Positions 1-64,000 of a stretch of DNA of 64,000 bases are shown piece after piece. Position 1 is the first letter of the stretch. Every line of letters starts with the position of its first letter. The stretch is taken from positions 293,793-357,792 of the forward strand of contig JAULBX010008883.1 of the NCBI GenBank assembly GCA_032358255.1, given 5' to 3'. The stretch is from Heterotrichella gracilis (Eukaryota; Sar; Xanthophyceae; Tribonematales; Xanthonemataceae). A program made the position numbers and the translations under genes. The notes beneath the pieces are model-generated. The model was not told the DNA's origin. It ran no database searches and worked only from the letters and a program-made list of their open reading frames with translations.

Positions 1-1397
1 GCCAGTTGCCCGCATTTGTGCACTGGTTGTGTGCCTCGCTAAGTAGACCTGGCAGTTCAATGCTCAAAAGTGCTTTGCCACTGGCATCTTTTACCGTCAT
101 ATTAGAACCTGCATCATATTGGAATGTCTAACAATGCCATGGCACAACGCTTTGGATTGTGTACATGTGGCATCTTGATGTGCAATGTCAATTGTGATAC
201 GGTACTTCCATGCAATTATCGAGTTACACTGCAAGCAAAATTGGTTGCACCAGCATATTGTGCAATTTTGGTCGATGTCTTCAACATCGGCCGATTACTT
301 AACCGGCCTAGAGGCTTTGTTGCATGCCCTTGTGACCAAATATTTTCAGGATGCATCACATTACCTAGAATCTGATGTGTCTCGTGTTGCTTGTTTTTGT
401 TGCAAATCGCCCGCCGGACCATGTCATGCTATGTGACCTTCAGATGCATCATGATGACTTGCAGTGCCAGTTCAGGTTTCAAGCGCGCAAGGTTGAACAC
501 CTTCTTAACCCTTGCACTTCGTTTGTAATAAAGGCAGGACAGCACATTAAGGACCATCCAGTAATGTAGAAAGCTTGACCAAGTACGTTGCAAAGATTGC
601 CAAGTTAGGATATCAGCAGCAGTGAAAACGGGGTGGACATTTCATGCATGGGCGACCACTGATCTTGCGCTGTTTATAGGTTAAAACCTTTCAAGCTGAT
701 GCGTAAGCCACTAATATATCTAAACTACACAAGAAGAACACCTTTCGAGCCATCAGGGTTGTTTCCAGCACAGGCGCAAAAGTACACGCACACACACACA
801 CAGCCATATGCATGCATACCGTGTCGTACGGAAGGCTAACGGAGGGCTGTCGGAGTCGCTGCTTCTGCAAATTTTCGGATTGTATGCTGAGTGTAGGTAG
901 GGAACGAACAAAGAACCTGCCGTATGACATCAGCCATCTCTGCCGCGGCATCTCGGGGTCTTTTGCCACGGCATGTACATTTTTCGGAATGTATGTCAGC
1001 CTATCGGCTACGTTTTGTTGCGTTGGTTTTTGAGGGCGAACTCGGATTATGAGGACAAAATAGTATCCAAAACACCTCACCTGCAACCAGGTCTTACCGT
1101 TGTGTTGATATCGGTTCGCCCAGCTATGACATTTATTTCAGTGCAATGCACAAAGCACTTCAGACGAGAGAACTCGTGCTGCGACATACACAATGCACTG
1201 TAGCAACAAGGTATTCTGTGCGGCTGTTGAAGTGAATGTATATGTGTATGTGGTGTGGTGTGTATCTGTGGGTGGTATGGATGCTTGCTGCTGCCTTTGT
1301 GGGCACATGTTAGCAGACACCAAGTTGGGCAACAGAGATGGCTACTGGTCTGCTACTGAGCTTGCATTGTTTTTGCAGTGATTTGAATTAATTCAGG
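1..1397. other. No confident gene
   Basis: Only short overlapping ORFs without recognisable domains are seen. A CA dinucleotide run lies near 783-803. Upstream exons of the PF6-like gene could lie here, but I could not anchor one. Confidence 0.4.
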
Positions 1398-4300
1398 CCA
1401 CGAGGACTCATGGATGCTCCAGCTAGCCCAGCCCTGTACACACATTGGCTTGCCTCAAGACCACAGGTGAGCGGGCTCAGTGGTACAGTACTATGGTATG
1501 GTGCCCTGGTGCGAGCCAGTGCTCCCCTAACTCCGGGCCTCTGTGCGTTCCCTTTCCGTTTTCCCCTTCATTCTATGTGGTTCCTCTGTCATGCTGAGCC
1601 TGAATATATGGCATTTAACAATAACTTTGTCTCTGTGCTTTTCCCCTCAAGTTAGTTAGTTAATTACATGCATTCCAGCAATACAGCCATATTAGCAGTC
1701 AGTCTTGCACATGCGGCGCCACGCAGCTCTTTCTTGCACTGATTGAACCGCTCAATTAAAGATTCCACCCGAGGTCCTTGAGGTCCTTGAGGTCCTTTTT
1801 TTTCCTTCATGTAGTTGTTGAAAATGAAATATCGTGTACAGGAGCAGCAATCGGTTGCCTTACTGATGCATGGTATGCTGGAGCAAGTTTCCTACAGCTG
1901 CTACAAGGCAGATGCGCAAGGAGAATTGGATGCAGAAGTTGTTGCCAGGTTCGTCAGCGATGTTTTCACCAACGCCGCTTGCGCAAAATCAGTTGATCAA
2001 ATGCCATGCCTTCCTAGTCAGCACAGCTTGCCATCGGGCTTTTCGGCCTCCCTGCGTTGTTCTGCTGCTGCTGCTGCGGACAGGCTGTGGGGGCTGTCAC
2101 AATTGAAGCAAGAGATTGACCGGTGAGGGGGTAATGCGCAACTGCATGGCATGGCAGCATGCAGTCAATCCAAGGTGACTTTACCTTTGTGTTCCGTATG
2201 GTATCATATCATGTCCTTACCCGTGCACAGCCCAGGGCAGAGCTGCTCTTTGGTCCCTACAGCACCACTCATGTGCACGTTGCCATGCCGCGTGTCACTG
2301 ACTGACAATCATCAAGCCCACATTGATTGGAGTCTGAATTATTATGGTGCAGTTTGCTTCAAGGTGGCACAGCATGCGGGTGTGAGCCAACTCCCAAGAT
2401 TGCCAAGCAGGCCTGCGAGCGCCTGAAGGCATGTAGTCATTGGCCAGGTGAACTTGCCGGGAGTCATTCCCAGGGTTTGGAGTGGCTCACACCTGAGGCA
2501 CTGAAGAGCATACTATGTCAGGTTTGTGTGCTGCTACATTGCGTCAAAATAGAATGTTTCCTGGGGTGCAAATCGGGTGCATTTGACCTTTCTGCATTGG
2601 TCAAACAAGGCTATGGGCACAGTGCTGCATCGGGCAATTGTCACCACCTGCTGGGCACATTAACTCAGGGTTTCTTACCCACGCATGCTCCAGGAGGTGG
2701 CGAGCATCTGCATTATACACTGTTTGCTGACTTCTGATCAACACGTGGATGGTTGGTGTGTGCAGGCAACGCTACAGTACCCCATCATGGCCACGCAACA
2801 TCTACAGGCAGCAGGAGCTGTAGAGGTGACCTTAAACAGCATTGCTGACAGCACTTGCCAGCACACGCCGCCAACGTCTGGATGCCATGACCAATCATGG
2901 ATTGCCTCCAGCGGTGCCACATGCCATTTCAACAGCAGCAGCAACAGCCCCTTGACAATGTGCCTGGCACCTGGAACGACGTTCCACCTGCATGCCGCAA
3001 CTCAACCCAATGTCAGCATTGCTACTCAGAGTGGGCACGTCATCTGCATAGCTCCTAGTGAAATCATGACGGGATCACAGGGCCACTTGAAAGTTGATGG
3101 GGCCATTGCCTGCCCTGGAGATGATCTGCAGGTGCACATCGGTTGTCCCAATGGCGCATTGTACCAGCTGGCTCAGGGACACATAGCTTTTGGCACCAGG
3201 ACAAATTACAGTACTGAGAAAGCAGCCAGCAACACTGGGAATGGTCAGCACAGCAACAGTACATTGGACACCTGGCAAACTGTGATGCATGATGGTAGCC
3301 TGCTGGCACGTTCCAGGTGGGGTGAAGCGCATTGCCTGTTGTCTGGTGCCTGCAAGTATGCCACATAAACAGCTCATTGTAGCAAAACGACTGCCTAAAC
3401 AATATCACTTCAACAATGTACATCATGATGCACTTTATTGCTATTAACTTAAAGAACGTCGAAGGTCACTTGACGTGCAGCAGCTCAACCATGTGTGCAG
3501 GCAGGGCGATGTGCTGCTGCTTCCGGACGGCAGCATGAGCCAGCCGCTGGAGGCTGATTGGTGCCAGCACAGCTGTCCTTCTGGAAGAGACCAAGGGGTG
3601 CCACGGTTGAGGACCAGCATGACAGGCAAGTGACCCAGCCCATGGATTGGTTCAAACCTTAAAAGCCCGAACTCCAATTCCTGTAGGTGTCTTCTCCTCC
3701 TGTCTGCTGTTGGTACATTGATCAACGCTGTACTAGGCTTTTGGTAATGACTATGGCCATGCTTTCCAGTGAGCATGGCATTGCAGCCTGTTGCTGCACT
3801 CCCATACCACATTGATCTCCAGCGCAGGGGTGCGTGTGATTGAGCTAGTGCCATCATGCCTGGCTAGCGCTGCTGAGTGCGAGGCGCTGTATGCTGTGCA
3901 TGAGGTGATAAATGAGGTGGCAAGGGGGCCCACATCCCGCATGGCGGGTGCAACTTTGGAGGCGATTATTGACAAAGTACGTCTGGGAGATATCCAGGGC
4001 ACGTTTTAAGTACCGGTAGTACTAATTAAAATTTAACAATACAAAACATTTCTGAACTCACTATGGAACCGTAAAGCTTCATTATGTCTCCAAACTTAAG
4101 GGTTTAGGGTGTACGGATTACATTTATCTTTCGTTAAAAACATGCATGCATTTCAAGGCTGACCGCCTCCATCAACTCATATCTTTGCTCATGCCCTCTG
4201 CAGGCTGTGGCTAGTGCCGGTGGCCTACCCGCAGCGCCAAGCCTCCCATCCCCCCTTGACCTCCTTCCCCTACGCACCATCCGCCAGGCGCAGCGTGGCT

Positions 4301-7300
4301 CAGGAGACGTCATCATCCTGCGGCAGGACGGCACCTGTCTCACCACCCGTGCTGATGGCAGCCATTGCGTGCACCACGCGCAACCTGATTGCGCCATGGA
4401 TGTGAGTCCCGAGGGAGCATGGAGGGTGGAGGTGGCTGGGTATGCTGCTGTGGCTGGCAGCAGTGGGAGCATGAGTATGGAGGTGGCTCCAGGTGAGTGT
4501 CAAAGGCAATGCTGCTGCATGGATGCCTCTCTGAATGGTCCAAAGTTGTGCATGTTTAGTGCACCCATGATAGATGAAAGCACGGCTTGCGCATACAACA
4601 TCCCATCTACTAGCAACCCATGCACGGGCACTGATTTTTGATGAAATTAGCAACATTATTATTCCGCAGGGCTGTATTTGGAGGCAGACCATGACACCAG
4701 CTCCTGCCAAGTGCGCCTGCCATGTGGCGCCTGCCTGCTTCTCTGTGGCCGCCATATGGCGCTGGTATCTGCAGGGGTGCATGTCAGCATGGCGGCCCTC
4801 CGTAGCGATTTGCACCAGGTGGCAGCCCAGCAGGCATTTGATTCAGCATCCCCGCCACCAGCTTTTGCAGCCAATGCAGCAACATTGCAAGATGGTAGTG
4901 CAGGATGCATAAAGGATGTAAGTGGCTTGGCAGTGGAGCAGGAGGCCCAGGGCAGTGAGGAAGGCGCAGCAACATGCAGCAGCTCTATGCCATGTGACCC
5001 TATCCAACAGGCCAGTAGGTGAGGGCCAGACAGCAGGCATTCAGGTCAGCAGCGTGACTAATGGTGGAGCTTGTGTGCCTGATGAAGAACCATCACATGC
5101 GGACGAGCAACAGGGAATGTCAGGCTGTCAGGGTACTTCATCTGCATGCAGCAAAGATAAGAAAGCTACACCTGCAGCGGCAGCACATGCAGGCGTCTCA
5201 TGCAATCATGGCTGCAGGGCAGTAGATGCCTCCCTACAGGTTGTGCAGCAACTAGGCCTTGCCTTCCGCGCCTGCTTGATTGTGGATATGGCCACTGGGT
5301 GCACTGCGCATGTGGCGCCTCCCAGGCAAGCAGCCGCTGGCAGCTTCAGCCTGTGCAGGACAGCCCCACAGCAACCACCAGCAGTGGCAGATTACGAGGG
5401 AAACATTGCCGCCCGGGAGGTGCGCGAGGTCAAGCAAATTGAGGAGGCCAGTGCAGAGGTTGGAAGCTCCCGGGGTCATGTGATGGAGGCGGCAGCAGCT
5501 GATGGACCAGTAGCTGGGGCAGATGGTGGCACAACTGCATCATCAGCTCAGGATGCGGCCATGAAATCTTCCCCTTCAGCGCTGGAGGTTGATGCCGCAC
5601 AGAGGAGCGTGGAGACTGATATGGTCACAGATCAGGTGACTGATCATGGTGTCCCAAATTGGTGCCTGCAGTGGCACACAGAGGACGACCCGCTGTTTGA
5701 CACACAGCCTCCACTGGACGAGGATGGCCCCCAAGGCACCGATTCTCTTATGGAGCGAGCCTATTGCCTGGCCCTGCCCCCCACCCGGACATTCCTTGTG
5801 TAACCCGGCTGGTGGGGGTGGGAGGTGCTGCACCCCGCCACGCTGCAGCGCTGCATCCAGCAAGCAGGGGAGGGGCACACAAGCAGGCAGGTGGAGTGCG
5901 CAGAGACAGCTGCAGGGCCAGGGTCGATGCCTCACATGCTGGTGGTGCACGAGCAGCGGGAGCCTGTGGGGAGGAGCATCTGGGAGTACAGGGCGGTGGC
6001 AGTGGGGACAGGTGGCGAGGTGTCGCATGTGGGTGCTGGGGCGGAGGTCATGGCGACGGGCCGCACCGCACTTCCACCTGGTGCGTGTGGAGGTGGGGTG
6101 GGTGGGACGCCTGGTGCTGCTGCTGAAGTGCAGCGGCTGGAGCGCATGTTTGGGAGAGAATTGAAGGGGGACCATGCTGGAGTCAAGCCAGACTGGGTGC
6201 GATGCAAATGGCATGTTGGTGAAAAAAATTAGAATCTTGATCAAATGCTTGCTTTGCTGACACTGTGCGTTATTGTACACCAGCGTATGCCAGTGGGTGT
6301 CAGCATATTCCCTGCTGCAAGGTGATTTTGAGCTGCAAGGTTGTGGTTGTGTGCACATGCCCTGCAGAGCCTGCAATCAACATGCACAGGCACTCAGACA
6401 GGGTGCGTGGTTGCAGGATGCACTGGACAGTGCCTGCCCTGACATGCACCAACTGCTGGGCGACTTCCCACCAGATGAACCACCCAGCCCTGGCATCACC
6501 AATGGCGGTGTGTACCCGCCGGGTGCAGGTCCGAGCTACGGGCGCACTGCTCTCAGACTGGCCGCCTGCGCTTCTCCCGGCAGGCAGCGTGGGGTGCACA
6601 GGCCCCCGCACAGTGTGTTTGAAACAATGGGAGGGGAGGAGGAGGAAGGAGGCCTGTTGGCGGCATGGGGCGCATGGGGCGCAGACCCTGTGGGGTGTGA
6701 AGGGGAGGGTGCACAGCCTGCTGGGCCAGCGGGAGGGCAGGGTGCTGGCACACAGATTGTGAAGCAGCCTGTAAAAGCCTCAGCCACTTTGTTTGATGGG
6801 GTGCGGCAGCTTGTAGTGAAATGCAAAAAAGGGTTGGCTGTTTTTATAACCCTGCATGACATTTGGACCAGATGGAGTGGTAAACGGTGTCCATCAGCAC
6901 ACTGTCAGTGATTGACACATAGCCGTGATCCGCACACCTCAATTGTTCCCATCATGCCTGTGCTCACGCAGGTGGAGCACCTGTGCCGCGACGCCGACTC
7001 AGCTCCTACATCTGCGCGCCCAGCGAAACCCAAATCACGCACGTCATGCCGCCGCGGGACGCCATCCAGAGGCACAGCCACCCCCCCACCACCCTGGCCA
7101 CCTCCAAGCAGCCCAGCACCCACCACCGACACCCCCAAGCGCCCGCTGCGCGCCACCAGACTGTCGTCAGACATGCTACTCAGACTGCGGCCACATCCGA
7201 GCAGCATTGATCAGTCACGCTGGGCGGTGGACCCGCCGCATGTGCACTTTGGCACGGTGGCCGTGGGCAGCATGAGCATGCGCCAAGTGGCGGTGGCCAA

Positions 7301-7953
7301 CCTGGGCAGGGTGCCTGGGCGGTTCCAGGTGCAGGGCAAGGTGGCGGGCCGCTGAGGGTGGAGTACAAGGCAGGACCGCTGGCGGGGGGGCTTCAGGTGG
7401 GTAGCTCAGGCAGGGTCACTGTGTGCCACGCTGACCATTACCGCATGCAGCGCTGCTGGCGCTGTCTGCACTCGTGCGCGCACTCAGGGATACATTAAAT
7501 GCGGTGGTTTTTATGCAAATTTTGGCGACATGCTGACGGTGATCAATATGATGGAGCGGCTTGGATGCTTTGCGTTCCGCAGCAGCTGCACTCGATCGCA
7601 CTGCACCTGGGCCTCAGGCGGCCTGCTTTGCGTTGGCAATATTGATACATTAATTGAATACATTAATGTGGATACGGTAATATGCAGGGATGTTGCATGC
7701 AAGAACATGCGCTAGTTGCATAATCATCTGAAGCTCCTGTACCAGCGTCCTGTCATACAGTGCATACCATGGCTATGTGTATGACTCATGTGTGAAGTAA
7801 CACCTTGCACCTCCCTGTCGCCAGGTCCCGCTACGCCTGGTCCTGAGCCCCACCACCCCTGGCAGCTGGGTGGAGGAGGTGCGGGTGCGCACCAAGGTGG
7901 GGGTGCTGGTCCTGTCACTGTCAGCGCTGGTCATTGAGGAGAAGCAGCACTAG
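1398..7953 (+). CDS. SPAG17/PF6-like central-pair flagellar protein (5' end undetermined, frame disrupted)
   Basis: This looks like SPAG17/PF6, a large protein of the C1a projection of the axonemal central pair. Evidence is repeated G-box-like strings such as GDVLLLPDGS (about 3500) and GDVIILRQDGTCLTTR (about 4295), followed by a C-terminal MSP/PapD-like domain. That domain begins VDPPHVHFGTVAVGS (7214) and ends in the exon 7825-7953. Exon joins with matching phase include 3480-3625 to 3830, 3978 to 4205, 4492 to 4672 and 4917 to 5045. The donor at 3626 is GC rather than GT. The first supported exon starts near 1398; the true start is not identified and could lie outside the window. An in-frame TAA lies at 5801, unless a 51-base intron (5798-5848) removes it. 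A frameshift lies near 7345 inside the MSP domain. Assignment rests on motif recognition, not a search; another G-box or MSP-domain axonemal protein is the alternative. Confidence 0.5.
1653..1740. repeat. Dispersed repeat, copy 1
   Basis: This stretch of about 85 bases matches 44735-44822 in the same orientation with only a few mismatches. Both copies contain the string ccagcaatacagcca. No coding capacity or terminal repeats are apparent, so it may be a fragment of a dispersed element. Confidence 0.8.
1771..1797. repeat. Three tandem 9-bp units
   Basis: Three consecutive copies of gaggtcctt are followed by a T run. They sit just upstream of the splice acceptor of the PF6-like exon starting about 1816. 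Confidence 0.9.
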
Positions 7954-9024
7954 TGATGGATATGCCAGAGTAACTGCCAGAGGTGGCAATTGGAATCTGC
8001 GTGACACTGCCAATTAGGCTTTGTGCTGCGTAGTATACAATGTCCACTAAATTACTGAGTAATTTATAAGTTTTCAACGCTTTATGCAAAATTGATTTTA
8101 TTTTTGCTTGTCGAGTCACAGTGGTGCGTGCTGCAGCAAATGAAATTTTCTGTGGCCCACGGGGTGTTATAATAATTTCCTGCTGAGTCAGGCTTTCAGC
8201 TTGTATTGCTGAACAGTCCAAGCGCCGGGCATCATTTTAGTTCATGGTCTTTAGATCATTACAAGCTAACCTGGCAGAGGTGCAACCTCTGAGGTGCAAC
8301 CATGCGTCGGCTGGCTAAGCTTTGAACAATTATTCCTATCCTATAGGAATGAATGCAGAATGCCCTACTGCTTACCCTTGCCAGCTGGCAGCGAATCAGT
8401 GCTAAACGGAAGGTAAATTGATCTAAAATACACCACACGGTGTTCCAGTAGTACAAAAATATGAACACATAACGTAAGTCACGATGTGGAAAACAGGTGC
8501 ACCCGACTGGTCATGAGCACACTGAACGGCAAACATGGCGAGACACCCTTTTCAGGGCGTTCCATGACTGGATCAAGCACAAAATGCGAGTCCAGTTGCA
8601 GCTGCATCTATACTTTGGCGGTAGCTCAGTGAAAACCTACAACTGTGCTGGTACTATACAGAAAACAACGGAATGAAGGCCTGCCGATGCGCTGCAGTGA
8701 CACACACTGCAGCTGCATGTGGCGATGAGCATGACACCCTGTGCAGCTCATCCAAGCCCCATGGCAAGCTGCCAGGCGAGGTGCAGCGGGAGGGCTTGGC
8801 ACCAGAATGCCAAATGAATGGTAAAGAAACGGGGTAGTACATATAACGATGCGCTGGCCCTTCCTAAGCCCAGCCCTGCATGCGAGCCCTGCGTGCGAGC
8901 AGGTGCTGATCATGATGATCGCAGCTGAACCAACAGCAAGGGCAATACGATACGATATGAGGACCTATCACCAGGTCCTATTAGTATCTTATTCCCATGC
9001 CAACCCTGGGACCCAGTGCAGCGC
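7954..9024. other. Convergent intergenic region
   Basis: The 3' flanks of the PF6-like gene (+) and the ribonucleotide reductase gene (-) face each other here. I see no convincing ORF, RNA gene or repeat. Confidence 0.5.
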
Positions 9025-12000
9025 TTATGAGCCGCACATGAGGCAGGAGTCCTTGTTCTCCAGGCTGCACACCATGGCTGCCAGCTGGCGCTCGCGGTCC
9101 ATCTCCTCATCCACAGAGGTCACCTTCTTCACCACCACAAGGTTCTCCTGCAGGGCCAGGCACCACATGTCAGAGGGTTGCTCCACCACCGCAAACAGCA
9201 CACACCACTACACAGGCATTGGTCTCCAACATCCCAACTAGTGCAAACAGCATGGCAAAGGATGCACAATTACTGAGGTGCAGCAGCATTTCTATGACTA
9301 GAGTTGCCTGCACTGTGCAACCGCTGCATGTAAATTTGTAGCTGATTTGCTATTACGGTATATACATATATTCTAACCATTGCACACCAAAGCAACTGAA
9401 TATTGGAAGAAGCAAAATACCATTGCAATTATCATAATTTGCAACATCATCATCATGACATGAAACATCATCATGCTTTGTAGCATAATATGCAGTCCCC
9501 ACCTTCTCTGCCTCCTCCTCCTCCTTGAGCACCCGCGTGGCCTCCTTCTTGGCGGCGTTGGAGGCCTGCGTCTTGGCCAGCGCCTGCGTGTCCACAGTGA
9601 ACTTGATGGCGTCCGCAGCGGCGCGCGTACGCAGATAGTACATGCCCGTCTTGAGACCCTTCTTCCAGGCGTAGAAGTGCAGGCTGGTGAGCTTGCCAAA
9701 GTTGGGGTCGCTCATGTGCACGTTGAAGCTCTGTGACTGGTCGATGAAGGCGCCGCGGTCAGCCGCCATGTCCACCAGCACGCGCTGCTTGATCTCCCAC
9801 ACCGTCTTGTACAGCGCCTTGAGGTCGTCGGGCATGTCGATCTCCTGCACGAGGCGGGAGGGGCACAGGTCAAGGAGGGGATTGGGATGAATGACATTAA
9901 TCACATGCAGGCGTAGAATGTGGACTCCACACAGCGTTGGTGTACACATGCAGTCCACATGACCACCTTTGCCGCCTCACAGGCATCTCATAAGAAGACA
10001 GCGCCGCATGCACAGCACCCACAGCCACAGCACGATACCCTGCGCACCCAACCCCAAACCCTAACCATCACCACCACCCCAATCCGCACCTGCACGCTGC
10101 CGTTGTATGCCACCAGCTCGTTCTTGAGCTCGGGGTTCCACTTGCCCATCTTGGTGAGGTCATGCAGCAGGTGCTGGTTGACCACGGTGAACTCCCCAGA
10201 CAGCACGCGGCGCACGTAGATGTTGGAGGTGTAGGGCTCAAAGCACTCGTTGTTGCCCAGGATCTGGCTGGTGGAGGCGGTGGGCATGGGCGCCAGCAGC
10301 AGCGAGTTCCGCACGCCGTGGCTGGCGATGCTGCGCCGCAGCTCGTCCCAGTCGTACCTGCAGGGAGGGGTCAGGGTTTAGAGGGAGGAAATTAGGGTTT
10401 TGACGATTAAGGGAGGTGAGTGCATGTGGTTGAAAGGGTGCACTACCGGGTAAATCACCCTGGTTCTGTGTGGCCCCTTCTGGCAGGTCCCCATGCAGCA
10501 TTGTAGCGGGTCACACCTTGCATGTATTATGACAGCACTTGCATGGCTGAAACCCTTTCACCATGCTGCCCTACCTCTCTGATGGCGCCTTGACATCCCA
10601 CATGTCGTGCTGCAGCACACCCTTGGACACCGGGCTGCCCTCGTATGTCTCGTAGGGGCCGTGCTCCTTGGCCAGCTGGTTGGATGAGAGCAGCGCATTG
10701 TAGTACACGCACTCAAAGATCTCCTTGTTCAGCTGGGCGGCCGCGGGCGAGTCAAAGGGCAGGCCCAGCAGGATGAAGGCGTCAGCCAGGCCCTGCAGCA
10801 AGGGAGGGGTACAATTGAGGGAATGAGAGGGGAGATGGACAGATGTACATGCTCTGCATTTGCAAGCTGTGCCTGTGCCTGTGGCGCATCTGGATGTGCG
10901 ATATATGTGCTGCTTTGCCTTTAGCACAAGTGTTGTGATCTCAAAGAAATGCATTGTCCCATGTCAAAGGCATGGCGTGCGAGCAAATCTGTGTGCGCCT
11001 GGCGTTGCGGTGCTCACCTGGACGCCGATGCCGATTGGCCTGTGCCTCATGTTTGACCTGCGCGCCGTCTCCACTGGGTAGAAGTTGATGTCGATGATCT
11101 TGTTCAGGTTGCGGGTCACCACCTGGGTGATCTCGGCAAGCTTCTCAAAGTCAAAGTACCTGCGCAAGGGAGGGAACACGCATGAGGACAGCAAAGGAAC
11201 ACAGCAGCAGGACAACGCCCTTGAAATCAGTATTATATTACAGCTGTCCAGCACAAATTCCAGATCAGCCCTTGAGACATGGCACAGACCACTGGCTGCA
11301 GCTGACCACTGGCAGGCTGATTTGCTGCACAGGCATGCCATCATGAGCATGGTGAGCGCCGCCCAGTCAACCCTAAAGCCGGGTATAGGGTCTAGGATTT
11401 GTGCACCCACTGACCTGTTCTGGTGGTCCAGGCTGCCGATGAGCTTGGCTGAGCGGCCGGGCGTGGGGCGGATCTCCTTGACAAAGCGCGGCAGCGCGAT
11501 GGAGGCCAGGTTGCACACGGCTGTCTCATCGGGGGAGGTGAACTCCACGATCTCTGTGCACAGGTTGGAGCACTTGATGGTGCCCAGGTTCTGCTGGTTG
11601 GACTTCCTGTGGGCGGGCGGGCAAAGGCGGGAATGTGAGTACTGGGTATGGTGTCACATGGGTGGGTGGCCACCACCGCCCATTGTGAATGCACACCGTA
11701 GCTGCAGCTGTCGCATCTCACACACACTGGCTGAACACATCCTGATCCAACATGCGCAAATGCCTGCTGCCAGGGTCGCATACCATTGCATGTATAAGAG
11801 CACCCATGATGCACACAAGTACCGCCCAAACCCCCTGCCGCACCTGTTGCATGTGTCCTTGAACAGCATGTAGGGGTTGCCCGTCTCCACCTGGCTCTCC
11901 ATGATGGCAAACCACACCTGCTGCGCCTTCACCACCTTGCGTGCGCGGCCCTCGCGCTCGTACCTGCACACCAGGCAACAGGGGTCAGCACACAACCTGG

Positions 12001-14584
12001 TGCATTGTTCAACACACCATCAACCACCAAAGCCCTCAGCCTCATCATGCCGTTCCAACAGTGACAGCAGCACACCACAACCACTCCCTGCCTGGACGGC
12101 CTCTGTCAGCTTCCCACACATTTTGGAAGGACATACAAGATGAAGGAACAGGGACTGTACTAGACCATCTACAGAGCTGTTACAAGCCCCAGTGCAAGGC
12201 CAAGGTTTAGGGTTTAGGGCAGCCCACTCACTTGAGATACAGCGTCTCAAACTCGTCTCCCCAGGTGTCAGCCAGGCCAGGCGCCTCGTTGGGGCAGAAC
12301 AGCGACCAGTGCTCGTTTGCCTCCACGCGCTTCATGAACAGGTCGTTCACCCACAGGCCGTAGAAAAGGTCGCGGGCGCGCGCCTCCTCCTTGCCGTGGT
12401 TCTTGCGCAGGTCAAGGAAGTCAAACACATCTGCAGGGGGGGCAGGGTGGAAGGGGTGAGCCAGGGGCCAGTGGTGGTAGGTTTGTGTGGTGCAGCCGCT
12501 TGGCTATCCAGTGCACAGAGCCGCAAGTTGGCATTGCAGTGGTTGGTATCAAAGGGTTACAGGCATGCTGGGATGCCGGTAGATGTGAGACTTTAAACGA
12601 CTGGGTTGCCAGGCGGGTGTGGTGCCTCGTACCCGCGTGCCATGGCTCGATGTAGATGGCAAACGCGCCCTTGCGCTTACCGCCGCCCTGGTCCACATAG
12701 CGGGCGGTGTCGTTGAACACGCGCAGCATGGGCACAATGCCGTTGGAGGTGCCGTTGGTGCCGCGGATGTAGCTGCCAGTAGCCCTGCACAAGGGGCGCA
12801 CACAGAGTGAGCTGACAGCGTCTTGCTGTACAAGTGAGTTGTGTACTGGTATCAACCTTGTGTGCGAGCATAGCATGCAGCTCAGTCACTTGGCCTGACT
12901 ATCCAATTGGTGGCAAACTGGCAAGTAGTTTTTGCCTTCTCCAAGCAGCGGTTTGTGGTGGGTAAACTTGAACAGCAACCCAGTTTATGCAACTCACGTG
13001 TAAAGGCTTACTGGCCTTACCTGATGCAGTGGATGGACAGCCCAATGCCGCCAGCGCTCTTGGAGATGGCAGCGCACTCCTTCAGGGTGTCGTAGATGCC
13101 CTCAATGGAGTCATTCTTCATGCAGATCAGGAAGCAGGAGCTCAGCTGGGGCCTGGGGGTGCCCGCGTTGAAGAGGGTGGGGGAGGCATGGGTGAACCAC
13201 CGCTCAGACAGCAGGTGGTAGGTCTGGATGGCAGCATCCACATCTTCCTTGTGGATGCCCACAGACACCCGCATCAGCATGTGCTGGGGCCGCTCCACCA
13301 CCTTGCCGTTGATCCTCAGCAGGTAGGACCGCTCCAAGGTCTGCGTGAAGCAGTGGGTGTGTGAACAAGGGGAGCCGAGGGACACAAGGGTGTGTGAGGC
13401 GGCAGGAGGACGGCCCAAGGAGGCTACCAGTGGGGGGGTGGCTCACAAGCGTGGGTTTGCTGTCATGGCAGGCTAGGATCAAGTTGTAAAATACATATTG
13501 CTATACAAGCGGTGAAAGGGAAGGCAGATATACAAGAGCAAAGGACCTTGATGGCTGGCATCAGTCTAGGCTTGGCCATGTGGATGCTAAGATGTACGGC
13601 AAAACCCAAACTCCACCCACACTGGCTATGGGATTGAGGGATACGTTGAAAGTAACAAGACTGGCTATGTTTGACAAGACCAGGGCAGCCGGCAGGCTTG
13701 TGGGCAGCCACAGCATCTTGGCATCTTGCAGCAGGCCTACCTTGAAACCAAAGTAGTCGTAGTCATAGTCCCTGTCGTAGATAATCTCGCTGTCAAGGCG
13801 CTTGGCGTGCTACAGGTTCACAAAAGGGGTGCGTGTCAGCAAAGCGCCAACTGCGTGCTTGAATCAGTTTGCATCTGGGCGACAGCTCATTTTGGTTTGA
13901 AATGGACCCACATACCTCCAGGATAATCTCGTACACGTCCGTTGCAACCAAAGGCGCAGGCTGGCTGTTCTTTGGGTTGACGTGGTTGTACATAATCTTC
14001 ACCCTGCGCAAGGAACACGTCCGTCAAGGGCCACCCGTGATGCACATTCAATGGGCATTCAAACATAACACCATTCAAACCACGTACGTCTCACTGAAGC
14101 TCTTCAGCGTGTTCTTGTGGAGGTTGGAGACTGCGATTCTGGCTGCCAGCTGCAAGTTCACACAGAGAGTTAGCTACGGGGAGAAGTTAAGGACGTGCAG
14201 CAGGTGCAGATTTGTCGAGGCTTACCAGGGCATAGTCAGGATGGGTGGCAGTCATCGAAGCGGCCGTCTCTGCTGCAAGCTCGTCCAGCTCGCTTGTGGT
14301 GACGCCCTTGTACACACCCGTTGTGACCTTCTGGGCGACCAGCACCTGCAGCGTAGGGACACCATAGCTCAGCACCAGCAAACGATGGCGTTGTCTGTTT
14401 CCATCCCAACTGCTCACAGCAGGCAGGCCACGCAGCAGGAGTTACACACCAAGGCACCCACAGCGGGCAAACTCACCGGGTCACAGAACTCTGGGTTGAG
14501 CCCATAGGAGAGCTTGTTGATTCTGGCTGTGATCTTGTCGAAATGGACCTGCTCCTGCCTGCCGTCGCGCTTGACGACGTACAT
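9025..14584 (-). CDS. RNR1: Ribonucleoside-diphosphate reductase large subunit (class Ia R1)
   Basis: Reduces ribonucleoside diphosphates to deoxyribonucleotides together with the R2 radical subunit in the cytosol. The start [12 protein letters not shown] (14584) matches the canonical N-terminus and opens the ATP-cone. About 15 exons follow in order. Landmarks are [14 protein letters not shown] (about 13290), PQLSSCF carrying the substrate-site cysteine (about 13150), the active-site segment around AVCNLAS (about 11510), PMPTAS (about 10280), and the C-terminal redox tail CLMCGS just before TAA at 9025. All regions of a full-length eukaryotic R1 are present without intein or frameshift. Exon 1 spans 14477-14584 and the last exon about 9025-9148. 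The intron near 12205 holds two telomere-like heptamers. Confidence 0.97.
12203..12220. repeat. Interstitial telomere-type repeat in an RNR1 intron
   Basis: Two consecutive ggtttag-type heptamers (TTTAGGG family) lie in the intron following the exon that ends near 12231 on the minus strand. Confidence 0.85.
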
Positions 14585-15832
14585 CGTGACACGCTTGTTG
14601 AGTGGGAGGTTGACCCAACTTGTCCTCCACCTCAGACGGTTATATACCAAAGCTTGGCATCAGTTTAAAGCCTGTCAGAAGCGCTGCTCAAGAACTGGGT
14701 TTGCGAACTTTTGAACTGTGGGGCCGTTTTCAGGCCTTTGTAGCTTTGAAAAGTTCTGGCTGCCTGCAAAGCTGTTTTTCAAACGCCCGTTTTGAATTCT
14801 GCGGCGGCGCTGCCGCCGTCGGACGGCATGACCCCATATGCGGTCATGCAGTTCAAAAGTGGGGGAGAACATTTAAAGCACCAGCTGGCTGAAAATTTTC
14901 AGTGAAAGCCTTTTGACAAGGCATATCGACACAAAAGGACGCCTATTTACAGCAGGACTCAAGTGAAAAGTCAAGCTTTACAAGCCAGCAAGGGCTCATG
15001 TGGTTGACCACGCCGTGCTCCCTTGCCCCTTAGCACAAGGCGGGATGTGGTCATTGCACACGAGGCATCGAGTTTAGTACACAGCACACAGGTACAGTAC
15101 AGTCACACGCATGACCCAGGCGGTTGCATATACCAGTTGTGGTGTGTGCAGTCCTGTGCTTCTCATGTCGCTGGCTAATACCCATCATGGAGCCCAACAC
15201 AATTTGCTGGGCAAGGGTTAGGATAGAGAAGTTCTGGGGTTTCTAAAGTTGTATGCTGAGGCGATTAGTTGAATCAGGTACCTTTTGATCTCAACGCTAC
15301 AGTGAGGGGGTTGCTTGACAACATTGCCCATATTTGCATGACGTTTCACTCCCTAAGCAATGATGGCGGAGATTGAAGCACTATCGCTGATGATGTTTGG
15401 GATATTACAACTGTCTACCAAGACACTGTTATTGACGCGAGTCTGGTGCAATTGCTGCTATCAATTGAATTCTAGATATTTGCCCAGCTGCAGCAATGCT
15501 GTGTGCTACACCAAAGCACCAACGTTGATTCAACTCATGGCTACGTGGCTGACGGTGGCATGACCATGGGCACCGTTCAATGTTCTGAAGTAATCGAGCA
15601 GTATTGCTACCATACAGGGCTATTAGCAGCCAGACTGCGTTATCCTACACAAAGTCTAACAAGTAAGTGTATAAATAAGTAGCCTGTGCAGTGGCCTTGG
15701 TGCACAAAGTTGTGAAGTGATGCACTTTTTGCAAAACACCACTGGAAGAGAGCAGAACTAACCTGGGAAAAAAAAGCAACTTATTGCCAACTCTTGTCTA
15801 CCCCAAGCAAAAAAAAGCCCCACAGCGCCCCG
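14585..15832. other. Intergenic region upstream of RNR1
   Basis: This holds the presumed RNR1 promoter and the 3' flank of the glycosyltransferase gene. No ORF with recognisable features is seen. A GC-rich patch lies around 14800-14830. Confidence 0.5.
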
Positions 15833-18800
15833 CTAAACCTTGACTGCCTCTGCTACATTGTGGACCATCTTCTCAAAAGTCTGCGCCAGCCTGGCCTCCC
15901 CTGCCCTCTCATTCAAGTCATCCTTGGGCTCTATAGACCCAGTCTGTGAGGCAATCGCGGCGCCGTCCTGCCTGGGCAACGCAGGCGTGAGGAAGTCGTC
16001 AGCGGCTGTGAAGCCCCGAATGAGCGCCTGCGGACCAAGGTTGGCGTAAGGTGAACCGGCTCGTGAAGGACAGGAATGCATGGCCTGCGGCCACTGTTGG
16101 TGAATGCAACCCCTAGAGGTGCCTGTGCCTTGTGCCTGGCAGCAAGTCCACGGCATGATTGCTGCAGAGAGCGCATGGAGAGGCGGCATGTTAGCAGCCT
16201 GCTGAAGGTACCATGCATGCCAGCTGCCTGCATGTGGCGTACGCTAGGCCCTGCAGTGTGACAGGCATTGCACACAAGAAAGCAAGCACGAGGATGCCTT
16301 ATTGAATTACCCATCATCAGGGCCATGCCACACCACCACAGCACCCACTGGGCCTCACTACCCCCCACCTGTGGCGCGTATGCCCGTATGAACAGCCCGT
16401 TCTTGACCAGGTTGTCCACCACGTCTGGGTCTGACCACACCAGCCGCTCCTTGAACCACTGGAACAGCTCCTCGTCCGTCTTCAGGGAGGCAGCCAGGAA
16501 CGCCTGCACACCACGCGGGGGGTGAGCAGCAGCCTATGTGGATGTCGACATTGGGCCAGTGGCAAGGGAAACCCACATGTTCCAAGAACTACATTAGTAC
16601 AAGGGAGAACACATGACAGCAAGGTGTGCAGCATTTGGAACAACCCATTGGCTGACATCAAAGAGCACAAAAGGGCAAGCCCCGGCAGCGCTTCATTTGT
16701 GTGCTCCTGGCAGGCCAAGCAGGGTGTGCGAGAGGACAATGCCCGCCATGTGCCTTACCATTCTGTCAAAGGGCAGGATGAAGCATCGCTTAGCGTCCTC
16801 CTCAGTGGGCGCGCAGTCGCAGCGGTCCCTGCGGCTCTTGAGGTCACTGAACCGGTTGTATGTGAAGTGCAGCACAGCAGAGCGGGTGGAGGTCTCCTCC
16901 CTGGAAACAAAGAAACAGGGAGGGTCATTGCCTGCTGCTGCAATGGCACCCATGTTCTCATGTGCTGCGACACCCAGTATGTGTAAACTGCAATCCCCTT
17001 GCCACATCCCTCCTCATATGACCCTCTCAACATATCCCCCAGGCCAGCACTACCAGCTGATGCAGAGCAGCCGTGGAACGACTGTGGCGCTCAGTGGTGA
17101 CCATGCACCCCCCTCCACCTACCTTGGACTCTTATTATAGTTGTGCCATCGGTGCGCGCCATTGGGTCGAAGCCCATCCTGCACCCGCGCCGCCGACTTC
17201 CCGTTGCCATACGTGATGAAGTAGTTGGGGTTGCCGCGCGCGACTGTGTGGTAGCTCTTGAAGTACATGTCAGAGACCACGTGGTGGTAGTTGCGCTTGA
17301 ACAGCGTGACCTGGCAAACAGCAACCCATTTCATCGCGCATGCACCTTTGTTAGCCCAGGCACCCTTGTGGAAGCCCCCACCAGTCACCAATCCACACGC
17401 GCGAGCGCTTCATTACATACTACCAAGCTCACCCTGCCGCATCACCATGCGCATGCACATCGTGCACTACAGGAGTGCACCCATGTGATCCATCCCTGCT
17501 CCCTGCTCCCTCACCACATCTCGCAGCAACATGCACATCCCATGCAAATCGTGTGCCCAGCCCCCTCACCTCAGTGAATGGGTCTTCCACATGGTCTGAC
17601 TCGGGCATGGCCTCGTAGTTAGGGAACACCACATTGTCCACCTCTGGTGCGTATGCCGCCAGGATCTGCTGCAGGGAGTAGTCGGGTGTGCCGCCGGGGT
17701 ACATGAGCTCATCCGTGTCCACATGCAGGATCCAGTCCATGTGGTCCTGGCGGGCGTAGCCGATGGCCGCTGGGGAGGGGGGTACAGGTTGTGGGGTCAA
17801 CACAGTGTGAACATGTGCATTGCTACTGCAGGAAGCGCGAGTTGCTCATCCAAATTTTGGGGACGAATATGTTGGTTGGATGCCAGCCGGGCCGGATACA
17901 AAAACAGCAGCACAAATAATTGAGGGCAAAGATTGGACTGCAAATGACTGCATGGGCATCTGATGCATGCGCCATCCGCCTGTACTGATTGCCATGCGCT
18001 GCATGCGTCATCTGTTTGCACTAATGGCCATGTGCGTATTGGCCCAAAGCCCCACCTTCCATGTTCAGGCTCTGCAGCACAAACAGCTCGTGGTTGCACG
18101 GCTTGTGGAAGAACGCTGACAGCCACGTCTCATTCCAGATGCGGCTGTTGGCATGCCGGTTCTTGAGCGCATCATCCCTGGGGATGCATTTCACCCCTGG
18201 GACCCGCTCCAGTGTGGCCATCACGTGGGGCTTGGCGGCTGCCCCCTCCACAAATAGGTAGTATGTGCCCACGCCGATGGCTTGGTGGTACCGCAGCCAC
18301 TTCTTGATCTGGGGCAAGCTCTCAGAGGTGGTGGAGACAAAGGCAAGCTGCATGGTGCACAGTAACGATGATCACTCCAGCAAGGTGTGGACCATAATGC
18401 AGCTTGCATAACACAGGAGGGTGGGCATTTTCATGGAGGCCATGATTCAGTGCAGTGCTGCGCCTCAGCGGATTTGAGAACGCGGGGGACCAAAGCCCAC
18501 CTTTGGGCCATTCGCATCCACCCCCGGTGCTCTCCACGTGCCGCTGGTGATCTGCACGATAGGCTGCCTCAGCGGGTCGACCTGGCTGGCCTGCCCACTG
18601 CCCACTGCAGCGCTGTCTCGGGGTAGCTGGTGTTCTAGCTCTGCTCGCCAGTTGGCATGGTCACTGCAGCACATGTGCCCATATGGGTGCTGGGTGGGGG
18701 GTTGCAGTCACAGGCTATGACTGTGTACCAGCTGGTGTCCAGAGATAGCGCGTGGCATGCACACCAGTTGGTGCATAGGCTTCCAGCTGTGTGTGCACTG

Positions 18801-19243
18801 GACACACAATGACTGCCAGGTGCACCACCATTCCAGGTAGACTGCACGCCCAGAGTGGATGCATGAGAGGTTACGTGCACCCTTACCCGAAGCCTGGATG
18901 CGACTGTATGTGCACCTCGTGGCCTGCTGGCTTGGATGTCAACTGCAGACAGTGGACAAAGCGCCTTAGTGTGGGATTACCTTGCCTAAACACTGTGAAT
19001 GCACTGAGCGTTCCAACGACAGCATGACACGCTATGTACCAAGTGAGTGACCGTGGCAGGTGGTGCCGTGTTCGTAAAACCAGCAACAGCCATGCATATG
19101 CCCAGAGGTGCACCTCACTTGCATACCTGTAGGTACATAGTAAACAACACCAGAGACAGTATTGGTACGAAAAAGATTATGCTGCCACCCTTGCTTGCTG
19201 CCCAAATGCGAGCAGGTTGCAGCTTAGCGGCTGCTTTCGCCAT
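15833..19243 (-). CDS. Glycosyltransferase family 92-like protein, type II membrane
   Basis: Likely a Golgi glycosyltransferase of the GT92 (DUF23) type. The first exon (19243 to about 19126) encodes a short basic N-terminus and one hydrophobic signal anchor ([20 protein letters not shown]), ending at a gtatgc donor. The catalytic part starts around 18353 with [18 protein letters not shown]. It continues through an exon with [13 protein letters not shown] (about 17730), where the DTDE is the expected DxD-type metal/sugar-nucleotide site, then [10 protein letters not shown] and [12 protein letters not shown] (about 17170). The C-terminal exons run to TAG at 15833. Exons between 18500 and 19100 are less certain. 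The donor sugar and acceptor cannot be inferred. Family assignment is good; precise function is unknown. Confidence 0.8.
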
Positions 19244-20069
19244 GCTGGCTCGCGCCCCAAGAGTCACACTCCGTCACACCATTTGATAAACGCCCGCCAG
19301 TCCTAGCCAGTGAAAGCTGACCCAAGAAGTGTCCTTATTTCATTATAATAAGAACCCGAACCGAGTCTGGATACGGCAGGTTGCCACACCACCCGCAGGG
19401 CTTATCCGCATGTGTACAATGCATGCATACGAGATTATCCACATGGGGTGCCTTCCCACATGGTGGATTACAAGGTGTCGTAATCAAGCAGCATGACCTA
19501 GATAGGAATTAGAAAACGTTGGGGTTAGCGATCCACTGTTGAAAAGCACGTTCGAACCGTCCAACACCCCGCTTATCACCCACCTGTTCTTGCCAGGCGG
19601 GCGCCCTTCAAACAGTACTGGCTTCTGGCACCCAGCTTCCTTGCCTTCTCACTCGGCTTCCCTTGACCCAAATGGATTGACCCAATTTTTTCGCTGCCGT
19701 ACACAATCCCTGCAGCCTGCTGTGCAGGCTATAATATCTTTGAAGGTAGCCACACAGTAGGAGTGTGTAGTGTATGCTAGCGACGACTGATACGCTTATA
19801 GTTGTTGCAGTCCACGACACCGCATGTATGATGCATGCATGCTAAGGTGAAGTCAGAGTGCGACACGTAGGATAGAAAGGCCAAAACTGCTTTATCTATA
19901 CCCCTTCTCTCATACCCCTGTTCTCTCCATCGGTCAAGACCGTGTTTGTCCTGCTTATATTACCAACTACATAGCGATGCTCCAGGACATGCCGTGCCTG
20001 CATTTCACACCTCTACAACGTCGAGAACAGCTTGAGAAAGCTTTTACACAATGTACTTACGTGCTTGAG
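19244..20069. other. Intergenic region
   Basis: Upstream flank of the glycosyltransferase gene. Only short ORFs without features are present. A TGCATGCA palindrome cluster occurs at about 19828-19842. Confidence 0.5.
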
Positions 20070-20516
20070 TCATAAACAGTTATTATGCTGTCGCGTTTCC
20101 GTATTGGCCACTTGACCATCCTTGGATATTTCAAGATCATCCACCTCTTTCCATGGCTGTCTTCGCCACTCACAGATGACACAGACGAATCGCACGGTAT
20201 CAGCCTTCTCCCGTTGGTAACACTGCTCTTCAGGAGTTTCAAAAAGGTAAAGTTTCAATGCAGTGGGCTGCTGCTGCTGCTGGGCGCCTGTGGTGGTTGG
20301 GGGGGTGTAGTTGAAGCCTGTGGAGGCTGTGGTGGTGCGGCAAAGGCTGGGTGGTAGCGGGGAGGGGTGACGTGGCAAGCAGTGGCGAATCCAGTCTCTT
20401 TGCTTTTTGGTACGGCTCAGCAGCTGTGGCCTGTGACTCACCAAGCCTGTGTGCCTGCAGGACCATGGTGTGCCAGCCCCAGCTGCCAACGCTCTCCTGG
20501 GGGTACTGAACGACAA
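20070..20516 (-). other. Uncertain ORF with charged C-terminal part
   Basis: An open frame of 148 codons. The last 65 residues have a globular, charged composition (for example LYLFETPEEQ and CVICEWRRQPWKEVDDL), after a Q-run and low-complexity T/P-rich stretch. It overlaps, on the opposite strand, a well-phased small exon of the plus-strand gene at 20461-20531, so at most one may be real in the overlap. I do not recognise a family. Confidence 0.25.
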
Positions 20517-21959
20517 CGAGAGCTATCAAGGTTGGCCCAAAGCTGCAAAAAATTTGAACCCATGATGCAACTGTCTACAGCTGCGCACACTTCCCACCCA
20601 CTCTGCACCTGTTTGGTTGCACACGGCCTCAAACCCGAAAAAGTATGATATAGTTTTTAATTTTATATTCATTCTAGTTACATAAGTAAATTTTACAGAG
20701 CACACAACTCCTTGACTGTTGCGCCCTGCATGGTGCAGGGGTGCTGGCGATCCTGGAGAGCTTCTGCAGCAGTCCAGACAACCTGCAGCGGCTCCAACAG
20801 CTTCTTCAGTTAGACAATAATGCCCTGGACGGGTTGATTAGATTAGCAGTAGCTATAGACGCGAAGAGCCTGCCAAAGCTCAATCGGCTGCTTACCTCAC
20901 GGGCATTTGCTGAAGAGTCTGTGGACCACTTGTCGACGCTGATCTCCTACCTGGACGAGCCTTTCATGCTAGGCAAGTGTAGGGTCAGCGATGCACACCA
21001 TGTTTGGTCAGTGGTGCACATTCCATCACAACTTAGCATCCATTATCAACACATGCATATACCCTGCAGGTGTGATCAACCTGCTCAAGGCGCACGAGGG
21101 GTCAGGCAGCGGCCTGCAGCCCCTGGCCCGCATGATCTCGCAGTTCCAGGATGGGCACACTGCGGCAGGCGCGACGCACTCCATAGCAGCCATAAGCAGC
21201 GACCAGCGGTCCCTGGTGGGGTTCAAGGGCATGCTGGGCTCAATGACTGAGGAGTCTGCGCAGGGCTGTGGCCAGCTGCTGCAGGAGCTTGGGACTAGTG
21301 CAAGTGCCCTGCAGGGGCTGAACAACATCTTCTGCGACATGCGCGATGTGGAGTGCGCAGGCGGGTGGCAGCGGCTGCTGGGGCGCGTGTTCAGCGGGCA
21401 TGAACAGGTGGGTGGGCCTTAGCGCGAGTTATGTCACTGGCGGTGCATGGCCAGATTTGGTAGCACATATGCACACACACTTCATCCATGCAAGCATCAA
21501 TGAGAGTGGCACCCGTTTTCTGGATGGTGGTCGATCAATTTTACAGGACAAATTTTGCAAGTACGCTGTGCAGCTGATCAACCAAATGGTATAAGCAGTG
21601 CGCGCGCAAAATGCGCATGTGGCTGGCTGCTAAAATTGCTATATTGCTGGAATTCATATAACTGACAACCGGACCAATCATTTCCTGTGCAGCTGGAGTC
21701 AAAGGGCCTGTGCAGACTGCTCCTTCAACTGGATGACGAAGCGCTGGAGGGCATGCGGTGCCTGCTGAGGGACTTTGACCTTGAGTCCATGCAGGGTGTG
21801 GCAAAGTTCCTTGCAGTGTTCAATGACCCGGAGGCGCTCCACGGCATGAGCATCTTTCTGGCGAATGTGGGGACCCCAGGCATGCGCCGTATGTTCAAGT
21901 TGCCGCAGCTGATGGACAAAAACCCCTTGACAGTGATAGGGGAAGTGCTGACAACCTAG
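20461..21959 (+). CDS. Unrecognised leucine-rich helical protein (5' end undetermined)
   Basis: Four exons join cleanly. 20461-20531 ends in phase 1. The next (20739-20972) ends at a GC donor (ggcaagt). The third runs about 21070-21408, and the last about 21693-21959 with TAG. The sequence is a run of predicted short helices built on a recurring pattern of leucines and acidic pairs: NLQRLQQLLQLDNNALDGL, DHLSTLISYLDEPFML, KGLCRLLLQLDDEALEGM and FLAVFNDPEALHGM. This suggests an alpha-solenoid-like repeat protein, but I cannot name a family. No membrane span is visible. The start codon is not determined; an upstream first exon is expected. Confidence 0.6.
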
Positions 21960-23080
21960 CACCTGATGTGCCTACCGGCACGGTGAATGTACTTATGGGT
22001 TCACTGTTACACTGCAGTTTTCTTTCAGAAGCATAGTTGCTAGTTACGCACTCTGTACAGCATTCATAACGTAATGCAATTTTGAGTGAAATGCAGGGTG
22101 TTCTGCATTTATCTGCTCATTTAGTTTCGCTGGTGGCACAGGAAACTTTGACAATTGTGTTAACAGGTGTGCATGCGCACAACGAATAGTTGACTTTGGA
22201 AATAAATGACACATCAGTTACATTCCTTGATTGGCTTGTCTTGCAGCTATTTCCCAAACGCTAGGCTAGGCTCATTTTTCCGATCCATGGCTCCAAAGCC
22301 TTTTGATGCAAAAACAAGTTATAATTGTTTTTCATAAATGGTTTGACGTCAAACCCTAGATTAGGGCTATCAGCTGCACCTTTCTGGCGGCCAGCTGGTT
22401 GGTGCTTGGCGTGTGCCACTGAGCTTGAAGTGGGCATGCGTGCCTATCGATAGTACAGACTTATTGCGCACAGTTGGTAACTTGTCTGCTTGCACTCTCG
22501 TCACGTAGGATCGCGACGCCGTTAGTTTATCGTCGCGTGCTCACAAAGACCGTGCTTCGGTAAGCTACACTTCCTCGAAACTGGCACAGCTTCAGGCAGG
22601 TAACAGTATGCGTTGTGCACGATTAGGCATTAAAACAAGGAAGTGCTCGTTTGTGCGAAGGAAGCTTGAGCACCCCTCACACGGAGTACTGTCACAGCTA
22701 GCCACATTGTATCATGAACAGGCTGCATCGATTGGGTTTGCTTCTTCTGCCGCAATGACAATACGTTTGGAACGTGTTGGCGACAGTTCAAACACTGCCC
22801 TCTGCCATGTGCCGTTAACTCTCAAAAGCATCAGCTCATATGCATGCATGTTTTCGCAATGCATGCATATGCACTAAAGTAGTGGGACAAGGTGCACCTC
22901 TGGCACAAACTAAGTTGTCGTCAGCTGACGACTCAAAAAACCCACGTTTTGTCACAATTAAGCCAATGAGCTCCTGCCATTCAAGCCTTCACTAAGGCAT
23001 CCTTCGGCAGCCTGTACTTACCCACCCACCCAGCGCCCAACAAGTCATGTCGCACACCACAGGGACTACAACCAGCAGAG
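21960..23080. other. Intergenic region
   Basis: Flank between two plus-strand genes. A telomere-like pair (aaaccctagattaggg) lies near 22352 and two TGCATGCA palindromes near 22843 and 22860. No convincing ORF. Confidence 0.5.
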
Positions 23081-25643
23081 ATGGCGCTACTCATGCGGGG
23101 GCAGGCACTCACTTGCAAGTCAGATGGACCCTCGACATCGGCGCATCGGCCCCTGGCGCTCCACACAGCAGCCTCGCGCAGGCCAGTCACCGCCAGCCAT
23201 CCTAAAGCACACTGCTTAGGGTCTCGCCTGCAGCGCAAGGGTGTGGCAACCCTGGTGGCACGCGCAGCTTCAGACGACAAGGGGGAGGAGCTGGGGGTGT
23301 CACAGCTGGTGGACGAGGCGCTGCAAGAAACAAGTAGGGCTGTGCATTGGCTTACTGTGCGCCCGGCCAAGCAGTGCCTATGTGACCCTGGTTGAGTGCA
23401 CAAAAAATTCAAAAATGGTCCAAACTTCGGCCTTCAAGATTGCATGAGGTAGTGATTGTATATTGGAGCATCTGACTGGAAACTAGTTTTGCAGCTCGTT
23501 TCCGTGCCGTTGCCGACTGATGCAGCATTGGTGTGAAGCATGATGTGGCTTTCCCTCTCGTTGATATCCTGTCTCATGTCCGACCACCTTGCGCAGGCTC
23601 ACAAACTCCGGCGCCCAACCGTCAAGGCTACGAAGTCATCAAAATGGTGCGCATCCAGGCCCCCACACATGGCCCCATCGGCCCCCTCTGGCGACATGGC
23701 AAGGCAATGCTGAGGCAATCACTTTTAAACATAGCGCCCGGCTACCCACTTGGCACCCACCACACCAACGCCTACAACATGCACCCACCCACAGCAACGC
23801 CGCATTGTATTTGCACACCACGCACCATTCTGTGCGCGCACACATTCCCACCGTACCTCACCCGTGCTGTGTCACACCAGCAGCACCGCCCCTCATCCAT
23901 TCCTCCCCTTGCTCAGGATGGCTGTGAGTTCCTGCTGGGCACCACTGCGGGCGGGCGCCTGGACCTGTGCGATGTGTATGTGATGGATGCGGAGTCAGGC
24001 GTGTACACGCGGCCAGGTGGGTGGTGGCTGCTTGTCGTTGTGCACTCGGAGGGGGTCTGCGAAATGCTCCTGGGTGATGGGGTCCACGGAAACCTATCTC
24101 CCAGGGCACATCAAAAATATTTGCAGAAATGACAATAAATATTCTTTAATCAAAACTATTTTTTGTGCCTCAAATGAAAATGATTGAATAAATCCAATTA
24201 AATTCCAATAAAGAATGTGGAAGTACTTTTCAAATAGGCCCTTACTGTAATCAGCAGGAATCTGGGCAATGCCCTCCACCTAAAGTGTACACCCACATGT
24301 GCCAAATCCCGCCACCTAGGTTCATGCTCATATTGGCGTGATTGACAAGCAAGATGTGTACACTCCAGGTGTGGACGGGGAACTGCCTGATCAGCCTCAG
24401 CAATACGCTACCATCCCATGGAGCGAGGAGGACCTTGGGGATGTGATGCAGTTCAGGGCTCCCTCCTCAAAGGTGGGGATTGGCATGGGGGTGGGATGGG
24501 GATGCGAGTGAGGAATAGAGTGGATGTTGCAGCCGGGGATGGAAGTGGGATCAGTGGTGCGGGTGCCAGAGACTGCTCTGCGGTGGATGCATGTGGTTGG
24601 CTTGAAGATAGTGTTGGATCACATCACATGACAGGGAGAAAGATTAGTCATTTATAGTCTACAGTAGTAATGCTCCGCTACAGCAGTGCTCACCTTCCAT
24701 CATTGGCACAGTCACAACCACACTCATCCAATTGAGGGTGACCATCAAACAATGGCATCCATGAGCACACCCTGCGGTGGTACACCTGCCCGCCCTGACC
24801 ACCATCACCACTGCAGACGTATGCCCGTCCCCCACACCTCAGCACCCCCTCCCTCCCCTCTCACCCATCCCAACCTCACCCCTTCCCTTCCACCTTCTGC
24901 CTATCAGGTGATGAAGATGTACCTCATCCCCATGCGTGGCCCCGGGGACCTCGACCTGTCCCAGGTGTTCTGCCTTGACGCGGCTCAGAGGTCGCTGGTG
25001 CGCCACTCAGTGGATTGGCTAACCAAGGAGAGCGACCCCTACAACTATGCGCTGAGGATCACGTGCGTGGGCGGGTGGTGGGGTGGGGTGGGATGGGGTC
25101 ATGTGCATGCCATGGTACGGTGTGGGGGCATGTGCATGGGTGCAAGGGGAGACGGATTTACAGCGTGCGCATGTGTGGTGGGGGTGCAAGGAACAGCAGC
25201 GTTGCAGGGGCAAGGCTCAAGACAATGCCGGCGGATACTCTTGCACCTGCAGCGCAGTACGCGCATTTCTAGCTTGTCAACGCAGGCAGCGCGACTGCGC
25301 AGTGTGCCATTACCCACCATCTCCTCTCACCCTTAACCTTACACCCTACACCCCTTTGCCTCCAGCCACACCGGCGCCTTCACAGTGTGCCATTACCCAC
25401 CATCTCTTCCCACCATAAACCCTAAACCCTACGCCCTAAACCCTAAACCCCTTTGCCTGCAGCCACACCGGCGCCTTCACAGTTGAGCGCCTGGACCTGC
25501 TGCCAGACCCTGAGCTGGTGGTCAAGGCTTTTGAGGAGGGTGGGGCGGCTGCCGAGGGGCGGGAGGAGGGCGTGGAGGAGCTAGAGGAGGGGGATGAGGA
25601 TGACTTTGACGCCTCGGATTTGCCGGCGGTGGATTTGGTGTGA
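23081..25643 (+). CDS. Plastid-targeted protein of unknown function
   Basis: Exon 1 (ATG 23081) encodes a serine/alanine/arginine-rich, acid-poor leader typical of a chloroplast transit peptide, then the acidic ASDDKGEELGVSQLVDEAL. It ends in phase 1 at gtaggg, and the next exon (from about 23597) continues in phase. Later exons carry DGCEFLLGTTAGGRLDLCDV (about 23918), VHAHIGVIDKQDVYTPG (about 24321), VMKMYLIPMRGPGDLDLSQV (about 24909) and THTGAFTVERLDLLPDPEL (from about 25463). The C-terminal tail is glutamate/aspartate-rich and ends DLPAVDLV. The junction between the second and third of these late exons is uncertain; a gtgtac donor fits the phase best. I do not recognise the family. The final intron/exon boundary is duplicated with telomere-like repeats (25301-25482). 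Confidence 0.7.
25301..25482. repeat. Duplicated intron end plus exon start with telomere-like repeats
   Basis: Unit 1 (25301-25383) and unit 2 (25384-25482) both begin agtgtgccattaccc and end gccacaccggcgccttcac. Unit 2 additionally contains several CCCTAAA heptamers. Each unit carries the 3' end of the intron (ccag or gcag) and the first bases of the last exon. Confidence 0.9.
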
Positions 25644-26664
25644 TGAGGGATCCTGGTGGGAGCCTCCCAGTGTGTGTGTGGGTGATAGCCATGGGATCAT
25701 TGTGTATGGTGGCGAATGTGAGAGCAGCTACTGGTTGGGACAACCACGCAGCATGCCACATCTTCCAGTTTAGCTGCTGAGCAGTGGATTCGTTGGAGAC
25801 AACAGGTGTTACAGTACAGCTTTCATTCTTGAGCTGTTCATGCTGGATGTGCATGTCAGTCCGACTCACATGTGCACATGGCTGTCTGTATGGCTAGAAC
25901 CTAGGACCTGGTGCTGAGTCTCGATATTAATGCTGTCCCGTCTGATCAGTCGATCAAATCCTTGAAAGGTTTTGCAGCAGCTGCTGCTCCTTACTGTAAT
26001 AATGTATGATAGGCCCTACAAACGGCTTGTTAAAGATTAGCTGATATTTTTGTGCAGTATTGTGAACTGGCATGCCTTCAAGGCTGAATGAACTTCAAGT
26101 TGAGGCAAGGCGCACTGTGCCCATCATATGACATTGGATACGCCCTGTCACTGTGGTGACCATGGCAGCTAGTGGTCTGGAATGCGACTAGCCTGATTGG
26201 AAGCAATGCTATCTGCAAGCGAGGCCATCTGCCATGATGGTCCTGCAATCAACAGCGTTCAAACAAATGCAGCTATGGAAAACTCAGACCAGACCAGTTG
26301 GTGCCTCGGTACCTTTCTTCACCAATAATCATTTTTTTTGTCTCAGCATGCTTCCAAAATGCGCCAACGATTGCCAATACACTGCACTTTTTGCCCAGCG
26401 TGCACAGCCCTCAGTACGACCAATTGGCAATTTGCAACCTCAACATATTATGTTATTAACCAACCCCTTTGGCATCCAGCCGTCAACAATAATCCAACGT
26501 TGTGCACCCCTGCTTGCAGCAGGGAGCTACTTGTGACTCCGTTGCGCTTCTCTCACGAAGCCGAATATAATATAAACGCTGTTCCCCTCCCGCTGCCAAG
26601 GTCAGGCACATGCCCGCTGCACCACCTCCCCAGTGCCACATGACCAGGGTGACAGGCAAGATCA
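25644..26664. other. Convergent intergenic region
   Basis: 3' flanks of the plastid protein gene and the lipoyl-KGD4 gene. No ORF with recognisable features. Confidence 0.5.
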
Positions 26665-28317
26665 CTAGGGTTCTGCCCCTCCCAGCTCAATCATCTCCAT
26701 CTCCCTCTCTGACATGGTCCTCCGCGGGATGAGGTTGGCCACCAAAATTGACTTGGACCGGAAAGCTGCCGGCGTTTTGGGGGACGGCGGGGGCGCTTTC
26801 TCAGATCTGATCACAACTGCAGAAGGAAAAGGACCACGTGAATGCATAGGGCATACGGTACTTAGATGATGAAGAGAGGGGGAAATTGCTATATGGCCCC
26901 GCAGCGTCTGCGACTGTTTTGTAACCCCCCAATCTGGTGCACAATTGCACTGCACGTCATTGCAACGTGACTTGAGAGGTTCTACACACTAACAACACAC
27001 GTTGTCAAAAAAATGAGGGATTGTGCCAAAGTTACATGGATGGCTATGTGGTTAAACGACTCGCCAGCATACCTGTGGGTTGTGAAGGCAGTGGAGGGGG
27101 TTTGGGCGTTGCTGACAGGGACTGCCGGTAAGACACGGCTTCTGCTGCGGGTAGGTTTGACACACGAGCCCCTTCCGGTGTCATACGAGGAGGGAACTTG
27201 ATTGCAGGCTGATATGCGCGTACACTCGGTGGTGGTGCCTGAACTGCTACCGCTTGCGATGTAGCAGTTTGACTGGATGTTGTGGCTGATGCATCTGCAA
27301 CGTGGGACAAGCCAGGCGGTAGTGCATCGACGGCGAGGTGTAATGGCATGTGAACGGCATGCCACTGGCTTTCAATCCCCACGCTGTTCAAGTGGACACA
27401 GCGCTGTGGGTCCATGCAATGTACGATAGGCAAGCGCCAGCCCAGCCCTAATGTGGGGCTGCCTCGTGTGGGCATGCCAACGCGCCAGTTGCTTGCATAC
27501 TGAAATACAGCTCACTGGGCATGCCCTAGTGTGGGGCTGCCTCGTGTGGGCATGCCGTGCAGCACACGAATGCCATTCTACTTACCGGTTGAGAGCTTAG
27601 CAACGGCTTGGCCAACAATCACTGTGTCCTCTTCCTTCACCTGCAAAGCAAGGCGCACACTGAGTGCAGAGGCGAGAGGGGTATATCCTCGAGGCAGACT
27701 TTGGTGCCACAACTTCTATCATCCTATTTCCATATGCATGCTTATACAGCTTGAAGCCAGCCACTGCACCACGCACCAGTAGCGACTCCAAAGTGCCTGA
27801 CTTGGGTGCGCGCACATCGATGGTGACCTTATCAGTCTCTATCTGAATGATGATGTCGTCTTCCGCAACTGTGTCGCCAGGTTGCTTCAGAATGGCAGCC
27901 ACAGTGCCTGGAAAGCAATGCACATTGTAAGTGCATGTTGCAGAGATGGTATGCCATTGGCAGACTCCGGTGCCACATCTTCATCTTCGATTTCCATATG
28001 CATGCATATACAGCATGTCTGAAGCTGGCCACTGCACCACCTTCTGTTATGGACTCGCCCATTTGCTGTATCGTAATGTCCAAGCTTGAAAGCAGGTGCC
28101 TGCTGCTGAAAAACCCATGTATTTGTGTAGCTTGGTGGCCACGGCTTTCGCGCGAGCTGAAGCCATGAAACGAGCTGGTCCCTGACCCATGGCATGCTTG
28201 CAGAGGTGTGTCCGCCAGCCGTAGAGGAACAGCTGCAACGTACTCAGGGCCGGATTGTAACCACCCAGCTATTGGTCGCCGCAGCGCTCGCTGACACCGA
28301 CTGACCGTTGCGCTCAT
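26665..28317 (-). CDS. Mitochondrial lipoyl domain fused to KGD4/MRPS36-type tether
   Basis: Five exons (28041-28317, 27777-27907, 27586-27640, 27073-27294, 26665-26816) join with phases 1, 0, 1, 1 and give 278 residues. Residues 1 to about 75 are an arginine/serine-rich, mitochondrial-type presequence. Residues about 80-154 are a complete lipoyl domain of the 2-oxoglutarate dehydrogenase E2 type: QMGESITEG, then QIETDKVTIDV with the lysine to be lipoylated at 119. A proline/threonine-rich linker follows. Residues 179-191 (VRAYQPAIKFPPR) and 259-278 (SEREMEMIELGGAE) match the two conserved ends of KGD4/MRPS36. That small subunit ties E3 to the E1/E2 core of the 2-oxoglutarate dehydrogenase complex. 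No acyltransferase catalytic domain is encoded, so this is not a normal E2. Lipoyl and KGD4 parts are usually on separate proteins. Fusion is supported by splice phases, not by transcripts. Confidence 0.85.
27448..27555. repeat. Direct repeat in intron 3 of the lipoyl-KGD4 gene
   Basis: A 31-33 base sequence containing gtggggctgcctcgtgtggg occurs at about 27448-27479 and again at about 27523-27555 in the same orientation. Confidence 0.9.
27683..28040. repeat. Homologous 5' halves of two adjacent introns
   Basis: On the minus strand, intron 1 (from 28040) and intron 2 (from 27776) each begin with a GTG-rich donor. They then share about 95 similar bases including gcatgcatatggaaat and a gtggcacc...gtctgcc block (27945-28040 and 27683-27776). 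The coding exon between them is not duplicated. Confidence 0.85.
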
Positions 28318-28951
28318 AGTTCAAGGTTGGTGCAAGGTCGCGGATGCGATACGAAAGCAATGCCCTGGCTCCTGTTCGAGATGGTTTCCTTCTTGCTATG
28401 ACCAACACTACTTCAAAAGGCCGTACTGTCACCAAGTAATTTCCAACGTAAGGCAACAGTGCACAATTTACCAGGCATATAACCCAGACCTCGAGTTGGC
28501 AAGGCTTTATTACCAAGCGCCCACGTGCAAAAGGCACGCCGCAGCCGCCCAAATGCTTTGCAGTTTTTGTTTGCGTGACTAGTTGCAGGTGTACGAAGGC
28601 GCATATGACCTTGTCAGGTCAGCGTTGCCTGCCATGGAGCTGAGGAGCTTGGAACGATGGCTGCTCATTTTGGTATGCATGCATATGTGAATTAGGCGTA
28701 GCAGTAGTGCCACAGCACTAAATCTAGGTGCCCACATGACTGTACAGCTCCAGCTTTGCAGTCCATAGCCAACAGGCGAAGCCTCACGTAAAGGACTCTG
28801 CCCAACTATTCAACAGCAACGCGTTCACATTGTGTAAGTGTGGGACAGTTGGTGTTTACAGAACGGTGTGGGTCACAATCACCAAACCCAAACCCAGCTG
28901 CAACTCAACCATTGCTGCAAACATCCATGCTGCCAGGGGAAGGGAACACGC
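28318..28951. other. Intergenic region
   Basis: Between the lipoyl-KGD4 start and the RPS5 stop. The open minus-strand frame here lacks recognisable features and appears to be chance. Confidence 0.4.
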
Positions 28952-30774
<1,823 letters not shown>

Positions 30775-31565
30775 GGTTGCTGGCTTTGGACAGACAAGCT
30801 CCCAAACACCAACCGAAAGAGGGCGTTGTCAGGCGCAACGCTGGCTTATAACTTTCGAGTGCCGAGTTTGGCGGCCGCTGCTCCCAGCTCGTTTTGCTAT
30901 TATAATATGCCTGCTCACTTCAACCCTAAACCCTATCAAAATTTCCCGCCAAAATATTTTGGGGTTTGCACAAAACTGCTGAGCAAAGTGTTCCAAGGTT
31001 GCATGCACTGTAAAAAGCAACAGTCTACCTGCATTTTCTGTGGCACAACGATACTACAGCATTGCAGCCTGTATTGGGCACACGACGTGGAGGTATTAGA
31101 GTCTGGTTGCAACCTTGGACCACTCGCATGCATGTACGCAACGTTCAGTTTACCGTCGACCTTTCAACGAGGGGCAACCGCTCTGAGGCAAGCTTTAGTC
31201 CTCAGATTACCCAACTGACTCATGGATTTATGGTCCTATGTCACATTGCCAAACCTGGACGGAGCAATACCACAACGAGCTTTCACAACGCTTCATTGTG
31301 TATGCCAAATAGTAGTTGTGGCGTAGGTGGCCACTAGTGGATAACAAGACTTGACGTGCACATCGTCGTGCAGAATTTGTGGCAGCCTGTACATGGTGAC
31401 TTGTGCACAGCTCTAGCGCCAAAGCTGGGTTGTTAAGCACTGGATAACCCCCCCACCCCCTCAGTCAGATTGGCTCAAAAGAAACTGCCGTCAACTTCTA
31501 GATCCACCCAGCAGAAAGGTGTCAGTTAACTCCCGGAGCTCAGGCCACAGCCCAGTTTTGCAGAT
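30775..31565. promoter_or_regulatory. Divergent intergenic region of RPS5 and the RING gene
   Basis: About 790 bases separate two divergent start codons, so both promoters should lie here. A telomere-like element (accctaaaccct) at about 30922 sits about 150 bases upstream of RPS5. That is the position where telo-boxes are known in plant ribosomal-protein promoters. No ORF is supported. Confidence 0.45.
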
Positions 31566-33911
31566 ATGCAGAACATGACCCGCACGGGGCCGTCGCCTTT
31601 CAGTGCAATCATCTCCACCCTATCAGACTTGGACAGCAACAGGCAAGGGGCAAGTGGGACTTCCCTTGCAGCAGACACAGCAGCTCCAGTTGCATCCACG
31701 TCTGCGGCAAACACGCAGCAGGCAGTGCAGCCTGAGCATAACTCAGAGGCAGCAGGCAGCGTGGGCAGCTTGCTGCGTCAGCTCACCCAGTCAGTTTCTC
31801 AGGAGGCCGAGGGGTCTGAAGCCAGTACAGTGGCGTCACAAGCTGAGCGCCACAGGCTGAGCCATGGGACTGGTTTTGACCTACAGGTACGCTGCGCAGG
31901 GTCCTCCTGCTGGTTTTGTTTGCCACTTCTGCTTGTATATGCCTTCTGGAGTTGGTCCTTTAGCTAGTGCTCTGCGTGGTGTCCAGTCTACACTTTCTTG
32001 GATCGAGAAGCTGCTACCGTTCCTCTTCATATTGCTGCTGGTATTCATCGTTCACCACTTGGCAGGTACGGATGTCCTCTTGCTAGGATTGCATGCAGCT
32101 TTCCATGGCTGGCGAAGTATCTCACCATTGTCATGTGGGGTGGTTTGTAGGGTTTGCAGCTTTTGCCTGGCTGACAGCCATTTTGATGAAAGCCAATGGG
32201 ATGCTGCGGAAAGAGGTGGCTGCAAAGGAGGACAGAAACCCAGCTGCTCTACTGTTTGTCTCTGTGGTGGTGCTTGCGCAGACCTCACTGGCGGCACTGA
32301 TGATACCCCACAAGATTTTGCTCCACAACCTGATCTTCCATCCAACAGCTGTGTATGCAACGGTACGCATGCGAATGATGCTATCCGCTTGGGGAGTATT
32401 TGGTTTATGCTTTTCAAAGCTTGCCCGTGCCCCGCGCCCAGTCATACCACGGGAGCATGCGGTAACAGTCGGATCGTGTGCGCGGTGCAGGTCTGGGATG
32501 TGTTCTTCCATGTTGTGATTGCTGACATCTTTGTCCGCTATGCTGGCGTTGTCCTCAAGGTAAGCCCAGCCACTGCAGCGCCTGCTTTTCATGCGGTGTC
32601 AGCGACATGGTCATGTGGCGCTGCAGCGGGATGTGGTGTAGGGTTCAGGATTGGCACCAGCGGAATTTCTGGCCATCCCCTACTGGTCCGTGATCAGAGG
32701 TCCAGTATATGCCATCGTGGGGCATCTTGTGAGCATTTATATGTACAATGTCAATCACTGGAAAGGCTTTCAATGATGTGCACTGGCTTGTAGCATGTCA
32801 TCGCGATGGAGTTAGCAAGCGAGACTAGTAAGCATGTAATGACCTCCTAACGGGTCTGCTTTGGCAGGCATTGCTTGTGGCGCTGCATCCCTGCCACACC
32901 GGGGAAGCCTTCCGGCAGCGCTCCCAGGTGCTCAACTTCCAGGAGTACTTCCTGCTGCTGTACCGGTGCCTGGTCACCCTGCCCCTGTGGTGCAAGTACT
33001 TTGAGGAGCTCAAGGTGTACCAGGGGAGCAGGCTCAACCACTTCATGTCGTCCATATGCCTGGGTAAGCAAAGTTGGTGGTGGTCACGCTTGATGTGGTA
33101 AGGAGGGATGAAGCTTTAGGAAGGAAGATGCAGCGGCTGTCTGCCTACACGTGCTTGCATGAAAGGCGATGCTTGTGCTGTGGCATATGCATGCAACGTT
33201 TCCTGATAGCCTCGCATGGGCCCGTGGGGAGGTGCCATGGCTGCGGGTTGGCTGCAGGTTTACCTCATCATGTGATGGGTCATTTTCATTCATATGCCAA
33301 TTGCGTTGTTCTCACGCTTTACCCACTGTGGTGTGCTTGCAGGGATGTACCTGGCGCTCAAAGCACCTGCGGTGTTTGAGCGCACCAAGCTCATGATCGC
33401 TGCCGCCAAGGCGGTGGTGCAGCGGGAGGGGTCATATGGGGAGCATGCATCTGCAGAGGATGTGCTGGAATCTGGCAGCAGCACATGTGCCATCTGCAGG
33501 GTGAGTGCGGAGGTTGTGGCGATAGCAGCATGCTGGCAAGGCATCTTGTGCAGCTCCGCGGCCAAATGGCATGCAGAGGGGCTGCACAGCATGCACAACT
33601 GCATGGCATGTGGGGATTGGCCAGTGCACCCCAACTCAGGGGGGCATGCACCCGCGGGGCCCAAGAAGGGGCCCTAATGAGAGCAGCTGATGCTTGTCAG
33701 CTGCAGTGATCTGATTCCAGTTCCCTGTGGCCTGCAGGACCCTGTGCGCAACGCGTTCAAGCTGCACTGCAAGCACATCTTCTGCGAGGAGTGCATCTCT
33801 GAGTGGCTGGAGCGGGAGCGCACATGCCCCATGTGCAGGGCGGTCATACGGCAGCAGGGGCAGCAGTCGTTCTCTGACGGCCACACCTGCGTGCTGCCTC
33901 AGCTGTTTTAA
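31566..33911 (+). CDS. RNFT-type transmembrane RING E3 ubiquitin ligase
   Basis: Probably an ER membrane E3 ligase of the RNFT1/RNFT2 type. The N-terminus is a serine/glutamine-rich soluble segment (ATG 31566). Hydrophobic segments follow: LLPFLFILLLVFIVHHLAG (about 32010), GFAAFAWLTAILM (about 32150), ALLFVSVVVLAQTSLAALMI (about 32255) and VWDVFFHVVIADIFVRYAGV (about 32490). Then come ALLVALHPCHTGEAFRQRSQ (about 32870), the EYFLLLYRCLVTLPLWCKYF segment, and MYLALKAPAVFERTKLM. The C-terminal C3HC4 RING reads CAIC (about 33488), CKHIFCEEC and CPMC, with TAA at 33911. Architecture (multi-pass membrane part, then C-terminal RING) and the ELKVYQGSRL segment fit the family. Start choice is the first in-frame Met. 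Confidence 0.85.
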
Positions 33912-34532
33912 GTGCGCCACCAAGAGAGTTACGCGCAGCACTGTCACTGACAGGCAGAGTCATGCGTGAACGGTGGATCCAAAGAAAAAAGAAGGAATAA
34001 ACAGGGACGCACAAAGGCTGAGTTAGGGATCCACTGGCATGCACCATGGCACCACATTGAATGAACTTAGATTGTACATCTTTTTACAAAATCTGTTGAA
34101 CTTGCGGCACATTGCACATTGTTCACTCATCGTCAGCCCAAGGTTTGGCATGCTAAAGTACGGTCAGCGGCAAAGCAGAAAGTTTACTCGCAAAATTTAA
34201 TTTAGAAAACCAAGTAATCTTGCCTAAAATAAAACGATGCATTACTGCTCATAAAATTTAATCTGGGATCGTCATGCTCCTTTTTACTGCAGTTGCAGCT
34301 CTATAAAAAAATGCAACTTGAATTTTGTCACACGCCAGTCCACTGATTGCAGCTGGCCACGATTTCAGCCACAGCTGCTCGTTACTGAGTGGCTGGTAGA
34401 CTCATTTGCACGTCATGCAACCCCGCTGTAGGACACCTCATCTCGCACATGCCCCTCCTCCATTGAGTACATGTCACACTCCCGCATGCAGACAGCCTGC
34501 AGCACCTGTAAACATAGCGCCTTTGGGCACGT
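33912..34532. other. Convergent intergenic region, A+T-rich
   Basis: 3' flanks of the RING gene and the ENH1 gene. An A+T-rich stretch at about 34170-34320 shows no ORF. Confidence 0.5.
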
Positions 34533-37179
34533 TCACAGCTTCAGCCCCAGGTAGCCCAGGAGTGCGACCCCGACAAGGCCTCCGATCACCGTTGCGATGG
34601 TACCTAGCTGACCAGGATCGCTGAAACCGCCTGCAGCCTGCAGCAGACAAACACATGCACATCAGTATGCTGATTATGACGATCACCACCGTACAAGCCA
34701 CACAGTATACCGGGGGCCATTTGCGTGCCGGCTTTTGGTCAACCTCGTTCAAGCACCTATACGCACTTCAAGCGCTGGAGCCAACTTGCCTGCTGCTACA
34801 AGTAGCAAGCACAAGCCTGGGCAAGAGTGGCCCATGAAAATTGCAGGGTATCAGTGCAGAGAGTTCAACCTCCAGTAATGGCTACAGTGCAGATCGCCAG
34901 TATTGCCAACGACTAAGCACCGGGGGGATACTACAGTGACTGAACTATACTGAACGAGATGGCAGGGGTCCTAAAGCATGGACACAAAGTGCACGGAGTG
35001 CACTATGATGGTAGAGCAATCTGTCAGCTAGCATTGCTGTGACACAGGGCTCATGGAACTGGATGTAATGCTAGGCACACACCTTCCCAGTCGCGCTGTC
35101 ATATACTGCAAACCGCTTCTTGGGGGCATTGCACTGGGGGCAGCGGTACGAGGGGCCAGTCTCTGCGAATGCCAGCCTGTCATGACACACACCAACGTCA
35201 GGTTAACCTGCAGGGCACATAGCTGCCAGCCATGCAAGACAGCCAAGTCAACCGCGAGGCAGTTACAACCCACGCAATGCACTCTTAAGCCCATGCATGA
35301 TGCAAGGAACGTACGCGTCGCAGTAGACGTAGCCGCAGTCCACGCAGACGTGTGTCGCCCGCTCTTTTTGCGCAGCCGACAGCTTGTTCCCAAACCCAGA
35401 GCCTGCAAAGCGCTTTGGTGCCTCCTTCTTTGGCAGCCTCTTCACGTTGATGCTGGTGTTCTCCCCCTTCACCTGCATAGGCCATGAACCAGGGTCAAAC
35501 CTCCTGTTTACCTGACAACCATGTGCAGCACAACCGCTGCAAGCAAGTCAGCACCAGCATGGTTCCACCCAATCTGGTACTTTTTGTCACCATTCTTTTA
35601 CAACATGCCTATAGGCATCAATGGCCTCTGTCCCAAGATCACCGGCGCGCCATACGGCCAAATGCTCTCCACTTTAGGCTACAAGGTGCACCCCCGAGTA
35701 TACCCTAACCCCTACCCCCCTCAACCCTTCAAGGACCACGCTCTGATAGTTGGCCTGCGGGGTGGTGATGTAAGTACGATCTCCCCTCTTTCCTATTTCA
35801 CTCTCAGCACGTGCAGATAGTTCCAACCCCTGGACTTACATAGATGAGGGTGACGGGGGATGGCGCCCGCGCCAGGGCTGTGCGCACGTACTCGATCTTG
35901 TCAGCGGGCCACAGCTCTTCGCCAAAGAACGACGAGGTGTAGATGATGGTGTCCCCACTCTTGATACCAGCCTTGGCGGCATTTCCGCTTGCTTCCTGTT
36001 GCACACAACGCTTGCTTGGCTCGAGTACCGCAACAGCCATACTCCTGCACGGCAAATACCAGCAAAAATTTCCCTGCAAAGCATCAGCTAGCCGCAAACC
36101 TTACCTTCACGACAATGCCGCTGCCTGGGGTCTTTCCGGCCTCCAGCTTCAGACCCAGCGGCTTATCAATGTTCACCTGGGAGAGACAGCAAACCACAGC
36201 TGGGCATTTGTGCAAGCACTAGTGACACCCACTTGTTATGGTTATGCGCAACAACACCAAAAAAATTACAGCAAGCATGCAGTGTCATGCAAGCCCTGGT
36301 ACATTTCCCCCCCCGGAAGTGAATAGTTGCAGTGTAATGCAGTTCGGAGTCGGTGGTTACCTGGATTTGAGAAAGTACTGGGAGCGCACGGATGGTAGAC
36401 CTCTTGGCGCCGCTGGTGAGGGAGGCTGCTCTAGTCTTTGGTAGCCGAGTACCGAAGAAAGCACCCTATATAAAGTGGCAAGAACGCAGTGTCAGCCGTG
36501 GCCAGTGGAGCATGCTTGGCTACTAGGGGTGTCAGGAGTGGCCCACGGGTGGGGGCAATCAAAGTGGAGCTAGGGGTGAACCAGAATACTAGCAGATAGC
36601 ATAATAGTATATCCCTGGTGGAACATATGGCAGTAGTAGGGCACGTGCACGAGGAGCAACTTCTGCAGGGTTGTTCTGTACAGGGTGGGTGGTTGAGGGG
36701 GCTGTGCATGCGTGCTAGCTGCTTTTAGGACGAGATCCACGTTGCCCACATGTTGAAGTGTGCACCACCGTCAAGCAGATTCAGGAAATATAAGTTCTTC
36801 CAGCAGCAATTCCGGGGCCAGGGCCCAAAGGAACCCATCGACCACAAATTCGTATCCACACTACAATTGGGTATCGTGGCATGCAATGCATGGTGGCAGG
36901 GACATGACGGGTCGACCACACCCGTGCAACCAGCCCGTAAGGATCGAAACGGTGCCTAGCATATAAGTGATTGCACTTGCTCGCTAAGTCAGCCAATGGT
37001 TGCGGTGTGCGCCCTATTTAATAGGCTAGCCAAGTTGGCTGTGTGGTGGCAACCGTGGTGAGCAGCGCAACTGAAGGTACCTTTGCGATAGCACTGGTCC
37101 TTGGGCGAGACTGGACCGTGCACGGCGCCCTGGGGACGGCACTGCAGGTCGTTGTGGCGGTGAGAGCCGTAGAGGCCAT
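34533..37179 (-). CDS. ENH1: ENH1-like plastid PDZ-rubredoxin membrane protein
   Basis: Thylakoid protein with an iron-binding rubredoxin domain. The family (Arabidopsis ENH1) is linked to redox and stress balance, and related rubredoxins act in photosystem II assembly. The inferred first exon (ATG 37179 to about 37078) is a typical transit peptide, MASTALTATTTCSAVPRAPC, ending in phase 0 at gtacct. The second exon (about 36370-36440) continues it. The PDZ domain follows: VNIDKPLGLKLEAGKTPGSG (36178), GNAAKAGIKSGDTIIYTSSF and LWPADKIEYVRTAL. The rubredoxin part has CVDCGYVYC (about 35340) and CPQC (about 35135). The last exon gives one glycine-rich membrane helix (TIATVIGGLVGVALLGYLGL) and TGA at 34533. 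Domain order matches ENH1. The transit-peptide exon is separated by about 640 bases and is inferred. Confidence 0.88.
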
Positions 37180-37787
37180 TTTGATGAACTTGGTGCGGGG
37201 CTTGCGCAAGGCTAGTGTTGAGTGGATGAGCAAAGTTGTCGTGACAAGTGCGCCCAAGTACTTGATCTGGCAAGTCCGACACAGTGCAACGGTAGCTTAA
37301 GGTGCAGCTTGCCTGTCACGGGATGTATCTCTAGCTCCAGCAGCAAGTGCAGGCAAAGCAAGAGGCAGGCAGAGTGACAGGTCACCCAGCCACTCGGATC
37401 AGCTTGGATCAGTGGGATTTCAATCTAATATCACCCCCGTGACTTGGAAGCTATTAATGCATACCATTTTTTAATGTTTGCTTTTATGTGGGGATAAAGA
37501 TTCAGTCCACATATTTATCAAGTTTGAGTGTCAGCTTGTTCCATTTGTGGCATTGGAATGCCAATGTCATGCCAGTACATCGCCATACATGCTGATCCCA
37601 TATCCACAGTACGGCAAGCGACAGCAACACGTCAGTGCCGGGATTTGCACTGCAGTGGCATTTCAGAGGCGCACATACACAGTATGCTCCCTTACTGTGT
37701 AAACCTCATACTTGCGGTGGCTGAAAATCTCACCAGCATTGACCATTGGCCAGGTTCATGTCCAAAATTAGCCAAGGTTATGCTGCA
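37180..37787. other. Intergenic region
   Basis: Promoter side of ENH1 and 3' flank of the IQ/coiled-coil gene. No convincing ORF. Confidence 0.4.
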
Positions 37788-40700
37788 TCACGAATCTGGC
37801 TGTGAGGTCGCAGCTAGCGATGCAGGTGCTGCCACCTTGACAGCTTTTGCTGCAGACCTTGCCTTCACCAACTGCTTGGCACCCTGCAGCCGATCTTGTT
37901 CTCTGTGCAACAGGGGCGTGCAAATAAGCCACTGAACTGCATATTGTGCACCCACCAGGTGTCTATCAGGGATGGTAAGCCTCTGGATAGCATGCACCAT
38001 GAACGCTGAGAACCACATGCCCCAAGGATGTGCAAAAATAAGAAAGAAAAATGCATGGTACAATAAATGGGAAAAAACTGGAAATGCACCACGCCATGCA
38101 TGTTGCATGGCCTATAGAAATGCCGGACAAACCTTGTTGCCAAGTAATGTTTCAAGGAGTGCTTCAGCAGCACATTGATTCCCCCTTGTAAACCTGTTGC
38201 AGCTTGCCGCAGCCCAGCCGCAGCAGCCCTGGTGGCTTCCCGCCTGCCTTTGTCCTGCTGTGTGCGCAGTGCCAGGTCACGCTCAGCTTGTTGGTGAACC
38301 TCCAGCTGTAGTTGGAGTGCCTAAAAAACAGATGCCATGGCACAAAAGTAGTTGGTGTGGTAGTGGCAGGCGCCATCTTTCTTGCCATGGCAGTTGCTCA
38401 ATGTCAATGAGAGGCACGGCGAGCATTTCCCCCTCAAATTAGTCCTCCCAGGAATGTATTACGTCAGGCCAGATACCTTCCTATCAGGTGACATCAGCCG
38501 GGGCGATTTGCAATTCTACTCAATGGCACGAAACAATGCTTGGGCATTGGAAAGTGCCAGGCGTCGCTGCAAATGCAGTGCCTACCTCGTGTTCCTGTTT
38601 GACAGCGGCAGCAATCTTTTGCTTGAGCTGGGTGTGATTCAAGCTTGCAAGCAGTATCCGCTGCTGTGCCTCTGCCCTAGCCTTTGCCACTGCTTCCCTA
38701 TTCGAAAGTGAGCTAATGAACCAAAACTGTTGCATAACGGTAGCCATTTCTGCTGCTTTTGCAGCAGCCACAGCTGACCAACCAGCGCTGCTTCCAGAAA
38801 TGAAGTACCTTTGCTGAACGGCAGGCCCAAACTGCATGGCATCCTTTACCTGCATAAGGTCGCATTGCAAAATATGTGCACCCACTGCAGCAATGGTGGT
38901 GTCCACCACCGCATTTCAACTGTCATGGCATCAATGTGAAAGCGATCAAAATCCTGAAGTGGCATGCATTGGCCAGCAAACTGGACAGACTGACTAAAGG
39001 ACAGACATCAATAGCCCTGCTCTTCATTCTACTGCCACACACCTCTAATCTCTCCATCAAATATGCTGCTTTGCTGGCTGCAATGGCTCTTGCATTGTTT
39101 TCTTTTTGCAGCCGCACGCCGTCCGCCTGCATGTAAGTAAGATGAACCTTACATGCAGTGTAGTCATGCAAGTACCATGCACGCATTTGCAGAAGGTATT
39201 AGCTGGCATTGGCAAGGGCTGATGTTGACATCTGAAATCTTTACATGAGCAAACCTCACAACGTAACTGGCAACCTGGCAAGTGACCAATGTGAATACTT
39301 GCAAAAATGCAGCAATAATTCAGCTGTGCATACAAACGACCCTCCACTGGCGTTCTGTCCTTTCCACATGCATGGCCACAGCGTGTTACCTTTGCGTGAT
39401 TGATTTCCACAGGGTCTGCGTGTGCAGCACCGGATACTGGCAGGCATTGCAATGCCTGCAGGTGCGTTTCCATTATGCATTGATCCTGTGGATGCTGTAG
39501 TTGAGCCCTGCAATAAAATCCACAACATTAACTGGATGAGCACTTTTGAAGACCGTTCACTGACAGTGAAAATGGTTAATGGCCATGACTAGGAGGCATG
39601 GTGTATAGTCACAGTACATACCCCTCGCTGCGTTTGGGTGACCTCTGATGCAGCGGCGCTCCTGGCAAACTGGAAAATGCCTCCAGCACAAGTGCATGGA
39701 ACAGTGTGTGTTTGCTGAACAGCAGCAGCCATGGGGGGACCTGTTTGGATTCTACTTGGCGCACAGCCTTGGGTGGATCAGGATGAGGCTGCACATTCAG
39801 ATGGACGTGGGGCCGCTCTCTGCCATGATTGGACAGTGCTGATAACCTGCAGCAATCCAGAAGACTGGTTATTGCACTATAGTCTCAAATCGTGTGATTT
39901 ACCATGATCCCTTGGAATACATTGCACATTATTATCGTGGCCACGATGTCACAACACCACATAAGAAATGATGATGCACCGATTTCTTATTTCCAGAGAG
40001 GCACATGGTGGTCAATTGACCACTCATGCCAGGCTTACTGCACTGTTATGCCACCCTTTATCTGCCCACCTGATACCAACCCCCAGCCTCAAGTCCCAGG
40101 TCAATGCCAGCAGCAGCACAGCTCGGCGTTGCGCCTCTCTCATGCTGCTGAATGCGATGCAGACGTGGTCCTTCACTATTCTGAAGGCGGCTCGCTTCTT
40201 CATTTTTCGTGCTGGCAGCAGTGCACCCTGAAGGTTGCCGATGCGTGGCGGGGATTTGCCCAGCTGTCCCATCGTGTCACTCTCTGTGTGGTTTCTCATT
40301 GCGGACTGGCTCGTGCCATGAATGCTGAGCTGGTCAGAGGTGCAGAAGGTGGCACTATCTGTGCCCAGCGGCAATGATTGTGTATCATTGCAGCTTGCAG
40401 GGTCAGAAACATGATCCTTGGGTCCAGCCAGTGTCTCGACTTCATAAATCTGGCGGCAAAATTCTGTCATCCCCTGGCCACTTGCACCATTAGCTGGTGT
40501 GCCCACGCAAGCTGCATGCACAGTGGGCTGCAGGGATTCCCTGGGTGTGCAGGCATCTGGAGACTCTGCAGAATATGTTGAGCTCTGTGCTGACTGGTGG
40601 GCTGCAGCGTTGTCTTTCCACCGCACATCATCCTGCTGCGCAGCTGCTGAGTGGTGATGTCTTAGCAGGGTACCCAGCTGCTCGCTGCCGCACCCATTGT

Positions 40701-42455
40701 GGTGCCCTGTGGCCGGACTGGCTGTGCAACGCATGCTGACACTCATGCTGCTGCCAGTTTCACTGATACCTCTGCTGCTGCTTTCATCCACAAAGGTGTG
40801 GTGGCTACTGCTGGAGCTGGTGCTGGCCCGATCCACGGCATGTTTGGGATTGCCTATTACGTGCGCTCCATGGAACAACAACTGAATAGCGTCTGACGGC
40901 CCTTGGTAAATTGATTGGATGCCAGTTTGCACCAGACAATCAGCTGATGTGACGGGGATGTCAATTCCTGCAACAAGCAGTACAGTGAAGTCATCAGTTC
41001 ATCCGTTGTGCAATTCCCATGATGAAGCACATTGTTCCCAGCCACTCACCAAGGTGCCTGGGTAATCCTGAACGGGCAGTGTCCCCCATGTTGATGGTGG
41101 TGACATGGCCGTTCTTATCAAATCCAAAGGCAATGCAGTGCTCTGGAAAGCAGCAGCTCAATCCCGTGCCAGTGGGTGCACTGTGCTGCCCCAGTCCAGC
41201 CAGGCAATTGAAGTCGCTTGAGCTCATGTACAGCGCGGCATTGCTGTACCGCGGATGCTTGGCGCCCACCGTGGCGGTTCCCAGCCTCTTGAGGTGGTGC
41301 AGCATGAAGAGCCGGTGCTTCATGATGACTGCAGGCAGGAGATGAGGGCCGTTTGTTTGTCTTCGCTAGGGGGTGCAATGCAAGCAAGCGGGGAGAAGGC
41401 GTGTGCATTCAAATCACGCCATGAGTAGCACAGCATGTGCCATTCTATGCTGCAAACGCACCTGTCCATCTCCACCATCTTTGAATGCACACTGCTGCCC
41501 GGTGCTGAATAACCCGCCTGCAGGGGAGAAAGGGATCTGGTGGTTAATTGTGAAATGGCCATGCTGTCCATGGCTAGGCAAACAAACAGATGCGCCGAAA
41601 ATTCCTACCGGCACAGTTGCAGCTTGCTCCTGACGCAGTAGGATCTGAAAGCGCTTTGTATACACACAGCTGCTGCTGATTGCTGCAAAGTCTCCAGAAG
41701 GAACGGTTGTAGTATGTCTTCTTCACTAGCACAGCGGTTATGGTCCGCAACCCAGTCGGCCACCAGGCCTAGAACTCGACTATCCTTGGGCAGTGTCAGC
41801 GGCTCTAAAGGAACACCCTGTGGCAGAGATGGCAATCATTGCTCTACGCTTGTGGGCACCATGCATATGTTAAGAGCAAGAGAAAGGGCGTCAGTGGCTG
41901 GTGAGTGCGTACCTGTTTGTATTGGTGCTTGGTCCTCAATACTGCAATTTGTGCAGGGCGGCTGCCACGCCTCTTGAGGGTTTTCAGTGCGCATCTGTCA
42001 TCTTCGCAGTCAGGTGTGATCTTGAGCCTGGGTTGACTGCAAGACTGGTGCTTGCGTCTGACCACCAACCCTGCAACAATGTCATGCCTGGTCAGCATGG
42101 TGCTGCTTTCAGCAACTTGGGTTGTATATCATGAAAACTTACCGATAGGTTGAGAGGGAAACTCAAAGCCTTGGAGTGCGTCTCCATCTGGGTTATCTTC
42201 TGCAACCAGAACCCCATACTAGTCTGGGCAATTCAAGGTGAGTCCCCACAGCACACATATGCAAGCACCACTTATATACATACCTTTACAGCTTTGTGAT
42301 CGGTAGCACTGGAAAGACGGTATGCGCATACGAGTTGTCGAAGGAAGTACTTCGTCACCGTACAGTTTCCAGATCGCTTTTCGGGCAAAGCTTTTGAGGA
42401 CAGCGTGCTGCTGGCCTGCCTCTATAAAGACAGCAACAGTTTCCGACGCCCCCAT
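37788..42455 (-). CDS. Unrecognised IQ-motif and coiled-coil protein
   Basis: Exon 1 (42284-42455, MGASETVAVFIEAGQQHAVL) ends at gtatgt. Following exons carry EDNPDGDALQGFEFPSQP (about 42190), a basic RRKHQSCSQPRLKI segment (about 42060), a segment ending AAVCIQSAFRSYCVRSKL (about 41650) that fits a calmodulin-binding IQ motif, and RLFMLHHLKRLGTATVGAKH (about 41300). A long exon follows (about 40970-40024) that is serine/threonine-rich and low complexity. The C-terminal exons are alanine/glutamine-rich coiled coil: NREAVAKARAEAQQRIL (about 38700), ALQLQLEVHQQAERDLALR (about 38310), then EQDRLQGAKQLVKARSAAKA to the stop at 37788. The last junction matches in phase 2. Exons between 39000 and 39850 are uncertain. 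A cytoskeletal or flagellar role is possible but not shown. Confidence 0.6.
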
Positions 42456-43082
42456 CGCTTGGAAACCCCTTGTCAAAGGTTAGAGGAAGCGCTGGGCCCC
42501 ACAGTATATGCATGCATTTCGCAACTCGCTTACAGCTAGGGTGGCGAAAAGCACCTGCCCCAGATTGTTTGGCATGTCCTGCGGCATGTCAGGGTATCTC
42601 ATGTACCCAAACCAGTGCCACCCACTTGTAGGTTGTGAGCGCTGCCAGCCAGCTGTAGATTCTTAAAGATAACTCGCGCAGAGTTACGACTGCCCATATG
42701 CGATAAAGTCAACTTGGCCACTTGGCTCCTCCCGCTTGCATGTGATTCTCCCCCTGAGCATTAACACAATGCATGCATGCATATGTCTCGGGCCTTTCAC
42801 GACCCTTCCTGTATCGCTGATACCCCCCGGACTGTGTCAGTACAAAGTTCCGTTTACCCGCAAAGGCTATTCAACAGAGGTGTTTGTGCGTTCCCACCTG
42901 CAACATTTGCTGACTGTGCACTTGCCCACTGTGCACTTGAACCACACAAAATTTGGGGCAAAATTTCGTCGGCCGGTGCAATTCCTTTCTCATCGTGTTT
43001 CAAGCTGCTTCAGTATTAAAGCAGATCACTCAATTGTTACAGCACTGCTGGACCCCTCTCTTTTGCTGGGGCCAAGCACGAA
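42456..43082. promoter_or_regulatory. Divergent intergenic region
   Basis: Separates the starts of the IQ/coiled-coil gene (-) and the PSB33-like gene (+). Contains a TGCATGCA palindrome run at about 42770. No specific element is identified. Confidence 0.4.
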
Positions 43083-44312
43083 ATGGCTAGTGTGAATGCT
43101 CTCCTGATGTCAACAGGTTAGTACTGCCCACCAACCCTTGCGCTTACTGCACCCTAAGGTACGGGGTGGTTCATTCACTCCTTGTGCGATGTACCTATGT
43201 ATGTCACCTGAGTCAGAGGCTTTGATAGAAAGCAATTGGCCAGGGCAAGCACAGATAATGTACCCCAGCACCTACACCCCTTACACCCCTCTGTCATATA
43301 CAGAGCGGGCCAGCGGGTTCAGGAGCTTTAGCTCTTCACACACCGCCGCGCGCGTGGCAGGCCTTCGATCTTCAACCTCCAGGATGCCTGAAGCGCGACA
43401 GCAGGGCAGGCCATGCGTGTGCCAGAAAGGGTTCGGCAAGTCCAACTCCAAACTGGCCACAAGCACGGTGAGGGTTGCAACATATTGCCCACAAGCATGC
43501 CATGGCAACCATCTGCTACAAGCATAGGATTTCAGCTTAAAACATAACGGGTCACCCTACTGTCCAGGCAAAGAATATCAGACGCCAAAAGCCTGTCGGG
43601 GATGAGCTGGGTCCCGGTTGGTTCAAGCTCTCAACTGTGAAAGACATGGAGGTGCGAGTTTTTTGTGCATTCACGCCTCTTTGTGGACAGGACAATTGAA
43701 ATAAGCAGTGCGCCTAGTCGCTTTGCTGTACATTCCTTGCAGCTGCACAAATATCTGCATTCTGGCGGATCAATAGTCACTAAATTGAATTTGTTGCTTA
43801 GGCGAGCAGCAAGCCCATCAAGCCCATCATACTGGCAGACGGCTCCGCTGTGATCTTGATACAGTACGAAGGCCAGTATTTCTGTACGGATGCGCTGTCC
43901 ACTGCCTACAAGTTTCCACTCGTCGACAGCAACCTGATTCAAAGTGAGGCCACTTGCATGCAACAGTTCCTGCCAGCATGCTGCTTTTGACCTGCCTGTT
44001 TGGTGTGTGCCTACTACATTGATGTCTGATTGCGCTGTGGCCAGTTACCTATACCCTGTAGCACGTGCAGAGACCATGGCTGCCTGTCTCGCAGGGAAGG
44101 GAGTCCCAGCAATCGAGGTGCCTTTGGATGGCACAGTCTATGAATTGGCAACAGGAAAAGTGCTGGATTGGTGCCCCAAAAACAACCCCATCCGGGCGCT
44201 GCTGGGGACACTAAAGGGCAAGGAACAGCCTGAGAAGCTGAAGACATACAACGTAGCAGTTACAGAGAGTGGGAACGTGTACGCCCAGCTGAGCGCTGAA
44301 CTGTCAGCATAA
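43083..44312 (+). CDS. PSB33/TEF5-like plastid protein with cofactor-less Rieske fold
   Basis: Five exons (43083-43116, 43304-43467, 43568-43651, 43802-43943, 44095-44312) join in phases 1, 0, 0, 1 to 213 residues. The first 66 residues are a serine/arginine-rich plastid transit peptide. The core begins VGDELGPGWFKLSTVKDME and shows a Rieske-type beta fold: PIILADGSAVILIQYEGQYF and GVPAIEVPLDGTVYELATGK. The cluster-binding CxH and CxxH pairs are absent: the first site reads FCTDAL and the second DWCPKNNP. This is the situation described for PSB33/TEF5, a thylakoid protein that stabilises photosystem II. No C-terminal membrane span is seen in this model. PSB33 is the best match; another Rieske-like thylakoid protein is the alternative. 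Confidence 0.75.
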
Positions 44313-44649
44313 ATCGCTTTACCAGCTATCTTGGCAGTAAAACATACAATAATATGCTGCACTTTGTTTGTAACTGAAGGGTTGAACAGTTGGACCAGTC
44401 ATTGTAGAGAATTTGGCATTCAGATGAGTGGGATAGATATCCAGTACGCCGCCAAGAGGTTGGCGGTGGGGAGAAAGGGATGGTCCCATTACATGCACTG
44501 CACGAACAGTCAAAATCACAAGGGCCAGAGCAGGGAGCTGTCCTCGCTGCCAAAAATGCATCGCTGTTCCTTCCAGAAAAGCAACTGATTTTGCGAACAG
44601 CCAACTGTCGGCAACAGGGCTAGCAATAGCGCTGTCAATCGTGAAGGGC
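44313..44649. other. Convergent intergenic region
   Basis: Short 3' flanks of the PSB33-like and plastid uL24 genes. No feature seen. Confidence 0.5.
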
Positions 44650-45860
44650 TCACGGCAACTCTTCGCCAGTCTTCTTCAAGAACCGCACTTTCTTGCCGTC
44701 CTCAGTGACCCTACACCAGGAGAAGATGCATGGTGACTTAGTTCGTTGATTAGTTACATGCATTCCAGCAATACAGCCAAATTAGCAGTCAGTCTTGCAC
44801 ATGCGGTGCCACGCAGCTCTATCCTGGCAATACTTGAATCATCTATTGATCCTACGCGACTTGGTGTCCCGGTATATGAGCAGCATACAACATATGCAGT
44901 GCAAAAAGACCCCAACTACACAACGCGTTTTCACAAGGGTACAGCTATCGTGTACTGTTAGCCATGCAAAGAGGGCCTTCGCTTGCAGCCTACGGGAGTG
45001 CAAATGCAACAGAAAGACAGATGTTGTTCCTATGTGTCAGTATGCATTGCTGTCGCACTTACTTGTAACCAATCCTGCTCCTCACTTGCTTTTCTACAGA
45101 GTACAGCATCACGTTTGAGTGGTGAACTGGGGACTCCCTCTGCAGTATTTGGCCGGTCTCGCCTTGCGCCTTGGGCTTCACATGCTTGGTCTGCCAGGCG
45201 CAAGTTACAGGTTATGAGTCTGCACTGAATGTGTTCCCATTCTATGTAAACCCAATAGTACAACAGAGCAGCCACGTAGCTGTACCTTGATGTTGACGCC
45301 CTCTACCACAATCTGGCCAAGCTTTGTCAGGACCTGCAAGTGGATATTGCCAGCATTAGCCCTGCAATTAGCAAAGTGGCAGGAGGAAAGTGTGTCCACC
45401 AGCCCCGTTCCCACTTACGTCTGAAATTTTCCCAACCTTCCCCTTGTCCTTTCCAGCAATGACCTGCACTGTGTCTCCCTTCTTGACATGCATGGCAATC
45501 TTAACTGGCTTGCCATTCTTGGTGAGTTCATAGTGCTCCCACTTCTTTCCAGGGCCCTACATAACAGCAAGCAGGGTGAGCGGTGCTTGGCTACGACGCC
45601 ACGAAACAGCAGAGCTCTGGCAGAAAAGACACTTACGATAACTCCTGCTGTGATGGGTAGTACCCTGAGGGGTGCCTGCACACACAACACGCGATGTTTC
45701 CAGGTAGGCAGAGGGTACACAGGAGGGCCGTTGCAGGTGTAATTGGCCAGCGTTGTACCTTTGGGAAGGTAGCCACAGGCCTGCTTGTGAATGCAGCACG
45801 GTTCCCCAAGAAGCTGCTGTGGAGGGTCCCCATGGTCAGTGAGCTGCACAGAGCAGCCAT
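44650..45860 (-). CDS. RPL24: Plastid 50S ribosomal protein L24 (uL24c), nuclear-encoded
   Basis: Assembly-initiating large-subunit protein of plastid ribosomes. Six exons (45759-45860, 45637-45675, 45419-45556, 45286-45333, 45063-45190, 44650-44710) join in phases 0, 0, 0, 0, 2 to 171 residues. The first about 35 residues ([20 protein letters not shown] onward) are a transit peptide. The KOW motif is [19 protein letters not shown] (about 45490), followed by [16 protein letters not shown]. Next come [31 protein letters not shown] and the C-terminal [19 protein letters not shown]. All uL24 landmarks are present. A dispersed repeat (44735-44822) lies in the last intron. Confidence 0.95.
44735..44822. 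repeat. Dispersed repeat, copy 2
   Basis: Matches 1653-1740 in the same orientation with few mismatches. It lies within the last intron of the uL24 gene, directly upstream (on the minus strand, downstream) of the intron edge. Confidence 0.8.
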
Positions 45861-47079
45861 CGTGTCTAGCTCACGCCCACCCAAAGGCCACACACAGCCG
45901 TAGCTCGCCTACCGCTGCTGTAGGTCTCTACACGAGTCAATACAACCCAACACCCTGTCAGCGCTTCACAAGTTTGCACAGTGTGGGGATGGCCACACTC
46001 GTTTCAAGGCTGCTGTCGGCGACGAAAGTCTGTGGCTTTCCCACTGGGCCAACAGGGGTTTACAATAGTGTTGATGAAAAGGCCCCCCCGTGATGCCGAC
46101 TTGGCGCAATTTGGAGCGGGTTGCCATTTGTCATGTAATTACGTCAGTTCGCCGGATGTGCGTCACGCATGTGGGTCTTCTCCGGCATATGTCGTCATCG
46201 CTGACGTGTGATCCGGAAGGACTGAGCGGGAAAAAACCCAAAACCCGCGATCAGGGCCAGGGCGGGAAAGCAAAACTCTCATAAGCTCTGGGCATTGAAG
46301 CACTAGCCTGTAGAAGGTAGTGGCAGCACAAGCCAAGCGCACGCTCACCCGGCACCTGCACGTTTGCCCTGCAGCTCCTGTGCTTGATAAAAGCGTAACG
46401 TGCTGGCCGGACTCGGGCTCGTTTGAAAGGCAGCGGTACTGCTCGACGACGCCCTTGCGGGTGGGAAAGCCCTTCTCAACAGCAGATTCCCTTCATACTT
46501 CAGCCGACAGGCGTTCTCGTACGATACCTGGTGTGATCAGTACGTCGCAGTTACAGCACATCGACTGTGACCTGGTGTCTACTGCATTAGCTACAGCTTG
46601 GGCGCCAGTTTTGGAGCCTGCAGCCCACCAGCGTACTTCGCACACACTGAGCGACCTGCGCTGCAGAAACATGACGCCACCCTGATATACAATGGCCAAG
46701 TCAAGGTATGCAACGTTTGGGTCGCCTCATTGCAACCCATTTGGTGCTGGGTAGTCGATGTGGGCAGTAGAGTGCATTTGCACCGCCAACCCACCCGCAT
46801 GCATCATGGGCCGCTGTATCGCGCCTGTTTTGGTGCTGGGTGGCTGGTTGCGACGTGCGGAGTGCATGTATTGGTCATGGAAGCAGGGCTTGACCTGCTG
46901 CATCCTCAGGGGCTATTTGGGCTGCTGTGGAAGGTGCACTTGGCACTGCCAACTTGCACTATGCACTTGGCACATGCCACCCACAAAACAATGTCTGGGT
47001 GGCAAAGTGTCCATCCACAGTGTTGCAAATCACCCACCCACAGTAATTTGGGTTTCATTTCACCTCCAGGCGGAGCACA
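45861..47079. other. Divergent intergenic region with a weak ORF
   Basis: Separates uL24 (-) from the receptor kinase (+). ACGTCA/TGACGT-type motifs occur at about 46140 and 46203. A plus-strand ORF at 46320-46685 has an arginine/alanine-rich start but no recognisable domain, and I do not treat it as a gene. Confidence 0.4.
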
Positions 47080-50000
47080 ATGGCAGGCTCTATTCCAGGA
47101 GCAGTGCAGCTGCTTGTGCTGCTATTGCTGCCCCTGACCTTCACAGCTCCAGCAGCTGCGCAAGTGTATGTGCAAACAGCCGGCACAGATACACAGTATG
47201 ACACAGTGCTGTACCTCGCCAAAAATGGAGGCGTGGTGGCGGGTAGTGGCGCGGGCACAAACATCACCAACCCCGTGGCAGTCGCAGCCCCAAAGGGGCT
47301 TCAGAGCAAGGCCAAGTGCGCTTGGGTGTGCAGGTAAGGAGCCACGATATAGGGCACCGTACTCAGCAAGCAGTGCAGGTTTGACATGGAAAGTCCACTT
47401 CCCCGAGTAATGTGTGTTCCTTTGTCACTGTTCCTCCGCCCCATCCAAGCCACGGCCGCTGACCTGTGCCCCCCACCACAGTGATCCGGGTGTGGTGGGA
47501 AACCCTGCCTCCTGCCCCAAGACAGACTGCCTGGCAACCGTGGACGCCCTTATCTCAGCAACAAACAATATCGGCTCTGCAGATGTCAGGTGCGCGCCGC
47601 GTCTCGCACCATAAGCTGTGCTGCACCCTGATTTGCGCAACAACCTGGGGAATCAAACACTCCTACAGTCGTTTGCCATAGCCTTCTTCTTGGGATGGAA
47701 TGTCTAAATGATCCTTTATGTGGTGCAGTCTGGTGCTACAGCGCGCCAGGACTGATATCGCAGCCAACTTGAACAGGACCAGTGGCAGCCTCGACCCCCA
47801 GACTTTGACCAAGATTCTGGAGAAATACGTTCCTGCAGTTGATATGACGCCACAAATACGGGCACTCAACACACAGAATGACCGTACGTAGCAGTCCCCC
47901 CACCTTTGCCGTTGCTGCTGGACCTTCAAAATTGAGTGCAGAACCCCATGCACCTGTGCAGTATTGTGGGCGCTGGCTGCAATTTCTTTGGCTCATGCTC
48001 AATGGTGTGGTTGCAGGCAACATTATGCTGTCACTGTCAGCGCTCAGCAAGAACTTTGACGATGTTGCCGCCCAAAGGGGCCTCAAGGGGTGGAAGTTTG
48101 GCTCCCTCCCTTGCGGGACGGGCGACAGCGAATGGACCGGCGTCAAGTGTGACGACATCACCGGCAAAGTCGACAGCATGTGCGTGCACTCTCCCTGCAT
48201 TGCCCCACAAATTCCACCACTCTATCCACTGCCAACCAGCATCCTCACACAGCAGCAAAGGGGCCTACAATGCACCTAATTAGAATGGTCTTTTCTTTTC
48301 CGAGGCTGTCACACTATCCCTGAATAGCGCCTGTGCCGCTGCCTGCAGAGACCTGAGCTGCCACGAGGACGACGGCTGCCAGCACCGCCTGACGGGCCCC
48401 GTGTCCCCACTGCTGGGCCTGCTGGCGGGTGTGCGCACCATGACCTTCAAGGGGAACAACTTCTCGGGGGAGCTGCCAAAGGACTTTGGCGCAGCGCAGA
48501 CATTCACCTCGCTGGCAGAGCTGTACGCACCAAAACCCTGCTAAAACCCCACCAAGCCATCACACATTCTGCACACCATACTACCTGATATACCCACAAA
48601 AACCCTTGCCGAAACCCTACTGATTGCTTGGCTCATGCTGCACATCCCACCCTCCCGGCCTGTGCATGCTCTCCATGGCAGATCTTGCCATGCCGCTGGT
48701 ATTTGATCTGCATTCCCCTCTCACAGGGACCTTTCCAACAACGGGCTGTCCGGCACTTTCCCCATAGAATGGGGCATGGATGGCGCGTTCCCCAGCCTGC
48801 AGACCCTGGACCTCACCAACAACTCCATCACTGGCACACTGCCAGACCTGAGCCAGCTGGCGGCGGCACCCGCACCCTCCAGCGGCGCAGCCACTGCTGA
48901 TGTCAGCATACAGTCGATGGCGGGGCGGCGCCTGCGGGCGGACACTGGGAGCGCCACAGTGTTCCCTAGCTTGGAGGCAATGTACGTGTGCATGGGGGGC
49001 TGGGGCAGCGTGTGCGCATATCCACATGGCGTGTGCATGTGGCGCAGTTTTGTGCCTATGGCTGCATGGGGATGCATGGATGGTGGCATAGGGGTCATGC
49101 AACGTGGGAGACGGGGCACAAGGATGTGCACGCCTGCACAAATTTACCAAATCTGGCATGATGGCAGGAGGTGGAATGAGGCACAAGAGGTTGTTTCCCT
49201 GCGCAAATTCTCACCCCCTGCGGTATTTCCGGTGCAGCCTATTGGACAACAACGCCTTGACTGGTGAGCTGCCTGCTGGGTGGGGCGCTGGGGGCACCTT
49301 CCCCAAGCTGTCCTCCATCAGCATGGTCCGCAACAGGCTGGGCGGGACGCTGCCTGCGGGCTGGAGGGACACCATGCCAAACTTAAAGTCCTTGTAAGTG
49401 CCGCCGCTCGTTTTCTTTTGCAGTGCGTGGCTATGAGCGAGTGCCTTCTAAGGCTGCACATGCATGCTGCAACCTGTTCTTCCCCTTTGTTATGTGCTCA
49501 CAAGGGATGTTCGCAGTGCGCAGCTGTGAGGGAGTGCCCTATGGGCTCCTCGCGTGCGTCTTTTCCCCCCTTGAGTATGTGCTCACAAGGGACGTTTGCC
49601 TGCGCAGGGTGCTGAGCAACAACGCCTTTGTTGGGACCCTCCCTGACGAGTGGGCGCAGTGGGCCTCCCTGGAGGAGCTGTAAGTGTTGCACTCACCACC
49701 ACCACCACCACAGCTCCTGTCCAGCTTTGCAGCTCATGTGATGTGTCAAACCCACTGCTGGGGCCCTACTGCACTACATCATGGTGCCGGCGTTGCCATG
49801 TGCTGCCTTTCTGATCCAGTGGTGGAACCTGCAGGGTGCTGACCAACAATGCGATAGATGGCAGCCTGCCAGAGGCATGGGGCGCAAACGGCAGCTTCCC
49901 CAACCTGAAGAGGTGAGAAAAATACAGTTTTTTTGTTTTTCTAATTGTTTTTTGTTTATACTATGTCTAACAATATTGCTATGACCGCGGGGCATGCATC

Positions 50001-53000
50001 ACTGGCTGTGTGTTCTGCCCCCACCCACCCGCAGCCTCCCCACTGCGCTGACCCCAAGGTGTGTGGTGCAGGCTGACTATCAACCGCAACACCTTGTCAG
50101 GATCGCTGCCATGGTCGTGGGGGAACCCGGAAGCCTTCCCACAGCTGGAGTACCTGTAAGTGCATCCGCACCACCTGGCTCATTTCGCATGACACAGTCA
50201 CCCCTGCACACATGCATGCACCCAGCAGGAACTACCACACCCAACCTTTGCTCAACCAGTAGACCTGCAATTCTCATGAGTTGCCCCCCCTTGCCTGCCA
50301 CTACACACAGGCAGGATCATCATTGCAAGTTGCTTTTCATGCGCCACAGTGGCATAGCCAGCATTTGGTTGGAAGCCTGTTTGTGATCGATCCCCTGTTG
50401 TCTGGCAGGGATGTTGGGGAAAACAAGCTGAACGGGACCTTGCCTGCCAGCTGGGCAGCCAGCAACGACTCCACCTCGGTCCCATTTCCCTCGTTGGAGG
50501 ACCTGGTGTTGGCGGGCAACGCGCTGACAGGCACACTGCCACCGGAGTGGGGCAGCAACATCTCCTTCCCAGCCCTGTCCAGCATGTGAGTCCCGGCCTG
50601 GAATGGCCTCCACCATGCAGGGCTTGTCTATCTGGCATCGACACCCACCGAAATCTGTGTCTCGCCGCTCTGGCCTTCCAGGACCCTGAACCCCAAACCT
50701 GCCACCCAATGCGCATGGTTTCCAGTTCACAACCACTGCTCACGTTTGGTGTGCTGCAATGTCGGTTCCTTGCTTACCATGATCCACCCGCCTCTGCAGC
50801 AACCTGGCCGACAACTACCTCACTCATGCCTAAACCCTAGACGCACCCTAAACCCTAAACCCACCCCAAACCCTAGCCCGCCCCTGCAGTAACCTGGCCG
50901 ACAACTACCTCACGGGGGCCATCCCCGACTCGTGGGTGTTCAATGGACACCTGCAGAACGTGTTCATGGCTCCCGGCAACACCTGGCTGTGCATGGACGA
51001 CAAGGTGGAGCCCCAGGACTACAACTACAAGCTGTGCTACGCGTGGCAGAACGGCACGCAGTCGCTGGATGGGTCCTACAGCTGCGGGGAGGCGCCCAAG
51101 CCAATGCTCAACTGCTCGGCAGCGGCCACGTTGAGGGTGCGTTGGCATGGTGCTGTGTGCAATCTGACCACGCTAGGGTTCGCATGCATCTGCTTGCTGG
51201 TTGGCCTGGTTGCCTCCTGCGGGCATTGCTTGTGTATGCAATGGGCAAACGTTTGTAACCGTAGCCACTTCACTCCTCTGCGGATTTGAAAGTAGAAATG
51301 AGGTAGAATGTGTAAAAATAAATGGGATGTTTGTGCTACAGACACAGACTTTGTGGAGGATGTAGGGCTTGGTATTAATCGAAGGATTATTTTCCATCAT
51401 GCTGACTTGCACCTTTGCACCCGCAGGGCATCACCGTTCAGTCCAGCGACACCGGCCTTGACCCCGGCCAGATCGCGGGCGTGGTGCTGGGCGTGGCCTC
51501 CGCTGTCATCCTGGCGGCAGTGGGGCTGCTGTTCCTGGTGCACAGGCGAAACAAGCGGCGCAGGCGGGACATTGAGCGCCAGGTGGCGGACCTCAAGGTG
51601 GCTGCGCAAGACACTGCCCAGATCATCCAGGATATCGAGAATCTGGATAAGACGGTGGCAACCTACGGCAGGCGGGAATATGATTGGACCATCCGGCTGG
51701 AGGATGTGGTGATCTCCAAGCGCAGGGATGGGGAGGAGTGGGTGCTTGGCACCGGGGGCTACGGCAAGGTGAGCGCGCGAGATGGACCATGTGGCCCATC
51801 GAGACCATTCATGATTGGCATTTTCTTGCATTTCAATAAAAATAAGAAATGTATATGTGTCTTAATATCAATAAATAAAAGTCATTAAGCCACAAATATG
51901 CCAGCAACCGCTCTACGAGTCTTGACACGCCATGCCTGCTTGATGCGCCACCAGCTCAGCACGGATGCCAATTCGATCCTGTCATGCGCATCCATTCCTA
52001 AGTACTTCCCATGTGGCCCCCACGCCTGGCGCTGTGCTGCGCTTTCCCCTCCTTACCCCCCTCCCCTCCTCTCCCTCGACAGGTGTACAAGGGCGTGTGG
52101 GCAGGCACCCAGGAGGTGGCTGTCAAGGTCATCCCCAACTCCGGGGAGCTTCCCGGGGATATGGAGAGCGCACTGGCCCGCGAAATCGACGTGCTCAAGT
52201 CCTGCCACTCGCCCTACATCGTGCAGTTCATGGGCGCGCACGTGGACGACAAGCAGACGGTCATCGTCACTGAGCTGATGGCGGGCAGCCTGCAGAAGGC
52301 GCTGTACAAGCAGATCATTGACTGGAACAGGAGGTGAGGGTGCGGCTGGCGGTGGTGTGCACAGGCTTACAATATTGTTTGCAGCGGAGCGCTGATGTGC
52401 GCATCGGTGTACATCATGCTGGTTCTGATGCAGCATAGTGTGCATAGTACCATGTAGTACCAACATCGCAACGCAGCCGAAACCTCCGAGCAAATACCAC
52501 CAGCAAGAGCAGTTCCAATGCACTTCCCCTAGCAGCGCCAGGCGCATTGGCCATGGGTCCGGGGATCTGACATGGGCCACATGGCGCGGTGTGCAGGGGT
52601 AACAAGATCGCGCTGGAGGTTGCACTCGGCCTGCACTACCTGCATGCCAACGGCGTGCTCCACCTGGACGTCAAGTCGGGCAACATCCTGCTCACGCCAC
52701 ATGGACAGGCCAAGATCGCTGACGTGGGCCTGGCGCACATCCTGAGCAACCAGGCCACCAACACCATGGGCGTGGTGGGCAAGGGCACCTACAACTGGAT
52801 GGCGCCCGAGGTCCTGTTGGGTGCGTGGCAGGAAACCCCTAGTAACCCTAGTAACCCTAGTAACCCCGCACATATACAGGGGGAAAGGGACCTGGTCTGT
52901 AGTGTTGATGCGGCATGCAGCGTACATGGGTGATCAGTCCCTGACTGTGTTTCTTCTTTTTTGTGAGCATCCCTTTGGCATGTTGTCATGTGTGCAAATA

Positions 53001-55297
53001 TTGACAATTTAAATAAAACAATTAGAATAAAATCGAATAATTTCAATTCACGCAAAAAATTGGCAATACTAAATAGTATCTATCATGCTCCTCAGGTGGC
53101 CAGGTGAGCAGCAAGGCTGACGTGTACAGCTTTGGCGTCCTGCTGTGGGAGATATGCACAGGCGAGATGCCCAGCCGCGTCAACCGGCGGTCAGTGATCA
53201 TCAACGAGGAGTGTCCGCAGGCAATCGCGGGGCTCATCGAGTGGTGCACAAAGCCCGACGCGGAGGACAGGCCAACCATGCAGGTAACGCTTGCACGCAC
53301 ATACACATGGTACACATGGACGGATCGGCTAAGCATTTGTATCTTCACGGTATCTCTCTCCCCCCTGCTTTATCTGCCGTTGGTGGTCCACTTCCTTGAA
53401 GACCATACCCAAACTACTGTGGGTAATAACGCTGGCTGTAGTGTGTGCTCATCTTGTGGCCCTGTCATGACCCTTATTGCCCCTTCTGTGCAGGATGTGA
53501 TTGAGGTGGTGAAACACGTGCTCAAGGGGCCAGGCTCAGGCAAGCTGTCTGTCGCCTCCTCGGGACAGAGGTACGTGTGCCAGTCCCCACCATTCAACCC
53601 ACCCGCATAGCCAGAATACCATGGCTAGCTATCATCTGCTTCCAGCATGGGGGCCTTATGCCATGTGGTTGTGGCATGATGGTGTATGGGCACAGCTTTT
53701 GCACTTTGTTCATAGAAAAAGCATGATCCAATATGATCACATCTCATCCGATCTGGGTGTGGTGCTGTGGTGCCATGTACCTAACATACCCTTTACCCCC
53801 TTCAGGCAACCCATGCCAGCCAGCGGTGGCTCCGAGCGCCAGTGGCTGATGACCGCCACCGACGTGACCAGCGGGGGGGAGAACCTGTTTGACAGCAACG
53901 TGTCACCCACAATAGATGGCCAACCTGGGGGCCACTACGGGCAGTACAGCACAGGCACAGGTAAGCACCCAGCACCACATCCTCTTCTTGAAATATGCTG
54001 CACATGCTCAACTTCCAACACAGCATGTCGCATCACATAAGCCATGGTCTACCTGCAAAGAATGCACCCCCTGTCTGCATGCGGTGCCTTCTTCTGCATT
54101 TCTTCTGCATTTGGGCCACCGGCGTCTGGTACTACAATCCCCTAACCTGTGCTTAAACCCTTAACCTCAAACCTGAACCCTAAACCCATTGCTGCCTCTC
54201 GTTCAGGCTACACCGCCACCGGCATGTCTGGCATGGGCACCGCAAGCGCGGGTGGCATGAGTACCACCCCCACCGACGACGAGGTGGCGCCCTACCCCAC
54301 CCCCTTCGTCCCGCCCAAGCGCAAGAACAAGGGCCAGGCAGGGTCGGGCTCAGGGTCAGGCAGCGGGTCAGGCCCCGCCAGCGGCGCGCCCGACCTCATG
54401 ACCTTTGACCCCCTGCCGGTGCTGGACGAGGCCTCCGCCACAGGCACAGGCACCTCGGGGCGGTCCATGCAGGGGCAGGGAACCTCCGGGTCGCGGCAGG
54501 GTACCGGCGGCTCCTCACAGGATTCTGGCTCGCGCGCCTCGGTGCCCAGCACGGCCACGGGCGAGGATGAGTACGCGCCCTACCCCACGCCGTTTGTGCC
54601 CAAGTTCAAGCGCCAGATGCCGGCCAGCGCACCGACGTCGGCGGGCGGGCCCATGTCTGGGGCGGGTGCTGCGCCGCCCGGGGCCCAGAGCGTGCCTGTG
54701 CCGGCTGAGGAGGGGGCGAGAGGAGGTGAGAAGCGTGCACGTTGTTCCACTGCTGCAAAAATTATCAAATAAATAAGTTTAATATTGTAAAAAATAATGT
54801 GCTGGGGTAGCAGCTGCGCTGCCAGCAAGGGTTGGTGGGTCCATCATGGCTCCCTGCATGGACCCGAGTGCGCCTGGCATCAGCATCAATCACATTCATC
54901 TGCCCCCCATCATGCCGTGCTGACGTGCCCTTGTGCTCCCCTTGCAGACGACCCATGGGCGCCCTACCCCACCCCCTTCGTGCCACCCAAGTTCCGCAAG
55001 AAGGACAGCCAATCTACCTCCGGCCCAGCTACCCAGTCCCACGAGGAGGGCACAGCGGCAGCAGGTGGACCGGCGAGCGCACCACCCGCGGCAACCGCAG
55101 CGCAGCCGCGGGCGGGCCCCTCGGGCATGCCCGGCATCGTCTCCCGTCTCATGACCCGGCCGTTCCGCCAGACGGAGGAGACCTCCAACCTACTGGCCAT
55201 GGGCCCTGGCCCCGAGATAAGCACCGACTCTGAGGCGGGGCGCAGCACGTCGGTCAAGACAGACAGCACGGGGGATGAGCGGCCGCTGCTGCGGTGA
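47080..55297 (+). CDS. Leucine-rich-repeat receptor-like protein kinase with repeated proline-motif tail
   Basis: Begins with a signal peptide (GAVQLLVLLLLPLTFTAPAA). The ectodomain has an N-terminal cap (EWTGVKCDD, about 48135). Plant-type repeats follow, of form LxNNxLxGxLPxxW, including DLSNNGLSGTFPIEW, LLDNNALTGELPAGW, VLSNNAFVGTLPDEW, VLTNNAIDGSLPEAW, DVGENKLNGTLPASW and NLADNYLTGAIPDSW. Each unit starts a new exon after a phase-2 intron. A membrane span (GVVLGVASAVILAAVGLLFL, about 51485) is followed by HRRNKRRRR. The kinase has GTGGYGKVYKG, EVAVKVI (about 52110), HLDVKSGN (about 52660; leucine replaces arginine of HRD, so non-RD), IADVGLA (DVG for DFG) and WMAPEVL. A long tail from about 53800 carries three APYPTPFVP motifs and ends RPLLR. 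Introns hold A+T-rich patches and telomere-like repeats. Ligand unknown. Confidence 0.9.
50786..50913. repeat. Duplicated exon start flanking telomere-like repeats
   Basis: About 38 bases (intron end, gcag, then aacctggccgacaactacct) occur at about 50786-50823 and again at about 50876-50913. CCCTAAA-type heptamers and degenerate forms fill the 50 bases between. Only the second copy continues into a long open exon. Confidence 0.92.
52833..52866. repeat. Tandem 9-bp microsatellite in a kinase intron
   Basis: Three units of ctagtaacc lie just inside the intron after the kinase APE exon. Confidence 0.9.
54281..55001 (+). repeat. Three copies of the APYPTPFVP(P)K motif in the kinase tail
   Basis: Copies encode DDEVAPYPTPFVPPK (about 54272), EDEYAPYPTPFVPKFK (about 54563) and DDPWAPYPTPFVPPKFRKK (about 54949). 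Each has acidic residues before it and lysine/arginine after it. Serine/glycine/threonine-rich low-complexity sequence separates them. Confidence 0.95.
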
Positions 55298-56515
55298 GCT
55301 CACTAGGGGTGCGCAATGTATGCGCTTTTCCTGCAACGATGGGCAGGGCAGGCGATTGGGATCGCACACATGTGCGGATGGCGCGTAGGCCAAGTGCCTA
55401 ATTTACACAATTTTTCGTTTGTGGTGGAATACTCCCTTTTTATGTTTCTGGTGGGGGTTCTATGGGCGTTTCAGCCCTCTATTGATCCATAATTTTTACG
55501 CCAATTTTAGTTTTAAGCACTGGCATGGAGACTTACCTACCATCTTATGGGCACTTCTATGCATACACACACAACGCTACCGCTATTGTCGCAGACCACA
55601 TTCCGCCGTAACAATCCGCCCTACTGGCTAGAGCAACACATGGTCGTTCTATCCGGATTCTGGCGGAATACAGTTTGGAATATTACTCATATATCAGTGG
55701 GCACCGCTGACTACTGGCCCAATCTTTGTTTTCTGCTCTACAATCTATGTTTGGCGCGTTTTGCTGATAGGAATACTAAGCGTGGACCTAAATCGCTCGA
55801 GGAGCGTGTGGAATATATATATATATATATATGTGCTTGTTGGCAAATGACAGCCCGTAGTAGTTGAAACACATTATACCACTTTGTAGTCACAGACTTC
55901 AAGACTCTGTCTTAAATTGATGTTGCTGTAAATTTGCCACTCTGCAGCTTACACGCTGAGCATTAGCCCTTGGCCCTGTCTCGGGCGGCCACCAACCAGT
56001 GCATTGCGAACCACCAAGTACGGTGCACACACATCCACTATCTTGTCACTGGCGGTAGCCTACTGGTGAGTTACTGGTGAGGCGTGTGCTGCAGACGACC
56101 ACTTGTTGTTCTCCAATTGGCAGTGACAAGCTGCAGTGCCAGTTGCTCACTGACTCCAACTGGCTCTGTCTGCTCCAACCCACAAGCTCAAATTGCGGTA
56201 GCTGGCTGCCATGAATAGCCAACTCTTTTAAACGATTGTTGGACAAGTGGGATGCCTGACTAGTCCAGGAAGTTGTCCAGGAAGGTTATTGGTCTACCCG
56301 AGCAAAACCATATCCAGATATATATCAACACAGTTTATCAGGCTCCAGATATAGTTAAACTCTGCACCAAGCACTACTCAAAATTCAGAAGTAACCAGCT
56401 CTCTTGACGTTGCTGTTGCCAACCCCACACATAGGTCGTTTGAGCAGAGCATGCGCGGCGCTGTGCTGCACATGGTGGAGGGCAGTGTCCCTATCTACCT
56501 GCACTAGTTAACGAA
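55298..56515. other. Intergenic region with an A+T-rich unusual stretch
   Basis: About 55410-55860 is richer in A+T than neighbouring genes and ends in an AT microsatellite (55812-55833). Two overlapping open frames of 70 and 106 codons run through it, without a family I recognise. The remainder to 56515 is the promoter side of the transporter gene. Confidence 0.4.
55812..55833. repeat. AT dinucleotide microsatellite
   Basis: About eleven consecutive AT units. Confidence 0.95.
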
Positions 56516-58681
56516 ATGGCTGACCCCGAGGCGCGTCCAGACGAGCAAGCCCGCCTGCTTTTCCCGAGCACAGCAACCAGCAGCGGCGGTGCGACGCCTG
56601 TGGCGCTAGAGGCGAGCCGTGCTCAGGGAGCGGATGCGAGCAGCTGGGTATCTCCAGACCTGGCGTTCAAAGCGTCTTGGGTGGTCAACTGGCTCCTGCT
56701 CGTCGCCAAAGCGGTGGCGTTCTATGTTTCAAACTCCAAGGCGGTGCTGGCTAGCCTCGCAGACTCCGCAGGCGCGTGCAGCAAAACAGTCATGGACGTG
56801 TCATATGCATGCATGCCATGTGACTAAGCACGCATGCAGCTGAAACCTGCTCTGAAGTCACCACTTACACTGGCTGATTACCTTCCGAGGTAAACATACA
56901 TATTCACTAGGTTGGCAACGCCCCCCATCGGGCAACTCTTTGCATCCCCTGACAACACATTGGTGTGTGTACAGTGGACCTGGCGTCACAGCTGGTGCTG
57001 TCCCTGGCAGAAGCCAGTATGAAGGTCCACAGCGTGCACTACCCCATCGGAAGGGCACGGCTGGAGGCACTGGGCGTCATCGGCTGCGCATGCATCATGT
57101 GCATGGCCAGCCTCGAGGTGGTCCAGTTCTCTGGATGGGATTTGATGGTGGGACTCACCAAAGGTGCGAAGCACAAGTACAGTTGCTCTTCTCAGGTTGC
57201 TTGTTGTCACAGTATTACCCAGCGTCCACAACAACTACCATAGAACCAGGCCATGCTGCGCTGAAACCCGGAACCCTAAACCCTAATGTGCCACTGCAGT
57301 TTCATTTTGCTGGGTTTAACTTTTAACACCTCAAAGAATGTAGGAGCTGACAAATGGTGCATTCAATAAAGATCAAAATCCTCCTCATCACACAGGCGAG
57401 TACCCTGTTCTGGAGCTGGGCCCGCTCGTGTACATCATCATGACGGTCGGCACTGTCCTCAAAATCGCGCTCTACTTCGTGTGTGTGGCCGGATCTGCGC
57501 GCACCAAGTCCGACTCCCTGGCAGCGCTTGCTGAGGACCACCTGAACGACGTCATGAGCAACGTGGCCTCCATAGTGAGCGCGGCCATCAGCAAGGGGTG
57601 GAGCCACGGGTGGTGGGTGGACCCCGCGGCGGGGATCGCCATCTCGCTGTGGATCATCTGGCGGTGGTCGAGCGTCATTCACGACCAGGTGGGATGGGGC
57701 AACAGGCAAGGGTTGGATGGGGGGAGGGGGGTGCACTGGGAGGGCGCTGGGGGGAGCTGCATGCTCACAGCTGGATATGATATTTCAACGGCAACATGAA
57801 TGGCATATTGCGCAGCCGTTGGCACACTGCACACTGCACACTGCAGGCGACAACACATAGTTGACCGCCATGCAATGGCAAGCGCACCATGCTGCGAGCG
57901 CCATGCTGCAGCAGTTCTCTCCACTCCAACCCCTCACTACTTGACATGCTGCATCGCCACCACTCACGCCCCCGCCCCACCCCACCGCCACCCCAGGTGC
58001 GCAAGGTGGTTGGCCACACCGCCCCCGCCACCTTCATCAGCCAGGTGGAGGAGCTTGCGAGGGGCCATCACGCACAGCTGGTGGTTGACGTGACGCGCGC
58101 CTACCACTTTGGCTCGCGCTACAACGTGGAGATGGAGGTGGTGCTTCCCGGGGGCATGACGGTGCGCGAGTCACATGACATCGCACTGGAGCTGCAGCAC
58201 AAGGTGAGGATGGTCACCTCATTACAGGTCTCGTTGTTTGGTGGGTCATATTGAGCATCAGTTGCTGCCTATATACAGTTGATGCTTATAGACAGTTGCT
58301 GCCTAATGGTGTTAATTATTTATTATATTTGTTTTATTCTGTCTGCACATTCAAATGTTTAGCTGCGCGTGCTGGTGAAGGCATTCCTGTGAAGGCATCA
58401 CAAATGCAGTCTTTCTTGTTGTTGCATAAAGCAATTTACGCATCCTGGCTCCCCTTGCATGCTGAACAGCATCCACCCCGCTTCATACCTACTATATGCC
58501 CTGCCATTGCCCCCCCGGTCAGATCGAGGCGCTGGATGACGTGGAGCGCGCTTTTGTGCACGTGGACTACCAGCAGCGCAACCTGCCTGAGCACAAGGTG
58601 GAGCGGGCGCTGCTGCTGGGCGAGGGCAGCGGGGACACATGGCACGCCACCTCCCCCCGCAGCAGCCATGACCAGGTGTAA
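56516..58681 (+). CDS. Cation diffusion facilitator, Mn-CDF (MTP) type
   Basis: Proton-coupled efflux of divalent metal, probably Mn2+, into the vacuole or Golgi. Exon 1 (56516-56771) encodes a soluble N-terminus, WVVNWLLLVAKAVAFYV (TM1), then LADSA, and stops at a GC donor. Exon 2 (from 56975) resumes VDLASQL, so TM2 carries DSAVD. Later exons give HYPIGRARLEALGVIGCACI, LGPLVYIIMTVGTVLKIALY, and LAEDHLNDVMSNVASIVSAA with DHLND in TM5. Two DxxxD sites, rather than HxxxD, mark the Mn group. Then WWVDPAAGIAISLWIIWRW (TM6) and a C-terminal cytosolic metal-binding domain (YNVEMEVVLPGGMTVRESHD; about 58490 onward FVHVDYQQRNLPEHK). TAA is at 58679-58681. Confidence 0.92.
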
Positions 58682-58865
58682 TCCAACATCTCCCCATGGG
58701 CCCATCACATGAGGCTTCTCCACATGCATGGAGTCTCCTGCAGAATCAGTGGGGCAGCTGCTGGAATGCAAATCTGGCTTGTAGCGGTACCCTGGGACAG
58801 CAGGGACGCATTGCCTGCTACCTTTCCCCGTAGCAGCCCTGGCCAGGTGTAAGCCAAAACACCCT
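58620..58865. repeat. Imperfect duplication of the transporter's last coding bases
   Basis: About 75 bases at the end of the coding region (58620-58695) are repeated imperfectly at about 58790-58865, including the segment around agcagcc...ccaggtgtaa. The second copy lies in the 3' flank. Confidence 0.7.
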
Positions 58866-59689
58866 GGGGTTGCCAACACTCAGGCAATCATACAGACTGC
58901 TTTGTGTAGGGCCTGTTACATGCATGCAGAGCGTGTGTGCATGCCAGTGTCACCGGGGAGGACCGGTCTGGTGGGTGCTTGAGTGGATTGGCAGCATTGG
59001 CAGCATATGCGCTGAGCGGCTGCTGAGCTGAGTGGGAGGAGTGAGTGTGTTCAATGTTCAACTTGGTACCTCCGTGCGGATGTTTTGTGTGGGTAAGAAT
59101 TACTCGAGAATAGTGTCAGTTACATAGGTGAGCTGTGCATAGTTGCTATGCCGCCTTAATCGCGCCTTTGTCGTATGTTTTCTTTTTCCAGGGAGGTTCA
59201 AGAATGTATGAGTGCCAAATTGCCATTAATGTCACAAATTTTTTATTTCCAACATACCAGCTCTTTCAACCAGCTATTACCGGTAGCCATATTGCCATAT
59301 ATTTGTTTGGTTCCACCAATGCACGCCAAGTTACAGTACTACGATATCCAGCTGGGGCACGTGATGTGTACTGTACAGGCACACTGTGTAATAAAATGAG
59401 ACCCAGAGCCTCCTTAGGAGCCTCCTAGGCTAGGCGTATCGTGAAGATTGCAACAAGGCATGGCATGGCATCGCCTAGCCTTCTTATAAGTGCATTGGCC
59501 ATCACCATATGCATGTGGCGCCATTGTAAAAGTTGAAAATGTTACTGTTACAGTTACTGTAGCAATGATGGCGTATGGGCAGGCCCCGCTGCTGACGCAT
59601 CCTCAAGCGCTGTTGCACCAAACATAAAACTAAAATGGATTATTGTGACAACAATTCAAAATACAACTGAATAATGTACATCATGGCTG
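58696..59689. other. Intergenic region
   Basis: 3' flank of the transporter gene, containing the duplicated tail. No other feature is seen. Confidence 0.45.
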
Positions 59690-60300
59690 CTTGCACCTGC
59701 CCAACTAGTCTGGCACCGTGCCATTGTCACCGCCTCCCCCCAGTGCAACTCCACCACCACGGTCTCCTTCACCATGAAGGGGCGCATCCTGCACAGAGCG
59801 AAATTGGACGACAGGGTCCCCGCCTCTAGAGCTGTCACCATGCTGCTGCTGTTGCGTTGCCTCTGCTGCAGCTGGGGAGCATGATCCTTGCTGTGCGCCG
59901 CAAGGACGTCGGGGCGCTTTATGAATGGGGCGCCATGTGCCCAGCGCCGCAGCACCATGGCGGCAGCGTAGCGGCAGCGGCAGCGCAGCGGCGCATTGAC
60001 AGGGTGACTTGGGTCACTTCATTTGTGTGACTATTGAGGAGCCATCATCTAAGATGTCTGCTTGCCAACGAGGCGTGCAGGATACCTGCAAGAATTTTGG
60101 TATCACTCATCCAAGGTAGATTAGAACCACGTCTGTGTTTATGATCAGGAGTTTGGTATTAGGGTCAACGGAAATGTGTGCGTGGCAAGTGAAGTTCACC
60201 ACACCCATTGTTACTCCAGTTCTGGCCAAGGGCGATATTGGGCCGCACCTGAAGTCGCATTCATCAACCTCGCGCCCAGCCCAAGTATTATGCAGCACCT
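59690..60300 (-). pseudogene. Degenerate copy of the 3' end of the LRR gene
   Basis: Translates in part to KDHAPQLQQRQ, RPFMVKETVVVELHWGEAVT and EVDECDFRCG. These are close to KDHAPQDQQGQ, RPFMVKETVVVDLYWGEAVT and EVDECDFRCV in the intact gene at 61939-62610. Five extra bases before the stop shift the frame, and the exon start differs. No upstream repeat exons accompany it, so it is a truncated duplicate. Confidence 0.8.
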
Positions 60301-60633
60301 CTGCCTGTCCTCCTTGGGCTATACTTGCATCAAGCCGGTGGTTGTCAGGAGTGGGTCCCTCCACTCAAAGCTGCGTCATCCCCCAAAGATTCAAGCCTGC
60401 AGCAGACAACTTTCCTCAAACTTTGTACGGTACAACCAAGGACTATCTGTATCCACTGCCTTTGCCGATGTGTTTCAAAATGCGTGAGAATGAGAAGTCA
60501 AGAGCTACAAGATATCCAGGCGCAGTTGTCAGTTTGCCCACCTGCAAGGAAGCAGCAGGCCTCACAAAGCCAAGCAAAAGTGCAAAGCTACAAAGCCAAA
60601 ACACCTTCCCCACCTCCCAGCGTATGTACCTAT

Positions 60634-61208
60634 TTAATGAAGTGATGAGAAATACACGCCCAACCACAGCATGACCAAATAACCGCCGAGATACATAACC
60701 CCCGACAAACACATGTCCAGAAAGATGACCCAGTTTGGCGAAGGAGACCACTTTGGGAAACCCTGCAAGCCACAGTATTCCCTTGTCACTGTCAAGGAGC
60801 AGAACCCAGCTGAAAGCTGAGTGAACAGAGTAGACGTACCTCCCATGCCTTCCAACCCATCCATCCCTTCGGCGAAGGGTCCAAGGGAGTGGCCTGCAGG
60901 CAGCACCGTTGAGTGAGCTTGCTGCAGCCATACAACGAAGGGTGGATATGGTTCTGGAGTCGCACCTCTTCATCCTTGCCAAGGAATTGCTGACCGTTGA
61001 AGTCCTCAGGTGGCCGTGCGTTGGGCGCTGATGCACCCACCACCACGGTCCTCGCATAACAAACAAGCCCGTCCCTTTTCGTGAAGTTGCTGGCACCACC
61101 CCACGGTTGCCTGCTGCCACGAAGGGACAAACAATGCCTACACGTCGCACGGATATTGCTTGAGACTGGCACGGTTCTCGGCCCCAACACAGCCGTGGAA
61201 ACCTGCAT
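60634..61208 (-). CDS. Small plastid-targeted membrane protein, family unknown
   Basis: Two exons (60840-61208, 123 codons; 60634-60762, 43 codons) join in phase 0 at a gtacgt donor and give 165 residues. The N-terminus MQVSTAVLGPRTVPVSSN is serine/arginine-rich and acid-free, like a chloroplast transit peptide. A middle part reads ARPPEDFNGQQFLGKDEEVR. The C-terminus has one hydrophobic helix (WVIFLDMCLSGVMYLGGYLV) and ends FSSLH. Size and layout resemble small subunits of thylakoid complexes, but I do not recognise it. It lies between the duplicated LRR fragments. Confidence 0.65.
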
Positions 61209-61938
61209 GCTGTACTCTCTCTAGTGATGTACAAGAAAAGGTGGGTTGAGAAGGCGTGGCTCTCGACTAGATAGCAACTGGCTGTGGCTTTGAGTGCTGT
61301 TTGGTGGGCATTTGGTTGCCACGTTTGATTATATTGGTTTCGGCTTCAGCAATATCGCGGACTGGTGTTTCCTCCTCGGTAGGTTTCATATGCATGCATG
61401 CATCTGCTTGGTTGATTGCACCCCAACCTACGGTTTTGCCGCGTTACGACCGAGAGATAAGCATAGAACGCACAGAACAAACACCAAAATGTGCAGACTA
61501 GTGTGCAGGATGGCAGGAGGTAGGCACATGTTTGTGTTTAGGGTTAAGCTAAACCCTAAAGGGTATAACGCACAGCTTGAGGTGCAAATGTGCATGCCAT
61601 CGGATACGGCATGGTGCGCACGCGCAGTGTGCGGGCATCCGGTAGTGCGGCGCAGCCAGTGCACATCAAAAGGGTGGCGTGGGTCACAGCATGCCTGTGG
61701 CTATTGAGCAACTCATCCACAACGTCGCCATGCCACTCGGGCGTGCAACTTTTCAATACCTAGATACTTGAGCTATAGGCCAGCAACGTACCAACATGCA
61801 CACAACCGTTACACGATAGGAAATGGATGATGCACATCACACTACGCCGTGTGAATATATTCTGCAGGACACAATATTTAGATTAAAAATAGATGTTTTT
61901 AGAATAAACAAACACCATGGCAGGTTGCACCTGCCCAA
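61209..61938. other. Intergenic region with a third LRR-gene fragment
   Basis: Bases 61555-61710 resemble 62235-62375 (shared blocks around ggtagtgcggcgca / gctagtgcggcgca and ggcgtgggtcac). A telomere-like inverted pair (gggttaagctaaaccct) is at about 61541-61557. An A+T-rich patch is at about 61865-61910. Confidence 0.6.
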
Positions 61939-64000
61939 CTAGTCTGGCACCACTGTCACCGCCTCCCCCCAGTACAAGTCCACCACCACGGTCTCCTTCA
62001 CCATGAAAGGGCGCTTCCTGCACAGAGCGAAACTGGCCGACAGGGTCCCCGCCTCTGGCACCGCACCGGCGCTGGTGCCTTGCCCCTGCTGGTCCTGGGG
62101 AGCATGGTCCTTGCTGTGCGCCGCGAGAATGTCAGGCAGCTGGATGAATGGGGCCACATGTGCGCAGCGCTGGACCACCATGGCCGCCAGCAGGCTGTCC
62201 AGGGAGCGGGCCACCCGCCCAGGGCGAACCCGCATGCCCCTGCGGTACAAAGCACAGCTGAAGGTGTGTGCATGTGACATGGCATAGTCCGCATGCGCAG
62301 CGAGCGGGGCATCTGCTAGTGCGGCGCAATGCGCGCACATCAACATAGTGGCGTGGGTCACGGCATGCCACCCAAGTGTACCATACCCACGCGTGCAGGG
62401 TTCCTGCAGGGTATTTACATCGATCCTCCTTTGAAATGAAACCTCGTATGTGTGTACTCAAAAGTTCAGGGTTTAGGGCGATGGTCAATGGAAATGTGTG
62501 CATTGGCATGTGAAATCACCACACCCATTTTACATCATGATCAGTCCCGGCCAAGGGTCGTACGCGGGACGCACCTGAAGTCGCACTCGTCCACCTCACA
62601 CGTGACCAGGGCAGGGCAGTGGGTGGGCAGGGCATCCAGCAGATCAAGGGGCAAGGGGCCACAGTGGCGCACGCGAAGCCGCCGCAGCTGCTTGCAGGCG
62701 TACACCAGCAGCACCACCTGGTCAACCTCCAGGCTGTGGTCACTTTGGCTCTGTCCCTGGGATGCAGCTGTGGATTGTTCCTGTCCCCGGAATGCACCTT
62801 CAGGCTGCTCCAGGGATGGTGTTGTTCCTTGTCCTTGGGATGTAGTTTTGGGCTGGTCGAGGGATGCAGGATGTGTTGCTGGCACGGGAGTCGGGAGCGT
62901 GGGTTTCGCAGCAGCGCCGCAATCGATGAGCGTGAGGGATGTGAGGGTGCTCGCGTGGTGGAGGCGCAGGAAGGGCCACGTGGCGTGTGACAGCTGGCGA
63001 CAGCCTGTGAGCTGCAGGCTGAGCAGTGCAGCCTGCACACAAACAGTGACACTGTCCTGATGGATCGTTTTAGGCAGCCATTCAACCCGTAAAAGGTCAA
63101 AAGGAGCAACACCTCAGTGGCATAAACAGCAACCCAACACCCTGCCAATGGCAGTAGCATACATGTGGGCACCCATCACAGAGCCGGGGCAAATGTTTAT
63201 TGGCAGCATTGCAAGGTGTAGGTTCAGCATACCCTTTCTGGGTGGAGCAGCTTGGCCAAGCCTGCATCAGTGATGGTGATGGCGCTACCCTCAAGTGCAA
63301 AGTGCTGCAGCCGCATGATTGGTCGGCCAGCCGGCACGCCCAGCCCTAATTGGTCGGTGAACGGGCCACTGCACTTGAGCAGCTGGAGGGATGTGAGCTT
63401 GGGACAGTGTGTCATGGCAGCCAGGGCACCTGCATTGGCATCCACGTGGTGCAATGTGAGCACTTGCAGTGGCATGCACATGGAGTAATGTCAGCGTTTG
63501 GATGTGCCCACCAAATCGACAGACGTCGTTGCAGTCGCAAATGCAATTTCCTCCGAGGTGGTGATGGATGCATTGGTAGAGAAAGTGGGGACATTCACAA
63601 AATGCTTGCTTAGTCTGTATACGGTAGCAAGCGGGCGCTGATGTGTGGTTTCTGCTCACATGACAAACACCACTGCGCACCTTCATCCCCCACGGATGCA
63701 AACTCCAGCCTGAGCTCCTGCAGGTGGGGGCATTGCTGCACCACCTGCTGCAAGTGCCAGTCCGACACCTCAGCACCGAGCCCTGCAATGTGGAGCATGC
63801 ATTTCAATTGGAGTTTGCATTCTAAGTTGCTTTCTTGTGTAAAATGTTGACACCATGATACCACCATGATACCAGCAGGGGGTAGTGGAGCAGCTTGCTG
63901 CTATTACCGAGACACTACTTGCTGGGCTGTCGGGGGGGGTTGGGGATTCCACTTGGGAGTGGGAGAAGCTGAAGGCAGGGGTGCAGGAAGCCACTGCACC
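61939..64000 (-). CDS. RNI-like leucine-rich-repeat protein (5' part beyond the window)
   Basis: Exons seen from the 5' side: a proline/serine-rich piece (about 63890-64000), GLGAEVSDWHLQQVVQQC with CPHLQELRLEF (about 63785), VLTLHHVDANAGALAAMTHC with CPKLTSLQLLKCSG (about 63470), and ALLSLQLTGCRQLSH with TLTSLTLIDCGAA (about 63030). A glutamine/serine/proline-rich spacer follows, then QLRRLRVRHCGPLPLDLL and CPALVTCEVDECDFR (about 62590). The last exon ends DLYWGEAVTVVPD with TAG at 61939. Repeats of form CPxLxxLxLxxC are typical of ribonuclease-inhibitor-like/AMN1-type LRR proteins, often substrate receptors. No F-box is visible in this window. Confidence 0.75.

Follow-up and report, generated by a model that had tools for sequence, protein, structure and literature searches.

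A minus-strand gene in the window (the whole 64,000-nucleotide stretch analysed) joins, in a single predicted open frame, a lipoyl domain of the E2o type to a tail resembling KGD4/MRPS36. The fusion product is probably an E3-tethering subunit of the 2-oxoglutarate dehydrogenase complex (OGDHC) that carries its own lipoyl arm, to judge by its sequence and by the other OGDHC genes of the same assembly.

Splicing of five minus-strand exons (28317-26665), the junctions of which were deduced from the sequence alone, yields 278 amino acids and a stop codon. All introns are GT-AG and have the phases 1, 0, 1, 1, so that the five-exon structure with matching phases claimed by the sequence-only reading is upheld, and the region is free of any N. 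From its N-terminus, the protein consists of a presequence-like start, the lipoyl domain, an Ala-, Thr-, Ser-, Gln- and Pro-rich linker, the motif VRAYQPAIKFPPR, a variable middle and the motif MSEREMEMIELGGAEP; import into mitochondria is predicted. The splice-site scores are ordinary for the genome, save for the weak acceptor of intron 1. On a codon scale where introns score -0.52 and known coding sequence +0.44, exons 1 and 4 lie nearer to introns.

Table 1. Features of the predicted lipoyl-KGD4 fusion gene (positions in the window; scores of splice sites in bits).
Feature	Position	Strand	Description	Splice sites	Codon score
Exon 1	28317-28041	-	N-terminus resembling a presequence; first part of the lipoyl domain, up to ITEG	donor 7.2	-0.33
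Exon 2	27907-27777	-	Central part of the lipoyl domain, including Lys119 (codon 27830-27828)	acceptor 1.2, donor 8.2	+0.30
Exon 3	27640-27586	-	End of the lipoyl domain	acceptor 6.8, donor 7.7 (CCG/GTAAGT, exon/intron boundary at the slash)	+0.31
Intron 3	27585-27295	-	291 nt; lies between the lipoyl and KGD4-like parts		
Exon 4	27294-27073	-	Linker, beginning at residue 155, and the first (N-terminal) KGD4-like motif	acceptor 5.2, donor 7.9	-0.25
N-terminal KGD4-like motif	27223-27185	-	VRAYQPAIKFPPR, in exon 4		
Exon 5	26816-26665	-	Variable stretch, C-terminal KGD4-like motif and stop (26667-26665)	acceptor 11.5	
C-terminal KGD4-like motif	from 26715	-	MSEREMEMIELGGAEP, in exon 5, at the protein end		
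Lipoyl domain, residues 81-152	28077-27593	-	PF00364, E 2.1e-17; span takes in introns 1 and 2		

In a Pfam search of the 278-residue protein, the Biotin_lipoyl match reached 63.1 bits against a cut-off of 22.1, and the lipoyl lysine is Lys119, within ETDKVTIDV. The two best NCBIfam models for the fusion are SucB (E2o) equivalogs, which match its N-terminal part only and score far under their full-length cut-offs. These matches agree with the earlier assignment of the domain to the OGDH-E2 type with lysine 119. Neither an acyltransferase domain nor an E3_binding domain was matched by Pfam in the protein. Across the assembly, PF00198 gave 21 matches and PF02817 gave 10, none of them on the contig of the fusion (C90), and an E2-like inner core domain was matched neither in the fusion protein nor on that contig. 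Correspondingly, the claim that a catalytic acyltransferase domain is absent was borne out.

KGD4/MRPS36 is normally a small separate subunit, and it is not known outside eukaryotes; Heublein 2014 is said to be the original KGD4 paper. All comparisons of the tail used a provisional copy of the human MRPS36 sequence. The conserved N- and C-terminal motifs of KGD4/MRPS36 are both found at the two ends of the tail, in the order they have in MRPS36, and EMExIxxGG stands at the extreme C-terminus of both proteins. In one BLASTP comparison with the provisional human sequence, 9 of 18 residues at the C-terminus of the tail were identical (E 3e-4), and the alignment covered this C-terminal end only. 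Shuffled tails matched the real score against the provisional MRPS36 sequence in 42/5000 cases for the N end and 0/5000 for the C end, in 2/5000 for the global alignment and in 0/5000 for the sum of the N and C ends. PF10937 (Kgd4-YMR31) matched neither the 278-residue protein nor the tail, and a search of the assembly with this model gave no match, nor did any control give a signal; the provisional human MRPS36 sequence scores 25.8 bits against it (cut-off 22). Because the Pfam model misses the tail and its identity rests on similarity to MRPS36, the tail is termed KGD4-like and is not filed under PF10937. The statement that both ends of KGD4/MRPS36 are encoded therefore stands as a likeness to MRPS36 and does not extend to a match with the Pfam family. 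A PDB search with the tail returned 0 matches, and one with the provisional human MRPS36 sequence returned three weak, unrelated matches. Searches that detect close relatives only confirmed no relative of the tail among 51 candidate stretches in IMG/VR or among 591 in GTDB contigs.

The assembly (68.5 Mb in 903 contigs) contains further parts of the complex. The 21 matches to the acyltransferase model were grouped by us into 11 loci, five of which are intron-split (on contigs C77, C86, C192, C404 and C629). Whether the genome holds a conventional E2o had been left to a search by the sequence-only reading; C77 carries an ordinary intron-bearing E2o (sucB equivalog 501.4 bits, cut-off 378.65) with its own lipoyl domain and its own catalytic domain. 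The E3_binding model matched at 10 of the 11 E2 loci, and C77 is the sole locus without a match. As the search reads exon by exon, an intron-split E3_binding domain at C77 could be missed; none was found in a hand-spliced C77 protein, the linker exons of which are uncertain. The statement that eukaryotic E2o lacks a peripheral-subunit-binding domain (PSBD) agrees with the finding of none at C77, against one at each of the 10 other E2 loci, and the C77 E2o is therefore a place where KGD4 would be needed. In the available text of PMC9974300, eukaryotic E2o is described as devoid of a PSBD and MRPS36 is proposed as its substitute, a pattern that C77 follows. Two intron-bearing E1o-like genes are also present: one on C216 (best PDB match OGDH, 736.7 bits; DHTKD1, 602.4) and a more divergent one on C771 (OGDH, 519 bits; DHTKD1, 442.2). 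Intronless bacterial-type E2 genes lie on C1, C72, C111, C331 and C518, and for this reason the assembly appears to include bacteria.

A stand-alone KGD4 was sought in the same assembly. Used as a protein query, the tail retrieved, apart from itself, two weakly matching sequences (E 0.76 and 1.15), and a strict C-terminal motif retrieved the fusion and one unrelated place. A broad C-terminal DNA motif occurred at 34 places against 29 in the reversed control, which is chance level; five of these besides the fusion were inspected (on C555, C57, C553, C875 and C477), none of them KGD4-like. The provisional human MRPS36 sequence retrieved nothing, and as the fusion itself went undetected this query cannot exclude another KGD4. 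The search for a stand-alone KGD4 called for by the sequence-only reading thus returned none, by weak tests.

Among the five lipoyl domains compared with that of the fusion, the domain of the C77 E2o is the closest (49/77 residues identical); the identities are 35/76 for the E2o of PDB 9njt, 30/76 for bacterial SucB, and 27/77 and 21/77 for two other bacterial E2 proteins. Over 60 hand-picked, gap-free codons, from which the most divergent stretch was left out, the fusion and C77 differ with a pN of 0.135 and a pS of 0.730, and the pair therefore appears to be maintained by selection; on the same codons dS is about 2.7, with synonymous differences near saturation. The lipoyl part is interrupted by introns after ITEG and SLL in the fusion and after KQPG in the C77 E2o, and because the introns sit elsewhere the lipoyl copy is probably not recent. 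A recent copy of the end of the C77 gene was rejected on the differing intron positions and the dS value together. The C77 domain also bears a two-residue insertion behind the lipoyl-lysine strand (DVKYMERAPGV; C77 L033, about 3100-2950, minus strand), which is missing from the fusion and from the other four domains compared.

In our judgement, a single mRNA probably encodes both the lipoyl and the KGD4-like parts, as read from the splice sites and frames around intron 3. The main alternative, two adjoining genes or two products in which a free E2o-type lipoyl protein is accompanied by a separate KGD4 starting from an ATG in intron 3, seems unlikely. It arises because retention of intron 3 would end the lipoyl protein at LSTGK-stop, two codons past exon 3, and because the reading frame of exon 4 stays free of stops over the 72 codons before it (27511-27296), which include ATGs. 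KGD4 has also been wrongly annotated as fused before, since a Chaetomium 'fusion' to holocytochrome c synthase is described as a mis-annotation in the accessible part of PMC10203282. Against two products, the GTAAGT donor and a matching acceptor connect the two parts in phase, the E2-style linker comes after that acceptor, and a lone E2o-type lipoyl domain beside KGD4 would itself want explanation. Open stretches of such length are moreover frequent (8.6% of 7052 training-intron stretches and 12.8% of sampled window positions), and the one above exon 4 scores -0.39, equal to open intron stretches (-0.40), and includes a direct repeat. The repeat is of about 34 bases, with copies at 27556-27523 and 27478-27445 (minus strand). 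The codon test itself is weak against the two-product reading, because exon 4 too has a negative score.

The reference for the splice scores of intron 3 was a set of introns obtained by spliced alignment from seven genes of the assembly; 27 of 54 were kept, on at least three identical residues in about 10 codons on each side, and 27 were dropped, and a few of the retained introns are questionable. Its donor (7.7 bits; training median 9.1) and acceptor (5.2 bits; median 8.5) rank at 0.37 and 0.30 in leave-one-out comparison with the 27 introns, so that neither falls outside the range of the training set. The acceptor used is the best among those listed near the junction, and the second best, at 27272 (4.9 bits), does not, by our arithmetic, keep the phase. 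A donor at 27640 (7.9 bits) scores a little above the one used at 27585, and 27640 is the start of exon 3. Of 3352 points sampled in the window, 32 had a splice pair as good as that of intron 3; this chance figure depends on thresholds fitted to the sites actually seen and on a single, arbitrarily chosen phase. The pentamer TGTAA, a poly(A) signal in Chlamydomonas, occurs on the minus strand of 25700-29000 only at 28860, 27036 (within intron 4) and 25813, and gives no clear message.

Two further explanations accept that the lipoyl part is extended and read the product differently. The fusion might be real and yet provide no working OGDHC arm, its lipoyl domain being unlipoylated or structural or serving another complex, for example with the E1o-like enzyme of C771. 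The presence of that second, more divergent E1o-like gene would suit such a role, which is nonetheless improbable, given that the lipoyl lysine is preserved together with its surroundings and that purifying selection acts on the domain relative to the C77 E2o copy; in animals, moreover, such E1 enzymes share E2o. A chance resemblance of the tail to KGD4, in which case a lipoyl protein would simply carry an unrelated or disordered extension, is highly improbable. It would account for the missing PF10937 match and for the empty PDB search, though the provisional human MRPS36 sequence fared scarcely better in the PDB; the agreement of both ends with MRPS36 in the right order, down to the shared motif at the very C-terminus, speaks against it.

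It is proposed that the fusion, read as an E3-tethering subunit with its own arm, works in the manner modelled for MRPS36, which the available portion of PMC9974300 places with its C-terminus against the E2o core and its N-terminus against E3. The C-terminal motif of the tail would anchor the fusion to the E2o core, and E3 would be held by the first motif. As MRPS36 contacts the E2o core and E3 in that model, the link would be one between E2o and E3; the linking of E3 to the core proposed by the sequence-only reading is retained, and its description of KGD4 as an E1/E3 tether is not. Lys119 would be lipoylated; E1o could then reductively succinylate the arm, which the adjacent E3 would re-oxidise. 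Held on a short linker beside E3, the arm would lie within reach of E1o and of neighbouring E2o arms, with which it may exchange. The earlier reading had left a choice between an extra arm and a replacement of the arms on E2. Since the C77 E2o retains its own lipoyl and catalytic domains, replacement is not supported, and the fusion would add arms. The order of lipoyl domain, E3 binder and core anchor, which is also that of bacterial E2o and of the E3BP of PDC, would have been reached here by another route. The chances appear even that the only E3 tether of OGDHC in this lineage is lipoyl-fused, which would give the complex two kinds of swinging arm, on the core and beside E3, and would make KGD4 an E3BP-like subunit with the bacterial order and no E2 domain.

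Several known systems resemble the fusion in part. With KGD4/MRPS36 (E3BPo in Chaetomium, as named in the accessible text of PMC10203282) it shares both conserved ends in the same order and the company of an E2o in which no E3-binding domain was detected; here, however, the KGD4-like part lies behind a lipoyl domain, has a longer middle and falls below detection by PF10937. Like E2o/DLST (SucB), the fusion has an E2o-type lipoyl domain, closest to that of the assembly's own E2o, whereas it lacks the acyltransferase domain and its intron positions are unlike those of the C77 gene. If read correctly, it would share with E3BP/protein X of PDC a lipoyl domain, an E3-binding part, a core-binding part and the lack of an active acyltransferase, but it has neither PF02817 nor an E2-like core domain and bears KGD4-like motifs instead. 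Lipoyl domains are likewise found on non-E2 components at the N-terminus of an E3 (PDB 5u25) and on PDH E1-beta (PRK11892), both weaker matches of the fusion lipoyl domain; the partner is an enzyme there and a small adaptor in the fusion.

How eukaryotic OGDHC holds E3 is still debated, as the accessible text of PMC9974300 and a result cited in that of PMC8146983 differ: in the latter, adding MRPS36 to human OGDHC brought no gain in activity in transfected-cell lysates, and for this reason the role of MRPS36 itself is disputed. If the fusion is as described, it would indicate, on independent genetic grounds, that KGD4 acts next to the lipoyl arms, would supply structural studies with a ready-made construct and would show that evolution has reached an E3BP-like subunit by a second route. 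No lipoyl-KGD4 fusion appeared in the titles and abstract openings surveyed, nor in the accessible portions of PMC9974300, PMC10203282, PMC8146983, PMC7050145 and PMC13311838; such fusions may already sit in databases as unnamed entries or be common in a clade.

Elsewhere in the window, a partial gene for the large subunit of ribonucleotide reductase (PF02867, E 6.9e-18) lies at 12876-12421 on the minus strand, and the last part of a protein kinase domain (PF07714, E 3.1e-9) at 53104-53610 on the plus strand.
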